This document shows, in pieces, positions 1 through 61,939 of a stretch of DNA of 61,939 bases. The notes below the pieces were generated by a model. That model was not told the origin of the DNA. It was given only the letters and a program-made list of their open reading frames with translations, and made no database searches. How positions within the stretch are numbered: position 1 is the stretch's first letter; each line of letters starts with the position of its first letter. Origin of the DNA: Pseudomonadota bacterium (GTDB lineage Bacteria > Desulfobacterota > Desulfobulbia > Desulfobulbales > Desulfocapsaceae); the NCBI GenBank assembly GCA_018820855.1, contig JAHJNL010000021.1:1-61939 (forward strand). The letters run 5' to 3'. A program made the position numbers and the translations under genes.

Positions 1-255
1 ATGACCGGGACAGTCCACATGGGCGTAGTGACGTTTTGTGGTCTCATATTCTACATGGGCAGTGGCGATGGTAATACCACGCTCTTTCTCTTCCGGGGCC
101 TTGTCAATATTACTGAAATCAACAAATGACGCCTGTCCCTTGGTAGCAAGTACAGCGGTAATTGCAGCAGTCAGAGTAGTCTTACCATGATCAATATGAC
201 CTACGGTACCTACATTGACATGCGGTTTAGTCCTTTCAAATTTTGCTTTTGACAT
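1..255 (-). CDS. tuf: Elongation factor Tu, N-terminal 85 residues (cut by window edge)
   Basis: EF-Tu is the GTPase that delivers aminoacyl-tRNA to the ribosome. The first 85 residues are present: the N-terminus [19 protein letters not shown], the G1 phosphate-binding loop GHVDHGKT at about residues 19-26, the effector-region motif [12 protein letters not shown], and the G3 motif DCPGH at the window edge. The ATG at 255 follows an AGGGGAG ribosome binding site. The gene lies directly downstream of four tRNA genes on the same strand with no visible terminator between them, so it is probably co-transcribed with them. The rest of the gene continues to the left of the window. Confidence 0.97.
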
Positions 256-304
256 AGTCGTAGTCTCCCCTGGCCGTTAGTTTGCAATCTTCGTTAATGG
301 TCGA

Positions 305-380
<76 letters not shown>

Positions 381-414
381 CTATTTTTAAAACAAAAAAA
401 AAACAGATATTATG

Positions 415-490
415 TGGAGCGGGAAACGAGACTCGAACTCGCAACCCTCAGCTTGGAAGGCTGATGCTCTACCAATTGAGCTATTCCCGC
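415..490 (-). tRNA. tRNA-Gly(TCC)
   Basis: A 76-nt minus-strand tRNA with acceptor start GCGGGAA, anticodon loop CTTCCAA (anticodon TCC) and T-loop GTTCGAGTC. CCA is encoded at its end. It occupies the glyT position of the thrU-tyrU-glyT-thrT-tufB arrangement. Confidence 0.97.
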
Positions 491-524
491 AACAATATCT
501 GCAATAACTGAAAAAGAGTAAAGG

Positions 525-609
525 TGGTGGAGGGGGGAGGATTCGAACCTCCGAAGTCTCTGACGACAGATTTACAGTCTGTTCCCTTTGGCCACTCGGG
601 AACCCCTCC
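525..609 (-). tRNA. tRNA-Tyr(GTA)
   Basis: An 85-nt minus-strand tRNA with a long variable arm, as expected for bacterial tRNA-Tyr. The acceptor stem is GGAGGGG paired with CCCCTCC, the anticodon loop holds GTA, the T-arm contains GGTTCGAATCC, and CCA is encoded. It is the second tRNA of the cluster. Confidence 0.97.
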
Positions 610-691
610 ACTGATTACCAACAACTAAACCTTTAACTCCAAACAGTGCGATCTATAAATAACTTATTAAGTGCTTCAAGCATCTAGCATA

Positions 692-767
692 TGGAGCTGG
701 CGATGGGATTTGAACCCGCAACCTGCTGATTACAAATCAGCTGCTCTGCCAATTGAGCTACGCCAGC
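692..767 (-). tRNA. tRNA-Thr(TGT)
   Basis: A 76-nt minus-strand tRNA with acceptor start GCTGGCG, anticodon loop TTTGTAA (anticodon TGT) and T-loop GTTCAAATC. CCA is encoded. It is the first gene of the tRNA-tuf transcription unit and lies just downstream of a good promoter. Confidence 0.97.
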
Positions 768-781
768 ATGCAAGCTGGGAG

Positions 782-810
782 AATATACCCAATTCATCTT
801 TGGATTACAA
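782..810 (-). promoter_or_regulatory. Sigma-70-type promoter for the tRNA-tuf operon
   Basis: On the minus strand, -35 TTGTAA (805-810) and -10 TATATT (782-787) are separated by exactly 17 nt. The predicted transcription start is near 775, a few bases before the first tRNA at 767. The -10 matches the consensus at five of six positions. Confidence 0.6.
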
Positions 811-914
811 TGTTTTTTTTACATCTAATTACTTTTTCCCTTCACAAAGGAACTGTCACAACAAACGATATAATTTAATTCTCTTTTTTTCCAGGTGCAG
901 CTGAAACGTCTTAC

Positions 915-944
915 AAAAAAAAAGCTGTGCCCGAAGACACAGCC
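915..944 (-). terminator. Intrinsic terminator of the apr-qmo operon
   Basis: On the minus strand a GCTGTG/CACAGC stem with a short UUCG-containing loop is followed by nine T residues, about 25-50 nt after the qmoC stop codon. This is a textbook Rho-independent terminator and marks the end of the sulfur operon. Confidence 0.85.
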
Positions 945-967
945 TTATTGCCTTTTAAGACAGTGAT

Positions 968-2167
968 CTATTGATCCAGAGGATTCTTGGCAAAAGAGCT
1001 CTCTCTATACTTCTCAAAGCTATACGCAGTAGTACGATAAACAAGATGAGCGAATTTTGTATAAGGCATATACATAAAAAGCATCATGACTGCTACGAGA
1101 TGGATATAATAAATAATGTATCCTGGTGCAGCAAGTCCTGCCCAGCGTAAAACTTCAGCAAGTAACCCACTCACACCGACTGCCATAATTTCCCAGATCA
1201 GGAACCAGTCATAAAATGTAGGAGTGACCCCACTGGCGGCTTCGGCCTTGGCACGGTTGAGCCAAAGAATACCGACACCAACGATCATGGCAACCGCTGA
1301 CACATTGGCCAGGATTTTCACAGGATTCCACACAGACATTGGCCCGTGCAGACTTGGTATCCACAAGCCAAGAACATCATTGGCAAAGGCAGACCAAGCA
1401 GTAACAATCAAAAGACCGATGAAGGCAAGCATCAATGGAAGATGTCCTGTCACACGATCAATATTAGTTTTACACTCTTTAAAACGAGTGTGCAGTACAA
1501 TTTCAATGATTGAAGGCCAAATGAACTGCTGAACCATTTGTACCAAAGATGGTTTGAAATTGGTGTTGACACCCTCATTTTCCGCCATTTTCTTCCACAT
1601 GGTGGTTACACCCTTATAGCAGGAAACAACTGCCAGGCCAAATGCGCCAAGCATGAAGATATCTATAAAAGCGACATTCTTGGTCAACCAATGGAAATCC
1701 CAGTGACCGAAGAAATGCTGATATCCGTACTTAGCAAAATCATCAGCAGCAGGGATGGTCATTCCACCAGAAATCAACCAGAAAACGAAAATGATGACTG
1801 CAGGAATCGCAATCAGCATTGGCAGGCCCTTGGCACTCGATGCAAGTTTTGCAAGTCCGGTGGGCCAGCCATAAAAGGTGTACGCATATGAACGAATGGC
1901 GCCGAGCACATCACCAGGTTTGGCCCCACGCGGACAATATGCAGTACAGTCACCACACTGGTGGCAGAGAAACACATCAGGATCTGCAACAAGCTTATCC
2001 TTCAAGCCCCACTGCGACCAGATCATTTCTTTACGTGGAAAGGGTTTGGTGTCGGTTGAGAGCGGACAGACAACAGAACAGGTGGCACATTGATAACACC
2101 TTTTCATCGTGTCACCGCCCGCAGTTTTTAAGTACTTAATAAAATCAAGATCCGGCTGGACATTCAT
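968..2167 (-). CDS. qmoC: Quinone-interacting membrane-bound oxidoreductase, subunit QmoC
   Basis: QmoC is the membrane subunit that takes electrons from menaquinol and passes them through QmoA/B towards APS reductase. The 399-residue protein has an HdrC-like N-terminal domain with two [4Fe-4S] motifs, C24-C27-C30-C34 and C68-C71-C74-C78. About six hydrophobic segments follow (around residues 115-135, 165-190, 240-262, 285-305, 320-345 and 350-375), resembling a HdrE/NarI-type cytochrome b domain. The start has a strong AGGAGGAG site. It is the last gene of aprBA-qmoABC. A 138-nt gap with a terminator-like hairpin separates it from qmoB, so its mRNA may be less abundant than that of qmoAB. 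Confidence 0.95.
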   Translation of the reverse strand: MNVQPDLDFIKYLKTAGGDTMKRCYQCATCSVVCPLSTDTKPFPRKEMIWSQWGLKDKLVADPDVFLCHQCGDCTAYCPRGAKPGDVLGAIRSYAYTFYGWPTGLAKLASSAKGLPMLIAIPAVIIFVFWLISGGMTIPAADDFAKYGYQHFFGHWDFHWLTKNVAFIDIFMLGAFGLAVVSCYKGVTTMWKKMAENEGVNTNFKPSLVQMVQQFIWPSIIEIVLHTRFKECKTNIDRVTGHLPLMLAFIGLLIVTAWSAFANDVLGLWIPSLHGPMSVWNPVKILANVSAVAMIVGVGILWLNRAKAEAASGVTPTFYDWFLIWEIMAVGVSGLLAEVLRWAGLAAPGYIIYYIHLVAVMMLFMYMPYTKFAHLVYRTTAYSFEKYRESSFAKNPLDQ

Positions 2168-2235
2168 GGTTCTTCTCCTCCTGTTCTATTATCAAGGCTT
2201 TTCAAATTAGGTATAAAAGCGTTAGTCTTCAATTA

Positions 2236-2291
2236 AATAAAAAATGGTACTGGTGTTCTCACTTTTATGCAAGCAGAGTCACACCAGTACC
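2236..2291 (-). terminator. Intra-operon terminator-like hairpin between qmoB and qmoC
   Basis: A perfect 11-bp inverted repeat (GGTACTGGTGT at 2246-2256 and ACACCAGTACC at 2281-2291) encloses a 24-nt loop. On the minus-strand transcript it is followed at once by ATTTTTTATTT, so it has both parts of an intrinsic terminator. The long loop suggests partial rather than complete termination. It starts 15 nt after the qmoB stop codon. Confidence 0.65.
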
Positions 2292-2305
2292 TGATAAAAA
2301 CAGAA

Positions 2306-4558
2306 CTAGAAGCCCTTGAACGGATTCGCGCCGAGTTCTACGATTTCGTCGACAAAATCATTAATAAGATCAGGAATCTTATCGTAATCAGTGATAGCTA
2401 CCTGTTCAGACCGTACACGCTCAGGCTCCAAGCCGAGGGTGGACAATGTGTCTCCGATATTTGCCATACGGGTATTGGCAATTTCTGAGCCCTTAACAAA
2501 ATGGCACTGGTAGTCATCTCCATACTTACAGCCAAGAAGCATGGCGCCGTCCAGACCTGCAGACAAGGCATCACGAATCCAGGACATATTCACGGAACCA
2601 AGGCAGCGAACCGGAATAAAACGGATCATATGGTTCAGTTTATGTTTACGCATACCTGCCATGTCAAGCGCAGGATACGCGTCGTTCTCACAGGCAAAAA
2701 TGAGGATGCGCAGCTTATCATCATCCTCCTCAGGAACTTCGATGGCTTTGATCATAGAGCCAATGAGATCAATGTTGTAGTCCTTGAAGCCAATGATACG
2801 CTCAGGACATGCACCCATACAGGTTCCGCAACGACGACAACGAGTCGGATTTGGCAACGGTGTGCCCTTCTCATCATCATCAAGAGCACCAAATGGACAT
2901 TCCTCAGTGCAACGTTTACACTGGGTACATCTCTGCATGAAAAACTCAGGAAAGGTCTTATCGCCGGAACGGGGATGAACAGACACGCCACGATCAGCAG
3001 ACTCGATACACTGAATGGCCTTAAGAGCCGCACCAGTGGCATCGTCCATGGTTTCCTGCATATTCATCGCCTTCCTTACACCACCGCAGGCATAAACGCC
3101 AGTACGACGGGTCTCGTAAGGGAAGCAGATGAAATGAGAATCAGCATAGCCGTCAAAAAGATCAAGATCAAGAAAAGCAGGTCCCTGACGATAAGCCAGG
3201 TTAATGGTATTCTCAAGTTTGGTTGTCGGTACCATACCAGCGGCAAGAACAATCAAATCCACATCAAGATCCAGATCCTCGCCAAGCAGAGTGTCTTTGG
3301 CATGAACAGTTCCACCTTCCACACCGGTAACAGTTGCCTTGGTCAGGAAAATGCCATCATCCTGCTGAATCCCTTTATAGAACAACTCCATGTGACCAGG
3401 GGTGCGCATGTGCTGATAGAGGATATAGGCCTTGGCATCAGCGTTGCTCTCACGGACATACTTAGCCTGCTTGAGGGCAACCATAGAAGTAACAGAGTTA
3501 CAGTACGGGAAATCCTGGTCATTTTCCTCTCCACCAGGACTCATAACAAAGGCAACAGAATTAATACCGCCCAGCTTTCCGTTCTTAGCCATGGCCTCGA
3601 ATTCAGCATTGGTTACAACCTTATCATTGGAACCATAGCCAAGATGTTCAAACTCTGAGACATCTGCAGGAACCCAGCCGGTAGCAAGAACAACAGCTCC
3701 GAAGGTATCTGCATCCGGATTTTCTTTGGCATAAGGTTTCAATCCGGCATTTGGATTTTCAATCGTTCCCTTATCGATCAAATCCTGCTGATCAACAGTA
3801 ATCTTTTTAGGGGCAGTCCATTCAGATGTGGCGCCGGTTGCCTTGAGGGTAACCTTAAACGCCCCTGGAGCACCACCAATACGGGCAACTTCGGTTCCGG
3901 TCTTAACCGTGATATTTGCATCAGCTTCCACTGCAGCGACCATAGAGGCAATGGAACTCTCTTCAAGATCGGCATAGGGATACGAGGTAGGAAACTGTTT
4001 GGCCCAACCAAGTGCCTTACCACCTATCACATCGGCTTTCTCGATGATAGTTACCTTAGAACCGGCCTTGGAGGCCTCAATTGCTGCAGTAATACCTGCA
4101 ATACCACCACCCATCACCAGGATTTCCTTGTTCATGGATTCCAGCTGAAAGGGTTCAGGCAATGCGGTTTTAGCAGCCCGGGTACAGGCCATACGGACAT
4201 AGTCAGACGCTGTCTCCTGCAGCCACTCCTGATGTGACTCCTCCTGACCTTCTTCAGGAGAACCTGCTACCCAGATTACCTGTTCACGAAGGTTGGCGCG
4301 GACAGTGATGGTCTCATCACCGAAATCAAACTCTTTTGTCATAACACGTGGTGAGCAAGCACAGATATTAAAGGTATTTATACCCTCACTCTTCTGCTCA
4401 CTCTCAAGGAATGCTCTTCCTTCAGTACCACAAAGACAAGCATGAGTCTTGCACTCCTGCGACATCTCACCGGTTACTACTGCGGAAAGCTCTTCAATAT
4501 TGAGGGCTTCTCCAATGCCGCAACCAGTGCATATATAAGTACAAATTTTCTTATCCAT
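2306..4558 (-). CDS. qmoB: Quinone-interacting membrane-bound oxidoreductase, subunit QmoB
   Basis: QmoB is the large soluble flavoprotein of the Qmo complex, related to heterodisulfide reductase subunit HdrA and MvhD. In 750 residues it shows an N-terminal cysteine-rich HdrA-type region, an FAD-binding Rossmann motif GGGIAG near residue 150, a two-cluster ferredoxin segment around 543-600 (CTQCKRCTEECP and CRRCGTCMGACP), and a C-terminal MvhD-like domain from about 614. The MvhD-like domain suggests electron transfer or bifurcation chemistry, but that role remains unproven for Qmo. The gene is 6 nt downstream of qmoA, so the two are probably translated together. Confidence 0.95.
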   Translation of the reverse strand: MDKKICTYICTGCGIGEALNIEELSAVVTGEMSQECKTHACLCGTEGRAFLESEQKSEGINTFNICACSPRVMTKEFDFGDETITVRANLREQVIWVAGSPEEGQEESHQEWLQETASDYVRMACTRAAKTALPEPFQLESMNKEILVMGGGIAGITAAIEASKAGSKVTIIEKADVIGGKALGWAKQFPTSYPYADLEESSIASMVAAVEADANITVKTGTEVARIGGAPGAFKVTLKATGATSEWTAPKKITVDQQDLIDKGTIENPNAGLKPYAKENPDADTFGAVVLATGWVPADVSEFEHLGYGSNDKVVTNAEFEAMAKNGKLGGINSVAFVMSPGGEENDQDFPYCNSVTSMVALKQAKYVRESNADAKAYILYQHMRTPGHMELFYKGIQQDDGIFLTKATVTGVEGGTVHAKDTLLGEDLDLDVDLIVLAAGMVPTTKLENTINLAYRQGPAFLDLDLFDGYADSHFICFPYETRRTGVYACGGVRKAMNMQETMDDATGAALKAIQCIESADRGVSVHPRSGDKTFPEFFMQRCTQCKRCTEECPFGALDDDEKGTPLPNPTRCRRCGTCMGACPERIIGFKDYNIDLIGSMIKAIEVPEEDDDKLRILIFACENDAYPALDMAGMRKHKLNHMIRFIPVRCLGSVNMSWIRDALSAGLDGAMLLGCKYGDDYQCHFVKGSEIANTRMANIGDTLSTLGLEPERVRSEQVAITDYDKIPDLINDFVDEIVELGANPFKGF

Positions 4559-4564
4559 TGATAA

Positions 4565-5824
4565 TTACCTCCTGGAAACCTGAATTGCCTTCAAGGCAGC
4601 AGCTGTAGCTGACTGATTGCTAGTTACAACATCTGCGGCTCTGCATGCACAGCCTGCGGACAACACGCCACTCTCTGGATTCGAAATAACAAAGCCGCTC
4701 GGATCCATATCAAGTGCAACAGAAGCGGCCTCAACACCGAGGGAAGGCTGCATACCGGTTGCCAGTACTGCCATGTCAACGTTCTGTTTAATTTTCTCAC
4801 CGGTAACAGCGTTTTCAGCAACAACAGTTACAGAACCGTCAGACTCGGGAATAATCTCGGCAACCTTGCCTTTGATGAAGGTAGAATTCACATCATTCAT
4901 CAGTTTCTCACGAAACTTTTCATATTTTCCAGGCGTACGAAGATCGATATAGAATACATAGATCTTGGCCTCAGGATAACGCTCCCTGATATAGGTCATC
5001 TGTTTGAAAGTTGCCATACAACAGATGTATGAACAATACTCCAGATGATTCTCATCCCGGGATCCAGCACACTGAACAAAGGCAAATGACTGAGGTTCTT
5101 TGTTATCACCAGGACGGAGAATAGCTCCGTTAGTTGGTCCTCCGGGAGCAGCCATACGCTCAATCATCATATTGGTGACAATTGCTGGAGACTGGCCATA
5201 TTTGAGATTGTCCATTTTGGTTGGATCATAAGGAGTCCAGCCAGTGGCCCAAATAATGGAAGCGACATTGATGGTCTTGGTTTCGGTCTGCATATCAAGA
5301 TCTACTGCGTTGTATTTACATGCAGACTTGACAGCTGCCGCACCTTCTGCGGTAAGGCCGGCTTTGTTGATGACGTAACGACGAGGAAAAGCCATCTCAT
5401 GGGGAAGATAAGCAGCTTTGGATTTATTCATCCCGAAATTGAACTCGTTATCAATCTGATCAGGACACGCTTCAGCGCAATCACCACACGCAGTACAATT
5501 GCTGTTCACATAGCGCGGAGCTGTCTCCAAGGTAACCTCGTAGTTGCCGGGTCCACCGGTAACGGCTTTAACAGTAGTCATGGTATATGTGCGGATACCA
5601 CGATTATCCTTGATACGCTTGAAGTTGATTTCCAGTCCACAACTCGGGGGGCACAGCTTGGGGAAATACTGATTCAGCTGTGCGACACGGCCTCCAAAAT
5701 AGGCATTTTTTTCGACCAAAAATACATCATTTCCGACTTCAGCGGCTTCGAGGGCTGCGGTGAGCCCGCTGATACCACCGCCTACGACCAAAATTGCACC
5801 AGAGGTGCCTTGCTCGTCAGTCAT
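4565..5824 (-). CDS. qmoA: Quinone-interacting membrane-bound oxidoreductase, subunit QmoA
   Basis: QmoA is the smaller HdrA-like flavoprotein subunit of the complex feeding electrons to APS reductase. It has a GGGISG dinucleotide-binding motif near residue 15, an HdrA-type cysteine segment CPPSCG around residue 60, and a [4Fe-4S] motif CTACGDCAEACP around 105-116. I place the start at the second in-frame ATG (5824, 419 aa): GGAGG lies 5 nt upstream of it, whereas an ATG four codons earlier would overlap that site and has none of its own. A 348-nt spacer with two strong hairpins separates the gene from aprA. Confidence 0.95.
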   Translation of the reverse strand: MTDEQGTSGAILVVGGGISGLTAALEAAEVGNDVFLVEKNAYFGGRVAQLNQYFPKLCPPSCGLEINFKRIKDNRGIRTYTMTTVKAVTGGPGNYEVTLETAPRYVNSNCTACGDCAEACPDQIDNEFNFGMNKSKAAYLPHEMAFPRRYVINKAGLTAEGAAAVKSACKYNAVDLDMQTETKTINVASIIWATGWTPYDPTKMDNLKYGQSPAIVTNMMIERMAAPGGPTNGAILRPGDNKEPQSFAFVQCAGSRDENHLEYCSYICCMATFKQMTYIRERYPEAKIYVFYIDLRTPGKYEKFREKLMNDVNSTFIKGKVAEIIPESDGSVTVVAENAVTGEKIKQNVDMAVLATGMQPSLGVEAASVALDMDPSGFVISNPESGVLSAGCACRAADVVTSNQSATAAALKAIQVSRR

Positions 5825-6015
5825 ACCAACCTCCATTAGTACTCTTAATATTTACCTTTGAAGTTCCCGGGATTATCCTGCACAAGCGCAGGTATTAAAA
5901 GGGAACATCATTTCCAAACAACTAAACCCGAAGGTCTTTCACACATTGTAACTCAACAGAATTAAGGGGTAAACACATCCTCCTTCACTCTGGTCAGGTA
6001 CAAGCAGTAGATAGT

Positions 6016-6050
6016 AAAAATCTCCAGGAATCCGAAGACTCCTGGAGATT
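6016..6050 (-). terminator. Terminator-like hairpin between aprA and qmoA
   Basis: A perfect 11-bp stem (AATCTCCAGGA at 6019-6029, TCCTGGAGATT at 6040-6050) with a 10-nt loop is followed on the minus strand by five T residues. It lies about 120 nt after the aprA stop codon and about 190 nt before qmoA. It probably ends a fraction of apr transcripts or stabilises the 3' end of an aprBA mRNA. No strong separate promoter for qmoA was found below it; only a weak TACAAT near 5940-5950 was noted. Confidence 0.7.
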
Positions 6051-6103
6051 CTTATTTCATGCGTATGGCTTACCCCGCTGATATAAAATAACTAGCCGGG
6101 ATA

Positions 6104-6159
6104 AGTACCTTTACGAGATGATTTTCTTCAGATAACAAGATAATCATCTCTCAGGTACT
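6104..6159 (-). repeat. Long imperfect hairpin just downstream of aprA
   Basis: Nested inverted repeats: AGTACCT (6104-6110) pairs with AGGTACT (6153-6159), and a 14-nt arm at 6115-6128 pairs with 6137-6150 with a single mismatch, leaving an 8-nt loop. There is no T-run, so it is more likely an mRNA 3'-end stabiliser or processing site than a terminator. It begins about 14 nt after the aprA stop codon. With the hairpin at 6016-6050 it fills the gene-free 5825-6172 interval. Confidence 0.55.
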
Positions 6160-6172
6160 AAACGCCTGGAGA

Positions 6173-8191
6173 TTACAGCCAGGGGTCAGTCTCTACGATG
6201 TTGATGCACTCAACTTTCTCGCACAACCATTCCTTAGTATCGGGATTGAATGTGGAGTTAACAAAGCACTTCCAGTTTTCGTCATCACAGGTCGGGAAGT
6301 CAGATCTGTAGTAGAATCCTGGGTAACGGGATTCTTCACGGAACTGAATGTGACGGATATGCATCTCAACACACCAGATACGATGGTAATTTTCCCAAGC
6401 ACGAAGAAGCTCATGCAGGTCGCCGGCAGCCATCTTCTCTGCATCTTCACGAAGAAGTTTGAGAAGATCCATGCAGATACCCAGGAGTTTACCAGAGGTC
6501 ATGTAATAGGTCGCAACACCACCACCATACTCATCGGTGGCTTTCATGAGACGCATCATGATACCTGCAGGTTTGCAGTATGCAGGGTTAACGTTTGCAG
6601 CTGTACTGAGACCAACGTTCTCTTTATACAGTTTAACGGGTGCGTAAACTTCATCAGCCAATTCCTGAGCGGTTTGTTTCAACTCGGGCTTGAAATCAGC
6701 ATTGTCACGGCAATATTTTACTAACTGCTTGGCAACAATCCGTCCCTCAGCATGAGCACCTGAAGAGAACTTATGACCGGAAGCACCAACACCATCACCA
6801 GCGGTGAAGAGACCATCAACGGTGGTCATACGGTTGTAACCCCATTTGTACTTATGGGCACGGGAATCATTGGCTACATCAGGTACCCAAGCTTCATTCG
6901 GACCAGAGGTCCAGATACCGCAACAACCGGAGTGAGAACCGAGGAGGTAGGGTTCGGTTGGCATAATCTCAGAACCTACTTTCTCAGGCTCAACATTGGC
7001 ACCGGCCCAAAGACCAGCCTGTCCAACAGACATGTCAAGGAAGTCTTCCCAGGCCTCAGACTCGAGGTGTTTCCAGAATTTCTTCAGATCTTTATCATTC
7101 ATACCAGCAGCTTTACGATCATCGAGGAAGGCATTCAGGGCAACATCGGTAGCCATGTAAATGGGTCCGCGACCTTCTTTCAGCTCGTTGATCATGAGAT
7201 GGTTACGAAGACAGGTGGGAGTAACAGCAGATGCTCCGTAAGGCATGAACTTGGAAAGTTCATCTTTTACGGCAGCACTGTTTGCATAGAACTCACCAAG
7301 ACCGTTCTGTACTTTGGCCTTAAAGAGAAGGAACCAAGCACCAACAGGACCGTATCCGTCTTTAAAACGGGCAGGGGTGAAACGATTTTCCATCATGGTC
7401 ATGGTAGCACCGACCTGACCACACATGGTGTAGGTGGAACCAGCATTCCATACGGGATACCATGCACGACCTTTACCCTCACCGGTAGACCGGGGACGGA
7501 AGATGTTAACAGCACCACCGCAAGCTACGAGAGCAGCTTTACAACGGAAGACATGAACTTTATTTTCACGGGTAGAGAAACCAACTGCACCAGCAATCTG
7601 GTTTGCTTTGTTTTTGTCAAGCAGCATCTTAACGATAAAGATACGCTCAAGGCAATTCTCTTCGCCCAAAGCAGCTTTAGCAGGCTCAGCCACGATACAC
7701 TTGTAGGACTCACCGTTGATCATGATCTGCCATTTACCGGTACGTACAGGGGTTCCACCCTCACGCAGAGTCGGAGCAGGCTTAGAACCGTCAAGATTCT
7801 CGCCATCAGCATCTTTCTTCCAAACGGGCAGGCCCCACTCTTCGAACAATTTAACAGACTCATCAACGTGACGACCACAATCGTAAATGAGATCCTCACG
7901 AACAACGCCCATCAGGTCATTACGAACCATCTTCACGTAGTTCTCGATGGGGTTCTCACCAATGTAGGTGTTGATAGCAGAGAGACCCTGAGCAACAGCA
8001 CCGGAACGCTCCATGGAAGCTTTGTCGCAGAGGACAATCTTCAGGTCATCGGAAGCCCATTTTTTGATCTCGAAAGCGGTACCGCAAGCAGCCATACCAC
8101 CACCAACGATGAGAACATCCACATCGTGCTCTACGACCTCGGGATTGACAACGGCATCGATTTCGCCATTGGGTTTATTTGGTAATGCCAT
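6173..8191 (-). CDS. aprA: Adenylylsulfate (APS) reductase, alpha subunit
   Basis: AprA is the FAD-containing catalytic subunit that reduces adenosine 5'-phosphosulfate to sulfite and AMP in the cytoplasm. At 672 residues it has the family's usual length. The FAD-binding motif VLIVGGGMAACGTA lies near residue 27, and the fumarate-reductase-type flavoprotein fold is evident through GDGVGASGHKFSSGAHAEGR near the FAD-closing region. I chose the ATG at 8191 because AAGGAG lies 7 nt upstream; a TTG two codons earlier would sit on that site. It follows aprB by 75 nt. A 1.4-kb open frame on the opposite strand is a codon-bias shadow. Confidence 0.98.
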   Translation of the reverse strand: MALPNKPNGEIDAVVNPEVVEHDVDVLIVGGGMAACGTAFEIKKWASDDLKIVLCDKASMERSGAVAQGLSAINTYIGENPIENYVKMVRNDLMGVVREDLIYDCGRHVDESVKLFEEWGLPVWKKDADGENLDGSKPAPTLREGGTPVRTGKWQIMINGESYKCIVAEPAKAALGEENCLERIFIVKMLLDKNKANQIAGAVGFSTRENKVHVFRCKAALVACGGAVNIFRPRSTGEGKGRAWYPVWNAGSTYTMCGQVGATMTMMENRFTPARFKDGYGPVGAWFLLFKAKVQNGLGEFYANSAAVKDELSKFMPYGASAVTPTCLRNHLMINELKEGRGPIYMATDVALNAFLDDRKAAGMNDKDLKKFWKHLESEAWEDFLDMSVGQAGLWAGANVEPEKVGSEIMPTEPYLLGSHSGCCGIWTSGPNEAWVPDVANDSRAHKYKWGYNRMTTVDGLFTAGDGVGASGHKFSSGAHAEGRIVAKQLVKYCRDNADFKPELKQTAQELADEVYAPVKLYKENVGLSTAANVNPAYCKPAGIMMRLMKATDEYGGGVATYYMTSGKLLGICMDLLKLLREDAEKMAAGDLHELLRAWENYHRIWCVEMHIRHIQFREESRYPGFYYRSDFPTCDDENWKCFVNSTFNPDTKEWLCEKVECINIVETDPWL

Positions 8192-8266
8192 ATTCAAATC
8201 TCCTTATAGATTTAAAATATTTTAAAAATAATTCAATTGACTCTTCTCATCAATGTGAGGGGAGAA

Positions 8267-8683
8267 TTATTTAGGGGTCGGCAGAGCGGTCTCAAGAAGC
8301 AGACACTCATCATCCAGATTTGCACCTTTCTGGCCAGGATAAGCGTTAGCAGCACCCTCAGCAGTTGTACGAACCGGGAACTTGAAGCGCTTCATGTTAC
8401 CGTTACGGAACTTAACAGTCCACATAATGGAATCGGCACTACGCATTGGGTGAACCTGTCCGCCCATGGGAACGAAGTCATCGTAGCCACGAACAAAAAT
8501 AGCACCCTGGGGACAAATTTTAACACAAGAGTAACACTCCCAGCAAGCATCAGGCTCCTGGTTGTAGGCCTTCATCTCTTCTTTGTTAAGTACCATCAGG
8601 TCGTTGGGACAGATGTACATACATGCAGTCTTGTCTCCACCCTTGCAACCGTCGCACTTGGAAGGATCTACATAACTTGGCAT
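8267..8683 (-). CDS. aprB: Adenylylsulfate (APS) reductase, beta subunit
   Basis: AprB is the small iron-sulfur subunit that passes electrons from the Qmo complex to the AprA flavin. The 138-residue protein has cysteines at 10, 13, 21 and 25 and again at 47, 50, 53 and 57, the expected ligands for two [4Fe-4S] clusters, with the characteristic insertion between the second and third cysteine of the first set. The C-terminal tail that wraps AprA in known structures is present. A strong GAGGAGGT site precedes the ATG. It is the first gene of the operon. Confidence 0.98.
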   Translation of the reverse strand: MPSYVDPSKCDGCKGGDKTACMYICPNDLMVLNKEEMKAYNQEPDACWECYSCVKICPQGAIFVRGYDDFVPMGGQVHPMRSADSIMWTVKFRNGNMKRFKFPVRTTAEGAANAYPGQKGANLDDECLLLETALPTPK

Positions 8684-8820
8684 TAAACTACCTCCTCAGT
8701 TTTTTTTTTACTTTTGCGACCCGGAACATACCGGGCCAACTATACCGCTAATTAAAGGAACAGTTAAAAAAAGTCCGGCTTTTTATGCACCATTCCAACT
8801 TCACACAAAATACAACACTT

Positions 8821-8859
8821 TTAGTAAGTTAAGATCCTATTATAAAAGGGGCTTACTAA
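8821..8859. repeat. Inverted repeat in the aprBA leader
   Basis: TTAGTAAG (8821-8828) and CTTACTAA (8852-8859) form a perfect 8-bp inverted repeat with a 23-nt spacer in the roughly 200-nt untranslated leader between the apr promoter and aprB. It could be an RNA hairpin or a protein operator; the sequence alone does not decide. Confidence 0.4.
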
Positions 8860-8890
8860 ATGAACCATCACTCATTTTTACAAGTTTAAT

Positions 8891-8919
8891 CTTATAGTTT
8901 GTTGCCGAATAATTGTCAA
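8891..8919 (-). promoter_or_regulatory. Sigma-70-type promoter of aprBA-qmoABC
   Basis: On the minus strand, a consensus -35 TTGACA (8914-8919) and -10 TATAAG (8891-8896) are separated by exactly 17 nt. The predicted start near 8884 gives a leader of about 200 nt before aprB. Such a strong core promoter fits the very high expression known for apr genes in sulfate reducers. Confidence 0.8.
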
Positions 8920-8948
8920 GAAAATTCCTTCAGCTATCACCTGCTTAC

Positions 8949-11108
8949 TCACTCATAACTGGTACGGGTCAGGACCTCTCGCGGCTTAGCTCCGTCAGGC
9001 GGTCCAACCACACCCTCTTTTTCCATCATTTCGATCATCCTGGCTGCCCTGTTGTACCCCACCCGCAGACGTCTCTGGACCATGGAAATTGATGCCTGGC
9101 CGGACTCACAGACAATCGCCACCGCCTCATCATAACGTTCGTCATGTTCATCAGTCTCCCCATTTCCCCCATTATTTTCCTCCTCTTCCACTGCAGCCGT
9201 TACCGACTCATCGTAAGAGGCATTGCCCTGTTCTTTCAGAAAAGTAATGAGTCGTTCGGTCTCTGCCTCGGAGATATAAGCGCCGTGAATCCGCTGCAGG
9301 CTTGAAGAACCGTTGGCCAGGTAGAGCATGTCGCCAGCGCCAAGAAGATGTTCGGCCCCGGATGTATCAAGAATGGTTCTGGAGTCAATCTTTGATGACA
9401 CTTTAAAGGATATTCTGGTCGGAAAATTGGCTTTAATCAAACCGGTAAGCACATCAACTGATGGTCGCTGCGTTGCCAGGATAAGATGCATTCCTGCAGC
9501 TCTTGCCATCTGGGCAAGACGGGCTATGGAGGCCTCCACATCCTTGGAAGCCACCATCATCAAGTCAGCAAGTTCATCAACGATGATTACTATATATGGA
9601 AGCTTTTCCTCACACGCCTCGTTATATGAGTCAAAGCTCTTTACTTTCTGCTCTTCCATGAGCCTGTAACGTCGTTCCATCTCGCGAACCGCCCACATCA
9701 GTGCCCGGGACGCAAGCTTGGGTTCGACCACCACGGGATGCAGGAGGTGTGGAATTCCCTCATATCCTGAAAGCTCAATCCGTTTCGGATCTATCATCAA
9801 CAAACGCACCTCTTCAGGTGTGGCATTGAACAGCAAAGAGGCGATGATAGTGTTTATGGCCACGCTCTTTCCAGCCCCTGTGGCTCCAGCTATAAGAAGA
9901 TGTGGCATTTTCGCAAGGTTGGCAAAGGCCGGACAGCCCACCACATCGAGTCCCAGAGCAATATCCAGCTTATGCTTACTCTCACGATAGAGTTCAGAGG
10001 ATAGCAGTTCACGGATATAGACAACAGAGCGGTCATGATTGGGAATCTCGATCCCGAGTGCAGCTTTTCCGGGAACCGACCCTACCACACGTACAGACTG
10101 GGCCTTGAGCCCAAGGGCAAGGTCATCTGCCAGGGCCACAATCTTATTAATTTTCACTCCGGCTGCCGGAGCGTATTCATAGGTGGTTACCACCGGACCG
10201 GGTGAAATACCGACGACCTTTCCAGACACTCCAAAATTTTTGAGTTTTTGCTCAAGCTGCTTGGAAACCTGATAGTACACTTCCTTATCTACCGTCCCCT
10301 GCTCATGTACATTTTTGTCAAGAAGACTGATGGGTGGTATTCTCCAAACGCCCCTGGCGACGGGCTGAGCAGCAAATTCATCATCCACATCATCGCTCTT
10401 CGCAGCCTGAGGCAGTTCCTTAACCACTGGTACCGACAATGACGGACCTGCCTGATGAGAGATCACCAACCTGCTTTTGTCCACGGAAGGTACTTCCTTT
10501 CTTACTTTTTCCTGTACTTCCTTTTTCAGCTCTTTGCGCAAGGCCCTTTTCTCATTTCCAGAAACCAGGATATTTTTCAAGCCTGCAGCTATCCGTTTAA
10601 CCATTCGCCAGAGAAAGGCACCAAGTTGATAGGGAGAAAACTGGGTTGAAAGCATAAGCGAGACGACAAAGAGCAGGAGTAGAAAAAGCACTGTGCCGGG
10701 GCCACCCACAACAGACCTCATAAGCGTAAAGACCGTCTTACCGAGGAAGCCACCGCTCTCAATAGAGGCAAAATCTCTTAAAGAAAGTGAAGAGAGAAGT
10801 GCACAGGCAGCAATGACAGAACCGGTAAGTCCAGCAGTGATCTGTGGCAGGCGCTCAAATGACATTCTGGGGCTGAAGAAAAGAAAGGAAAGAAGCATAA
10901 GCAGAGAAGCAAGAAGATAGGCTCCCCAACCGGTAAATCCCATCAACACCTGGGCCACGAGTTTCCCTAGCTCTCCACCCCAGTTACCGCCACCTGCCAG
11001 GGTTGCGGAAACAAGGCTGATAAAGAGAAACAGGGAAAGAAAAATCCCCATTACTGCTGTTGCCTCTTGTCTCAGGCCGGGCCGAGTTGTCTTGCTGACT
11101 TGTGCCAT
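8949..11108 (-). CDS. ftsK: DNA translocase FtsK/SpoIIIE
   Basis: FtsK is a septum-anchored hexameric motor that pumps chromosome-terminus DNA during division. The 719-residue protein has about four membrane segments in the first 170 residues, a short linker to about residue 250, the FtsK alpha/beta motor with Walker A GATGAGKS near 406 and Walker B IVIIVDELADLMM near 516, and a C-terminal winged-helix gamma domain (about 650-719) for reading the orienting sequences. The linker is much shorter than in E. coli FtsK, giving a SpoIIIE-like size. It lies downstream of nusB across a structured 360-nt spacer and probably has its own promoter there. Confidence 0.95.
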   Translation of the reverse strand: MAQVSKTTRPGLRQEATAVMGIFLSLFLFISLVSATLAGGGNWGGELGKLVAQVLMGFTGWGAYLLASLLMLLSFLFFSPRMSFERLPQITAGLTGSVIAACALLSSLSLRDFASIESGGFLGKTVFTLMRSVVGGPGTVLFLLLLFVVSLMLSTQFSPYQLGAFLWRMVKRIAAGLKNILVSGNEKRALRKELKKEVQEKVRKEVPSVDKSRLVISHQAGPSLSVPVVKELPQAAKSDDVDDEFAAQPVARGVWRIPPISLLDKNVHEQGTVDKEVYYQVSKQLEQKLKNFGVSGKVVGISPGPVVTTYEYAPAAGVKINKIVALADDLALGLKAQSVRVVGSVPGKAALGIEIPNHDRSVVYIRELLSSELYRESKHKLDIALGLDVVGCPAFANLAKMPHLLIAGATGAGKSVAINTIIASLLFNATPEEVRLLMIDPKRIELSGYEGIPHLLHPVVVEPKLASRALMWAVREMERRYRLMEEQKVKSFDSYNEACEEKLPYIVIIVDELADLMMVASKDVEASIARLAQMARAAGMHLILATQRPSVDVLTGLIKANFPTRISFKVSSKIDSRTILDTSGAEHLLGAGDMLYLANGSSSLQRIHGAYISEAETERLITFLKEQGNASYDESVTAAVEEEENNGGNGETDEHDERYDEAVAIVCESGQASISMVQRRLRVGYNRAARMIEMMEKEGVVGPPDGAKPREVLTRTSYE

Positions 11109-11198
11109 GATCGTATCACTGCGCCTTTGTTTTGAAGAAATTAAAAGGAAGAGTACAAGCAGATATCAAGGGGGAAAAACTGATTTTTCCCTAGTGAT

Positions 11199-11231
11199 AT
11201 TATAAGCAGTTGATCTAATCAGATTTGTCAA
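11199..11231 (-). promoter_or_regulatory. Possible ftsK promoter with wide spacing
   Basis: On the minus strand a perfect -10 TATAAT (11199-11204) and a perfect -35 TTGACA (11226-11231) are separated by 21 nt, wider than the usual 16-18. Each hexamer is ideal but the spacing is not, so this promoter would be weak or activator-dependent. It is the best candidate in the 11109-11467 gap. Confidence 0.35.
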
Positions 11232-11280
11232 AAAAATCAAGGCGACAAGAAAAAAACAGGGGAAGGAAGGGTTGATCAAA

Positions 11281-11418
11281 GAGTGGCAAAAGTTCCACTC
11301 CTTAGAGAAAAAAAAGCCCTAGGCCAGTGTGTAAATCAGCGCACTGATTTACACTGATTTCCAGCTAAGAACATTGAACTTTGCTGCGCCAAACACAGCC
11401 CGGGCCCGGCAAAGTTGT
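11281..11418 (-). other. Structured region between nusB and ftsK
   Basis: No gene is visible in 11109-11467, but three inverted repeats are. GAGTGG/CCACTC pairs at 11281-11300. A perfect 11-bp stem with a CGCA loop lies at 11329-11354. An 8-bp AACTTTGC/GCAAAGTT repeat at about 11378-11417 encloses a GC-rich core. On the minus strand the 11-bp hairpin is followed 15 nt later by GCC-TAG-GGC and eight T residues (11309-11316), which could terminate the rib-nusB transcript. A small structured RNA is an alternative. Confidence 0.45.
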
Positions 11419-11467
11419 ATTTTGACGGTACGCCATGCGCACCAGAGAAGAATAAGCTTGACGGCAA

Positions 11468-11896
11468 TCAACTCTTATCAAGCGAGTCCTTGATACTATC
11501 AAGAACACCGTTGACAAAAGCAGGAGAATCGTGGGTGCCGAATCGTTTGGCAATCTCGACAGCCTCATTGATCGCCACCTCAGAGGGCACGTCATCTTGA
11601 AATATCATTTCATAGACAGCAATCCGCAGAATATTTCTGTCGGTCACATCGATCCGCTCCAACCTCCAATTACTGGCATGCTTGCGAATTGACTCATCTA
11701 CATTTGACCGTTGCCTGCTGATCCCTTCCAGAAGTGACAAAGCATAAGGACGTGCCTTTTTCTGGATATCATACAGGGAGCAGAAATCAGCGAACCGCTG
11801 CTCTGCCTTGGCCTCCTGGCCGGAGTCAAGCCCAAGAAAATCATCTTGAAAAAGAAACTGCAGAACAGCTTCACGAGCATTTCGACGCACACCCAT
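11468..11896 (-). CDS. nusB: Transcription antitermination factor NusB
   Basis: NusB binds boxA RNA together with NusE (ribosomal protein S10) in antitermination of rRNA operons. The 142-residue protein has the standard length and the all-helical NusB features: N-terminal RRNAREAVLQFLFQ, the central RIDVTDRNILRIAVYEMI segment, and the C-terminal VAINEAVEIAKRFG followed by FVNGVLDSI. It follows ribH, the widely conserved ribH-nusB neighbourhood. The ribosome binding site is weak, so translation may be coupled to the upstream gene. Confidence 0.96.
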   Translation of the reverse strand: MGVRRNAREAVLQFLFQDDFLGLDSGQEAKAEQRFADFCSLYDIQKKARPYALSLLEGISRQRSNVDESIRKHASNWRLERIDVTDRNILRIAVYEMIFQDDVPSEVAINEAVEIAKRFGTHDSPAFVNGVLDSIKDSLDKS

Positions 11897-11939
11897 ACGA
11901 CAGAACCACCACTAAAAAAAAGAAATCACAGAGAGAGCC

Positions 11940-11965
11940 CCTGTTGGACTAAAAAATCCAACAGG
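11940..11965. repeat. Hairpin between ribH and nusB
   Basis: CCTGTTGGA (11940-11948) and TCCAACAGG (11957-11965) form a perfect 9-bp stem with an 8-nt loop. On the minus-strand message the loop is U-rich and the nearest T-run follows only 18 nt later, so it is a poor terminator. It may tune the ratio of ribH to nusB. Confidence 0.4.
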
Positions 11966-11980
11966 CAGGCCCTTCCCCCT

Positions 11981-12448
11981 TTACTGAAAATTGGTTACGA
12001 GATTGGCCATCTCAATAGCAGCAACAGCAACTTCCGCGCCTTTATTGCCAGCCTTTGTTCCGGATCGCTCAATGGCCTGCTCGATGGTTTCCGTGGTCAA
12101 CACCCCAAAGAGAACCGGAACACCGGTGTCAAGGCTGACCTGGGCAGAGCCTTTAGAAACCTCATTCACCACCACATCAAAATGGGGAGTGGCACCACGA
12201 ATGACCACTCCGAGACAGATGATTGCGTCATACTTCTGGGCGGCAGTCATCTTTTTGGCAATCAGGGGAATCTCAAAAGCCCCAGGAACCCTGACGACGT
12301 CAATGTCACTGTCTGTGGCACCGGAACGGACAAGAGTGTCGATAGCTCCCTCAAGAAGTTTCTCAGAGATAAAGGAGTTGAAACGAGCCACCACAATTCC
12401 AAACTTCTTCCCGTCAGCCTTCAGGTTTCCTTCAATATAATTTGCCAT
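11981..12448 (-). CDS. ribH: 6,7-dimethyl-8-ribityllumazine synthase
   Basis: RibH condenses 5-amino-6-ribitylaminouracil with 3,4-dihydroxy-2-butanone 4-phosphate, the penultimate step of riboflavin synthesis, usually in a multi-subunit capsid. The 155-residue protein has the ARFN motif near residue 22, VPGAFEIP in the substrate pocket, and [10 protein letters not shown] carrying the catalytic histidine. I prefer the ATG at 12448 (AAGGA about 11 nt upstream), giving the usual N-terminus MANYIEG. A GTG three codons earlier is possible. It lies in ribE-ribBA-ribH-nusB order. Confidence 0.96.
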
Positions 12449-12517
12449 ACCTTTCACTTTCCTTTTACACGTGTTCTTTATAAGGTTAATAACCCGGTAA
12501 ACTTTCCAGCAGGGAAC

Positions 12518-13729
12518 TTATTCGTCATCCACTTCAATCAGGTGTCCCATGCGATCACGCTTACACTGGAGATAGCCTTTGTTCTCTTCCCCAGCCGCCA
12601 TCTCTATAGGATAACGAGCAACCACTTCAATCCCATAACCTTCCAGCCCTATTATTTTCTTAGGGTTATTGGTCAGCAGCCCCATTTTCCGGACACCAAG
12701 GTCACGCAGGATCTGAGCCCCGATACCATAATCGCGGAGATCTGCCTTAAATCCAAGTTTATGATTAGCCTCTACGGTATCCATTCCCCCATCCTGCAGG
12801 GTATAAGCCTTGAGTTTATTAACCAGGCCGATCCCTCGCCCTTCCTGACGCATATAGAGAAGAACCCCGGCGCCCTCCTGGTCGATCATGCGCATGGCAG
12901 CATGGAGCTGTTTACCACAGTCACAGCGTGCAGAGCCAAAGACATCTCCGGTTAAACACTCGGAATGGACTCTGACCAAGATCTTTTTCTCAGAATCAAT
13001 TTCGCCTTTAACCAAGGCAAGATGTTCAAAACTATCCACATCATTGGTGTATACAATTGCCTTAAACTCGCCGGCATGATCGGTTGGGATCCTTGCCTCA
13101 GCTGCTCGATGGACCAAGATGTCTTCGCGCAGACGATGAGCAACAAGATCAGCAATGGTACAGATTTTCAGATCATGCTCAGCCGCGAATTTTTCGAGAT
13201 CGGGCATCCTGGCCATGGTCCCGTCCTCTTTCATGATCTCACAGATGACACCTGCTGTGGTCAATCCGGCAAGACGAGCAAGATCGACAGAACCTTCGGT
13301 CTGCCCTAAACGGACAAGGACCCCGCCCTCACGGGCACGAAGAGGAAAGATGTGACCGGGGCTGATAATATCACCGGGCTTAGCGTCCGGTGCAACAGCG
13401 GCCTCAATAGTACGAGCCCGATCTGCTGCCGATATTCCGGTTGAGACACCTGTTGTGGCCTCAATACTGATAGTGAAGCCGGTTCCATAGGGTGACTGAT
13501 TGTTGGAGACCATCATGGGCAACTCCAGCTTATCAACGAGATCCGGACTGAGGGTCAGACAGATCAGGCCCCGACCATATCGGGCCATAAAATTGATCGC
13601 TTCAGGTGTGACGGCAGAAGCTGCCATACAGAGATCGCCTTCATTTTCACGATCCTCATCATCCACCAGAATGACCATCTTTCCGGCTCTAATGTCTTCT
13701 ACAACTTCCTCAATTGAGCTAACTGCCAT
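12518..13729 (-). CDS. ribBA: Bifunctional 3,4-dihydroxy-2-butanone-4-phosphate synthase / GTP cyclohydrolase II
   Basis: RibBA makes both riboflavin precursors, from ribulose 5-phosphate (RibB half) and GTP (RibA half). The 403-residue protein has RibB motifs DDEDRENEGDL near residue 24, YGTGFTVSIEA-like (here YGTGFTISIEA) and PGHIFPLRA. The RibA half, from about 205, has the zinc cysteines in HSECLTGDVFGSARCDCG and the RQEGRGIGL loop. In the RibB half the conserved GHTEA motif reads GQTEG: the histidine that binds the metal in E. coli RibB is glutamine. Whether this lowers activity is unknown. The ATG at 13729 is preferred over a TTG three codons upstream. Confidence 0.95.
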   Translation of the reverse strand: MAVSSIEEVVEDIRAGKMVILVDDEDRENEGDLCMAASAVTPEAINFMARYGRGLICLTLSPDLVDKLELPMMVSNNQSPYGTGFTISIEATTGVSTGISAADRARTIEAAVAPDAKPGDIISPGHIFPLRAREGGVLVRLGQTEGSVDLARLAGLTTAGVICEIMKEDGTMARMPDLEKFAAEHDLKICTIADLVAHRLREDILVHRAAEARIPTDHAGEFKAIVYTNDVDSFEHLALVKGEIDSEKKILVRVHSECLTGDVFGSARCDCGKQLHAAMRMIDQEGAGVLLYMRQEGRGIGLVNKLKAYTLQDGGMDTVEANHKLGFKADLRDYGIGAQILRDLGVRKMGLLTNNPKKIIGLEGYGIEVVARYPIEMAAGEENKGYLQCKRDRMGHLIEVDDE

Positions 13730-13781
13730 AATATCCAACCTATTTATATAATATTACTACTTAAAATAATAAACAATCAAT

Positions 13782-14444
13782 TCAGAAAAAACCATTTTCA
13801 GCAAGAAAAGCAGAATTTATGCCCTTTTCCTTGATGTCCACTTTATCATCAGAACCTTTACGTAAGAGAAGCCTTTCCACGTATTTTCCTATTATGTCTA
13901 CTTCAACATTTACCTGAGCACCCCGTTTCAAGAGGCCCAGGGTGGTTACCTGCAGGGTATGGGGAATAATGGAGACCGCAAAGGTCTCGTCACCACAACT
14001 GTTCACCGTAAGGCTCACTCCGTCAATGGTAACTGACCCTTTTTCAGCCACATAACAACTGAGCGCCGCTGGGAAAGAAAAAGAAAAGAGGGTATAATCC
14101 CCTTTGGACTGGCGTTCCCGCACGCTTGCCACACAGTCCACGTGTCCGGAAACAATATGGCCACCCAATCTGTCGGTGAGCTGCAGAGCTCTCTCCATAT
14201 TCACCTTCCCCCCAACACTGAGCTTACCCAGGGTCGTCCGGGAGAGACTCTCGGGAGAGACATCCACAGTAAACGTTCTCCCCTGGATATTGTAGGCGGT
14301 AAGACAGACACCATTAACTGCTATGGATTCCCCTTCCGCAGGATCAGTCAGATCAAACCCGGCTTCCAGATCAAAGGCGAGTCCGCCACCCGCGCCACGT
14401 TTGGCCAATAATCTGCCAGTGCCTGCTACTATTCCTGTAAACAT
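13782..14444 (-). CDS. ribE: Riboflavin synthase, alpha subunit
   Basis: This enzyme dismutates two molecules of 6,7-dimethyl-8-ribityllumazine to give riboflavin. The 220-residue protein starts with the hallmark MFTGIV and has two similar lumazine-binding halves: the first with ESIAVNGVCLTA and VDVSPESL, the second with GSVTIDGVSLTVN and VSIIPHTL. GGHIVSGHVD lies at the domain boundary. The C-terminal tail is somewhat long. It sits 52 nt upstream of ribBA and is translated just after a TPR-protein gene, in the flavin part of the long minus-strand run. Confidence 0.96.
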   Translation of the reverse strand: MFTGIVAGTGRLLAKRGAGGGLAFDLEAGFDLTDPAEGESIAVNGVCLTAYNIQGRTFTVDVSPESLSRTTLGKLSVGGKVNMERALQLTDRLGGHIVSGHVDCVASVRERQSKGDYTLFSFSFPAALSCYVAEKGSVTIDGVSLTVNSCGDETFAVSIIPHTLQVTTLGLLKRGAQVNVEVDIIGKYVERLLLRKGSDDKVDIKEKGINSAFLAENGFF

Positions 14445-14464
14445 CGTCTTCGGCCGCGTCCTTT

Positions 14465-15064
14465 TCAGGAAGCTTCCAGCTCTTTTGCCTTGTTCAGAAA
14501 AGATTCGGCAATATTTTTATGGTTATAGTTGGCATGAATGGAGGCAATGGTGCGAAAGGCATCTGCTGCTTTTTTCTTCTCCCCCTGATCCAGGTAGATT
14601 TCCACCATACTTTCCATGGTCTCAACCGTACCCTGCGGATTGTTGTTCAGATGATAGGTCTCCAGCATATCAAGACAGCTCTGCAGCGCCATTTTGTGAT
14701 CCCCTAGTCCCCGATAAACGGCCACCAGCTGTTTGGAGAGAGCCAACAGACTCATGGGATCATCAAAACGATCACAGATCTCCCATGTTCGCTGATAGTA
14801 CTGCAAGGCTTTTTCAAATTCACCTTTTTCCAGACAGACATTCCCCAATTGATTGGAGGCATTGGCGATCCCGTCCTGATTGTTTTTCTCTTCAAAGCCA
14901 CGCAGGGCATTATGAAAGGCTATTGCTGCCTGAGAAAGCTCATTCTTCTGCAGAAATTCTTTACCGTCATCGTATTCTGCCTGAATCGGGTCACTGGAAC
15001 GCTCTTTTTCTTTTTTCTTACCAGCCTGCCGTATATCATTCATGGGTTGAATATTACTAATCAT
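14465..15064 (-). CDS. Tetratricopeptide-repeat protein of unknown function
   Basis: A 199-residue protein without signal peptide or membrane segment. After a charged N-terminal stretch it is built of about four TPR-like helical pairs, recognisable by alternating small and aromatic residues such as NQLGNVCLEKGEFEKALQYY (about residues 82-101). TPRs mediate protein-protein contacts; no catalytic motif is present. I chose ATG 15064 because GGAGAG lies about 7 nt upstream, whereas a start six codons earlier would overlap it. It lies 20 nt before ribE and probably shares its message. No specific role can be assigned. Confidence 0.8.
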   Translation of the reverse strand: MISNIQPMNDIRQAGKKKEKERSSDPIQAEYDDGKEFLQKNELSQAAIAFHNALRGFEEKNNQDGIANASNQLGNVCLEKGEFEKALQYYQRTWEICDRFDDPMSLLALSKQLVAVYRGLGDHKMALQSCLDMLETYHLNNNPQGTVETMESMVEIYLDQGEKKKAADAFRTIASIHANYNHKNIAESFLNKAKELEAS

Positions 15065-15176
15065 TTTTATTCTCTCCTTCACATACCTTGCTGAGCTGGA
15101 TAAGACCCTTTACAGTTCCGATCCACCCCTGAATTATTCAAGCTCTTCACATCTTTTCTATTTATGTGCAGGTGTT

Positions 15177-16319
15177 TCACACAGAGGGACGAATCTGTTC
15201 GAGCGCCACTTTCACCAGGTCGGAGACTTTATATTCTTGCGATGTCCCCTCTTCCCAGATTTTCAATGTTGCGTCATCGTCACTGAGTTCCATGAGCTGC
15301 ATAGTTACTTCTGTTGCCCTGATTCGGCCCAGCAGTTGAACGACCAGACCGCGCATTGCCGGATCCGGATGCTTCAGGAAATGAAACAGGTTGAAAAAAG
15401 TAGTTTCCCGAATCAGGTCCGGTCTCTTTTCTGCAATCTTAGAAAGAGCCCATACCACCTGTACCTGGGTGGAAGCATCTCCCATATAATTGAGAAGGTG
15501 CCGGGTAAAAGCCCCAAATATGTCTGGTCTTCCGGCAATGATCTCTCCAAGGGTCTCCACCATACCCCAGGGGGTTGCAGCAGAATCGGAACAGGCCTCA
15601 AAGAGGCGATGCATGAGCTCGGAAACCTGGCCAGGAGCCTTGCTCGCCACCCGTGAACAGACCTGACCGATAATCCACGCCGTCTCCCAGCGATGGGCCT
15701 CATCAACATCGTACAGGAGTCGCTGCATGAAACGCAGGGTCTTCTTGTTATCAAAACAGAGCGCCACCAAGGTGTCTATATCACCTTTTTCTCTCGCCTC
15801 TGTAACTATCTTCTTGGTGGCCTTAACCTTTACCCTGTTTGGATCAAGTTTCGGTTCCGGGGCCACTGCCGAAGATATTTCCCCGGAGGCGGCCACAGGT
15901 AGTACGCTCCCACGGGCCACGACGTCTTTTTTTTCTCTTACCCGTTTGGATATAGCTGCGGCTTCGGTATGCAGACGGACAAAATAAAGGATACCACGAA
16001 CCGGACGGCCATCAATATTGCCGGTATTAACGACCTGATGGGTGACCTCGTCATAATCTTCCACCCTGCCTGTCAGGTAATCATCTTCCGGCATCAGGTC
16101 CCAGGCTAAATCCCAATTATCGTCACAGGCGAAGACCAGTGTCTCCACCATTGCCGCGCCGATATTATGGCCGGTAGGATCGCAGGTATAGACAGCACCA
16201 CATTGGCAACGACCTACCGGAAACTCATCCATTTTCCGTTTAATGGCGTCGCTGGCCCGGCCTACCTTCTGCCCACAGAAGGGGCACCAGGGGGCCGTGG
16301 TTATTTTTTGCTTTTTCAT
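15177..16319 (-). CDS. HEAT-repeat protein with N-terminal zinc ribbon, DVU0298-like
   Basis: A 380-residue predicted soluble protein. The N-terminus has a zinc-ribbon-like set of cysteines (CPFCG near residue 12 and CQCG near 38). A middle domain (about 55-130) is of unknown type. After a low-complexity linker, residues 175-375 form repeated HEAT-like helices with motifs such as WETAWIIGQV, WGMVETLGEIIAGRPD and MRGLVVQLLGRI. The HEAT part resembles, from memory, the DVU0298 family noted in sulfate-reducing bacteria; this needs a profile search. It lies between two TPR-protein genes in the flavin cluster. The molecular function is unknown. Confidence 0.75.
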   Translation of the reverse strand: MKKQKITTAPWCPFCGQKVGRASDAIKRKMDEFPVGRCQCGAVYTCDPTGHNIGAAMVETLVFACDDNWDLAWDLMPEDDYLTGRVEDYDEVTHQVVNTGNIDGRPVRGILYFVRLHTEAAAISKRVREKKDVVARGSVLPVAASGEISSAVAPEPKLDPNRVKVKATKKIVTEAREKGDIDTLVALCFDNKKTLRFMQRLLYDVDEAHRWETAWIIGQVCSRVASKAPGQVSELMHRLFEACSDSAATPWGMVETLGEIIAGRPDIFGAFTRHLLNYMGDASTQVQVVWALSKIAEKRPDLIRETTFFNLFHFLKHPDPAMRGLVVQLLGRIRATEVTMQLMELSDDDATLKIWEEGTSQEYKVSDLVKVALEQIRPSV

Positions 16320-16372
16320 TATAGTTCAATCTTCTTTCAAGACAACCACGAGCCAACCCCTTACGGGCACCG

Positions 16373-17017
16373 TCAGCTCAGTTTTTCTTCAAGCCCTGCG
16401 GCAAAATTAGGGTCAACAGAGTAGCCCAATTCCTTGGCTTTTTCCATGTGTATTTTTGCCGTGGCATAGTCCCCGCTAAAATAGAGGGCAACTGCCAGGT
16501 TGTTCTGGGCCAAAGCTGAATCCGGTTCAAGTTCGGTTGCCCTGCGTGCGGCCTTCAGGGCTCTCTCGTCCTCACCTTTCATAGTCAGAACAGAGGTAAG
16601 ATTCATCCACACAGTGGCAAGCCTGGGATCATACTGGATGGCCTTGTCATAGGCAGCTATGGCCTTGTCCATTTCATTACGCTGCTGCCAGATCAGTCCC
16701 AGATTTGCATACGCCTGGGCTGAGGTATCCGGTTGCACCTGGATTGCCAGTTCGTTGAGTTCCTGGGCCCTGTCCAGATTTCCCATACCAAAAAAGATAG
16801 CCCCCAGATTGATCATGGGTTGGTTGGCCTGATCATCAATGACAATGCAACGTTCCAGAGCCTCAATGGCATCATTGATCCTTCCGGCCTTCATGTATAC
16901 CAGCCCCAAGTGATGAAAGGCCACCACATTGTCCGGATTGTTCTTACATTTTTTTTCCATCTCAGCGATAACCTTTGGTAGATCTTCGCTCAGATTCTCT
17001 ATATTCTGTTCAGACAT
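16373..17017 (-). CDS. Tetratricopeptide-repeat protein
   Basis: A 214-residue soluble protein made almost wholly of TPR units, about five in a row, with canonical spacing such as AYANLGLIWQQRNEMDKAI and AQNNLAVALYFSGDYATAK. It has no signal peptide or membrane segment, so it is probably a cytoplasmic scaffold or adaptor. It starts at ATG 17017 and is followed 53 nt later by the HEAT/zinc-ribbon gene. The pair of TPR genes flanking the HEAT gene suggests that the three products work together, which is an inference from order only. Confidence 0.85.
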   Translation of the reverse strand: MSEQNIENLSEDLPKVIAEMEKKCKNNPDNVVAFHHLGLVYMKAGRINDAIEALERCIVIDDQANQPMINLGAIFFGMGNLDRAQELNELAIQVQPDTSAQAYANLGLIWQQRNEMDKAIAAYDKAIQYDPRLATVWMNLTSVLTMKGEDERALKAARRATELEPDSALAQNNLAVALYFSGDYATAKIHMEKAKELGYSVDPNFAAGLEEKLS

Positions 17018-17045
17018 AACTCCCCTCTATTTTATCTAAGTTTTC

Positions 17046-17109
17046 AGTTTTAATTGTTAAGTTTTAAGTAATAGAAATATTTAGCACTTAAAGCTTAACA
17101 ATTAAAACT
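17046..17109. repeat. 24-bp AT-rich inverted repeat
   Basis: Two 24-nt arms (17046-17069 and 17086-17109) are inverted copies with 23 matches, separated by 16 nt. The arms themselves contain AAGTTTTAA-type sub-repeats. It lies in the 240-nt space between ribF and the TPR gene, without a clear T-tail. It may be a member of a dispersed intergenic repeat family or a bidirectional terminator. Confidence 0.6.
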
Positions 17110-17258
17110 TAAAACACCTCCACTCTTCCGCCTTCAGAGCGACTACATTATAGACACCTTCAGCTGACATGCAAGCAGAAAATCCTAGGAAGAGGTTACC
17201 GGCCCCTTACCCTGACAAACTATCACAAATCCCTTTGCCAAAGCAGGCAAGATACAAC

Positions 17259-18230
17259 TCAGCGATTGAACCATTCTTCACAGGAAAGTGTCAGCTCTTT
17301 TTGCTGCTGGTTCAGGACCTCTCTTGCCTGACTCACATCTCGGGCAATCTGAGCTGCTAACGCCTGTATCCCGGAAAACTTCTGCTCACTGCGTAAAAAT
17401 TTCAACAAATTGACCTTGATCGGCTTTCCGTAAATATCCTGATCAAAATCAAAAATATGCGTCTCAGCCACCAAGCGTTCTTCACCAAACGTGGGATTAA
17501 CTCCAATATTGAGGACCCCCCCGTAACATTTGCCATCACAGATGACCTGGCAGACATACACGCCCATCTTCGGGATCAGATCTTCAGGGTCCATATGCAG
17601 ATTGGCAGTAGGAAAGCCAATCTCCCTTCCACCGCGCTGCTGACCATGCTGCACCTCACCGCGAATTTGATAATTACGTCCCAGCAATGTTCTGGCATCT
17701 GCCATTTTACCCTCTGCCACCAACTCCCGAACCTTGGTGGAACTGGCCAGCATCTCATTTTCATAATGGGCCTCAACCACACTCACTGAAAACCCCTTTT
17801 CCTTCCCCTGTTCTTTGAGAAAATCAATATTTCCGGCCCGCCCTTTGCCAAAGGCATAATCATATCCCACCACCAACTCTTTTACGCCAATGATCCTACA
17901 GAGGATATCATCAACAAAATGGACAGCACTAATCCCTGCAAATTTCATGGAAAAAGGTATAATAACAAGGACATCGATGCCTGCATGCTCAATAAGTTCT
18001 ATCTTCTGCTCACAGGTTGAGATCAGCTTGATTCCCTGAGGCCGCAGAACCTGAAGGGGATGAGGATCGAAAGTAACGGCGACACTGGTTCCTTTGCTCT
18101 GATAACTGCGCTGAACGACCTCCCCGAAAAGGAGCTGATGCCCAAGATGGACCCCGTCAAAGTTACCGATAGTTACACAGGCATGGGGAAAGGGCTCCTG
18201 GATCAGATTCAGATCTCTATATATTTTCAT
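17259..18230 (-). CDS. ribF: Bifunctional riboflavin kinase / FAD synthetase
   Basis: RibF converts riboflavin to FMN and then FAD, the cofactors needed by AprA and QmoA/B in this window. The 323-residue protein has the nucleotidyltransferase domain first (TIGNFDGVHLGHQ near residue 19, then FDPHPLQVL) and the flavokinase domain from about 185, with GFPTANL and GVYVCQV and the C-terminal FLRSEQKFSG. I place the start at ATG 18230, which gives the usual N-terminus. A longer frame upstream is rich in lysine and unlike the family. No clear ribosome binding site is seen. Confidence 0.95.
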   Translation of the reverse strand: MKIYRDLNLIQEPFPHACVTIGNFDGVHLGHQLLFGEVVQRSYQSKGTSVAVTFDPHPLQVLRPQGIKLISTCEQKIELIEHAGIDVLVIIPFSMKFAGISAVHFVDDILCRIIGVKELVVGYDYAFGKGRAGNIDFLKEQGKEKGFSVSVVEAHYENEMLASSTKVRELVAEGKMADARTLLGRNYQIRGEVQHGQQRGGREIGFPTANLHMDPEDLIPKMGVYVCQVICDGKCYGGVLNIGVNPTFGEERLVAETHIFDFDQDIYGKPIKVNLLKFLRSEQKFSGIQALAAQIARDVSQAREVLNQQQKELTLSCEEWFNR

Positions 18231-18277
18231 TTTCTTTTTCAAAAGTCTTTTTTTTTGCAACTGCCTTGAAGAAAGTC

Positions 18278-18306
18278 TTGACAAAAACCTTCAGGACAAG
18301 CATATT
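18278..18306 (+). promoter_or_regulatory. Promoter for tRNA-Leu
   Basis: A perfect -35 TTGACA (18278-18283), a 17-nt spacer and -10 CATATT (18301-18306). The predicted start near 18313 is 6 nt before the tRNA gene, as expected for a short-leader tRNA transcript. Confidence 0.65.
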
Positions 18307-18318
18307 GACCAGCGTTAT

Positions 18319-18405
18319 GCCGAAGTGGCGGAATTGGTAGACGCGCTAGGTTCAGGGTCTAGTGGGCGCACGCTCGTGGAAGTTCGAGTCTTCTCTTCGG
18401 CACCA
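18319..18405 (+). tRNA. tRNA-Leu(CAG)
   Basis: An 87-nt class II tRNA. The acceptor stem GCCGAAG pairs with CTTCGGC, the D-arm contains GGTAGACGCGC, the loop TTCAGGG carries anticodon CAG, a long variable arm follows, the T-arm contains AGTTCGAGTCT, and CCA is encoded. It has its own promoter and terminator, so it is a single-gene unit. Confidence 0.97.
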
Positions 18406-18413
18406 AATCGAAT

Positions 18414-18453
18414 AAGGGGTTGTAAGCTTTCAGGCTGCAACCCCTTTTCTTTT
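18414..18453 (+). terminator. Intrinsic terminator of tRNA-Leu
   Basis: AAGGGGTTG (18414-18422) pairs with CAACCCCTT (18438-18446), followed by TTCTTTTG. It starts 9 nt after the tRNA 3' end. Confidence 0.8.
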
Positions 18454-18844
18454 GTCTTCTCTTCTCACGATGTATCTCCTTTTGTTGGGGGAGTATCCTC
18501 CTGTCACTGCCCGTATAGCATGAAACCAAGCTTCCCGCAATCCCGGGAAACAGCTTTAAGCTTTTTCCTGCCGCTTCTCTCCTGTCTGCCCGGAACAGGA
18601 GTGGTAAAAGTGCCCGCCCCCTCATCCTGGTTCGTAGAGACCTGCTCACAGAAAGAATGCTTCGTGCAAATTCCAAAGTAAAGCAGCGGATCCTTCCTGT
18701 TCCCACTACTCCTTCCTCTTTGAGACAGTTTTAAAAACCTGCAGACCCGAATCTTCAAGGGAGTCACGGTATCTGATAAATGGCGAGCAGAAATCAGTCA
18801 GGGACCAATTGCCAAACTGACGGAGAGTGACTATGACTTAAGCT
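18454..18844. other. Gene-free stretch downstream of tRNA-Leu
   Basis: About 390 nt between the tRNA-Leu terminator and the rhomboid gene. Short open frames on both strands exist but none has a ribosome binding site, family motif or convincing composition. A small CTCCTGT/ACAGGAG inverted repeat lies near 18578-18600. The position just 3' of a tRNA gene would suit an integration-site remnant, but no repeated tRNA 3' end or integrase trace is seen. I can assign nothing here. Confidence 0.5.
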
Positions 18845-19783
18845 ATGTTACCTTTTGATGCGAATCTCCCCATGCGTCCTCCTTCCACAGAAGAGATGCA
18901 CAAGACCGTTCACAGTGAAACAGTTCTTGAGACGGATGAAGAGCAGGTTGCCTTTGCCTGCTCCCTGGTACTGTCTTCCGCAGGAATCAGTCATCGCCTC
19001 TCCCAAACACCTGATGCCCTGATTCTCAGGGTGACTGCAGACGATGTCCAGAAGGCACAAGGCCAGATCCAGGCCTATTTTCATGAGAACAAAAACTGGC
19101 CACCAAAGCCTGTTGATTCCCACAGCAGTTTCACCCCCCTGCTTCAGCCGCCAACCTTACTTCTCATCGGAGGACTGTCCCTGTTTTACTCGGTTACCGG
19201 TCCCTGGACCGACCATTCTTTCTGGTTTACCAGGGGCGCAGGAGATGCCGAGGCCATCCTGGCCAATGGCGAATGGTATAGACTTATCACCGCCCTCAGC
19301 CTCCATGCCGACCCCACACACCTCCTGGGCAACTGCCTGCTCGGCGGATTCCTTTTCCATTTTTTCTGCAGGCTCACCGGAAACGGTCTCGGACTGTTCA
19401 GCATGCTGCTGACCGCAACACTTGCCAACCTGATCAACGTAGTCCTGCATGGCACGGATCATCATTTTGTCGGCTTTTCCACTGCTGTCTTTTCCATCAT
19501 CGGCATCCTTGCCATGCTCAGTCGTCAAGATCTAACACAGACAGGCTACCATCGGCTCATGCCCTTCATGGCCGGTGCAGCCCTTCTGGCAATGCTCGGT
19601 AGTTCCGGGCAACGAACAGACCTGGGTGCACATTTCTTTGGCCTTTGCTGCGGCCTGCTAACCGGATGGCTACTTTCAAGAGAACCACTGCTAACCCTCC
19701 GGCACTCCATGACATTTCAAACCATTCTTTTCTTTCTCTTTATGACAGGCATCCTCGTCGCCTGGAAAAGTGCTCTGCTCTAA
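18845..19783 (+). CDS. Rhomboid-family intramembrane serine protease
   Basis: A 312-residue membrane protein expected to cleave substrates inside the membrane. The first 100 residues are soluble, followed by about six or seven hydrophobic segments. Family landmarks are the HADPTHLLGN motif at the end of the first loop (around residue 150-160), the catalytic serine in GFSTAVFS near 205, and the catalytic histidine in AHFFGLCCG near 262. Both catalytic residues are present, so an active protease is likely. No strong ribosome binding site precedes ATG 18845. It is followed by hflKC 130 nt downstream; a common role in membrane-protein quality control is plausible. Confidence 0.88.
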   Translation: MLPFDANLPMRPPSTEEMHKTVHSETVLETDEEQVAFACSLVLSSAGISHRLSQTPDALILRVTADDVQKAQGQIQAYFHENKNWPPKPVDSHSSFTPLLQPPTLLLIGGLSLFYSVTGPWTDHSFWFTRGAGDAEAILANGEWYRLITALSLHADPTHLLGNCLLGGFLFHFFCRLTGNGLGLFSMLLTATLANLINVVLHGTDHHFVGFSTAVFSIIGILAMLSRQDLTQTGYHRLMPFMAGAALLAMLGSSGQRTDLGAHFFGLCCGLLTGWLLSREPLLTLRHSMTFQTILFFLFMTGILVAWKSALL

Positions 19784-19914
19784 AGAAAAATCACAATAAA
19801 ACGTTGCGTTCACATCTAGAACAATTACTTTAGCAGGGACATTTATCAAAAATCTGAGTTTACTCCCTGTCAGTAAACAAGCAAGTAACAAACTCTACTT
19901 AGGAGAGACCTTTT

Positions 19915-21039
19915 ATGTCTAATCAGGATCAACAACCGCCATGGGGACAGAAGAAAAAGCCCCAGACGCCTGAAGAGATGGTGGCCCAGCTCATCAAAAA
20001 ACTTCAGGACTTCTTTTCCGACTCCTCGAAAAAGGATCCATCATCTGCCGGAGGAGGGCAAAGTTCACCGCCAGCCAGTCCCTTTGCCGCCATGGGCAAA
20101 CTTGTAGCCATCGTTCTTGCGGTTCTGGTATTACAATCCCTCTACTCCTCTTTTTATAAGATATCTCCCAGTGAGGTAGGTGTAATCCTTCGCCTTGGTC
20201 AATACAACCGGACCTCGGCATCTGGACTACATTTCAAAATCCCCTATATCGATACCCTTTACAAAGTAAACGTTGAAGAGATCCGAAAAGAAGAATTCGG
20301 TTTTCGCAGCCGATATCCGGGGCAAAACACCACCTTCGATCGTCGTGGTTATGACATGGAATCCCTGATGCTCACTGCAGACAAAAATGTCATCAACGTG
20401 GCCTGGATCGTCCAGTATCGTGTCAAAGACCCACAGGCATTCCTCTTCAAGATAAAAGATGTGCGACAGGCCGTTCGTGACATCTCGGAGAGTGTTACCC
20501 GGCGAATCGTCGGTAACATGGACTTTGACTATGTTCTCAGCAACCGTGACCTCCTGGCTGCAAGTGTCAAACAGGAACTGCAGGATGAACTCAACAACCT
20601 TGATGCAGGAGTGGCCATTGGCACCGTCCAGTTTCAAGACATCAATCCACCAGATCAGGTCAAACCTGCTTTCAATGAGGTGAATGAAGCCGATCAGGAT
20701 ATGAAACGGCTGGTCAACGAGGCCGAAGAAACCTACAACAGGGTTATCCCCAAGGCCCGTGGTAGCGCCAAACAAATGCTCGAAGAGGCACACGGCTATG
20801 CAGTAGGAAGAGTCAACGATGCAAAAGGTGAGACCGATCGTTTCCGTGCCATATTCAAAGAGTACAAAAACTTTCCGGAAGTAACGAAAAAACGAATGTA
20901 CCTGGAGACCATGCAGGAGATTATGCCCGGTGTAGAATCAATTTATGTCATGGATGAAAACCAGCAGACACCACTCCCCCTGCTCAACCTCTCCAAGGGC
21001 AACAGTTCTTCAGCTCCTTTTCCCCCCAGCAAACAGTGA
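19915..21039 (+). CDS. hflK: FtsH protease modulator HflK
   Basis: HflK forms with HflC a membrane-anchored SPFH complex that surrounds and modulates the FtsH protease. The 374-residue protein has a glycine/proline-rich cytoplasmic N-terminus, one membrane segment at about residues 58-78, and then the periplasmic SPFH/band-7 domain, with typical motifs VILRLGQYNRTSASGLHFKIP and VRQAVRDISES. A long helical stretch rich in Glu/Ala follows. A TAGGAGAG site precedes ATG 19915. It is 10 nt upstream of hflC, so the two are co-translated in equal amounts, as their complex requires. Confidence 0.95.
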   Translation: MSNQDQQPPWGQKKKPQTPEEMVAQLIKKLQDFFSDSSKKDPSSAGGGQSSPPASPFAAMGKLVAIVLAVLVLQSLYSSFYKISPSEVGVILRLGQYNRTSASGLHFKIPYIDTLYKVNVEEIRKEEFGFRSRYPGQNTTFDRRGYDMESLMLTADKNVINVAWIVQYRVKDPQAFLFKIKDVRQAVRDISESVTRRIVGNMDFDYVLSNRDLLAASVKQELQDELNNLDAGVAIGTVQFQDINPPDQVKPAFNEVNEADQDMKRLVNEAEETYNRVIPKARGSAKQMLEEAHGYAVGRVNDAKGETDRFRAIFKEYKNFPEVTKKRMYLETMQEIMPGVESIYVMDENQQTPLPLLNLSKGNSSSAPFPPSKQ

Positions 21040-21049
21040 GGAAACACGC

Positions 21050-21982
21050 ATGAAACAAATAGTTCAATTTCTTTTGATCGGCCTGATTCTCCTAACTGTA
21101 ACGGTGATCTATGACGGCTTTTTCACCCTGCGAGAAGATCAGCAGGCCATGATCACCCAGTTTGGGGCACCGGTGGGTCGGCCCAAGACCGATGCCGGCT
21201 TACACTTTAAGCTGCCTTTTGTCCAGCATGTAAACTTTTTTGACAAGCGTACTCAGATCTGGGATGGAGATCCAAACCAGATCCCCACCAATGACAAGAC
21301 CTATGTCTATCTTGATGTGACAGCACGCTGGCGTATCACCGATGCCCTCAAATATATGCAGGCCGTCAAAACCGAGACCCGAGCCCAATCCATGCTTGAC
21401 GACATCCTTGACGGTACCGTCCGCGACATGGTGAACAAAAACAATCTGATCGAGATTATTCGCAGCTCGGACTGGTCAACTGATACCATGTCCCTCACCA
21501 CCACACATACCGGGGGAGCACCTCAGCGAGGCCGTGACGCCATTGCCGAGCAGATCCTGGAAGCAGCGGCCAAGGCCACGCCTCAGTATGGCATTGAGTT
21601 GCTTGATGTCATGTTTAAAAGGGTAAATTATATCGAATCGGTCCGCCTGAAGGTCTATGATCGAATGATCTCTGAACGAAAGCGTATTGCCGCGGAGAAG
21701 CGTTCCACAGGTGAAGGAAAAAAAGCTGAAATTCTCGGTAAGGTAGAAAGAGAACTCAAGGTTATACTCACTGAAGCCAACCGTGAAGCCTTAGGAATAA
21801 AAGGCGAAGCCGATGCCACTGCCACCAAGATTTACGGTGACGCCTATAGCCAGGATGCTGACTTTTATTCTTTTTATAAGACCCTGGAGAGCTATCCTAA
21901 AGTAATCGGAGCCAACACCTCCCTCGTTCTCTCCTCAGACTCAGATCTTTTTCAGTATCTGAAAAAGGTGGATGGTAAATAA
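21050..21982 (+). CDS. hflC: FtsH protease modulator HflC
   Basis: HflC is the partner of HflK in the SPFH complex regulating FtsH. The 310-residue protein begins with a membrane segment (residues 5-22), followed by the band-7 domain with QAMITQFGAPV and GLHFKLPFVQHVNFFDKR, and a Glu/Ala-rich helix, including the typical ERKRIAAEKRSTGEGKKAEI segment. I chose ATG 21050, preceded by GAGGAAA, over a longer frame that would overlap hflK by 95 nt and lacks family similarity in its extension. Confidence 0.95.
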   Translation: MKQIVQFLLIGLILLTVTVIYDGFFTLREDQQAMITQFGAPVGRPKTDAGLHFKLPFVQHVNFFDKRTQIWDGDPNQIPTNDKTYVYLDVTARWRITDALKYMQAVKTETRAQSMLDDILDGTVRDMVNKNNLIEIIRSSDWSTDTMSLTTTHTGGAPQRGRDAIAEQILEAAAKATPQYGIELLDVMFKRVNYIESVRLKVYDRMISERKRIAAEKRSTGEGKKAEILGKVERELKVILTEANREALGIKGEADATATKIYGDAYSQDADFYSFYKTLESYPKVIGANTSLVLSSDSDLFQYLKKVDGK

Positions 21983-22031
21983 TTGGCTAGGGTTGGGTTC
22001 TCATTGGAGCCACTTGTCAAAAACCAAGGTA

Positions 22032-22069
22032 CACTTTCAGTCATCTTAGCCATTAGATGACTGAAAGTG
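22032..22069. repeat. Perfect 15-bp hairpin between convergent hflC and a minus-strand gene
   Basis: The arms 22032-22046 and 22055-22069 are perfect inverted copies of 15 nt with an 8-nt loop. There is no T-run on either side. It probably acts as a bidirectional 3' barrier or mRNA-end stabiliser between the converging genes. Confidence 0.6.
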
Positions 22070-22115
22070 ATCCCAAGCCAACACCCCAAAATTTGAGTTA
22101 TTCTCAAGCAGCGTC

Positions 22116-22778
22116 CTACTCTGCAAGAAAGGAAGGACGCTGCTCTCTGGCATAGGGAATACGTCCCTTATCCTCCAACCGTCCTTCCAGCTCTTCCAGC
22201 ATCTTCTCATCTTCCAGCTCTTCCACACCCAACTGTTCAAAGCGACAGTTACAGCGACTAAGCTGCCCGCCACACCAGGGACAGACCTCAACCGGACAGC
22301 CAAGGGTATGCAGGTTGCCGGATTCAACACCACAGGAGGGACAGATATCCTCGTCTACTCTTTCCAGGGCAATATACTCCCGGCAGTTATCCAAAGACTG
22401 ATGCTCTCTGGCAAAGGCGTCCTGATGGGGATAGCCAAAAAAGGAAAGGACCTGAGGAGCAGAAAGCCCTTCCTCCCACTGGCCAATGAACAACCCTTCT
22501 TCATCGTTTGCCAGATAAAAGTAGTGATGCCTGTTGGTACTCAGCAGCAGTAAAAAGACCTGCTCTTTCCTCTCAAGTACTGAGATTTTCACCAGCGGTT
22601 CTTCCCTCGCCTCGGGCAGAGTACGATAATAATCCTGGATGACATCCAGAGCAAAAGAATCTTCATGGAAGCGCTGGAGAAAATCCAGTGCAAGATTCTG
22701 CTCAATTTCCCCGACTGCATAATTGATAAGCAGTTCAATCTCCTGGACCTGCCTTTGCAAAGCCTCTTTATTCAACAT
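22116..22778 (-). CDS. Uncharacterised protein with C-terminal zinc ribbon
   Basis: A 220-residue soluble protein I do not recognise as a named family. The N-terminal half is helical (ALQRQVQEIELLINYAVGEI), the middle is mixed, and residues about 145-180 hold a double zinc-ribbon-like cysteine set: CPSCG, then HTLGCP, CPWCG and CNC. A very acidic tail follows. It starts at ATG 22778, whose A overlaps the thiE stop codon in TGATG, with GGAGG 6 nt upstream, so it is translationally coupled to thiE. No function can be inferred from that coupling alone. Confidence 0.8.
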   Translation of the reverse strand: MLNKEALQRQVQEIELLINYAVGEIEQNLALDFLQRFHEDSFALDVIQDYYRTLPEAREEPLVKISVLERKEQVFLLLLSTNRHHYFYLANDEEGLFIGQWEEGLSAPQVLSFFGYPHQDAFAREHQSLDNCREYIALERVDEDICPSCGVESGNLHTLGCPVEVCPWCGGQLSRCNCRFEQLGVEELEDEKMLEELEGRLEDKGRIPYAREQRPSFLAE

Positions 22779-23491
22779 CAGCACCCTCCAATACGATCAG
22801 ACTCAATACGCTGCTGCCAGCAGGCAGTCTCAGCGGCAATATTATCTGCCTGACTGATGGCCGTGACCACAGCAATTCTTCTTGCTCCTGCACTGAGTAA
22901 GCTATCAAGATGCTTAAACTTGATTCCTCCCATCACAGTAAAAGGCAGTGGACAGTGACGAGAAAAGAGAGGTATGACCTCTGCCCCGAGAAAATGATGC
23001 AGTCCTTCTTTTGTGCCTGTATGAAAGAGGGGACCTATATTGTAATAGGAGACAGCACTCTGCCCCTGCTTCACCTCTTTTCCCAGGACCTTCACCTGGT
23101 CTTCGGTGTTACAGGAAAATCCAATGAGAATATTGGGAGCCAGTTTCCTGATCTCAGCAGGAGGAATATCCTTCTGCCCAACGTGCATTCCATCCGCATC
23201 TGTCAGGAGAGCAATATCCAGGCGATCATTAAGAAAAAAGAGTGCGCCTGCCTCCCGGGTCTTTTCTCGGAAATAGCGGGCCTTTTCCAGCAACTCACGG
23301 TCAGAACTCTCCTTATCGCGTAACTGCACAATCCTCGCACCACCGGCCAGCACATTATCCAGCCACTCTCTATCACTGCGTCCGGCTGCCAGTCGTTCAC
23401 AGCTAACCGGATAGACGGCAACCTCTTCCACAAACTGACGCAGCCGTTGTGAATACAACTGATTATCCGTAACACCTTGTATTATTGTCAT
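22778..23491 (-). CDS. thiE: Thiamine-phosphate synthase
   Basis: ThiE joins the pyrimidine (HMP-PP) and thiazole moieties to thiamine phosphate. The 237-residue protein has the TIM-barrel motifs VQLRDKESSDRELLEKAR near residue 55, FLNDRLDIAL near 85, DGMHVGQKD near 100 and a phosphate-binding MGGIKFKHL loop near 192. An N-terminal extension of about 30 residues precedes the barrel. Other thi genes are absent here, and no TPP riboswitch was recognised upstream. The acetolactate-synthase-like enzyme at 41653 would be one user of the cofactor. Confidence 0.92.
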   Translation of the reverse strand: MTIIQGVTDNQLYSQRLRQFVEEVAVYPVSCERLAAGRSDREWLDNVLAGGARIVQLRDKESSDRELLEKARYFREKTREAGALFFLNDRLDIALLTDADGMHVGQKDIPPAEIRKLAPNILIGFSCNTEDQVKVLGKEVKQGQSAVSYYNIGPLFHTGTKEGLHHFLGAEVIPLFSRHCPLPFTVMGGIKFKHLDSLLSAGARRIAVVTAISQADNIAAETACWQQRIESDRIGGC

Positions 23492-23560
23492 AATAAAATA
23501 TTTTTATTCCGGCCCGAAAGGTATCATGCAGGGCCTTGATTATAGGCATTAGCCCAAAAT

Positions 23561-23589
23561 TTGCTTTTCCAGTGTAACTCTGTTATAAT
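23561..23589 (+). promoter_or_regulatory. Candidate gltA promoter
   Basis: A perfect -10 TATAAT (23584-23589) and a weak -35 TTGCTT (23561-23566) with 17-nt spacing. The start near 23596 would give a leader of about 220 nt before gltA. Apart from this, the 23492-23813 gap holds nothing I can assign. Confidence 0.5.
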
Positions 23590-23813
23590 AGTTTTTCAGG
23601 AGTTCATTTTATACTGGTTCAGAAAAAGATTACGGCGTTTTTTTTATGCAGCTGCCATGTTTCCACAACAGATCTTCCAGCAACCGATTATTTGTTCACA
23701 TACCGTTGCAAAGCACCTCATTTTCCCTTTCTCCTGTATCATCTCCTGTCTACCCGGCAAGAACCTACTGAAGAATAATACGCTCGACATGAGCACAAAA
23801 ACATAGGTACACG

Positions 23814-25106
23814 ATGTCAGAAAAACATGCAACATTGACCATTGAAGGCCAGACTTACCAACTTCCGATAATCAGAGGATCCGAAGGTGACAAGGCCGTA
23901 GACATTCGGACACTGCTCAAAGACACCGGATACATTACCCTGGATTCGGGGTACATGAATACCGGTTCCTGCAGTTCCTCCATCACCTTTCTTGACGGAC
24001 AGAAAGGTATTCTGAACTACCGCGGATATGGCATTGAAGAGCTCGCCGAACGCTGTTCTTTTGTGGAAGTGGCCTACCTCCTTCTCATCGGTGAACTGCC
24101 CACCCGAGAAGAACTGAACAACTTCCGCTCACTCATGGCTGAGCATGCCCTGATCCACGAGGACATGATCCATTTCTTTGATCATTTCCCTCCCAATGCT
24201 CCCCCCATGTCTATCCTCTCTACCATGGTCAACTCCCTCTGTAACTATTATCCGGAATTGAACAGTAATTCTGATGAGGCCCTGCTCTCTATCGGCGCAC
24301 GCCTCCTTTCAAAAATCAGGACCATTGCCGCCTTTTCCTACAAAAAATCTGTAGGCCATCCCCTGATATATCCCAGATATGACCTGTCCTACTGCGGAAA
24401 TTTTGTCAACATGATGTTTGACAAACCGGTAAAGCCCTATGTTGTCCTGCCGGAAGTAGTGGCCACTCTCAACAAACTGCTTATCCTCCATGCCGATCAT
24501 GAGCAGAACTGTTCAACCTCTACGGTTCGTCTGGTGGGCAGCGCAGGGGTGAACCTCTACGCCTCGATCTCTGCCGGTATCAGTGCCCTCTGGGGGCCGT
24601 TGCACGGTGGGGCCAACTCGGCGGTTGTCGAAATGCTCGAGGCAATCCACAGGGATAATAATGATTTTGGCAAATACATCAAAAAGGCCAAGGATCCCAA
24701 TGACCCCTTCCGCCTCTCCGGCTTCGGTCACCGGGTCTACAAGACCTTCGATCCCAGAGCCAAAATCATCAAACGAGCCTGTGAGCAGACCCTAAAGGCC
24801 CTGAATGTTGACGATCCGCTGTTGGAGATCGCTGAGAAACTGGAAGAGATCGCCAGAAATGACGAGTACTTCATCAAACGTAACCTCTACCCCAACGTGG
24901 ATTTTTACTCTGGTATCATCTACCGGGCCATGGGCATTCCCACTAACATGTTCACCGTTATGTTTGCCATGGGCAGGCTACCCGGCTGGATATCCCACTG
25001 GCAGGAGATGATGCATGACAAAAATGACCGGAAAATTGGGAGACCACGACAGATCTATACCGGTCCGGTAAAACGTGATTTTGTCCCTATTCACGAGCGA
25101 GTCTGA
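23814..25106 (+). CDS. gltA: Citrate synthase, type I
   Basis: Citrate synthase condenses oxaloacetate and acetyl-CoA, at the entry of the TCA cycle. The 430-residue protein has the Gram-negative type I (hexameric) layout: N-terminal beta domain with DSGYMNTGSC, the segment GILNYRGYGIEELAE, catalytic histidines in ILHADHEQN and GPLHGGANSAV, FGHRVYK, and the catalytic aspartate in VDFYSG. It is flanked by a promoter candidate and a strong bidirectional terminator, so it appears monocistronic. In a sulfate reducer it may serve glutamate synthesis, an oxidative TCA cycle, or both; the window does not tell. Confidence 0.96.
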   Translation: MSEKHATLTIEGQTYQLPIIRGSEGDKAVDIRTLLKDTGYITLDSGYMNTGSCSSSITFLDGQKGILNYRGYGIEELAERCSFVEVAYLLLIGELPTREELNNFRSLMAEHALIHEDMIHFFDHFPPNAPPMSILSTMVNSLCNYYPELNSNSDEALLSIGARLLSKIRTIAAFSYKKSVGHPLIYPRYDLSYCGNFVNMMFDKPVKPYVVLPEVVATLNKLLILHADHEQNCSTSTVRLVGSAGVNLYASISAGISALWGPLHGGANSAVVEMLEAIHRDNNDFGKYIKKAKDPNDPFRLSGFGHRVYKTFDPRAKIIKRACEQTLKALNVDDPLLEIAEKLEEIARNDEYFIKRNLYPNVDFYSGIIYRAMGIPTNMFTVMFAMGRLPGWISHWQEMMHDKNDRKIGRPRQIYTGPVKRDFVPIHERV

Positions 25107-25121
25107 GTCCCCCCAAAAAAT

Positions 25122-25163
25122 AACAAAAGGCCTGTACCTGTGTTCGGGTACAGGCCTTTTGTT
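25122..25163. terminator. Bidirectional terminator between gltA and polA
   Basis: A perfect 17-bp stem (25122-25138 with 25147-25163) and an 8-nt loop. It ends in TTTTGTT on the plus strand and equally on the minus strand, so it can serve both convergent genes. Confidence 0.9.
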
Positions 25164-25211
25164 ATCAGGGAAACTAGCAAGTCAGAGTCCGGCAAACCCA
25201 CTCTAAAGAAA

Positions 25212-27884
25212 TCACACTTTGGCCAGGCTAGTACCCACCTCAAAGTTCACCACCAGAGGAACGTCGAGTTTCAGGGCATTTTCCATGGCACTCTTTACTA
25301 CGTTCCTGGTGCGATCAAGTTCGGATTCCGGAAGTTCAAAAACCAGTTCATCGTGAATCTGCAAAAGCAGTCGGGCGCTTAGGCCCTCATCTTTCAAAAC
25401 CGATACCACCTCGATCATGGCCAGCTTGATCACATCAGCGGCTGTACCCTGGATAGGTGTATTAATTGCCGTCCTTTCAGAGAACTCACGTCTGGTCTTA
25501 TCCTTTGCCAGGATTTCAGGCAACAGTCTTCTGCGATTCAGGAGAGTGGTAACATAACCGTCAACACGTGCCTGCTCCACAATTTTCCCCATAAACACTT
25601 TAACCCCCCCATAGAGGCGGAAGTATTTATCGATAAAATCACTTGCCTCCTTTCGGGAAATTCCAAGCTGCCCCGAGAGTCCGAAGCTGCTCATCCCATA
25701 CACAATGCCGAAGTTGATAGACTTGGCAACGCGGCGCATTTCCGAGGTCAGCAGCAGGGGTGAGACCCCGAAAAGCTCGGCCGCGGTCCTGGCGTGAATA
25801 TCCTCACCACGGCGAAAGGCCTGTAACAGGGCAGGATCCTGGGAATAATGAGCCAGGACACGGAGATCTATCTGTGAATAGTCAGCAGAGAGAAAAACAA
25901 GCCCCTTCTCCGGGATAAAGGCCTGACGAATCCTGTTTCCCTCTACCGTACGAATGGGAATATTCTGCAGATTCGGATTACTGGAAGAGAGGCGACCAGT
26001 GGCGGTTACCGTCTGATTGAACGAGGTGTGTACCCTGCCGCTTACCGGATCGATCAGGGTTTTTAATTTTTTCACGTAGGTCGACAGCAACTTGGCCAGA
26101 GTTCGATAACGGATGATCTTTGCCGGGATTTCGTGTTTGAAAGCCAATTTCTCCAATACTTTAATATCAGTGGAATAACCACTCTTTGTCTTCCTCCCGT
26201 GCGGGAGCTGCAACTCCTCAAACAAAAGCTTTCCCATCTGTTTCGGCGACTGGATGTTGAAACTGTAGCCGGCCAGGGTATAGATCTCCTCTTCGAGACG
26301 GGAAAGCTCTTCCTGGAATTCTTCTGCCAGCTCATCCAGGATCTCGCCTGACACTACTATCCCTGCAAGTTCCATCTCGGCAAGGATGGGTATCAACGGG
26401 GTCTCCACCTTGAAGAAGAGCTCGCGTTGTTCAAGCTTCTCCAGTATCGGCTCATAGTTCTGCCAGAGGAGCAGAGCTCCGAACACATCTTCACAGCTGT
26501 AGTCCCGTGCCTCAGCAAGACCGACATAGGCAAAGCAGTCGTCCCGTTTCACATCCGCCACCACCTGCTTAAAAGGCGTGAGAAGATATCCTCGCTCCTG
26601 ACAAAGGGTGTCAAGTTTCAGGGATCTCCTTTCGGGTTCCACCAGATACGCGGCGATCATGGAATCAAGAAGCGGTCCGTCCATGGTCAAATTACAGGAA
26701 CTCCGCAGCACAGAGTAGTCATACTTGATGTTATGGCCAAGTTTCGGCAGCTCTTTTGCCTCCAGAAACGGCCTCAAGGACTCAAGCACCAGAGACAGAT
26801 CCAATTGTCCTTCTGCCAGTTGCCCTTCCTCTGTTCGATGACCCACAGGAATGTACCAGGCAGCATCAAGATCCGTGCAGAGTGATATGCCCACAAGAGA
26901 TGCCTTGGCTACATCGAGTGAGGTGGTCTCCGTATCGATCACCAACAGCGTTGCAGAGGAGAGATGGCCGACAAGGGACTGTAGTTCCTCACCACTTCTT
27001 ACCAGCTGAAATCCTTCCTTGGGCACAGGGATCGTCTCTGAATTCACCTTCAGCATACTGGTGAATTCAAGGCGCCTGTAAAGATCCTGCAACATTTCCT
27101 CATCCGGCTGCACAACCTGATAGGCAGAAAGCTGATCCGGGATATCGGCATCATATTTGAGTCGTATCAGGTCCCGCGAAAGAAAAGCCGACTCCCGATT
27201 CTCATCAAGTCGCTCTTTGAGCTTTGACTTTTTCATGTCCGCCAGCTCTGCATATACTCCTTCCAGACTCCCGTACTGATTAATCAGCTTTTCCGCAGTC
27301 TTTGGCCCCACGCCGGGAACGCCCGGTACATTATCAGAGCTGTCTCCCATCAACGCATAACAGTCCAGAAGCTGCTCGGGTTTTACATGGTACTTTGCCT
27401 CTACAGCGGCAATATCCATGACCTTGTCCTTCATGGGATCCCACATCACCACCTGCTCATCGACCAGTTGCAGAAGATCCTTGTCACCGGATACCACAAC
27501 CACCCGGAATCCCTGCTCACCAAGAACTCTGGCCGCAGAGGCAATAATATCATCCGCTTCAATACCCTGGATCTCAAAACTGGGGATATTCATGGCCTGC
27601 ACCAGCTCCTTTATATACGGAATCTGCAGGACAAGATCTTCGGGCATGGAGGGACGATTGGCCTTGTAGTCGCCATAGAGTTCATGACGAAATACCGGTC
27701 CCCTGGCATCAAAAGCCACGGCGATATATTTTGGGTTCTTTTCCCGAAAAAGTCGGCGCAGGATATTTAGAAACCCGAAAATCGCATGGGTAGGTAAGCC
27801 CTGACTGTTGGAAAGCGGTACGACCGCATGATAGGCGCGATAGATATAGGCGCTTCCGTCAATAAGATATACTTCATGGGTCAC
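25212..27884 (-). CDS. polA: DNA polymerase I
   Basis: PolA removes RNA primers and fills gaps in replication and repair. The 890-residue protein has all three domains. The 5'-nuclease (1 to about 300) has VSGDKDLLQLV and a helix-hairpin-helix DNVPGVPGVGPKTA. The proofreading domain (about 305-490) retains the metal ligands in VIDTETTSLD, so it is likely active. The polymerase (about 500-890) has motif A DYSQIDLRVLAH, motif B RRVAKSINFGIVYG and motif C QIHDELVFE. It is divergent in orientation from gltA and only 14 nt downstream of nadA, so the two probably share a transcript. Confidence 0.97.
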   Translation of the reverse strand: MTHEVYLIDGSAYIYRAYHAVVPLSNSQGLPTHAIFGFLNILRRLFREKNPKYIAVAFDARGPVFRHELYGDYKANRPSMPEDLVLQIPYIKELVQAMNIPSFEIQGIEADDIIASAARVLGEQGFRVVVVSGDKDLLQLVDEQVVMWDPMKDKVMDIAAVEAKYHVKPEQLLDCYALMGDSSDNVPGVPGVGPKTAEKLINQYGSLEGVYAELADMKKSKLKERLDENRESAFLSRDLIRLKYDADIPDQLSAYQVVQPDEEMLQDLYRRLEFTSMLKVNSETIPVPKEGFQLVRSGEELQSLVGHLSSATLLVIDTETTSLDVAKASLVGISLCTDLDAAWYIPVGHRTEEGQLAEGQLDLSLVLESLRPFLEAKELPKLGHNIKYDYSVLRSSCNLTMDGPLLDSMIAAYLVEPERRSLKLDTLCQERGYLLTPFKQVVADVKRDDCFAYVGLAEARDYSCEDVFGALLLWQNYEPILEKLEQRELFFKVETPLIPILAEMELAGIVVSGEILDELAEEFQEELSRLEEEIYTLAGYSFNIQSPKQMGKLLFEELQLPHGRKTKSGYSTDIKVLEKLAFKHEIPAKIIRYRTLAKLLSTYVKKLKTLIDPVSGRVHTSFNQTVTATGRLSSSNPNLQNIPIRTVEGNRIRQAFIPEKGLVFLSADYSQIDLRVLAHYSQDPALLQAFRRGEDIHARTAAELFGVSPLLLTSEMRRVAKSINFGIVYGMSSFGLSGQLGISRKEASDFIDKYFRLYGGVKVFMGKIVEQARVDGYVTTLLNRRRLLPEILAKDKTRREFSERTAINTPIQGTAADVIKLAMIEVVSVLKDEGLSARLLLQIHDELVFELPESELDRTRNVVKSAMENALKLDVPLVVNFEVGTSLAKV

Positions 27885-27898
27885 AAGGCTTCCTCCGC

Positions 27899-29002
27899 TT
27901 AGCAGATGGCAAGCATCTGTTCAAGAGACTTTGCTGCAAGAGATGCAATCGCTGGTTCCACCGTAATCTGATTCTTCACCTTTCCGGCAGCCAGATTATC
28001 CAGGAGCCAGAGGAGATTGACAGGCTGATTGCAATCCATTGTCGTGCACTGGCAGGAAGTCGGGGCAAGCAGGTGAATCTCCTTGTCAGGGTGTTGACGT
28101 TTGAGGCGCTGTACCAGATTAATCTCTGTACCGATAGCCCACTTACTTCCTGCAGGAGATTTCGCCACTGCCGCAATAATGGCCTCGGTGGATCCATACT
28201 GATCGGCCATGCTCACCACGTCGTGACTGCATTCCGGATGGATGATCACCTGGATCTCAGGCTCGCGCAACCGCCATTGGCGTACATGGTCCGGCAGAAA
28301 ACGCATATGGACTTCACAGTATCCGTCCCAGAGCACGATTTTTGCCTGCTGCAGTTGCTCCACACTATTGCCGCCAAGGCGTTCACCGCGACGCCAGAGA
28401 AGAACCTCTTGCTCCGAGACCCCCAGAGCCGATGCACAATTCCTTCCCAGATGCTCATCAGGAAAGAAAAAGACCTTCTTTCCCTTATTCAGGGCCCAGG
28501 CCAGTACCTTTTCACCGTTGGACGAGGTGCATACCGACCCTCCCCGTTCACCGACAAAGGCCTTGATGGCAGCAGAAGAATTCACATAGGTCACCGGAAC
28601 CATATCTGTTTCTTCTTCCATAATGCCCACACTCAGCAGTTCTTTATAGGCCTGTTCAACAGCGCCAACTGTAGCCATATCTGCCATAGGACAACCGGCA
28701 TGGAGATGCGGTAGGAGAACCTTCTGATGCTCACGGGCAAGGATATCAGCCGACTCTGCCATGAAATGAACGCCACAGAAAATCAGGAACTCACGATCAC
28801 TGATGGCTGCAGCGTCTCGCGCAAGCTTTAGAGAATCGCCTGTGAGATCGGCAAACTGAAACATATCCTGGCTCTGATAATGATGACAGAGGATTAGTAT
28901 GTTGTCGCGTAATTCATTTTTTCGCCTGGCAATTCGTTCCAGAATTTCCTCACGCTGGAGACTGTAATATGCAGCCCCGAGATCCTGTTGCTGTAAAAGC
29001 AT
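27899..29002 (-). CDS. nadA: Quinolinate synthase A
   Basis: NadA is an oxygen-sensitive [4Fe-4S] enzyme that condenses iminoaspartate with dihydroxyacetone phosphate to quinolinate for NAD synthesis. The 367-residue protein has the three-fold NadA domain signature: ILCHHYQ, FCGVHFMAES (first cluster cysteine), VCTSSNGEKVL, IIHPECSHDVV, and TSCQCTTMD with the final cysteines. The start is set at ATG 29002, with AAGGAG 7 nt upstream; a frame extending 17 codons further lacks a site. nadB and nadC are not in the window. Confidence 0.95.
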   Translation of the reverse strand: MLLQQQDLGAAYYSLQREEILERIARRKNELRDNILILCHHYQSQDMFQFADLTGDSLKLARDAAAISDREFLIFCGVHFMAESADILAREHQKVLLPHLHAGCPMADMATVGAVEQAYKELLSVGIMEEETDMVPVTYVNSSAAIKAFVGERGGSVCTSSNGEKVLAWALNKGKKVFFFPDEHLGRNCASALGVSEQEVLLWRRGERLGGNSVEQLQQAKIVLWDGYCEVHMRFLPDHVRQWRLREPEIQVIIHPECSHDVVSMADQYGSTEAIIAAVAKSPAGSKWAIGTEINLVQRLKRQHPDKEIHLLAPTSCQCTTMDCNQPVNLLWLLDNLAAGKVKNQITVEPAIASLAAKSLEQMLAIC

Positions 29003-29133
29003 CAATCGACTCCTTCTACTCTTTATCTTAGTTGTAAGAGGCTGTACATACACCCCGCGCTGGTCTTTCTTCTACCATTGACACAAGGTTATGGCAAGAC
29101 CAGAAGCCTTTCCGTTGCGGTGGTTCAAAAAAG

Positions 29134-29172
29134 AAAAAGCCCTGTGCGAAACATATCGCACAGGGCTTTTTT
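29134..29172 (-). terminator. Intrinsic terminator after the HPF-CSD gene
   Basis: A 15-bp stem, 29135-29149 with 29156-29170, with a 6-nt loop and a short T-run on both strands. It lies 20 nt after the stop codon of the minus-strand HPF-CSD gene and isolates it from nadA. Confidence 0.85.
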
Positions 29173-29192
29173 ATAAGATATTGTCAGTGCTG

Positions 29193-29732
29193 TTAACGTG
29201 CAACCCTAACCCATGATGCCTGCGGTCCCTTATCGCCCAGGCTCTCACCATACATAACCTCATCTCCTTCAGTCAGTTGATCAAGCGGAACATCTTTCAG
29301 GGCATTTTCGTGAAAGTAGACCTCTCGCTCATCCGGAGTCACAATAAATCCATAGGATTCATAAGGTGACAGTTTACGGATCACGCCATACTGCGCTCCC
29401 GCAATAGAAGAGGCATCAGCAGCTGCCGTTTCATTTTTGCGTTTCTTACGTAAAATCTCCTTCAACTGTTGAGACAAAACATCAAATGCTTCTACAAGCA
29501 GGGGACCGACATTCTCCCCTTTTTTGGCAACAACAACCGTATCCTGAGGGACAGAGGCTATCAGCTTCAACTCATACCCTCCTATCTTATGATGGGTTGT
29601 TGCCTCAATGGAGACGCGGAGATGGAGAACGAAATTGGCAAAATGACGGATGAGTCTTTCCCGCTCCTCATCGATCTTACTCTGCCACCCCTTTCGCAAC
29701 TCAACATTCCGTGTTTCAACCTTTAAATCCAT
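29193..29732 (-). CDS. Ribosome hibernation factor HPF/RaiA fused to a cold-shock domain
   Basis: A 179-residue protein in two parts. Residues 1-100 resemble the HPF/RaiA (sigma-54 modulation) fold: a strand-helix pattern starting DLKVETRNVEL, a helix with IDEERERLIRHFANF, and AFDVLSQQLKEILRKK. Residues 112-179 are a cold-shock domain with YGVIRKLSPYESYGFIV and VYFHENAL, the latter standing for the RNA-binding motif RNP2. The first part would bind the ribosomal decoding region and the second RNA. A strong GGAGGAA site precedes the ATG. The gene stands alone between a promoter and a terminator. Confidence 0.88.
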   Translation of the reverse strand: MDLKVETRNVELRKGWQSKIDEERERLIRHFANFVLHLRVSIEATTHHKIGGYELKLIASVPQDTVVVAKKGENVGPLLVEAFDVLSQQLKEILRKKRKNETAAADASSIAGAQYGVIRKLSPYESYGFIVTPDEREVYFHENALKDVPLDQLTEGDEVMYGESLGDKGPQASWVRVAR

Positions 29733-29894
29733 ACGGTTCCTCCATGTAAGCTACCATGACAGCCGAAGCTATCATTTCCACCGCGTATCCGCAGATACAC
29801 TCCCTGGCAAACCTCAACTATCAGATCACACTGGCTCATACGACTCTTACTGCCACACGTCACCACTCAGACAGAGAAAGCTTACCTTTCCTTT

Positions 29895-29922
29895 ATTATA
29901 TTCTTCTCACAGCGATAATCAA
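29895..29922 (-). promoter_or_regulatory. Promoter for the HPF-CSD gene
   Basis: On the minus strand a perfect -10 TATAAT (29895-29900) and -35 TTGATT (29917-29922) with a 16-nt spacer. The start near 29888 gives a leader of about 155 nt. It lies in the 29733-30103 gap between the divergent HPF-CSD and hemH genes; no convincing plus-strand promoter was found in that gap. Confidence 0.6.
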
Positions 29923-30103
29923 GTGCTGTTGTGTAATAAGGGTTCATTTTTGCTGCAAGGATACAGAGATCATTTTCCTTTCCGCGATTCACTCTTCCTG
30001 GTATATTAAAAATATTAACAAGCCATTTTCCCGATTAACAGCAGGTCGTGACTGCCTTTTTTCACAACCTGTCATGCCGCCCTCCGTGCCCACGGTACAA
30101 CAG

Positions 30104-31057
30104 ATGACTAAAGAACAGACAGGAGTTATTCTTCTCAACATGGGAGGGCCTGAAAAGCTCACCGATGTGCGTCCATTTCTGTATAATCTCTTTTCCGACC
30201 GGGAAATCATCCGTCTTGGTCCCTTTTTCATGCAAAAACCATTGGCTTGGCTCATATCCAGACGACGAGCCCCTAAGAGCATGCAGACCTATGAAAAAAT
30301 CGGCGGAGGATCACCGCTTGCGGCCATCACCCATGAACAGGAACGGGCGCTGGAAAAGGTTTTACTGGCACACGGGGCCTATACTGTGGTTACTGCCATG
30401 CGTTACTGGAAGCCAGACAGTACGACAGCCCTGCAAAAACTTGCCGCCAAAGGAATCCGCAGGATTATTGGATTACCCCTCTATCCTCATTACTCATGTG
30501 CAACTACGGGCTCATCTGTAACTGCCCTACAACTTGCCATTAAACAATCCGGCACCCCTTTCACCCTCAAAGTCATCGAATCCTGGCCCACACAGCTCCA
30601 GTACATCACAGCCCTGGCCAACAAAATCCAAGAGGCAGCTGCTGTTTTTGCCCCTGAAACTCCTCAGGTGGTGTACAGCGCCCACAGCCTGCCTGTCTCT
30701 TTCATCAAAAATGGTGACCCTTACGTCGATCACATCAAGGCAAGTATCAACAGCATTGAGCAATTGACGAAACTCCCTGGCAAACTCTGTTTCCAGAGTC
30801 GCAGTGGTCCCGTGGAGTGGCTTTCTCCCTCCACCCCCGAGATGTTGGCACAACTTGCGGAACAGGGATGTAAAAATATCCTTATGGTTCCCATCAGTTT
30901 TGTCTCAGATCATGTAGAAACCCTGTACGAGATCAACATGCTTTATCGCCAGCAGGCACAAGAACTTGGCATGCGCCTTGAAGCTACCTCCTCACTCAAC
31001 TGTGATCCACTTTTCATCGAAGGGTTAAAAGAACTTGTCCTCGCCGCAACACTATAA
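30104..31057 (+). CDS. hemH: Ferrochelatase
   Basis: HemH inserts iron into a porphyrin in the last step of haem synthesis, supplying for example a cytochrome b in QmoC. The 317-residue protein has the family N-terminus TGVILLNMGGPEKL, the conserved histidine in LPLYPHYSCATTGSS (about residue 126), SAHSLPVSFI, and the catalytic glutamate in FVSDHVETLYEI (about 273). ATG 30104 gives a family-like start; ATG 30074 is also possible, and neither has a clear ribosome binding site. Its presence points to a porphyrin-based rather than a siroheme-based haem route, or to both; other hem genes are outside the window. Confidence 0.92.
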   Translation: MTKEQTGVILLNMGGPEKLTDVRPFLYNLFSDREIIRLGPFFMQKPLAWLISRRRAPKSMQTYEKIGGGSPLAAITHEQERALEKVLLAHGAYTVVTAMRYWKPDSTTALQKLAAKGIRRIIGLPLYPHYSCATTGSSVTALQLAIKQSGTPFTLKVIESWPTQLQYITALANKIQEAAAVFAPETPQVVYSAHSLPVSFIKNGDPYVDHIKASINSIEQLTKLPGKLCFQSRSGPVEWLSPSTPEMLAQLAEQGCKNILMVPISFVSDHVETLYEINMLYRQQAQELGMRLEATSSLNCDPLFIEGLKELVLAATL

Positions 31058-32108
31058 CAAGACCCTCAGAAAACACGGCGAGCCGGAACCGACACTCTAC
31101 CTGGCAAGGAGTGTGCTCAAAAGCCCGGTCCGCTTCTCTCTCCGTCTCTCCTATTGGAGCTCTACCGACAACTGCTTCCGCACCTGCGAACTCGCCGACC
31201 TTGGAATCTCGCCGGATAAATTCATCTGCTATGCCAATGACACCTCCTTTCACCTGAAAACAGACTTTGTCGACCATATTTCAAGTATCTGCGGTGGCGA
31301 CAGAGAAAATGAACTGGAGCTTCTCTTCTGGCCCTTTGTCGAGCCCTCGGTCCAACAGAAGATGGATCATTTTTTTCACCGAGGCGCAGAACAGGTCAAA
31401 TTCCAACCGGGGAACAAGCTCCTCTCTTTTGATGGCCGTCCACCTCACTTCTTTGACCAGCGCCGCCTCCATTTTCTCCGCTTTGGCGCAACTGATCAGG
31501 GCAAAGTCTTTCGCATGCCTCCCCGGCTCCTGGCAAAGCTCCTAAACAGATCGCGGGATGAACTGGAACAGTACTTTCTGGAGGAGGAGGGTCGGCTCCG
31601 GGAACATGAATTAAAATCCTATCTTTATGCGGCCCTCAACCTGCAACACCACTTCAGTGAGACCTATGCCAGAAGTTTTCCTCAGGCCCTGTCCCCTGAA
31701 AAGATCGATGAATTCTTCCTCTTAGAACTCTGCCGGCTCAACGACGACCACGATTTCTGGCAGGAACGAACAGACTACAGCGGCCTCTCTATCTATCTTA
31801 TTCGTTATCTGATCCTCTTTTTTGACTCGAGCTTCCCTCGCCAGAGCAGAGGATTCGAGCAGGCCAGGGAATTCATAAACGGGCACCGGGAATTTCGCTG
31901 GCCCGAGAGAAAGAACAAGGTAAGCACAGATGAGATCAGCTCCATCTTTGAGGAATCGGCAGAAACCCTGCGCCAGGCCGACAAAAAGGAACTCAGCAAA
32001 CTTTTCCGTAACAAAGCCAAAGCCCTGCACCCGGATACAGGTGGCGATCACGAAAAATTTGTCCGGCTCATTGAGGCCTATGAAGAATTACTGCGGGGGA
32101 AGAAGTAG
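31035..32108 (+). CDS. J-domain protein, N-terminal domain uncharacterised
   Basis: A 357-residue soluble protein. The last 45 residues are a J-domain-like helical pair around the diagnostic HPD (KALHPDTGGDHEKF, about residues 328-341), which in DnaJ stimulates Hsp70 ATPase. The first 300 residues belong to no family I can name; they begin with a YLARSV-type segment and include many aromatic and charged residues. A TTG at 31035, overlapping hemH by 23 nt, is the only start that retains the N-terminal segment. The overlap implies translational coupling with hemH. A client-specific co-chaperone is a guess. Confidence 0.75.
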   Translation: MSSPQHYNKTLRKHGEPEPTLYLARSVLKSPVRFSLRLSYWSSTDNCFRTCELADLGISPDKFICYANDTSFHLKTDFVDHISSICGGDRENELELLFWPFVEPSVQQKMDHFFHRGAEQVKFQPGNKLLSFDGRPPHFFDQRRLHFLRFGATDQGKVFRMPPRLLAKLLNRSRDELEQYFLEEEGRLREHELKSYLYAALNLQHHFSETYARSFPQALSPEKIDEFFLLELCRLNDDHDFWQERTDYSGLSIYLIRYLILFFDSSFPRQSRGFEQAREFINGHREFRWPERKNKVSTDEISSIFEESAETLRQADKKELSKLFRNKAKALHPDTGGDHEKFVRLIEAYEELLRGKK

Positions 32109-32306
32109 AGTCTGGGTTCTGACTTGGGGGAGACTGATGAAGGTCGGGTAGTCAGACAGGAGAGCGTAGCCCCGGCATCAAATTTTGAATAACAAAATCA
32201 GAGGAAACAATCTGCCTGTTCCTGTGCATCCGCTAGCGGACGTTCGTCGTCAACAGTCGCAAATCCGGACTTCTCAAAAAAAAACAACTGCGCCTCTCGG
32301 ATCGCC

Positions 32307-33443
32307 TTAGCCCTTGCTCACCTTGTCCATGCCCAAACCAGTCTGAAACCGACGCATCCGCACATTCATGAGAATACCCAATGCCAGCAAGGTGGTCAGC
32401 AGGGAAGAACCGCCGTAACTGACTAAGGGTAAAGGTATACCCACCACGGGCAGGAAACCCAAAATCATAAGGAGATTGATCACTGCCTGCCAGAAGATCA
32501 GCATAACCACACCAAAAGCAAGAAAGACACCAAATCGGTCACGGGCAGTCATGGCTGCATACAACCCCCAGAGCAGCATGGAAAAATAGACACCGAGGAA
32601 AAAGAGACTCCCGAAAAATCCCCATTCTTCTCCCCAGACCGAGAAAGCAAAATCTGTATGTCGCTCCGGCAGAAAATGTAAATGGCCCTGTGTACCCTCC
32701 AGGTAGCCTTTGCCAAAATGTCCACCACTGCCAACTGCGATCTTTGACTGCAGGATCTGATACCCTTGCCCCATGGGATCTTTTCCCGGATTGAGAAGGG
32801 TCTCAATCCGCAGTTTTTGATAGGGCTTCAGCAGGTAAAACCAGGCAAAGACTGCGGCCCCGCCACCGAGAAGAATACCGGCCAGGTAGGCCTGCAGACG
32901 CAGTCTGGCAAAAACCGTCATGGTAACAAAAATGATCACCAGCATCAGTGCAGTGCCCAGATCCGGCTGCTTCAGAATCAGAAGGAAAGGAATTATGGTC
33001 AACAGAACCGGGGTCACCATATCCTTGAGACCATAGCCACCTTCCACCTCTTTGCGAGAATAATAACTGGCCAAGGAAACAACCAGCATCAATTTTGCCG
33101 GTTCCGAAGGCTGCAGCTGGAAGAAACCTAGATTTATCCAGCGCTGAGCCCCACCAGCACTATTCCCGGCAAAAAGAACCAGGATAAGAAAGATGATAAT
33201 CAAGGCGTAGAAGGGATAATTCCAGAAGTGCAGCTCCTTGTAATCAAAACTTAATACAAAAAGAATACCTAACATACCCATAAGGAAAAGGTAGCACTGC
33301 TTGATATAGGGAGGCATCCCCCATAAAACAGGAGGATAGGAAGCGCTATACAGATTCAACAAGGCCATTATACTGATTGCAATCAGAAAGAAAAACAGGA
33401 TCCAGTCAAAATTATGGAAACATCGCCTATCTACACGGAGCAT
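32307..33443 (-). CDS. rodA: Rod-shape peptidoglycan polymerase RodA (SEDS family)
   Basis: RodA is a membrane glycosyltransferase that polymerises lipid II during cell elongation together with PBP2. The 378-residue protein has about ten membrane segments and the SEDS signatures QPSEPAKLMLV (about residue 115), KQPDLGTALM (about 160) with the catalytic-region aspartate, ERHTDFAFSVWGEEWGF (about 260) and GIPLPLVSYGGSSL near the C-terminus. It is the last gene of mreB-mreC-mreD-mrdA-rodA, 54 nt after mrdA. Confidence 0.96.
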   Translation of the reverse strand: MLRVDRRCFHNFDWILFFFLIAISIMALLNLYSASYPPVLWGMPPYIKQCYLFLMGMLGILFVLSFDYKELHFWNYPFYALIIIFLILVLFAGNSAGGAQRWINLGFFQLQPSEPAKLMLVVSLASYYSRKEVEGGYGLKDMVTPVLLTIIPFLLILKQPDLGTALMLVIIFVTMTVFARLRLQAYLAGILLGGGAAVFAWFYLLKPYQKLRIETLLNPGKDPMGQGYQILQSKIAVGSGGHFGKGYLEGTQGHLHFLPERHTDFAFSVWGEEWGFFGSLFFLGVYFSMLLWGLYAAMTARDRFGVFLAFGVVMLIFWQAVINLLMILGFLPVVGIPLPLVSYGGSSLLTTLLALGILMNVRMRRFQTGLGMDKVSKG

Positions 33444-33497
33444 TGGTCCCTCTTTTGGAGAGTCAGGCAGTCAGCTGACAAATCTTTACTTCTCTTA

Positions 33498-35396
33498 TCA
33501 TTCCCCATTATTCTTCCCGGCCTCTTCTTCGCCCGACACGAGCCGATCTGAAAAATATTTTTCCAATACTGCCCTGGCCACGGATCCGGCCGCAGATCCT
33601 CCGTGCAGACCATGCTCCACCAGCACCGTAAGAGCAATCTCAGGATCCTCAGCCGGCGCATAACAGGTAAACCAGGCATGGTCGCGGTATTTATAAGGAA
33701 TATCTTCCTCTTTTAAATGCTTATACTGGGCCAGACGTACAACCTGGGCAGTTCCTGTTTTTCCTCCGATGCTTAGACCCTCTATACGTACCGTTCTGGC
33801 AGTTCCCCGCTTTCCCTGAACAACTTCCACCATCCCTTGCTGTATTTCAGCCAGATGACCATTTTCGCCTTTCAATTCATCTACCACCACCGGTTCAAAC
33901 TGTTGCAGAACCTTTCCATCCGGATCAGTTACCGTTTCAATAACCTGCGGTAGATACTGTTTTCCTCCGTTGGCAATAGTTGCTGTCATCAGACAGACCT
34001 GAAGAGGAGTCACCAGGTTAAATCCCTGGCCAATCGCAGTGGAAAGCGTCTCTCCGTCCTGCCACTTGCGCCCCTGTTTTTTCATTTTCCATTCCTTGGT
34101 CGGCGCAAGACCCTCTTTTTCATGTTCCAGTTCAATCCCGGATTTATGACCTAATCCGAATTTATTGGCGTATTCCGCCAGCCTGTCTACCCCTACACGC
34201 AGGCCTACCTGATAAAAATAGACATCACAGGATTCAGACAAGGCCCGTTTCAGGTTTACTGCCCCATGCCCGCCGCGCTTCCAGCAGTGGTAACGCCTGT
34301 TGCCGAAAGAATAATGGCCAGGACAGTAGAGGACGGTATCCCGATCAATGACACCGGTTGCCAGACCTGCCATAGCAGTGACCATTTTATAGGTCGAGCC
34401 AGGAGGATACATGGCCTGCACAACCTTGTTGATTAACGGATGCTTATCGTTATTCAGCAGTGCATTCCAGTTTTCATGAGAAATTCCTCCCACAAACTGC
34501 TTCAAGGGGAGTACAGGATTAGAAGCCAGGACCAGCATTCGCCCTGTTTTTACCTCCATCGCCACCACGGCACCCGCCTTCTCTTCATCAGCCATCAAGT
34601 CTTCAGCCACCTTCTGCAGTTCGGCATCAAGCGTCAGCTGAATGTCATTCCCGGGTAGGGGCTCCACATCTTTGAGCAGCTGCTGCTCAAAACCCATGGC
34701 ATTGACCTCTGTATAACTGGTTCCTTTTTCACCACGCAGATCTTTTTCTCGTAATCTCTCAAGCCCCATCTTACCGATAAGATCTCCCCCCTGATAAATA
34801 GCGGCATCACGGGATTCCAATTCATTACGACTGATTTCACCAAGATAACCGATGACATGAGCAGCAAGATCTCCATAGTGATAGACCCGGGAAGGGGTAG
34901 TCTCAATACGGATGCCGGGGAATTCCTGGTTATGGTTCTCGACATAGGCCAAAATTTCCCAATCAACATCTTCAAGCAGACGGATGGGAATATGACGCGG
35001 TCTGTTGCCAGCCTCACGGATTTTCTCCCATAACAGGGAGATGTCCACATCCAGAACTGATGAAAGCTTCTTCAGCAGATTGTCGACATCGTTTGAATCT
35101 TCCCGCACAAGAACCACGTTAAAGGAAGGACGATTGGTCACCAGTTCCCGGCCTGCACGATCCAGAATCGATCCCCGAGGAGCAACAATATCACTCATCC
35201 GCACCCTGTTATTATCAGCACGGTTTTTATATTCTTCTCCCTTGTGAATCTGGAGGAACCAGAGTCTGGCAAAGATAATCAGAACAAAACAGAGAACGAG
35301 AGCTCCTGCCAGGGCAAGCCTGCGTTTCAGCAAATCCAAGGCAGCATCATCGTGCTCATTAATTTCTTCAAGATTCTTATATCCCGACCACTTCAT
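33498..35396 (-). CDS. mrdA: Penicillin-binding protein 2 (elongation transpeptidase)
   Basis: PBP2 crosslinks peptidoglycan in the elongasome, in complex with RodA. The 632-residue protein has one membrane anchor near residues 30-50, a dimerisation/pedestal region that includes APRGSILDRAG, and a transpeptidase domain with the active-site serine in PGSTYKMV (about residue 337), the second motif SESCD and the third motif GGKTGTA. All three catalytic motifs are intact. It overlaps nothing and lies 10 nt after mreD, so it is probably translated in tandem with mreD. Confidence 0.96.
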   Translation of the reverse strand: MKWSGYKNLEEINEHDDAALDLLKRRLALAGALVLCFVLIIFARLWFLQIHKGEEYKNRADNNRVRMSDIVAPRGSILDRAGRELVTNRPSFNVVLVREDSNDVDNLLKKLSSVLDVDISLLWEKIREAGNRPRHIPIRLLEDVDWEILAYVENHNQEFPGIRIETTPSRVYHYGDLAAHVIGYLGEISRNELESRDAAIYQGGDLIGKMGLERLREKDLRGEKGTSYTEVNAMGFEQQLLKDVEPLPGNDIQLTLDAELQKVAEDLMADEEKAGAVVAMEVKTGRMLVLASNPVLPLKQFVGGISHENWNALLNNDKHPLINKVVQAMYPPGSTYKMVTAMAGLATGVIDRDTVLYCPGHYSFGNRRYHCWKRGGHGAVNLKRALSESCDVYFYQVGLRVGVDRLAEYANKFGLGHKSGIELEHEKEGLAPTKEWKMKKQGRKWQDGETLSTAIGQGFNLVTPLQVCLMTATIANGGKQYLPQVIETVTDPDGKVLQQFEPVVVDELKGENGHLAEIQQGMVEVVQGKRGTARTVRIEGLSIGGKTGTAQVVRLAQYKHLKEEDIPYKYRDHAWFTCYAPAEDPEIALTVLVEHGLHGGSAAGSVARAVLEKYFSDRLVSGEEEAGKNNGE

Positions 35397-35406
35397 GCCT
35401 GCCTCT

Positions 35407-35940
35407 TTAGCGAAACCGATTTCCGGTACGACGTTTCATGGACCTTACAGCCAAGTGCCGGTGTGATATTTTTTCGTACAACCAGTTTAAAAAGACAAAA
35501 CAGGGGAGAGATGCCACAAACAGGATAATAGTCTCCTGCAAGACTCGTGACCAGGACCAGGGAGGAAGAGCACCAGGCTGTGCCATAGAAAAAAAGAGAT
35601 AGAAAAGACACTGAACTACAAAATAACTGACACCGACCAAGGGAATCTGACAAGCCGTATCCTTAACCGGGCTATTCTGGCTGAGAAATTTTACGATGGC
35701 AAAAAGCAGGAGCGAAAGCAGAAGATAGGTGCCGAGAAAGACACCTGAAGCCACATCCATCAGCCATCCAAGAAGGAAAGCAAGAAGCAGCCCGCGAAAC
35801 CAGTTAAACTTATATGCCACAAAAACCAGCAAGATAAATACCAGATCGGGACGGCCAAGCCAGTGGGGGAAAAATTGCAGGAAGGTAGTCTCAGCTATGA
35901 TCAAAAAAACGCCCAGCAGAATAAAACTTGCTGTCACCAT
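35407..35940 (-). CDS. mreD: Rod-shape-determining protein MreD
   Basis: MreD is a small integral membrane protein of the elongasome. The 177-residue product has about five hydrophobic segments, with the family segment RPDLVFILLVFVAYKFNWFRG and the motif GWLMDVASG that follows in MreD proteins. It is placed between mreC and mrdA, 5 nt after mreC, exactly as in the conserved operon. Sequence similarity of MreD is low in general, so the context is a large part of the assignment. Confidence 0.92.
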   Translation of the reverse strand: MVTASFILLGVFLIIAETTFLQFFPHWLGRPDLVFILLVFVAYKFNWFRGLLLAFLLGWLMDVASGVFLGTYLLLSLLLFAIVKFLSQNSPVKDTACQIPLVGVSYFVVQCLFYLFFSMAQPGALPPWSWSRVLQETIILFVASLPCFVFLNWLYEKISHRHLAVRSMKRRTGNRFR

Positions 35941-35945
35941 ATGCC

Positions 35946-36854
35946 TTACTCTCCTTGGGAAACAGAAGATCGGCTCATTTCATCGATAATCAACTGTTCT
36001 TCAGACAAATTAATAAAAAGCGATTCTAAACGAGCAAAATCAACTGCAGGTTTCACTTCAATTTCGAGAAACATCCCACGACGATTGGAATGAACACGCG
36101 AAACAGTACCAAGGGTAATTCCAGAAGGGAAAACTCCACCAATGCCAGCGGTGACAATACTGTCTCCGACACTAACATCAGCGTTTTTGAGGACATAATG
36201 CAGGACATACCCCTCTTCTCCGGCACCCTTGAGAATCCCTCGCACCCTGCTTTTCTGCACAATGGCATCAATGGCACTACTGGGTGCGTTGGCAAGAAGG
36301 ATCTTGGAATAATTGCTCGCCACCTGGACTACCTGGCCAACAACCCCTCGGGAAGTACGTGCCACCATTCCTACCACAACACCGTCATTGCTTCCTCGAT
36401 CAACTATCAGAGTCTGAAACCAAAAAGACGGATCTTTACCGACAACCCGAGCCATGAGTGCCGGAAAATTTTCCCGCTTTTTAAATTCCAACTCACTCTG
36501 GAGATACCTATTCAACGAATAGGCTTCCCGGTATTCATCAAGCAGAGCATGATATGTGTCAAGCTCCAGTCTCAGTTGCTCATTTTCTTCCTGAACCTTC
36601 CATAGAGCAATATACTTATCTTTAAAACGAGCCCCACTCAGGGAAAGCTGAGTGAAGAAGCTCTGTGCTGGTCCCAGGGCCTCGAGGCTCAGTTGATGAA
36701 AAACGCCAAAGCGTCCTCCGATCGTGGAACCCAGTAAAATCAGGACAAGGATGACAAAAAGAAAAAAGAGCAGGAAAAGGCGAAAAAACACAAAACCTTG
36801 AGTTTTTTTCCTGTCGCTAGTTTTATTTCTCACTATCTGACTCTCATCGATCAC
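35946..36854 (-). CDS. mreC: Rod-shape-determining protein MreC
   Basis: MreC is an inner-membrane protein whose periplasmic domain organises PBP2/RodA. The 302-residue protein has a cytoplasmic N-terminus, a membrane segment at about residues 23-42, a coiled coil (about 75-120), and the beta-barrel domain, with motifs ARVVGKDPSFWFQTLIVDRG, GMVARTSRGVVGQV and GGVFPSGITLGTV. It follows mreB by 86 nt in the canonical order. Confidence 0.95.
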   Translation of the reverse strand: MIDESQIVRNKTSDRKKTQGFVFFRLFLLFFLFVILVLILLGSTIGGRFGVFHQLSLEALGPAQSFFTQLSLSGARFKDKYIALWKVQEENEQLRLELDTYHALLDEYREAYSLNRYLQSELEFKKRENFPALMARVVGKDPSFWFQTLIVDRGSNDGVVVGMVARTSRGVVGQVVQVASNYSKILLANAPSSAIDAIVQKSRVRGILKGAGEEGYVLHYVLKNADVSVGDSIVTAGIGGVFPSGITLGTVSRVHSNRRGMFLEIEVKPAVDFARLESLFINLSEEQLIIDEMSRSSVSQGE

Positions 36855-36940
36855 TGCAATTAAGCCGCTCTTATATAAATACTCAGAGGAAGAACAGGTT
36901 ACTCTCTTTTTTCTGTACAGTGAATTAGGATTTGTGGCAC

Positions 36941-37996
<1,056 letters not shown>

Positions 37997-38081
37997 TTAA
38001 ACGCGAAAGCGTTTGGCAGTGAATAGTAAGAAACATGAGGGATTCAACTCAGGAAAGAATACACAAGCATTTCCATCCCCT

Positions 38082-38120
38082 GAACAAAAGCAACAAAGCC
38101 GACACTCGACAGGTGTCGGC
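38082..38120 (-). terminator. Attenuator-like hairpin in the mreB leader
   Basis: GCCGACAC (38098-38105) and GTGTCGGC (38113-38120) form a perfect 8-bp GC-rich stem with a 7-nt loop. On the minus-strand transcript the tract TTTGTTGCTTTTGTT follows. It lies between the mreB promoter and mreB, so it is either a leader attenuator or a barrier to read-through from upstream. Confidence 0.5.
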
Positions 38121-38157
38121 CCAAACCTCTTTGCACCATTTGTATACTAAACTTTCA

Positions 38158-38186
38158 ATTTTACCAAAACTCTTCAGTATTATCAA
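38158..38186 (-). promoter_or_regulatory. Sigma-70-type promoter of the mre-mrdA-rodA operon
   Basis: On the minus strand, -35 TTGATA (38181-38186) and -10 TAAAAT (38158-38163), each five of six matches, with a 17-nt spacer. The start near 38151 gives a leader of about 170 nt containing the terminator-like hairpin. Confidence 0.7.
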
Positions 38187-38227
38187 GGAATATGGACTCC
38201 CCTCTCTGCACAAACGAATGAAAAAAG

Positions 38228-38256
38228 TTGACACGTCCCTATAATCTTGGTAAAGA
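38228..38256 (+). promoter_or_regulatory. Candidate promoter for tRNA-Ala
   Basis: A perfect -35 TTGACA (38228-38233), a 17-nt spacer and a weak -10 TAAAGA (38251-38256). A perfect TATAAT lies inside the spacer, at 38239-38244, but has no -35 at the right distance. The transcript would start about 27 nt before the tRNA. Confidence 0.4.
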
Positions 38257-38289
38257 GGCTCAAATATTAATATACCTGATGAAACAACT

Positions 38290-38365
38290 GGGGGTGTAGC
38301 TCAGCTGGGAGAGCGCATGACTGGCAGTCATGAGGTCTGGGGTTCGATCCCCCACATCTCCACCA
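38290..38365 (+). tRNA. tRNA-Ala(GGC)
   Basis: A 76-nt tRNA with D-arm AGCTCAGCTGGGAGAGC, anticodon loop CTGGCAG (anticodon GGC), T-arm GGGTTCGATCCC and encoded CCA. The acceptor stem GGGGGTG/CATCTCC has two G-U pairs. It is a single-gene unit. Confidence 0.96.
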
Positions 38366-38368
38366 GAT

Positions 38369-38414
38369 AAAAAAAAAGGATGTAACAGTAGTAACTGTTA
38401 CATCCTTTTTTTTT
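38369..38414 (+). terminator. Intrinsic terminator of tRNA-Ala
   Basis: The stem GGATGTAACAG/CTGTTACATCC with a 6-nt loop is flanked by nine A and nine T residues, so the pairing can extend to 20 bp. It starts 4 nt after the tRNA and can work on either strand. Confidence 0.92.
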
Positions 38415-38511
38415 ATCAACATCGATTTAATTGTCCCCATGACACAACTTATTTCCCAACCCGTTGCAGGTCTTTTTCAAAACCACGTGTTTCTTCTTCT
38501 CGACTGTGACA

Positions 38512-38829
38512 ATGCCCACTGTAACCATATTGAACCATAATCTGGAAATCTCCAGCCAGCCTACGTTTAGCCTGTTGAACAATTTCCTGATCAACGATGC
38601 ACCAATCCATGGGAGCTGTGGCGGCCATGCCAATTGCGGATGTTGCAGGATCAGGATTCTGGAAGGGCCAGAGGGAATGACCAAAGCCAATGAACGGGAA
38701 ATGCAAAAACTTGGAGAAAAACTTCTGGCCGCAGGCTGGCGACTTTCCTGTCAGGCTCACAGCCTGCGAGATATCGTTATTCACATGCCCACCGGCAATG
38801 AATTAGACAGAGACTGCTCAAAGCTATAG
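38512..38829 (+). CDS. [2Fe-2S] ferredoxin
   Basis: A 105-residue electron carrier of the adrenodoxin/plant type. The cysteine pattern is CX5CX2C (CGGHANCGCC, about residues 36-45), with the fourth ligand in the WRLSCQAH segment about 38 residues later. The fold pattern, with a start PTVTILNHNLEI and the IHGSCGG loop, fits. ATG 38512 starts where the family begins, but has no clear ribosome binding site. The opposite-strand open frame of similar size has no family match and is rejected. The redox partner is not evident; it converges on the DamX-like gene. Confidence 0.88.
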   Translation: MPTVTILNHNLEISSQPTFSLLNNFLINDAPIHGSCGGHANCGCCRIRILEGPEGMTKANEREMQKLGEKLLAAGWRLSCQAHSLRDIVIHMPTGNELDRDCSKL

Positions 38830-38856
38830 CATAAGAGCACACCAACCCTATCGTTA

Positions 38857-40668
38857 CTACTCAAAACGTCCTTTCTCCACTGCCCCTCGCACCGAAATGG
38901 CATAGGGATGATGCTTGCGAAGAAAAATGGGCATATTGTTACGCGCATTGCGAGCCGCGGCCATTGATGGATAGAGTCCATAAAATACCAGCACAACAGG
39001 CGGGTCTGACGGTCGTTTTAAGACAACCAGCTTCTCTACGACCTCCCTGTACTCCTCCTGAGAGATAATTCGTTTCAGATTATCTTCTGCCTGATCAGAA
39101 GTCAGGACCATCAGTTGTATTGTAAATTGATCATCCATTGCACCTGCCTGCCACTCCTCTCCGGCTCCGATCAAACTCACAAGAACTGGCTGTCCTTCTG
39201 TTACTGAAACCTGTTCTTTTTCTAATGGAATCTGCTTTGCCTGCACGGCAACGATTTTTTTTGTGCCCCCTCTCGGCAGCACCTTCCCATGTGCTAATAA
39301 TTCAGGAACGGCTGGTTCAGTGATGACACTCTCCACAATTTCAACCGGCGTAATTTCTACCGGAGTACGCTGAGAAGGAGTAAGCTCCGCTTCCGGTTCT
39401 TTCTCCGCTTTTTCTTCAGGAGCAGGCGAAGTCGGCTCAATTGCCTGCACTGGCTGGACAGAGACCAGACCCGGCTCTGCAGTGTCAACGGGGGAAGGCA
39501 GAGGAAGTGAATCTTCAGTCACTGTTATTCTATCAACAGTGGGAGCATCCACCTTTACCTCCACGGGAGCTATGGTCATTGCTGGCGCTTGCATCGCCTC
39601 AGATGGTGATACAAGCGGTGGTTTTTTCGACTCACGCCTCGCAGGAACTTCAGCCTGAGCTACCGGTTCCTTTTCTTTGACTGATTCTGAGAGTACAACA
39701 CTCTTCTCCACAGACTGTTGTTGTACTCTCTTCGCGACATCCTTATCGTCATCTCCTCTAAAAAGAAAGATGAGGAGCAAAAGAAACAGTACCCCCCCAG
39801 CTGCAATCATATGTTTTTGCGTAAACGGCAATCGTTGCAGAATCCCGGGAGATGACGGAACCATCTCATCAAGAGAACAGGAGTCTTTGACATGATCCAA
39901 CAAAACCATAAATGACGTGTCGGCGTTAGAAGACTTAAGCGATTCCTCAGCAAGGATATTGATCATTCGCAAATTCCCTCTAGCCATGGAGGCAATCTTG
40001 TCTGCGGCCTCCCTGGTAAACACCTCCCGCTGTTCATTACCTTCCTGGGCCTGCATACAGAAATTCAGATACCTCCAGGTATCATCTTCATCAAGTGGCG
40101 AGAGGAAAAATTGTTTTTCGCTGATCTGTCCGAAATTACAGAGATCCAATTGTTCCAGATTGTTGCGCAGACTTGCTCTCCCGGAAAACAGCACCTGCAA
40201 GCCTCCTCCCTCTCTGTTGACATCATCCAGAATTTTACGGATGCGTTCCAGGGTGGCGAGGTACATCTTTTCCGCCTCATCACAGATAATGAGAAGCGAC
40301 TCTCCCTGCTGACGCAATGATGCCATCAATTCGAGAAAAATCTTTCTCGCATCGACCCTGTTCGCCTCAACAGGAAACTCCACCTTGCACTCCTGCGCTG
40401 CAATCCTGACAATATCCTCAAAGGATTCAACAAGCTGCGGAAGAAAAAGTATCCTGCCGGGAAAAGCCCACTCCTCCTGCAGCATTTTACAGAGCATGGT
40501 TTTCCCGCTACCCTCTTCACCAATCAAGGTGATAAGATCCACTTCCTCCAGAAAGGCAGCTTTCAGGTCATCACAGACAGCTCCTCGTCCGCCACCGGAA
40601 AAAAACAATGAGGTATTACAATCTTCCTGAAACGGGGTAGTCCCCTCTATCTTTTGTTCAGTTTGCAT
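38857..40668 (-). CDS. AAA ATPase with membrane segment and C-terminal SPOR domain (ExeA/DamX-like)
   Basis: A 603-residue membrane protein. The N-terminal ATPase (about 20-280) has Walker A GEEGSGKT near residue 50 and Walker B LLIICDEAEKM near 125, as in ExeA/GspA-type ATPases. One membrane segment lies at about 293-312. A proline/glutamate-rich periplasmic linker of 200 residues follows, then a SPOR-like domain (about 520-600, starting FTIQLMVLTSDQAEDNLKRI) expected to bind denuded septal peptidoglycan. The order matches E. coli DamX and ExeA relatives. A division-site or secretion-related role is likely. It stands alone, divergent from the TauE gene. Confidence 0.82.
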   Translation of the reverse strand: MQTEQKIEGTTPFQEDCNTSLFFSGGGRGAVCDDLKAAFLEEVDLITLIGEEGSGKTMLCKMLQEEWAFPGRILFLPQLVESFEDIVRIAAQECKVEFPVEANRVDARKIFLELMASLRQQGESLLIICDEAEKMYLATLERIRKILDDVNREGGGLQVLFSGRASLRNNLEQLDLCNFGQISEKQFFLSPLDEDDTWRYLNFCMQAQEGNEQREVFTREAADKIASMARGNLRMINILAEESLKSSNADTSFMVLLDHVKDSCSLDEMVPSSPGILQRLPFTQKHMIAAGGVLFLLLLIFLFRGDDDKDVAKRVQQQSVEKSVVLSESVKEKEPVAQAEVPARRESKKPPLVSPSEAMQAPAMTIAPVEVKVDAPTVDRITVTEDSLPLPSPVDTAEPGLVSVQPVQAIEPTSPAPEEKAEKEPEAELTPSQRTPVEITPVEIVESVITEPAVPELLAHGKVLPRGGTKKIVAVQAKQIPLEKEQVSVTEGQPVLVSLIGAGEEWQAGAMDDQFTIQLMVLTSDQAEDNLKRIISQEEYREVVEKLVVLKRPSDPPVVLVFYGLYPSMAAARNARNNMPIFLRKHHPYAISVRGAVEKGRFE

Positions 40669-40782
40669 AATAAATAAAATATAAATCGTCGATCAAGGCC
40701 CATCTCCTTTCAGAAAGACTGCGGCTGTCTCCTCTTCCTAACGTTAAAAATATATCACAGAAAGAGAGAAAACACTGTATCA

Positions 40783-40810
40783 TTGACATGTGCATTCCTT
40801 TCCATAGAGT
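40783..40810 (+). promoter_or_regulatory. Candidate promoter for the TauE-type gene
   Basis: A perfect -35 TTGACA (40783-40788), a 16-nt spacer and -10 TAGAGT (40805-40810). The start near 40817 gives a leader of about 78 nt. Moderate match only. Confidence 0.4.
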
Positions 40811-40894
40811 AAAAAGAAAGGAGTTGCTAGTATTTTAATAGCTTCTTCCATAGAAATGTATACAGAACAGCTCAGCTGTTCAAGGAAATTATAG

Positions 40895-41614
40895 TTGATG
40901 TTTGATCCGTTGCTTATTGGCATCATTTTTCTTCTGGCCGGTTTTATCCAGGGCATGACCGGTTTTGGCTCTGCCCTGGTGGCTATCCCGCTACTCAGCC
41001 TTTTTCTTGATATCAAGAGTGCAGTACCTCTGTGCATGCTCAACAGTCTGGTCATCACTACCTTTCTTTCTTTGAAAATGCGCAAACACCTGGACAGAAA
41101 AAAACTTATTCCTCTCTGCCTGGCAGCCGTTCCCGGAATTATAATCGGCTCAACTCTGCTCAAGCTCGTCAGCTCCACAGTCATTCGAATAAGTATGGGA
41201 ATCCTGATCGTTGCCTATTCACTCTACAGTTTGTTCAGCACCCCCAAGCCCAGAAAACTGCACAAAGCCTGGTCCTATGTCGCCGGATTCTCAAGCGGTG
41301 CCATAGGGGCCGCCTTCAGTGCCGGAGGGCCTCCGACCATCATCTACACGACGCTTAACGGCTGGAACAAAGATGAAATCAAGGCAACACTGAGCGGTTT
41401 TTTTCTTTTTAACGCCTACCTGACAGCTTCAGTCCATGCTGTGAGCGGACTTACCACCCTTGAAGTTTTTTCATTTTTTATGGTCTCTGCCCCTTTTGTG
41501 TTGTTAGGTACAGTAATCGGCTCAATATGTTATGGTCGAATTCCCCACAATCTTTATTTACAGCTGATATTTACCTTTCTTGTACTCATGGGTATTATGA
41601 TGATCATCACCTAA
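40895..41614 (+). CDS. TauE/SafE-family anion exporter
   Basis: A 239-residue membrane protein with about eight hydrophobic segments. The TauE/SafE repeats are visible: IGIIFLLAGFIQGMTGFGSAL at the N-terminus and the second-half segment SSGAIGAAFSAGGPPTIIY. The family is thought to export sulfite, sulfoacetate or related organo-sulfur anions, which fits a sulfur metaboliser, but substrates are mostly unproven. The stop codon lies 38 nt before the ATG of the acetolactate-synthase-like gene, so both are probably on one message. Confidence 0.88.
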   Translation: MMFDPLLIGIIFLLAGFIQGMTGFGSALVAIPLLSLFLDIKSAVPLCMLNSLVITTFLSLKMRKHLDRKKLIPLCLAAVPGIIIGSTLLKLVSSTVIRISMGILIVAYSLYSLFSTPKPRKLHKAWSYVAGFSSGAIGAAFSAGGPPTIIYTTLNGWNKDEIKATLSGFFLFNAYLTASVHAVSGLTTLEVFSFFMVSAPFVLLGTVIGSICYGRIPHNLYLQLIFTFLVLMGIMMIIT

Positions 41615-41652
41615 CACAATATCAAGTAATTGTTCTAATCAACGAGGAAAAA

Positions 41653-43293
41653 ATGAACGGAGCTGAGCTGCTGGTCCAATGCCTTGAAAATGAAGGCGTC
41701 AACATGATCTTTGGTATCCCCGGAGAAGAAAACCTGGTCTTTCTCGAGGCCCTGCGTTCCTCCTCCATTCGCCTGGTTCTCACCCGACACGAGCAGGCTG
41801 CCGGTTTTATGGCTGCAACCTATGGAAGACTCACCGGCAAGCCAGGGGTTTGCCTGGCGACCTTGGGACCTGGGGCTACAAACTTTGTTACAGCAGTCGC
41901 CTATGCCCTGCTCGGCGGCATACCCGTGGTCTTTATCACAGGCCAGAAACCCATAAAAAAAAGCAAACAGGGGCGATTTCAGATTCTCGATGTGGTCCGG
42001 ATGATGGCACCGCTCACCAAGTTCACAAAACAAATTGTCAATGCCGGCAACATCCCACCACTGATACGGGATATTTTCCGGGTGGCAATGGATGAAAAGC
42101 CGGGACCGGTGCACATTGAACTACCGGAAGATATTGCTGCAGAAGAGGTAGACAAAGTTCCCTTTGCCTGCCACTCTCTCCTTCGCCCCCTGGCTGCACC
42201 GACCTCCATTTCCAAGGCCGCAGCCAAAATTAGAGAGGCCAGGTTTCCTCTCCTTCTCCTTGGTGCAGCAGCCAAGCGGCCCCACATCTGCGCCGCTGCC
42301 AGAGAACTGGTCGAGGCCACCGGCATCTATTTTTTTACCACCCAGATGGGAAAAGGGGTTATCGACGAACACTCGCCCCGCTGCCTCGGAACTGCAGCCC
42401 TGTCTGACCATGACTATATCCACTGTGCCATAGATCATGCGGATGTCATCATTAACGTGGGTTACGATGTGGTAGAGAAGCCTCCGTTTTTCATGAACCA
42501 GGGGAAAATGGAGGTCATTCATGTCAATTTCTCCCCTGCCGACATTGATGAAGTCTACTTCCCTCAGTACGAAGTTATCGGTGACATCAGTCACAGCCTG
42601 GATGCACTGCGCATGAATCTTATTGAATCGGAACAGACCGATAACGACTATTTCCATCGGATCCACCTGGAAATCAACACCCATGTCTTTCAAGATCAGG
42701 GACATGATTCCTTTCCCAACACCCCGCAACGTATTGTCAGTGACATCAGAAAGACCGTTGCCGACAGTTCCATCGTCTCGCTGGACAACGGCATGTACAA
42801 AATATGGTTTGCACGCAATTTCAAAGCAACCTCTCCACATTCTCTGCTTCTGGACAATGCTCTGGCCAGCATGGGGGCAGGTTTTCCGGCCGCGATTGCT
42901 GCCAAACTGGTCCACCCCGAAAAACAGGTGATTGCCGTTTGCGGTGATGGCGGTTTTATGATGAACTCCCAGGAAATGGAAACAGCAATCCGACTGGATC
43001 TGCACCTGGTTATCATCATTCTGCGAGATGACGGCTATGGAATGATCAAATGGAAACAGACAGGAATGGAGTTCCCTAACTTTGGCCTTGATTTTGGCAA
43101 CCCTGATTTTATACAATACGCAGAGAGTTATGGAGCCAAAGGATATCGAATCACCGAAAACGGCACCCTTACCACCCTGTTGTCTCAGTGTCTTAACAGT
43201 CCTGGAGTCCATCTCATCGAAGTCCCGGTGGACTATTCCGAAAATGAAAAAGTGCTCCTGCGTGAACTGCAGAATAAAACGTGTCTTCTTTAA
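41653..43293 (+). CDS. Acetolactate synthase large-subunit-like thiamine-diphosphate enzyme
   Basis: A 546-residue ThDP enzyme with the three-domain layout. The N-terminal domain has FGIPGEENL and the catalytic glutamate in RHEQAAGFMA (about residue 47). The central domain covers about 190-330. The C-terminal domain has the cofactor motif GDGGFMMNSQEMETA (about 436-450). Sequence style is that of the catabolic-like acetolactate synthases (AHAS) that lack a neighbouring small subunit. Sulfoacetaldehyde acetyltransferase is a ThDP relative often near tauE, but the motifs here are closer to AHAS. ATG 41653 has GAGGAAA upstream; a longer frame overlapping tauE is rejected. Confidence 0.85.
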   Translation: MNGAELLVQCLENEGVNMIFGIPGEENLVFLEALRSSSIRLVLTRHEQAAGFMAATYGRLTGKPGVCLATLGPGATNFVTAVAYALLGGIPVVFITGQKPIKKSKQGRFQILDVVRMMAPLTKFTKQIVNAGNIPPLIRDIFRVAMDEKPGPVHIELPEDIAAEEVDKVPFACHSLLRPLAAPTSISKAAAKIREARFPLLLLGAAAKRPHICAAARELVEATGIYFFTTQMGKGVIDEHSPRCLGTAALSDHDYIHCAIDHADVIINVGYDVVEKPPFFMNQGKMEVIHVNFSPADIDEVYFPQYEVIGDISHSLDALRMNLIESEQTDNDYFHRIHLEINTHVFQDQGHDSFPNTPQRIVSDIRKTVADSSIVSLDNGMYKIWFARNFKATSPHSLLLDNALASMGAGFPAAIAAKLVHPEKQVIAVCGDGGFMMNSQEMETAIRLDLHLVIIILRDDGYGMIKWKQTGMEFPNFGLDFGNPDFIQYAESYGAKGYRITENGTLTTLLSQCLNSPGVHLIEVPVDYSENEKVLLRELQNKTCLL

Positions 43294-43363
43294 CCTTGCT
43301 GCCGAACGGCCTGGTATTATTTTTCTGCCTTATTAACGGGACGGTATATTTGTCTGTTTTCAT

Positions 43364-45415
43364 ATGACTAGAGCGTTTTCCCATTATCGCCCTCTGGCAA
43401 TTGCTATCTGGCTTCTGGCTGTTTCCTCCTCTCTTGCTTGGAACTCGGTAGATAATATCCGTGAACAAAACGCTATTGCCCTGGAAACGGCCAGGGCGTT
43501 TTTTGCGCAGATCATGGCCTCCAGGCGTTGGAATCTCATGTACGGAGGAGTCTATGTCTACACTACAGAACAAGCTCCTCTCAATCCATACCTCCCAAAA
43601 GATAAGCAGTCCATACGAGACGAAAACGGCCGCAGTCTTACTCTGATCACCCCCGCCTCTATGACCAAGCAAATTTCTGCAATTAATCAACCAGAAGGAC
43701 AGATCCACTTTCACATCACCAGCCTTACACCTCTTGGAGAGGCAAACGCCCCCTACCCCTGGGAAATTCCGTGGCTGCAATCCTTTAAGCGGGGAGTCAA
43801 AGAACAGAGTAGTTTTATCAAAGAAAAAGAAGGCAAGATTTTCCGTTACATGGCACCTCTGACTTTCAACAAATCATGTCTTCCCTGTCATTCTGCTCTT
43901 GATCAACATGAAGGTTCCATTCGCGGGGCAATCTCTGTCAGCCTCCCCATACGCTTTAATAAATCACCTTGGCCGCTCATCATCAGTCACCTCTTTGTCG
44001 CACTCATCGGCATGGGAGGAATTTTCTTTTTTGGTGGTCGGCTTGCCCAAAGCCGAAGAAATATTCTGACTACGAACAGGCAGCTGCAACAGGAGGTCGA
44101 AGAACGCAAACAGACAGAAAAAGAGCTCCTTACCATCAAGGACAACCTGGAAACTCTCATCAACGACCGCACATCCGAACTCCGTCAGACCAATGAGACG
44201 TTGGATGCCAGGATCAAAGAGCAGCAGAGGATCGAGGCTTCGCTTGTAGCCATCAAGGAGGAATTTGTCCAGATATTCAACAGCGCTCCTGACGGCATGC
44301 ATATAATCGATCGTCACTTTAATGTTATTCGGGCCAACAAAGCCTTTTGCCGGCTAACTGGAAAAAGTATCGAAGAAATACAGGGGCACAAATGTTATGA
44401 AGCACTCGCTGGCAAGCTCTGTCACACCCAGCAATGCCCTCTTACTGAGATCATGGGAGGTGCAGAAAGGGTCGAGGTTGAAGGCAGAAAAACATGTTAT
44501 GACGGACAGAGTATCCCCTGTATTGTCACAGCGACTCCTTTTCGGGAACCGGGAGGGAATATCATCGGAATCATTGAGGTAACAAGGGATATCAGTAACT
44601 GGAAAGAGATAGAGGAATCTCTCTCTTCAACGGCTAAGCATCTGCAAGTCAGAAACCAGGAGCTTGAGGATTTCACCCATGTCATCTCTCACGATCTCCA
44701 AGAACCCTTAATGCTCATTAAGGCCTTTAGTGAAAGGATCCGCAACAAGTGTTCCACGGCCCTTCCGGAACAAGGAAAGACCTACCTGGAACGCATAGAA
44801 AGTTCGACCAGTCGCATGCAAAACCTCATCGACGGACTGCTCCTCTACTCCAGGGTCGACAGTAAAGCCAACCCCTTCGAATCACTGAATCTGAACACAA
44901 TCATCAACTCAGTACTTGACGATCTTGCTCTCAGAATCGAAAAGAGCAAAGCAACTATCACCGTGGAAGACAATCTTGGCGCCATAGAAGCCGAACCGCT
45001 GCAGATGAGGCAGTTGTTTCAGAACATCATTGGTAACAGCCTTAAATATCATCACCAGGAGCGTAGTCCGGAAATTATAATTAAGCGCCTTCCCTTTCCC
45101 GATACATTAAACAATCAAAATTTTATCCGTATCAGTATCCGTGACAACGGGATTGGCTTTGACCCCAAATTCCAGGAACTCATTTTTGATATCTTCCAGC
45201 GTCTCCATACCCGGCAGCAATTCCAGGGAACCGGCATTGGACTCTCCATCTGTAAAAAGATTGTCGATCGACATCAGGGGACCATTACGGCAAAAGGTAT
45301 TCCGGATAAGGGAGCAGAGTTCATAATCACCCTTCCTCCGGTTCAGAGAAATGCTCATCAAAAAGAACGCAGTCGTGACAACAGTCTGATCGACATTATT
45401 ATGAATCGTCGCTAA
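43364..45415 (+). CDS. Sensor histidine kinase with DUF3365/Tll0287-like haem-type sensor and PAS domain
   Basis: A 683-residue membrane kinase. A first membrane segment (about 10-26) is followed by an extracytoplasmic domain of the DUF3365 (Tll0287-like) type, with MASRRWNLMYGGVYVY and a c-type haem motif CLPCH at about residue 171. A second membrane segment lies at about 208-228, then a coiled coil, a PAS domain (about 298-410) and the kinase, with the phospho-acceptor histidine in SHDLQEPL (about 442), N-box NIIGNSLKYH, DNGIGF and GTGIGL. It probably senses redox state or a ligand through haem. No response regulator is adjacent. Confidence 0.88.
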   Translation: MTRAFSHYRPLAIAIWLLAVSSSLAWNSVDNIREQNAIALETARAFFAQIMASRRWNLMYGGVYVYTTEQAPLNPYLPKDKQSIRDENGRSLTLITPASMTKQISAINQPEGQIHFHITSLTPLGEANAPYPWEIPWLQSFKRGVKEQSSFIKEKEGKIFRYMAPLTFNKSCLPCHSALDQHEGSIRGAISVSLPIRFNKSPWPLIISHLFVALIGMGGIFFFGGRLAQSRRNILTTNRQLQQEVEERKQTEKELLTIKDNLETLINDRTSELRQTNETLDARIKEQQRIEASLVAIKEEFVQIFNSAPDGMHIIDRHFNVIRANKAFCRLTGKSIEEIQGHKCYEALAGKLCHTQQCPLTEIMGGAERVEVEGRKTCYDGQSIPCIVTATPFREPGGNIIGIIEVTRDISNWKEIEESLSSTAKHLQVRNQELEDFTHVISHDLQEPLMLIKAFSERIRNKCSTALPEQGKTYLERIESSTSRMQNLIDGLLLYSRVDSKANPFESLNLNTIINSVLDDLALRIEKSKATITVEDNLGAIEAEPLQMRQLFQNIIGNSLKYHHQERSPEIIIKRLPFPDTLNNQNFIRISIRDNGIGFDPKFQELIFDIFQRLHTRQQFQGTGIGLSICKKIVDRHQGTITAKGIPDKGAEFIITLPPVQRNAHQKERSRDNSLIDIIMNRR

Positions 45416-45455
45416 ATAATTGCCGCTTAAGCCTCAAATTGGGTATTTCTACCTA

Positions 45456-45484
45456 TTGACCACTCCCTTTTAGAAAGGTATTAT
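45456..45484 (+). promoter_or_regulatory. Promoter for the PilZ gene
   Basis: -35 TTGACC (45456-45461) and -10 TATTAT (45479-45484), each five of six matches, with a 17-nt spacer. The start near 45491 places the 13-bp palindrome at about +12 to +52. Confidence 0.65.
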
Positions 45485-45501
45485 TGACTACAAGAAAATA
45501 T

Positions 45502-45542
45502 GCTTTTATTCTATCAATCTAGAGGATTAATAGAATAAAAGC
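45502..45542. repeat. Perfect 13-bp inverted repeat in the PilZ leader
   Basis: GCTTTTATTCTAT (45502-45514) and its exact complement (45530-45542) with a 15-nt loop. No T-tail follows. It may be an mRNA leader structure or an operator just downstream of the promoter. Confidence 0.5.
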
Positions 45543-45637
45543 CGTTGTCGGCTCTTAACATAATCCCAGACAATTTATTTTCGCCTACAGAACGTAAAAA
45601 CATTACATGTAAGTCACCAAATATCAGAGAGTTACCT

Positions 45638-46006
45638 ATGTCCCACGCCATCCAGAAGGAACGACGACAATTTGTTCGCTATCGCCCTAAAGGTGGCACA
45701 ATAGCAGTAAACAACCATGTCCTTGGCCCGGTTATCAATATCAGTATGGGTGGGTTATCTTTTCGCTATCTTGAAGGAGGTTCCACTGATTCACCCTCTG
45801 ATTCCCTTGGTATCTTTCTCGGGTCAGATGATATTCTCATCGACCATATTGCCACCAAGATGATTTCGGACCAACTGATCGCTCAAGGTTCGGTTTTTTT
45901 AAAGACATCCACGCGCCAACGTTCCATTCAATTTCTCAATCTCAGTGAAAAACAACGCAAGAATCTGACAGAATTTATCAATAATAAAACTCAAGGGACT
46001 TACTGA
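45638..46006 (+). CDS. PilZ-domain protein
   Basis: A 122-residue, single-domain protein. The c-di-GMP-binding residues are visible as RRQFVRYR near residue 10 (RxxxR) and NISMGGLSF near 38 (D/NxSxxG). It probably works as a small c-di-GMP receptor acting through a protein partner. ATG 45638 gives the normal PilZ start; an upstream frame of 31 codons has no family similarity. It has its own promoter and lies between the sensor kinase and aat. Confidence 0.88.
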   Translation: MSHAIQKERRQFVRYRPKGGTIAVNNHVLGPVINISMGGLSFRYLEGGSTDSPSDSLGIFLGSDDILIDHIATKMISDQLIAQGSVFLKTSTRQRSIQFLNLSEKQRKNLTEFINNKTQGTY

Positions 46007-46199
46007 AACCCTCGCCTCTTTATTTGTTCCACAATGTTCCTTTCCCACAGAAACTTCAGACAGACTGCCGGCAAAAAACCAGTCCACCTTTGACTTTCTT
46101 TTCTATCACAGCAGGAGAAACTGTCCCCCGCCCTCTTCGCATTTTTTTCTTCATGGAAAGCTGATTGACAAAGTCTATCTCTTCCCGGTAGAGTTGCCC

Positions 46200-46871
46200 A
46201 TGCCTATTTTTCAACTCACCGATGCTCCTGTATTTCCTCATCCTTCACTGGCAGAGGATAACGGGCTCCTTGCCGTCGGAGGCGATCTCTCTGTGGAGAG
46301 ATTGCTGGCAGCGTACTCCCAGGGGATTTTCCCCTGGTACTCAGAGGGAGAGCCACCCCTCTGGTGGTTCACTGACCCAAGACTGGTCATTTTTCCAGAG
46401 GAGTTCAAGGTATCGAAGCGGCTTGCACGAACGTTGCGCAACACAGATTTTCGTATCACATTTGATAAATCTTTCGACCGTGTCATCACCTCCTGCGCCA
46501 ACATCAGAACAGAAAACGGAGAAGGGACATGGATCAGCAGGGATATGCAACAGGCTTACTGTCGTCTGCACCGTTCGGGATATGCGCACTCAGTGGAATG
46601 CTGGCAGAATGAGACATTGGCCGGTGGCCTGTACGGTGTACGTTTAGGAAAAGTCTTTTTTGGCGAATCCATGTTCACGAAAATAAGCAACGGGTCAAAA
46701 GCAGCACTCATTGCACTGGTAACTCACCTGCAGCAAGAAGGTGTTGCATTAATCGATTGTCAGATGACCACCAGTCATCTCATAACATTCGGAGCCCGCG
46801 AAATTTCCGGAGCTGAATTTCGCCGCTTGCTTCGAATCCACATAGATAAAGCTGCTCCTCAGGAAAACTGA
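46200..46871 (+). CDS. aat: Leucyl/phenylalanyl-tRNA-protein transferase
   Basis: Aat adds leucine or phenylalanine to basic N-termini, marking proteins for ClpS/ClpAP degradation (N-end rule). The 223-residue protein has the family landmarks LLAVGGDLSVERLLAAYSQGIFPWY at the start, PLWWFTDPR, GTWISRDMQQAYCRLHRSGYAHSVE, GGLYGVRLGKVFFGESMF and LIDCQMTTSHL. ATG 46200 is preferred over a TTG two codons upstream. It is 4 nt before the TSCPD-like gene, so both are on one message. Confidence 0.95.
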   Translation: MPIFQLTDAPVFPHPSLAEDNGLLAVGGDLSVERLLAAYSQGIFPWYSEGEPPLWWFTDPRLVIFPEEFKVSKRLARTLRNTDFRITFDKSFDRVITSCANIRTENGEGTWISRDMQQAYCRLHRSGYAHSVECWQNETLAGGLYGVRLGKVFFGESMFTKISNGSKAALIALVTHLQQEGVALIDCQMTTSHLITFGAREISGAEFRRLLRIHIDKAAPQEN

Positions 46872-46875
46872 AACA

Positions 46876-47445
46876 ATGAAACAGACAAATACAGCTGAGC
46901 GATGTGACGGCTGCGGCAAGGTCACACAATTACAGGACACCCACGGCAACGAGTTTTGCAACGAGTGTCTCATGGTTGCCACTGTCATAAAGGAAAGACC
47001 TGAAACCATCAAACGGATCTGCACCCTTATCAAATCCGACTTTCAGCACAGCGAAAAAGACAGCAAAGAGTATCAGTCCCCCCCTCTTCTCGAACTCCCT
47101 GAAGTGCTTGATGCTGTCCGCTACCGGACACGAGACAGAGATTCGAATACCTGGTATGTCTCTATCAGTGAACTGGAGGGAAATCCTGTAGAGATTTTCG
47201 CCTCCACAGCATTTGACCGAGACGACCACCTCCAATCCCGCATCTCTAATCTCACGACCATCACCAGACTGACTTCCTTGATCCTTCGCCATGTCTTTCT
47301 CGGTGAAGTCCTCACGCTGGAAAAAACCATCAAACAGCTGCACAGAAGCTCTAGACAGAAAAACGATCTTCCGGACATGCTGACCAATGTTCTCAAGAGT
47401 TACAGCAGAGATATTGAAGAAAAGAAAGAGGAAAAACAGGTGTAG
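46876..47445 (+). CDS. Zinc-ribbon protein with TSCPD-like domain
   Basis: A 189-residue soluble protein not assigned to a named family. Residues 10-31 hold a zinc-ribbon-like pattern, CDGC then CNEC. Residues about 90-165 resemble the TSCPD domain found at the C-terminus of B12-dependent ribonucleotide reductases and as stand-alone proteins: a strand pair NTWYVSISELEGNPVEIFAS, then a helix with TTITRLTSLILRH, then LEKTIKQLH. This rests on pattern recall and needs a profile search. It starts 4 nt after aat. A nucleic-acid or RNR-related role would be speculative. Confidence 0.65.
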   Translation: MKQTNTAERCDGCGKVTQLQDTHGNEFCNECLMVATVIKERPETIKRICTLIKSDFQHSEKDSKEYQSPPLLELPEVLDAVRYRTRDRDSNTWYVSISELEGNPVEIFASTAFDRDDHLQSRISNLTTITRLTSLILRHVFLGEVLTLEKTIKQLHRSSRQKNDLPDMLTNVLKSYSRDIEEKKEEKQV

Positions 47446-47487
47446 AAAAGTGCAGATACAAAACCTATGAATATAAAACCGGAGTGG

Positions 47488-49593
47488 TTAGTATTCAAAA
47501 TCAAATTCATAAAGCAGACCGGATTTATCGAAGTGACGTAAGACCTTTTTCAAACTATAGAGGGTAGGAACCTGAAAACTCAACTCCCAGTCTGGATTGG
47601 GGGTCGGTACGTTGGATAAAACCATGAGATCAAGGATTCTCATCTCTTCTGGGGCCACTCCCGCCAACATCATAATCCGCTGCCGCGTTGTAGCCATAAT
47701 TACAAGAGATTGGGGCTTCTCAACCCTTGTCTCGCGCAGTTTCCAACGCAGGTCAACAATATCCTCCCGCTGGAATCTAACCTTCTGTAGTTGCGGACAA
47801 CCCTTGTTATGGAGAGAAAGGCCTCTTTCACTGAGGAGCGCAAACAGCCCTTTATCTGTGGGATTCGGCTTACAACAGGCTGAAATTTTAACAGCGACAG
47901 GATCAATTCTTGTCAGTTCCACCTTATTAAATGCTCCGGTGGGTTCAACAAGAGGCGACTGCCCATGATATAATTCATGTTTGACGTATTGAATCAGAGT
48001 AGAAAGCCGCAGTCGCCCCTCCCCCACATACACATAAAGCTCACCTAAACTGCCCAGAGAAAAATGATCAAGGACATTCCTCAAACCTTCTTTACAGAGG
48101 AGCTCCATAGGAAGTCCGTACCGGAGCATCTCCTGACTGACAATGGACACACCTATTTCCTTAGAAAGATGCTGCCGCCGGACACGAAAAGTTCGAGAAA
48201 GCTCGGCTCGGGCACGAGGAGTCTGGCAGAGTTCAAGCATGGACGGTTGGAACTGGAGGGCATGTTCTACTCTCAATATTCGTATCACATCTCCGTCGCA
48301 CAATCGGTGATCGCTGGGATATTTCTTCCGGCCAATCATTGCCCCGATACAGCTGAGACCGATCTCTGTATGTACCCTAAAGGCAAAATCAAGCACTGTT
48401 GACTTTGCCGGCAGGCAGATCAGGTCTCCGCCTGGTGTGTAAGTATAAATCTCTTTTTTTCCGCTGGCGGCAATCACCTTTCTATAAGATCCTGAATCTT
48501 CGGATCCTATCACATCAAAAAGCTCCTGTATTTCCTTAATAAAACGTCGCTGAGTGGTACTTTTTGAGGTCCAGTCCTTGAACAATCCCCTCTGGGCACG
48601 GCGAGCCATATCTTCTGTGCGAATCTTAAACAGATATTTTTCCCCCTTGATATTAGCTCTTGCATGCAGCCCCTGGTATCCGGTGGGCTTAGGGTTAGCG
48701 ATAAAATCACGGATGGTTCGCGGGATTGGCGGGAATGTCTGATTCAGGATGCCAAGTATTGAATAACAAGACTGGATGTCATCAACCAGGATAAGGATCT
48801 CAAGAGGATTATCAATCTGTTTACGCAGGATGCGATTGGAAGAGTCATAATAAGCCCAGAGCCCCTTGGTTCGTATGGTTATATCACAATTCAACCAGAC
48901 TTCCCGGGTATTCTGTTTCAGTGCGGTCACAATATCCAAGGCTGCAGGAGACTGCTGCAACAGCCGTATCTGGCTAAGCAATTTTGCGCCCTGTTTCGGA
49001 AATTTAAACGACAAGGCGAGACTGTACATTTCTCGTTTCAGACTAAACAGGCCCAGAACTGAGGCCAAGGGCGCATAGATGTCCAGAGTTTCATCAGAAA
49101 TTTTCTGACGCTTGAATTTGGGCATTGCACTCAATGTACGAAGATTGTGAAGTCGGTCTGCCAACTTCACCAGCATCACTTCCGGCCGCAGAGCAGCACC
49201 GGAAAAAATCTTGCGATGCACCTTTTTCGATAACGTCTGTTTGTCACCGGAATGCTGGGTAACCTTGGTACACCCTTCAACAATGGCCTCCACATAGGAT
49301 CCAAATTTTTCACCGACCAGCTCGCTGGTTATCTCCTCCACATCTTCAACCGTATCATGAAGGAGAGCGGCCGCCAAAATCTCGGGGTCCACTACATCCA
49401 TCTCTTCTGCCAATATCCTTGCCACAGAACAGGGATGCATGATGTAGGCCTCGCCAGAGCGGCGCCATTGATCATTATGAGCTTCCGTTGCAAAATCCAG
49501 GGCATCCCAAAACACCTGGACCTTAGGTGCAGAGCCCAGCAGTGGCATCATCTGGCTTCGGTACAGTTCAAGATCAAAAGGAATATACTGCAT
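47488..49593 (-). CDS. RelA/SpoT homologue, apparent (p)ppGpp hydrolase with degenerate synthetase site
   Basis: A 701-residue RSH-type protein in the order HD hydrolase (about 30-190), synthetase-like region (about 230-370), TGS domain (about 380-445) and C-terminal region including an ACT-like end. The hydrolase site looks intact: RRSGEAYIMHP, LLHDTVEDV and KLADRLHNLRTL. In the synthetase-like region the catalytic residues seem lost: by alignment from memory with RelSeq, Asp264 is Asn (IDNPLEIL) and Glu323 is Leu (KYLFKIRT). So it probably only degrades (p)ppGpp, or uses its C-terminal half for regulation. It is divergent from rnr. Confidence 0.85.
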   Translation of the reverse strand: MQYIPFDLELYRSQMMPLLGSAPKVQVFWDALDFATEAHNDQWRRSGEAYIMHPCSVARILAEEMDVVDPEILAAALLHDTVEDVEEITSELVGEKFGSYVEAIVEGCTKVTQHSGDKQTLSKKVHRKIFSGAALRPEVMLVKLADRLHNLRTLSAMPKFKRQKISDETLDIYAPLASVLGLFSLKREMYSLALSFKFPKQGAKLLSQIRLLQQSPAALDIVTALKQNTREVWLNCDITIRTKGLWAYYDSSNRILRKQIDNPLEILILVDDIQSCYSILGILNQTFPPIPRTIRDFIANPKPTGYQGLHARANIKGEKYLFKIRTEDMARRAQRGLFKDWTSKSTTQRRFIKEIQELFDVIGSEDSGSYRKVIAASGKKEIYTYTPGGDLICLPAKSTVLDFAFRVHTEIGLSCIGAMIGRKKYPSDHRLCDGDVIRILRVEHALQFQPSMLELCQTPRARAELSRTFRVRRQHLSKEIGVSIVSQEMLRYGLPMELLCKEGLRNVLDHFSLGSLGELYVYVGEGRLRLSTLIQYVKHELYHGQSPLVEPTGAFNKVELTRIDPVAVKISACCKPNPTDKGLFALLSERGLSLHNKGCPQLQKVRFQREDIVDLRWKLRETRVEKPQSLVIMATTRQRIMMLAGVAPEEMRILDLMVLSNVPTPNPDWELSFQVPTLYSLKKVLRHFDKSGLLYEFDFEY

Positions 49594-49739
49594 ATTTTTT
49601 TATGATAAAGAGAAGGAAACGAGGAATCAAATTGCTTTTTGGGCGATCATGACTATCCTACAAAATAATACTGGCAAGAGTATCCATCCATTATTCAACT
49701 CTACCAAAATTCAAACTGCTTGAAAAAGCAAAAAAAACC

Positions 49740-51959
49740 ATGACAAGAAAAAGAAGCCCTCAGCATACCAAAAAACCGAAGCATTCTTCCCAGCCACGGG
49801 AAAACAACCAGGAACGGGAAGAGATGTTTGAACACAACCTGCTGACTCTTCTCTACAATAGCGCAGAACCGTTGAGAAGCAAGGATATTCTCCAGCAACT
49901 GAACCTTGCCCATTCTGCCGGCAAAACCCTCCACAATCTCTTGATCGATCTCACTAAGAAAAAAATCCTGAAAGAGACCGACAAACAATGCTACCGCCTG
50001 GGGCCCAAACATGGCCTGGCTGAAGGCATCCTGGACCAGAATGCCCGCGGATTCGGTTTTGTTACCGCACTCATGTCAAAGATCAATCCACCAAACTACT
50101 CCAAAGATCCCTTCGTTTCACCTGGCAATATCCAGTCCGCCCGGCATGGTGACAGGGTCCTGATACGCGTTTTTAAAGTTAAAAAAGATGGCCGTCCAGA
50201 AGCAGAAGTTATCTCCATACTGCAACGTGGAAGAGATCATCTGGCTGGTTTTGTCACAAAAGAATCCGGAAAATTTATCGTGACACCGGAAGATCACCGC
50301 TATCCCTTTTCTATCCTCCTGACCGGAAAAATCCCGGAAACCCTACAGGATGGCGATGCGGTTATTGTTCAGATCACAGGAGAAAGAGCTGGGGCCAATC
50401 GACAGCAGGGAACCCTGGTAGAGATCCTGGGAGACCCGGATTCAGTGGATGTGCAGATGCGGCTGGTAATAGAAAAGTTCAGCCTGCCCCATGAATTCAG
50501 TGAAGAGGCCCTTCAACAGACCGAGGCAATTTCAGAAGAAATTGTCCCCTCTGCCAACAGATTGGATCTTAGAGAAATTGATCATATTACCATTGACGGT
50601 GAAACAGCCAAAGACTTTGACGATGCCATTGCCGTGAAAAAAACCCGCAGCGGATTCCGTCTCTACGTCTCCATTGCCGACGTCAGCCACTATGTCAAGC
50701 CAGGATCTGCCCTTGACAAAGATGCCTATCAACGAGGAACTTCCGTCTACTTCCCCGGACGAGTGATCCCCATGTTGCCGGAGAAACTTTCCAATGGCCT
50801 TTGCAGCTTGGTGCCAAACAAGGATCGTTACGCCTTTACCGCTATTCTGGATTTTGACAGACGGGGACACCTAAAAGGAAAACAGTTCACCAAATCAATA
50901 ATCTGCAGCAAAAACCGTTTCACCTACACCACGGTCCGACAGATCATTGTTGATCGCGACCCAGCAATTCGAAAATTATACAAGCCTTTCCTCACCCCCC
51001 TGAAATGGGCAGAGGAACTGGCCACGCTTCTGATGCATATCCGTGAGCAGCGTGGATCCATCGGTTTCACGATTCCGGAACCCTTTATCAGCCTTGACGA
51101 AGAGGGAAAAATCAAATCTATCAGTCGATCAGAACGAAATTTTGCCCATCAACTGATCGAAGAATTCATGCTTGCCGCCAATGAAGCAGTTGCAGAGACC
51201 TTTACCGAGCAGCACCTGGAAGGCCTCTATCGTATCCATGAGCGCCCGGCCCCCGAGAAAGTGGAAGAGTTTGTCGAATTTACGCGCACTCTTGGCCTGG
51301 AGCTACCTCCCCTTCGCCAGGACCCGGACTGGTTCGGTCAGGTCCTGGGCCTGGTCAAAGGATCGCCCAAAGAATACGTGATCAACAATCTCCTCCTGCG
51401 AGCCATGCAACAGGCTCGTTATGACAGAAAGAATGTTGGCCACTTCGGACTTGCCGCAACTGATTACACCCATTTCACCTCGCCCATCCGTCGTTATCCT
51501 GATCTTACCGTGCACCGTACGCTGCACACATTTCTTCAGCGCCAAGAAGCCGTACGGGTCAAGAAAAAGGCGAAAGGGGAATCACTCAAAGACATGGGCG
51601 TGGCTCTCTCCTCCCGCGAACGTGTTGCCATCAGTGCAGAAAGGGAAATGAACGACAGACTCAAAGTTCGTTACATGAAAGATAAGATTGGTGAGGAATT
51701 TGAAGCAGTGATTGCAGGTGTAAACAGCTCTGCCATCTTTGTCGAACTACTCGATCTCTTTGTCAGCGGCGGGATTTCACTCTCAACCCTCAAGAATGAT
51801 TACTATGTGTTTGATGGCCAACATCATCGCATTACTGGAAAACATAGTGGAAAAACCTTCCAACTGGGCGACCTTATCAGGGTTAGCGTGCAAGATGTGG
51901 ACACCACAAGAAATCGTGTTTATTTCAGCCCTGTTCTGGCTGGAAGCGAAGGAAGATAA
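49740..51959 (+). CDS. rnr: Ribonuclease R
   Basis: RNase R is a 3'-5' exoribonuclease that degrades structured RNA. The 739-residue protein has a basic N-terminus, a winged-helix segment (about 30-90), cold-shock domains (about 95-230), the RNB catalytic domain (about 255-580) with DFDDAIAVK and the metal aspartates in VSIADVSHYVKPGSALDKDA, and a C-terminal S1 domain (about 640-730). The conserved HFTSPIRRYPDL segment is at about 580. It starts at ATG 49740 and is divergent from the RSH gene. Confidence 0.96.
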   Translation: MTRKRSPQHTKKPKHSSQPRENNQEREEMFEHNLLTLLYNSAEPLRSKDILQQLNLAHSAGKTLHNLLIDLTKKKILKETDKQCYRLGPKHGLAEGILDQNARGFGFVTALMSKINPPNYSKDPFVSPGNIQSARHGDRVLIRVFKVKKDGRPEAEVISILQRGRDHLAGFVTKESGKFIVTPEDHRYPFSILLTGKIPETLQDGDAVIVQITGERAGANRQQGTLVEILGDPDSVDVQMRLVIEKFSLPHEFSEEALQQTEAISEEIVPSANRLDLREIDHITIDGETAKDFDDAIAVKKTRSGFRLYVSIADVSHYVKPGSALDKDAYQRGTSVYFPGRVIPMLPEKLSNGLCSLVPNKDRYAFTAILDFDRRGHLKGKQFTKSIICSKNRFTYTTVRQIIVDRDPAIRKLYKPFLTPLKWAEELATLLMHIREQRGSIGFTIPEPFISLDEEGKIKSISRSERNFAHQLIEEFMLAANEAVAETFTEQHLEGLYRIHERPAPEKVEEFVEFTRTLGLELPPLRQDPDWFGQVLGLVKGSPKEYVINNLLLRAMQQARYDRKNVGHFGLAATDYTHFTSPIRRYPDLTVHRTLHTFLQRQEAVRVKKKAKGESLKDMGVALSSRERVAISAEREMNDRLKVRYMKDKIGEEFEAVIAGVNSSAIFVELLDLFVSGGISLSTLKNDYYVFDGQHHRITGKHSGKTFQLGDLIRVSVQDVDTTRNRVYFSPVLAGSEGR

Positions 51960-52076
51960 GCCTCTCCTGTACTATTGACACTTGACTTGCACGGATATTT
52001 CGCATAAATAGTTTAGATATTAGATTTTTTACTCCTTGCAGACTCTTTTCAACCGCTTTTCTGGAGGACCCCGAAT

Positions 52077-52592
52077 ATGGAAGAAGTGAACTGGCTCACC
52101 ACTATTATCAGCAATCCTTTTGCCAAAGGGCTTGCCCTCGGTATTCTTTTTTGCATAATTATTTATATACGGGGCTTTCTGAGACGGCGTGAACTGGCCA
52201 AGGAAGTTGAGAGACTGCGCACCCACCTGCATACAAAACTTGAAATTGATGGTAGGGAAAACGAACGGCGCAAGCATGAACTTGAGGTCCTGAAACAAGA
52301 ACGGGACAATCTGCGCATTACCGTCCAGTCCCTGAACCAGAAACCTGGTCGCAAGGAAATTCGCCAGTACTATGTATACCAGACCGCCTTGGATATTATG
52401 TTTGAAAAGGCTCCCGGTTTTGCTCCTGCCTGGCAGATCACCCTTAAAGAGGCTGAAAATCTTTTTGAAAAATCGGAAAGAGGTGTGGTTCCCCTGCTTA
52501 AACGCTTAATGCCCAGCACCCCCGACAAACAGGTGGAAGAATACGAAAGATTGAGCAGAGTCTCCCTTGGGGATAATATGGCAAAAGCATGA
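52077..52592 (+). CDS. Uncharacterised membrane-anchored coiled-coil protein
   Basis: A 171-residue protein that I do not recognise as a named family. One membrane segment near the N-terminus (about 15-33, ending IIIYIRGFLRRR) orients the rest to the cytoplasm. A coiled-coil-like, highly charged helix follows (about 36-92), and a C-terminal helical part with APAWQITLKEAENLFEKSE. GGAGG lies 9 nt before the ATG. It is a single-gene unit ending in the terminator at 52714-52754. A scaffold or membrane tether is possible. Confidence 0.75.
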   Translation: MEEVNWLTTIISNPFAKGLALGILFCIIIYIRGFLRRRELAKEVERLRTHLHTKLEIDGRENERRKHELEVLKQERDNLRITVQSLNQKPGRKEIRQYYVYQTALDIMFEKAPGFAPAWQITLKEAENLFEKSERGVVPLLKRLMPSTPDKQVEEYERLSRVSLGDNMAKA

Positions 52593-52713
52593 TGGCTTCA
52601 TCTGCGGGAAGTGTAAAACTTTTTAAAGTCTTCGCTTACCCACTTAGACATCTTCGCTTTTAACTTGTACAAAGTCTATTAAAGACCGGATTATTCAAAA
52701 AAACTTTAGTTAG

Positions 52714-52754
52714 AACGGCTATGAGACAGACAAGACTGTTTCATAGCCGTTTTT
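52714..52754 (+). terminator. Intrinsic terminator between the coiled-coil gene and trmJ
   Basis: A 16-bp stem with one G-U pair (52714-52729 with 52736-52751), a 6-nt loop and a TTTTT run at 52750-52754. It ends 25 nt before the trmJ ATG, so it could also act as a leader attenuator for trmJ. Confidence 0.85.
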
Positions 52755-52779
52755 CATTCCCCCTCTCTTCATAGAAATC

Positions 52780-53601
52780 ATGTCTCTCAACCGCCACCTG
52801 CTTGACAACATCGCCATCGTTCTGATGCGGCCCAAATACCCGGAAAATATCGGTGCAGCAGCACGAGCGGCCTGGAATATGGGACTGACTCGAATAATTG
52901 TTGTGGCAGACGAGTATCCTGACCATGATCGTATGGCCATGATGGCCACCCACAATGCCGCGCACCTCCTTGACTCCATGGAATTTCATCAGGATTTGGG
53001 TGAGGCCTTAAAACCATTTTCCCAGGTCGTTGCCACCACGGCCCGCAGAGGCCGCCAACGCGTACTGAAAAACAGTCCCAGAGATGTTATGGAGATCATC
53101 CTTCCTCTTCTCCCTGAAAACCAGGTAGCCTTTCTTTTCGGTCCGGAAGACAGCGGCTTGACCAATGATGATCTGAAATACAGTCAGCTTATTTCAGCCG
53201 TCCCCACGGCTGACTTTTCTTCTCTCAACCTGGCCCAGGCTGTGGGAATCCATTGCTACGAAATATACCAGGCCGTTGTTCACAACCAAAAAAAGGTCAA
53301 TTCTGCACCCAAGATCGCCAGCTCATTTGAGTTAGAAGGCATGTATGAACATGTTGAAAAGGCCCTGCTACAGGTCGATTTTCTCCAGGAAAAAAGCCAT
53401 TCCTACTATATGCGCAACATCAGACAACTCCTGAGCAGAATACGCCTGAATTCCAAAGAAGCCAGCCTCATCCGCGGAATCTGCCGTCAATTCCTCTGGC
53501 ATACATCCAACCCAACGGATCCGCTGACTCCCCCCAAAAAAACGACACCAGTGAACAAACTGCCTGCTGACAAAAACAAGAGTCCGCTACAAATCCGTTA
53601 G
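52780..53601 (+). CDS. RNA 2'-O-methyltransferase of the TrmJ (SPOUT) family
   Basis: A 273-residue SPOUT methyltransferase. TrmJ methylates the 2'-OH of nucleotide 32 in tRNA. The N-terminus has IVLMRPKYPENIGAAARAAWNMG and the knot-forming segments FLFGPEDSGLTNDDL and SSLNLAQAVGIHCYEIYQA that hold S-adenosylmethionine. The C-terminal extension (about 180-260) is the helical part of the TrmJ group, with the segment EVEKALLQVDFL-like (here HVEKALLQVDFL). It starts at ATG 52780. The exact substrate cannot be read from sequence. Confidence 0.9.
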   Translation: MSLNRHLLDNIAIVLMRPKYPENIGAAARAAWNMGLTRIIVVADEYPDHDRMAMMATHNAAHLLDSMEFHQDLGEALKPFSQVVATTARRGRQRVLKNSPRDVMEIILPLLPENQVAFLFGPEDSGLTNDDLKYSQLISAVPTADFSSLNLAQAVGIHCYEIYQAVVHNQKKVNSAPKIASSFELEGMYEHVEKALLQVDFLQEKSHSYYMRNIRQLLSRIRLNSKEASLIRGICRQFLWHTSNPTDPLTPPKKTTPVNKLPADKNKSPLQIR

Positions 53602-53991
53602 CATTTATTACCATGGCAACACTCTCTTATTTCTCCTCACAATAAATAAAGAGACGCAAACAGCAACTTGCCAGCATAAAAATTAATCAGAACAGAATCT
53701 CCTCCAGTCCAACCGATAAGAACCCTTTTACAAAGAATCGTTGCAGGTCTCTGATTATGAAATCCAAAATTTGATTTCCTCCGTCCTTTTTCGTTAACTG
53801 CAGAACAGGCCCTGCCTGTCACCTATCTGTCAATCAGCACATCACAAACCAAAACTGTAATCCTTATTACGGTTTCTCCATCACTGCCCTTTCGGGAATC
53901 GCATGGCCTTGTAAGACCAGGATCTCCTTCCTAACTGGAATCACAGGCAAATAGCAAAGAGAAGAATGCCAGACACAGTACTTCTGACAGG

Positions 53992-54007
53992 TGGCACTAT
54001 ATTCGCA
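53992..54007 (+). promoter_or_regulatory. Sigma-54 promoter for the flagellar-rod-like gene
   Basis: TGGCAC-N5-TCGCA, with GG and GC exactly 10 nt apart, matches the -24/-12 consensus TGGCACG-N4-TTGCA at nearly every position. The predicted start near 54017 is 43 nt before the GTG start of a flagellar-type gene, a class often controlled by sigma-54. Activator sites were not recognised. The rest of the gene-free 53602-54059 interval shows no other clear feature. Confidence 0.75.
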
Positions 54008-54059
54008 TGGGATTCCATAAGGATTTCATACGACAACAAATCGAACATGAGGTGACAAG

Positions 54060-54413
54060 GTGATTCCCGCTACTCAATCTGCCCTTTCCGCTCTTCAGGC
54101 CTTTGGCACCAAGCTCCATTCCAATGCCAATAATATTGCCAATGTTTCATCAGAAGGGTTTAAGAAAACACGGGTTACCCTGGCAAACCAGGAACCGCAG
54201 GGTGTAAAAAGCTCTGTAGAGAAGATAGATACACCTGGAGCAATGAGTTATGAACAAACAAGTGGTGGGCTGCAGTTTACTGAGCTTTCCAACGTTGACT
54301 TAGGCCAGGAACTTCCGGAGAGCACCACCACCGTCCGCTTCTATCAGGCAAATCTCAAAACATTGCAGGTCGCTGATGAAATGATGGGCAGCCTCCTCAA
54401 ACTCAAAGCCTGA
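54060..54413 (+). CDS. Orphan flagellar basal-body rod-like protein (FlgC-related)
   Basis: A 117-residue protein with the flagellar rod/hook signature at its N-terminus, SNANNIANVSSEGFKKTRV (about residues 21-39), and the C-terminal rod domain segment FYQANLKTLQVADEMMGSLLKLKA. This is shorter than FlgC (about 140-150). It starts at GTG 54060, with GAGGTGA 5 nt upstream. No other flagellar gene is near. Its putative sigma-54 promoter suggests a real role in flagella or in an envelope structure using rod-like proteins. Confidence 0.85.
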   Translation: MIPATQSALSALQAFGTKLHSNANNIANVSSEGFKKTRVTLANQEPQGVKSSVEKIDTPGAMSYEQTSGGLQFTELSNVDLGQELPESTTTVRFYQANLKTLQVADEMMGSLLKLKA

Positions 54414-54441
54414 CTGCTCAGACTTATGAGAATCTGCAGTG

Positions 54442-55107
54442 CTAACAATCGGCCTCTTCAACCCCCTGCAAGGGACACTCCTTACAGCGGGGTTTTTTCT
54501 TTTTGCAAAACTCCTTTGCCACAGCAACGATCAATGCATGATATTCACTAAAAAGTGATACGTCTTCAGGAAGACTTCCCAAAAACTCTTCCTGAAGACT
54601 GTGATAGTCGCTCTCTTCCGGCACCAACTGATGGCGAGAAAAGACACGATGGGTATAGGTGTCAATAACAAATACAGGCTGCCCGGCCCCATAAAGAAGG
54701 ATAGAGTCGGCAGTTTCCGGGCCAATCCCTTTTACTGTGAGAAGATTCGTCCGGCTGTTTTCCAGGCTGTCAGCAAAAAGGAGTTCCAACTCGCCCTGAT
54801 ACCGCTCCTCGATCATCTGCAGCAGGTTTTTCAACCTGCGGGCTTTGATATTATAATATCCTGAGGGCCTGATATATTCGGCCAAACTCTCCAAAGACAG
54901 AGTCCGGAGGAGAGGGAAAGTGAGCAGGCCAGCCTGTTTAAGGTTACTTATTGCCTTTTCCACATTTACCCAATTGGTGTTCTGGGTCAACACAGCACCG
55001 ATCACCATCTCCAAGGCCGTTTCTCCAGGCCACCACCCCTGAGGACCAAAATGAGCATACAACCTGTCATAGACCAGGCGGAACGTGTCTTTTTTTTCTT
55101 TCCCCAT
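54442..55107 (-). CDS. Endonuclease III-like HhH-GPD DNA glycosylase with [4Fe-4S] cysteines
   Basis: A 221-residue base-excision-repair glycosylase. The helix-hairpin-helix LLTVKGIGPETADSILLYGAG (about residues 119-139) and the catalytic aspartate in VIDTYTHRV are present. C-terminal cysteines (CX6CX2CX9C) suggest an iron-sulfur cluster. The lysine that makes E. coli Nth a lyase (GRKTA) is replaced by glutamate (GPETA), so this is probably a monofunctional glycosylase, perhaps for alkylated bases. ATG 55107 is preferred over a GTG 16 codons upstream. Confidence 0.85.
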   Translation of the reverse strand: MGKEKKDTFRLVYDRLYAHFGPQGWWPGETALEMVIGAVLTQNTNWVNVEKAISNLKQAGLLTFPLLRTLSLESLAEYIRPSGYYNIKARRLKNLLQMIEERYQGELELLFADSLENSRTNLLTVKGIGPETADSILLYGAGQPVFVIDTYTHRVFSRHQLVPEESDYHSLQEEFLGSLPEDVSLFSEYHALIVAVAKEFCKKKKPRCKECPLQGVEEADC

Positions 55108-55305
55108 CTTCTCTATAAATTCCTCAAAACTCGCCGGTGCTCTTGGAGATAACACTCACAGTTAACAGATGTCAGTCCGGAAGCACTCACCTCTGATTAA
55201 TAGAACCTATCGAGTGCCGAACAAGAAAGTTCAAACGGCAGGAGCAAAAAGACCTCTTCACCAACCCATCTCCCCAGCAAGACACTTCCTCTTTACTTTT
55301 TCAGC

Positions 55306-56391
55306 TCAATCTCCCAGACAAATTCCAATTTCCCTGGCCGTGAACACCTTATCACTCTTCAGATCAACCTTTTTCCTCGATTTCACCGCATCAGCCAAGG
55401 GGACAGAAGTCATATGGGGAGAAGCCAGAGCCACCATATGGCCGAAAATCCCCTCTTCCACAAGGCGTACAGCAGCAGCCCCAAAGCGCATGGCTAACAA
55501 TCGGTCAAAAGTAGTTGGTGACCCTCCGCGTTGCAGATGGCCCAGGACCAGAGAGCGGGTATCTTTGCCTGTGCATAATCGAATCTCCGAGGCCACCCAT
55601 TCCCCAATTCCACCAAGGACCACTTCACTCCGCCCAAGTTCTCCTTCACCCTTGTTGATTACCTGCCCTCCTCTGGCAGTAGCCCCTTCAGCAACCACCA
55701 CTATGGCATAGTCTTTTTCATGAAGTTCGTTGTCTGTTATTTTTTCACAGACCTTAGCCATATCAAAGGGGATTTCCGGGATAAGAATAACATCGGCCCC
55801 TCCTGAGATACCTGAATATAAGGCAATCCATCCGGAATCCCTGCCCATAACTTCCACGACCATGACCCGATCATGAGATTTGGCTGTTGAATGGAGTTTG
55901 TCCAGAGCCTCAGTGGCCGTTGATACTGCCGTATCAAAGCCAAAGGTCCTGTCCGTGGCCTCAAGATCATTGTCTATGGTCTTGGGGACTCCGACAACCG
56001 GCATTCCTTTTTCCGCAAAACGACGAGCAATTTCAAGACTGCCATCACCACCGATAGCTATGTGGCAATCAAAGCCCATCCGTTTGAAATTATTTAGTAT
56101 TTTATCGGAGACATCGACAATCTGAATCTCTCCGGCCAGATTTACAATGGCTTTGGCAAAAGGATCTCCCTTATTGGTTGAACCGAGAATCGTACCGCCC
56201 GTGGAATATATATCTTCAACATCTTCCAAACCAAGACGTACCAACTCATCCGTATTGAGGAGACCTTTATAGCCGCTTCGACTTCCATATACCTCCCATC
56301 CCCTTCTATAACAGGCATGAACTACGGCATAAATAACTGCATTCAACCCCGGGGCATCGCCACCTCCGGTAGAAATTAATATTTTTTTCAT
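55306..56391 (-). CDS. pfkA: 6-phosphofructokinase, mixed-substrate group III type
   Basis: PFK phosphorylates fructose 6-phosphate in glycolysis. The 361-residue protein has the N-terminal STGGGDAPGLNA, the phosphate-donor loop GGDGSLE, PKTIDNDLEATDRTFGFDTAV, and the PFK signature RSLVLGHLQRGGSPTTFDR. The combination GGDG (Gly at position 104) with PKTIDND (Lys at 124), numbered as in E. coli, marks the mixed-substrate group, where Gly104 usually goes with ATP and Asp104 with pyrophosphate. ATP is thus more likely. A single-gene unit. Confidence 0.93.
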   Translation of the reverse strand: MKKILISTGGGDAPGLNAVIYAVVHACYRRGWEVYGSRSGYKGLLNTDELVRLGLEDVEDIYSTGGTILGSTNKGDPFAKAIVNLAGEIQIVDVSDKILNNFKRMGFDCHIAIGGDGSLEIARRFAEKGMPVVGVPKTIDNDLEATDRTFGFDTAVSTATEALDKLHSTAKSHDRVMVVEVMGRDSGWIALYSGISGGADVILIPEIPFDMAKVCEKITDNELHEKDYAIVVVAEGATARGGQVINKGEGELGRSEVVLGGIGEWVASEIRLCTGKDTRSLVLGHLQRGGSPTTFDRLLAMRFGAAAVRLVEEGIFGHMVALASPHMTSVPLADAVKSRKKVDLKSDKVFTAREIGICLGD

Positions 56392-56549
56392 AAAAGCAAC
56401 CTTTCCCCTTCACATTTTTTATTTAACATGCGAATATCATATATTAAAAAAAACTCATCAAACTACGTCATCGCTGTTGTCGTAAGATAATCAAAAAGAA
56501 AATCTGCATAACCTGCCTCAGTCAGAGCACAATTAACATGGAACAAGGA

Positions 56550-56578
56550 TTGACTTCTGAATGCGGATTACTTATCAT
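56550..56578 (+). promoter_or_regulatory. Promoter for the HesB-like selenoprotein gene
   Basis: -35 TTGACT (56550-56555) and -10 TATCAT (56573-56578), each five of six matches, with a 17-nt spacer. The start near 56585 leaves a 135-nt leader. It lies in the 56392-56719 gap upstream of divergent pfkA and the selenoprotein gene. Confidence 0.65.
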
Positions 56579-56588
56579 TTCTAATATG

Positions 56589-56603
56589 TATCATTGTATG
56601 ATA
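56589..56603. promoter_or_regulatory. Palindrome at the transcription start of the selenoprotein gene
   Basis: TATCAT-TGT-ATGATA is a perfect inverted repeat at about +4 to +18 relative to the predicted start. This position would suit a repressor operator. The TATCAT half-site also occurs in the -10 box and again at 56602-56607 in a partly overlapping copy. Confidence 0.5.
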
Positions 56604-56719
56604 TCATTTTTGAAAATGTTGAAAAGTCTAATCTGACATCCGTATAAAATCAGGGATGTTTTTGACTCGTCAGCTTAATAAAAAACTCTTATTTACTAAT
56701 ATTTCCACAGGAGGATTGC

Positions 56720-57061
56720 ATGTCTGATTTCACAGTAACAGACCAAGCAGTGGTAAAACTCAAGGAATACCTGGAGCAGAATAATATTGATTCTGCTCTT
56801 CGTATAGCCTTGATGCAGGGCGGCTGAGCTGGCCCTTCATTGGGATTGGCTCTGGATGAGCCAAAAGATAACGACAATGTTTTTGAAAACGATGGCCTTA
56901 AATTTCTCGTAGAAAAAGGTCTGATGAGTACCTGCGGTACAGTCCGTGTCGAATTTGTCGACGCAGGCCCCCGCTCCGGATTCGGAATAACTTCCTCCAA
57001 CCCCATTGGCGGAGGTGGAGGATGCAGTTCCGGTTCTTGCGGATCTGGCGGCTGCGGCTGA
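56720..57061 (+). CDS. HesB/IscA-like selenoprotein (UGA at codon 36 read as selenocysteine)
   Basis: A 113-residue A-type iron-sulfur carrier relative. After FTVTDQAVVKLKEYLEQ the HesB fold continues to ALMQGG-U-AGPSLGLALDE, where the in-frame TGA (56825-56827) replaces the first conserved cluster cysteine. The same frame then runs without a stop for 78 residues, with HesB features and a Gly/Cys-rich tail (GGCSSGSCGSGGCG). HesB-like selenoproteins are known in anaerobic Desulfobacterota. AGGAGG precedes ATG 56720. The gene has its own promoter and terminator. The alternative, a pseudogene, is unlikely given the SECIS-like hairpin and intact reading on both sides. Confidence 0.92.
56846..56864 (+). 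promoter_or_regulatory. SECIS-like hairpin downstream of the selenocysteine codon
   Basis: TTGGCTC (56846-56852) pairs perfectly with GAGCCAA (56858-56864) around the loop TGGAT. The loop starts about 25 nt after the UGA, within the window required for bacterial SelB, and it carries G residues as in other bacterial SECIS loops. The hairpin is inside the coding sequence, as is usual in bacteria. Confidence 0.85.
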
Positions 57062-57082
57062 TCCGCTCACTGTATCACCTCA

Positions 57083-57119
57083 CGGTGAATCCCGATCTTG
57101 GGATTCACCGTTTTTTTTT
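57083..57119 (+). terminator. Intrinsic terminator of the selenoprotein gene
   Basis: CGGTGAATCCC (57083-57093) pairs with GGGATTCACCG (57100-57110) around a 6-nt loop and is followed by nine T residues. Confidence 0.92.
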
Positions 57120-57178
57120 GCCCTCCCCTTGCTTGCCTCCCTGCCCGAAAACCTCACTGCAAAAATCTTGCCAAAAAC

Positions 57179-57207
57179 TTGACACCCATTTCCTTCAGCC
57201 TTATTTT
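57179..57207 (+). promoter_or_regulatory. Candidate clpB promoter
   Basis: A perfect -35 TTGACA (57179-57184), a 17-nt spacer and -10 TATTTT (57202-57207). The CCCCATACA that follows resembles a sigma-32 -10 element, but no sigma-32 -35 is at the right distance. No CIRCE repeat is present. Confidence 0.55.
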
Positions 57208-57284
57208 TCCCCATACACACAAAAGCACGGGAAATAGCAGTCCGCTTTTACGAGATTTTCCACTACCCTTGGAGCGAAACAAAT

Positions 57285-59909
57285 ATGCAGTTTGACAAAT
57301 TCACCATCAAATCACAGGAAGCAGTGCAAGCAGCCCAGCAGCTCGCACAAAACTACGGTAACCCAGAGATCGGAGTTGCGCACCTCGTCAAGGCCATCCT
57401 GGAGCAACCCGAAGGTGTAGTTGTTCCGGTCCTTCAAAAAATGGGAATCGAGCCATCAATGGTTCTGATGGAAACTGGGAAACTGATAGAACGAATCCCG
57501 AAAGTTTCCGGAAGCGGTGCAGGGCAGGTCTTCGCCTCCAACGAACTCAGACAGATTCTTGACAAGGCTTTTGCCACTGCCCATCAGATGCAGGACGACT
57601 TTGTCAGCCAGGAGCATCTGTTTCTCACCATTATCCGAGACGGCAAATCAGATAGTGCCAGGATGTTGCAGCGGCTCGGCATAGATGAGAAAAATTTCCT
57701 CACTGCACTCATTACCATCCGCGGCAACCAGCGTGTCACGGACCAGTATCCGGAAGACAAATACCAGGCCCTTGAAAAATATGCCAGAAACCTTACCGAC
57801 ATTGCCAGACAGGGAAAACTTGATCCAGTCATCGGCAGAGACGAGGAGATTCGAAGAATCATCCAGGTCCTTTCACGACGTACAAAAAACAACCCCATCC
57901 TCATTGGCGAGCCTGGTGTCGGAAAAACTGCCATTGCTGAAGGCCTCGCCCAGCGCATCGTCAATGGTGACATCCCAGCCACCCTTGAGGGAAAACAGGT
58001 CCTTTCTCTGGACCTCGGTGCCCTTATTGCCGGAGCGAAATATCGAGGAGAATTCGAAGACCGGCTCAAGGCAGTACTCAAGGAAGTAGAAGAACGAGCA
58101 GGCAATATTATACTTTTCATTGACGAGATCCATACCCTGGTAGGAGCAGGCGCAGCCGAAGGGTCCATGGACGCTTCAAATATGCTGAAACCCGCACTGG
58201 CCCGTGGAGAACTCCATTGCGTTGGTGCCACCACCCTTGACGAATATCGAAAATACATTGAGAAGGATGCAGCCCTTGAACGCAGATTTCAACCTGTCAT
58301 TGTCCAGGAACCCAGTCAAGAAGACACCATTGCCATTCTGCGAGGTATCAAGGAAAAATATGAAGTCCATCACGGTGTGCGCATTCAGGATTCTGCCACC
58401 GTGGCTGCCGTTACCCTCTCCAACCGGTACATCACAGATAGATTCCTTCCGGACAAGGCCATTGACCTCATAGACGAGGCCGCCTCCAAACTACGCATTG
58501 AAATCGACTCCATGCCCACTGAAATTGATGTGCTGGAACGAAAAAAAATCAAGCTTGAGATTGAAAAAGAGGCTCTGAAAAAAGAAAAAGACAAAGCCTC
58601 TCAGGAAAGACTGGCAGAGGTTAACAAAAAACTTGGAGAACTGAACGACACCCTGACCTCCCTGAAAGGACAATGGACCATCGAACGTGATGTCATCCAG
58701 GCCATTCGCCAGACCAAGGCCGCGATCGACGAAGCCCATATGGAAGAACAACGGGAAGAACGCGCAGGCAATCTGAGCAAGGTTGCCGAAATTCGCTATG
58801 GGAAAATCGTCGAGCTTCAGAAAAAACTCGACAACAGCAACCGCAGACTCCAAGAGATCCAGGAAAACTGCCAGATGCTCAAAGAGGAAGTCAGCGCTGA
58901 AGATATCGCCGCCGTTGTTGCCAAGTGGACTGGCATCCCGGTCGACAGACTGCTGCAAGGAGAAAAAGACAAGCTGATTCATGCAGAAGTTGAGCTCGCC
59001 AAGCGCGTTATCGGTCAAAGAGAGGCAATCATATCTGTATCAAATGCCGTGCGTCGTGCACGGGCAGGACTGCAGGACCCGGACAGGCCGTTGGGCTCGT
59101 TCATTTTTCTCGGTCCCACCGGCGTGGGCAAGACCGAGCTGGCACGGAGCCTGGCACACTTTCTCTTTGACTCTGAGCAGGCCATGATCCGTATAGACAT
59201 GTCTGAATTTATGGAAAAGCACTCTGTGGCCAGACTGATTGGAGCGCCCCCCGGATATGTTGGGTACGACGAAGGCGGCTACCTCACGGAAGCGGTACGC
59301 AGACGTCCTTACGCCGTCATCCTCCTTGATGAGATTGAAAAGGCCCATCCGGATGTCTTCAATGTCCTTCTTCAGGTACTTGACGATGGCCGTATGACCG
59401 ACGGCAAGGGAAGAACTGTGGATTTCAGAAATACCATCATGATCATGACTTCCAATCTTGGTAGCGACTTGATCATGAAAATGGCAGAAAACCGCGAGAG
59501 CGAAAAGGCCATTCACCTCCAGATTGAAGAGATTCTCCACCAGCAATTCAAACCGGAGTTCCTGAATCGGGTTGATGAGACCATCATCTTCCACAGCCTT
59601 TCCAAGGAAAACATGTTCGGCATCATCGACATCCAGCTGGCAAGACTGAAAAACAGGCTGGATGAAAGAAAAATCTCCTTACAGGTCAGCGACAACGCCA
59701 AAAAGTTCCTCGTGGACATCGGCTACAATCCACTTTATGGAGCACGACCACTCAAACGGGCAATCCAGAGTCACCTCGAAAACCCGCTGGCCATGGAAAT
59801 TCTCGAAGGAAGATTCCTCGAAGGCAGTAGCGTTACAGTAAACAGCAGCCCAAGCGGACTTACTTTCAGTGCAGGCCCTAGCGAACCAGACAGCCCACAA
59901 CCTCTCTAA
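57285..59909 (+). CDS. clpB: ATP-dependent disaggregase ClpB
   Basis: ClpB pulls proteins out of aggregates in cooperation with DnaK. The 874-residue protein has the N-domain (1-145) starting [22 protein letters not shown]-1 with Walker [10 protein letters not shown] (about 206), the coiled-coil middle domain (about 410-520) that distinguishes ClpB from ClpA/C, AAA-2 with GPTGVGKTE (about 608) and SNLGSD at the sensor region, and the C-terminal domain. A single-gene unit with promoter and terminator. Confidence 0.97.
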
Positions 59910-59931
59910 AACAAGAAGGCCGGATGAGAGA

Positions 59932-59973
59932 GGGGGAAGCGTGCAATGGCAACGCTTTCCCCTTTCTTTTTTA
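59932..59973 (+). terminator. Intrinsic terminator of clpB
   Basis: A 10-bp stem, 59932-59941 with 59953-59962 and one G-U pair, is followed by a T-rich run TTTCTTTTTT. It lies 23 nt after the clpB stop codon. Confidence 0.85.
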
Positions 59974-60044
59974 TTATGGATATGGTTTGCATAGTGCTGT
60001 CAGAAAAAATACGTTTCCTGTCAATAGTTAAGTGAGGAGATCCC

Positions 60045-60491
60045 ATGACTGCACCGGACTGCTGTGTTACCATGGCCCATATGATGATGCCTCAGCACGC
60101 CAATCCCCAGGGCAACGTGCACGGTGGGGTTGTCATGAAGTTTATTGACGATGCAGCAGCCGTTGTCGCCATGCGCCACAGCCGCAGCACTGTTGTTACA
60201 GCCGCTGTCGAACAACTCTCTTTCCACCACCCGGTGTTTATCGGCAATCTTCTCAGCCTGAAGGCCTCCCTGAACATGACCGGCCGCACATCCATGGAAA
60301 TCGGGGTCAGAGTAGAAGCCGAGAACCCGCTCAATGGAAAGATTGTTCACATTGCCTCTGCCTACCTCACCTTTGTGGCCATAGACGAGAACCATCAACC
60401 AAAAAGTATCAACCCGTGGCTTCCCGACACCCCTGAGAGCAAGAGAAGGGAACTGGACGCAAGAGCCCGCAAAAAAAGAAAAAACTCTTAA
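60045..60491 (+). CDS. Acyl-CoA thioesterase, hotdog fold (YciA-like)
   Basis: A 148-residue hotdog-fold enzyme predicted to hydrolyse acyl-CoAs. The conserved N-terminal segment MPQHANPQGNVHGGVVMKFID (about residues 15-35) carries the catalytic-region Asn/His/Gly pattern, and the DDAAAVVAMRH helix and VEQLSFHHPV follow. A basic tail ends the protein. GAGGAGA precedes ATG 60045. The next gene starts 34 nt downstream, so the two may share a message. Confidence 0.9.
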   Translation: MTAPDCCVTMAHMMMPQHANPQGNVHGGVVMKFIDDAAAVVAMRHSRSTVVTAAVEQLSFHHPVFIGNLLSLKASLNMTGRTSMEIGVRVEAENPLNGKIVHIASAYLTFVAIDENHQPKSINPWLPDTPESKRRELDARARKKRKNS

Positions 60492-60525
60492 CAACATAAC
60501 AACAACTAAAACAAAAGGAGAGAGA

Positions 60526-60810
60526 ATGAGCGCAGATATCAGCGATCTCACAATACAATACGAGGAAGAAGGACAAATCCTGGTAAAAGAACTGGATAAG
60601 GAAATCCTGACCAAAGGTGCCTGGGCAACTGTGATCTTCCGTTACCAGAACTGGAGTCGTACCAACAAGGAATTCAGCAAAGAGATGTACACCATCAGAC
60701 GCTACCAGAAACGCAACGGAGAGTATATTTCCAAGTCCAAATTCAATATCTCCAGCGCTGATCAGGCAAAAAAGATTATTGCTGTTCTGCAAAAATGGAC
60801 CGAAGAATAA
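60526..60810 (+). CDS. Small conserved-looking protein of unknown function
   Basis: A 94-residue, soluble, charged protein with a good AAAGGAGAGAGA site. After an acidic N-terminus it has a beta-rich part (GAWATVIFRYQNW), a segment with repeated basic and aromatic residues (MYTIRRYQKRNGEYI) and a C-terminal helix (ADQAKKIIAVLQKW). The order recalls PC4/YdbC-type single-stranded nucleic-acid-binding proteins, but this is a weak impression. It lies between the thioesterase and the TauE-type gene, 15 nt before the latter. Confidence 0.7.
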   Translation: MSADISDLTIQYEEEGQILVKELDKEILTKGAWATVIFRYQNWSRTNKEFSKEMYTIRRYQKRNGEYISKSKFNISSADQAKKIIAVLQKWTEE

Positions 60811-60825
60811 AAGAGGGGAGTAACC

Positions 60826-61728
60826 ATGTATTTCCCAGTGGCAGACTTAGAGATATCGCCTTTTATTCCGCCACTGGTTGCCTGCTGCATCTCATTTTTC
60901 ACTTCTATGGCCGGAGTCTCAGGGGCCTTTCTTCTCCTCCCTTTCCAGGTCAGCGTCCTGGGCTTTAACAGCCCGGCAGTCAGTTCCACCAACCATCTTT
61001 TCAACGTCATAGCCATCCCCAGCGGTATCTACCGTTTCATCAAGGAAGGTCGCATGGTATGGCCGCTGACCTGGCTGGTTGTCATAGGCACCCTGCCAGG
61101 AGTTCTGGGAGGTGTCTTGATACGGGTTAGCTACCTCCCCTCCCCTAAGGCTTTCAAGATTTTTGTCGGTCTGGTTCTGCTGTACATCGGCATAAAACTA
61201 CTCTTGGACATCATTCACAAAAAACAAAAAAGAAAACAGGCCGAACCTCAACAACAGAATGAAGCCAGCAAATTTGCTATAAGCGACACACGACTCACCT
61301 GGAAATCCATGCAATATAGATTCGAAGGAACCATGTACCAGGCCAACACGTTCTCCATCATAAGCCTCAGTCTGATCGTTGGTCTCGTTGGCGGCATATA
61401 CGGTATTGGCGGCGGAGCAATAATCGCCCCCTTCTTTGTCACCTTCTTTCATTTACCAATCCATACCGTTGCCGGGGCAAGTCTTATGGGTACCCTTATT
61501 ACCTCAGCTGCCGGTGTTGCTTTTTTTCAAATCCTGTCCTGTTTCCCCCTTGCCGCCATGCAACAGATTGCTCCCGACTACCGTCTCGGCCTTCTCTTTG
61601 GGGCCGGCGGGGCTGTAGGCATTTATCTCGGAGCCCGAGCCCAACGTTACTTTTCAGCCAGGCTTATAAAAATAATACTGGCATGCGGCCTCTTCTTCAC
61701 AGCCGGTAGTTACCTCATCCCCAAATAG
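60826..61728 (+). CDS. TauE/SafE-family anion exporter (second copy)
   Basis: A 300-residue membrane protein with about eight hydrophobic segments and the family pattern in two halves: the first around VACCISFFTSMAGVSGAFLLLP and the second around VGLVGGIYGIGGGAIIAPFF (about residue 190), with a hydrophilic middle. It is longer than and clearly distinct from the copy at 40895. A sulfur-anion export role is inferred from the family. GGGGAG precedes the ATG. It follows the 94-residue gene by 15 nt, so they are probably co-transcribed. Confidence 0.9.
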   Translation: MYFPVADLEISPFIPPLVACCISFFTSMAGVSGAFLLLPFQVSVLGFNSPAVSSTNHLFNVIAIPSGIYRFIKEGRMVWPLTWLVVIGTLPGVLGGVLIRVSYLPSPKAFKIFVGLVLLYIGIKLLLDIIHKKQKRKQAEPQQQNEASKFAISDTRLTWKSMQYRFEGTMYQANTFSIISLSLIVGLVGGIYGIGGGAIIAPFFVTFFHLPIHTVAGASLMGTLITSAAGVAFFQILSCFPLAAMQQIAPDYRLGLLFGAGGAVGIYLGARAQRYFSARLIKIILACGLFFTAGSYLIPK

Positions 61729-61908
61729 AGCCTAAAAATAAATCACGCTACATCAGCACCTTTCCAATAAAGGTAAACTCTTTTACAAAACAATGTCCTT
61801 TCTCATTGACAGTGTCTGAGTGATTGTGTAGGTTGCCTCGGTCCTTGAGAGAGAGACGATTTGCAAAAAGCGCCTCTCAAAAATCGACAAGCCAGGTCAA
61901 TTTAAATA

Positions 61909-61937
61909 TTGACAAGAATGTTTGGCTAGAGTAAATT
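61909..61937 (+). promoter_or_regulatory. Promoter for a gene beyond the right edge
   Basis: A perfect -35 TTGACA (61909-61914), a 17-nt spacer and -10 TAAATT (61932-61937), two bases from the window end. A second TTGACA lies near 61807, with a poor -10. Tandem promoters would suit an rRNA or other highly expressed unit, but the gene itself is not visible. Confidence 0.5.
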
Positions 61938-61939
61938 AG

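Follow-up and report, generated by a model that had tools for sequence, protein, structure and literature searches.

In-frame UGA at the first ligand position of an IscA/HesB-type gene in a Desulfocapsaceae genome

Introduction

Does the TGA that crosses a short HesB-like reading frame in a Desulfocapsaceae contig encode selenocysteine (Sec), and if it does, what might such a protein do in the cell? The frame lies in a DNA stretch of 61,939 nt (contig JAHJNL010000021.1), which is referred to as the window. A preceding sequence-only reading had proposed a HesB-type selenoprotein and stated that such proteins had been listed before with their function unknown, which agrees with the literature (PMC1794560, PMC13188914, PMC11097638, PMC1914089). 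HesB-like selenoproteins are also found in PMC1242214 and in tables of PMC2933860 and PMC9312934. Members from Deltaproteobacteria, with Desulfovibrio and Geobacter, were listed in 2006 (PMC1794560), and DVU_1382 of Desulfovibrio vulgaris was listed as a HesB family protein with TGA (PMC1914089). The HesB-like protein of Methanococcus maripaludis was found by mutagenesis and 75Se labeling, and its function was called unclear (PMC11097638).

HesB-like selenoproteins have thus been known since 2005–2007, and the window gene adds one more member. Selenoprotein catalogues have included this family for two decades without assigning it a function. If the protein were an Fe–S carrier, Sec would be used as a transient cluster ligand, which would help explain how anaerobes thought to be without A-type carriers manage.

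Results and discussion

Reading frame and local signals

The coding sequence occupies positions 56720–57061 of the forward strand and encodes 113 residues with Sec at residue 36 and a terminal TGA. A Shine–Dalgarno sequence AGGAGG (56709–56714) stands 5 nt upstream of the ATG at 56720, which bears out the strong ribosome binding site of the sequence-only reading. The boundaries and the in-frame TGA at 56825–56827 that it had given were read directly in the sequence, and its figure of 78 codons beyond this TGA is correct if the stop is counted, since 77 sense codons separate codon 36 from the terminal TGA at 57059–57061. With TGA translated as U, the product reads MSDFTVTDQAVVKLKEYLEQNNIDSALRIALMQGG-U-AGPSLGLALDEPK...GGGGGCSSGSCGSGGCG, and the motif around the Sec residue is GG-U-A-G-P, in which the Gly preceding U was imposed by the search pattern used for the homologues. 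The translated product contains no UxxC or CxxU motif. Its C-terminal tail (residues 96–113, 57005–57058) is rich in Gly, Ser, and Cys and carries Cys102, Cys107, and Cys112. Downstream, at 57082–57111 (+), an intrinsic terminator-like stem–loop is followed by a T run (one found; shuffled sequences gave a mean of 0.6 with a standard deviation of 0.8), and the gene thus probably forms a transcription unit of its own.

Codon 36 and selection among homologues

The homologue set comprised 177 distinct genes from the window, L015, and L019–L218, with scores of at least 50 bits and identical genes counted once; since its profile was built from close relatives, distant forms are under-sampled. At codon 36, the alternation of Sec and Cys that the preceding reading had proposed to look for was found, with TGA in 134 genes and Cys in 43 (TGC in 24, TGT in 19), and neither TAA nor TAG occurred. 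Past codon 36, the next stop in the 134 TGA genes was TGA in 96, TAA in 25, and TAG in 12, with one end lost at a contig end. A second Sec at the C-terminus was considered and rejected, because TAA or TAG stands there in 37 of the 133 TGA genes whose end could be read, which identifies the terminal TGA as a stop. Comparison with 65 TGA homologues gave pN/pS values of 0.166 before and 0.209 after the in-frame TGA, indicating that the downstream part is under purifying selection as protein. Because codon 36 alternates between Sec and Cys and the protein is conserved beyond it, the close homologues do not present the picture of an ordinary stop with nothing conserved behind it.

The third residue after U was Pro in all 134 TGA genes and in 24 of the 43 Cys genes. 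Three to five tail cysteines were present in 132 of the 134 TGA genes, the exceptions being L079, which runs into a contig end, and L173, which has a single tail Cys.

The nearest named loci belong to Desulfocapsa and Desulfocapsaceae. Culturable relatives with the gene include Desulfopila aestuarii (L090) and Desulforhopalus singaporensis (L137). Within the family group of the window, 86 of 93 genomes matched the model NF038090, and a hand count found a TGA copy in 82 of these 86 among the matches listed; those without one among the matches listed were G022, G062, G066, and G083. Four listed matches with at most 103.9 bits (in G088, G040, G039, and G071) have TAG or TAA instead of TGA somewhere, and each of these genomes also carries a TGA copy. 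In the phylum-wide draw, 171 of 296 genomes matched NF038090, 131 of them over the cut-off; among the matches listed, at least 116 genomes had a TGA copy and 11 had only matches without TGA. A tRNA-Sec match was present in 268 of the 296 genomes and in 111 of the 116 listed with a TGA copy. The five others were G098, G145, G238, and G294, which are draft assemblies of 120–720 contigs, and G363, which was scored negative because it did not appear among the tabulated matches. Two of the 11 listed genomes without a TGA copy, G195 and G271, also had no tRNA-Sec match. The Fisher test of tRNA-Sec in the 116 listed TGA-copy genomes versus the rest (P = 0.015) is weak because nearly all genomes have the trait. 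The search of viral contigs found no relatives, and five plasmid records matched, all with less than 60% identity, one of them a 2.6-Mb Acetoanaerobium record.

SECIS hairpin

Downstream of the UGA, the mRNA can form a seven-pair hairpin, UUGGCUC-UGGAU-GAGCCAA (56846–56864, +), whose loop is separated from the UGA by 25 nt and has G as its second base. For bacterial SECIS elements, the published limits are 16–37 nt between UGA and loop and a G among the first two loop bases. To separate RNA structure from protein coding, a 27-nt segment spanning the fifth to thirteenth codons past Sec was folded and compared with random synonymous codons taken from genes of similar third-position G+C. In 127 TGA genes, the folding z averaged −2.14, lying below −1 in 122 of them and never exceeding 0; the average in the 43 Cys genes was −0.22. 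The control segments scored −0.01 and −0.05 (two downstream stretches) and −0.64 (one upstream stretch) in TGA genes; the corresponding values in Cys genes were −0.51, −0.45, and −0.47. This 27-nt synonymous-codon control is the informative test; a 71-nt fold compared with dinucleotide shuffles yielded an unimpressive z of −1.0. Rfam gave no match over the SECIS region and two chance-level matches nearby.

In an alignment of 72 distinct TGA sequences, pairing was possible in 94.9% of cells, compared with at most 52% for slid partners, and two-sided changes occurred in three of six pairs (8 cells versus a shuffle mean of 0.6). In 39 Cys sequences (of 40 rows, L178 being omitted as out of register), 50.4% of cells could pair, compared with 35%–48% for slid partners; the covariation measure of the Cys sequences also exceeded all 500 shuffles, an excess that relatedness alone can produce. 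Judged from these sequence comparisons, the hairpin is a bacterial SECIS element, kept in TGA genes beyond the needs of the protein and mostly lost in Cys genes.

The same stem–loop was retained in two Cys genes, L020 and L187, which look like recent Sec-to-Cys changes. L020 shares its genome, G003, with a TGA copy. L187, from the genome G271 without a tRNA-Sec match, has the SECIS-like hairpin GGCUC-UAGAU-GAGCC and TGA genes as its neighbors in the tree; its hairpin is likely a fossil SECIS. In 2006, a remnant SECIS had been described in a HesB-like gene with Cys from Desulfitobacterium (PMC1794560).

Sec insertion machinery of the source genome

The preceding reading had named selA, selB, selC, and selD as the genes to search for, and all four were present in the source genome, so a missing Sec insertion system does not speak against the proposal. 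The tRNA-Sec (selC) lies on contig C93 (73.4 bits; ARAGORN anticodon TCA), SelB on C78 (367.7 bits), SelA on C5 (609.5 bits), and SelD on C91 (366.6 bits). The selD frame contains one in-frame TGA whose surroundings read ASGUAAK, and SelD is therefore itself a selenoprotein. The family match, the complete insertion system, and the conserved protein past the TGA together uphold the HesB-type selenoprotein of the first reading, and, as far as sequence can tell, this is a real selenoprotein gene.

Near selB lies a gene for an Mrp/ApbC-type Fe–S carrier ATPase (L017:8537–9619, −), with MrpORP as the best model at 373.6 bits, below the cut-off of 450. Its Gly/Ser/Cys-rich ends, SSSCGSSSCSSGSKC and CGCGGGSCNPNTCDC, resemble the HesB tail.

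Family assignment and fold

The product matched NF038090 (IscA_HesB_Se) over residues 4–104 with 138.3 bits (cut-off 85) and PF01521 with 32.9 bits (gathering score 26.3). It shares with the NF038090 family the U/C alternation at the ligand position, and nothing notable sets it apart. TIGR00049 reached 53.9 bits, short of its cut-off of 58.8. The model TIGR01911 (HesB_rel_seleno) reached 49.7 bits, under its cut-off of 66.35, so the gene falls under the sister model. The TIGR01911 group includes proteins of Methanococcus maripaludis, Desulfovibrio vulgaris (DVU_1382), Geobacter sulfurreducens, and Syntrophobacter, and has in common with the window gene the Sec in a UxGP motif, which is the motif given for HesB-like selenoproteins in a 2026 review (PMC13188914). 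Scores against the IscA, SufA, and ErpA equivalog models were far below the cut-offs (40.9 vs. 150.6, 42.1 vs. 136.2, and 31.9 vs. 117 bits).

Five PDB chains matched by sequence, namely IscA (yfhF, twice), SufA, AQ_1857, and HI1723, the closest being 1nwb (E = 6.9e-14). An AlphaFold2 model computed from alignment A4 with 30 rows had a mean pLDDT of 75.3 and a pTM of 0.59; its tail is disordered, with pLDDT below 50 at residues 98–106 and 108–111. The top Foldseek matches of the model were IscA 1r94 (E = 2.5e-7), IscA 1s98, SufA 2d2a, AQ_1857, and IscA 1x0g. VIA-align superposed it on SufA 2d2a (Z 12.2, 1.9 Å over 91 residues), on the [2Fe-2S]-bound IscA 1x0g (Z 11.8, 2.0 Å over 93), and on 2k4z (Z 11.0, 4.0 Å over 100 residues), which is DsrR, an IscA-like protein of a dsr cluster.

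The window protein resembles the canonical A-type carriers (IscA, SufA, ErpA, and the nitrogenase HesB) in its fold, first ligand position, and Cys-containing C-terminal tail, but has Sec where they have Cys. U36 aligns with Cys35 of E. coli IscA, as expected from the earlier placement of the TGA at the first conserved cluster cysteine. In seven canonical carriers of the phylum, the residue after CxG is L, H, M, F, or Y and the tail has CGCG, whereas the window protein has UxGP and three spaced cysteines in a CX4CX4C arrangement rather than CGC. According to the alignment and the predicted structure, the UGA takes the place of the cysteine that serves as first ligand in the A-type carrier fold, and the product is almost certainly a selenoprotein with this fold.

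Genomic neighborhood of the Sec gene

The Sec gene is flanked by a divergent pfkA (55306–56391, −; TIGR02483, 461.4 vs. 430.55 bits) and by clpB downstream (57285–59909, +; TIGR03346, 1347.2 vs. 1232.1 bits). Both lay within 7 kb of 64 of 80 TGA copies (the window plus L079–L158), and the remaining 16 had clpB only (8), pfkA only (7), or neither (1). When ORFs were clustered around 40 phylum-wide loci and the window, no conserved operon partner of the Sec gene was found. The biggest clusters, two-component regulators (9 loci), ABC ATPases (7), and a mixed MutY/endonuclease III/Nudix cluster (5), represent broad superfamilies that single linkage had merged, and their names were given by eye from the first residues. 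In the same set, pfkA and clpB occurred in four loci each, and Macro-domain, RdgB-like, and TPR genes adjoined a Sec or Cys gene in three loci each. Since no partner was conserved in the 40 loci, the Sec gene was taken as stand-alone, and its neighborhood gives the Sec form no tie to Fe–S assembly.

Cys paralogues, tandem pairs, and canonical carriers

The source genome also carries a Cys paralogue on contig C99 (L015:6984–7328; NF038090, 123.6 bits). It belongs to the same family and has SGG-C-SGP at the ligand site, but it differs from the window gene by its Cys, by an extra SGCGCGG insert, and by its position downstream of hdrA-mvhD. This Cys branch with the insert lies directly 3′ of hdrA-mvhD on the same strand (L015:3243–7328), where a double HdrA of 1025 aa is followed by an MvhD-like gene. 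Among 20 fetched Cys-type regions (L199–L218), chosen from matches without TGA in the family-group and phylum listings, hdrA-mvhD was close upstream of the Cys gene in 11 and not close in 9. A DsbC-like gene follows some of the Cys paralogues (L015, L200, L201, and L215).

Ten tandem pairs, defined as genes on the same strand with starts within 2.6 kb, were present in the 177 genes: nine Sec/Cys pairs (L027, L051, L052, L053, L060, L069, L072, L075, and L152, the last from Desulfogranum marinum) in both orders, one Cys–Cys pair, and no Sec–Sec pair. Further neighboring matches with and without TGA were seen in the genome listings of G046, G129, G213, G235, G356, and G374. A quick tree of 117 rows, built from few columns and with many unresolved forks, required 11 Sec/Cys changes, at least five of them forced by well-supported branches, and placed tandem pairs at three or more separate places. 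Sec rows stood at the base of the family in this tree, which is consistent with a 2006 tabulation that counts two Sec-to-Cys events and no Cys-to-Sec event among HesB-like proteins (PMC1794560, Table 1). One genome of the same genus (G022), 100% complete and with tRNA-Sec, had only the Cys paralogue and no Sec copy, so the Sec copy is dispensable there.

Canonical A-type carriers, defined as PF01521 matches of at least 54 bits without TGA, were found in at least 15 of the 296 phylum genomes, and only one of these 15 (G170) also had an NF038090 match over the cut-off. The counts of this large PF01521 scan are lower bounds, because it missed the TGA copy of the window, which the single-genome scan found. 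With the lists read by eye, the hypergeometric P for this near-exclusion was 0.0016 by genome and 0.046 by family group, and the near-exclusion is thus weaker by family group. Many genomes of the phylum have neither the NF038090 family nor a canonical carrier; ATC proteins were reported to be absent in many Delta-Proteobacteria (PMC2682760). In the open-access PMC literature, as far as its text was accessible, we found neither Sec/Cys tandem HesB pairs, nor HesB beside hdrA-mvhD, nor the near-exclusion between the NF038090 family and canonical carriers. The tandem pairs, the near-exclusion, and the hdrA-mvhD link are leads, not proofs.

Proposed function and alternatives

We consider it reasonably probable that the Sec protein acts as an Fe–S or iron carrier. 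A dimer of the A-type carrier would accept an Fe–S cluster or iron from a scaffold, which Sec36 of the globular part would hold together with cysteines in the flexible C-terminal tail before it is handed on to apo-proteins. A selenolate is a softer donor than a thiolate and is largely deprotonated at neutral pH; in anaerobic, sulfide-rich cells, it might allow faster cluster binding or exchange. The three to five tail cysteines count for this reading, since they lie where A-type proteins keep their two other ligands (PMC7144353). Indirect support comes from the canonical carriers, which are rare and nearly exclusive with the NF038090 family. HdrA-type proteins are rich in Fe–S clusters, and the position of the Cys branch beside hdrA fits a carrier as well. 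We counted against a carrier that the Sec gene has no conserved partner in 40 loci, that the Sec copy is dispensable in the genome with the Cys paralogue only, that the CGCG tail motif of IscA is not kept, that the near-exclusion weakens by family group and many genomes have neither kind, and that 9 of the 20 Cys-type regions have no close hdrA-mvhD. Disruption of the Methanococcus HesB-like gene, which did not impair nitrogen fixation (PMC11097638), was counted on the same side as a sign of dispensability.

Alternatively, the protein might be a selenol redox enzyme on a HesB fold, in which Sec36 would react with peroxide, disulfide, or persulfide, the tail cysteines would resolve the reacted Sec36, and no cluster would be carried. 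A review deems redox roles likely for most uncharacterized selenoproteins (PMC13188914), the tail offers three or more cysteines, and a DsbC-like gene follows some Cys paralogues. The Pro at U+3, fixed in every TGA gene and in little more than half of the Cys genes, may likewise reflect a chemistry peculiar to Sec. However, the product lacks the UxxC and CxxU motifs, all good-scoring fold and sequence matches are A-type carriers or their relatives, and the Cys branch is linked mainly to HdrA-MvhD, which makes the redox enzyme rather unlikely in our view.

Less likely still is a carrier of metal, metalloid, persulfide, or selenium, in which Sec36 and the Cys tail would bind soft metals, or sulfur or selenium bound for another enzyme. 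Sec has been suggested as a possible metal ligand in some other uncharacterized selenoproteins (PMC13188914), and DsrR is among the fold matches; against this, no gene family adjoins the Sec gene in more than three to four of the 40 loci and the window once pfkA, clpB, and the broad superfamilies of regulators and ABC ATPases are set aside. The idea that the TGA is a true stop, an error in sequencing, or part of a general stop-to-sense code change can practically be dismissed, since the five listed TGA-copy genomes without a tRNA-Sec match (four of them drafts) are outweighed by the occurrence of this TGA in 134 distinct genes throughout a phylum, a pN/pS of 0.21 past it, a SECIS signal in the TGA genes, and terminal stops that are still TGA in 96 of these genes and TAA or TAG in 37.

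The Fe–S or iron carrier can be extended to a wider, tentative picture, which we regard as doubtful when taken as a whole. The Sec protein and its Cys relatives would together form the A-type carrier system of the phylum, with Sec as the ancestral state, a selenolate-ligated cluster, and one Cys branch dedicated to HdrA-MvhD. The tandem Sec/Cys pairs would have arisen by repeated tandem duplication and would act as mixed dimers, like ISCA1–ISCA2, or as a selenium-dependent switch, and the system would have been hidden from earlier surveys by its TGA and its sequence divergence. The tandem pairs and the hdrA-mvhD link provide concrete targets for testing.

Other features of the window

Within the window, 181 frames with one TGA were reduced to 15 candidate selenoprotein genes, from which the known gene was recovered, the other 14 being unconvincing by eye. 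In many relatives, as in the window (57062–61939), the contig ends about 3–5 kb past the Sec gene in the direction of clpB, and something that breaks assembly may lie beyond this end; no tRNA or Rfam match was found at the end of the window. At the opposite end, four tRNA genes (Thr, Gly, Tyr, and Thr) lie on the reverse strand within positions 1–767, and positions 1–219 hold an elongation-factor-like fragment whose score equals that of a fragment at the end of contig C105.
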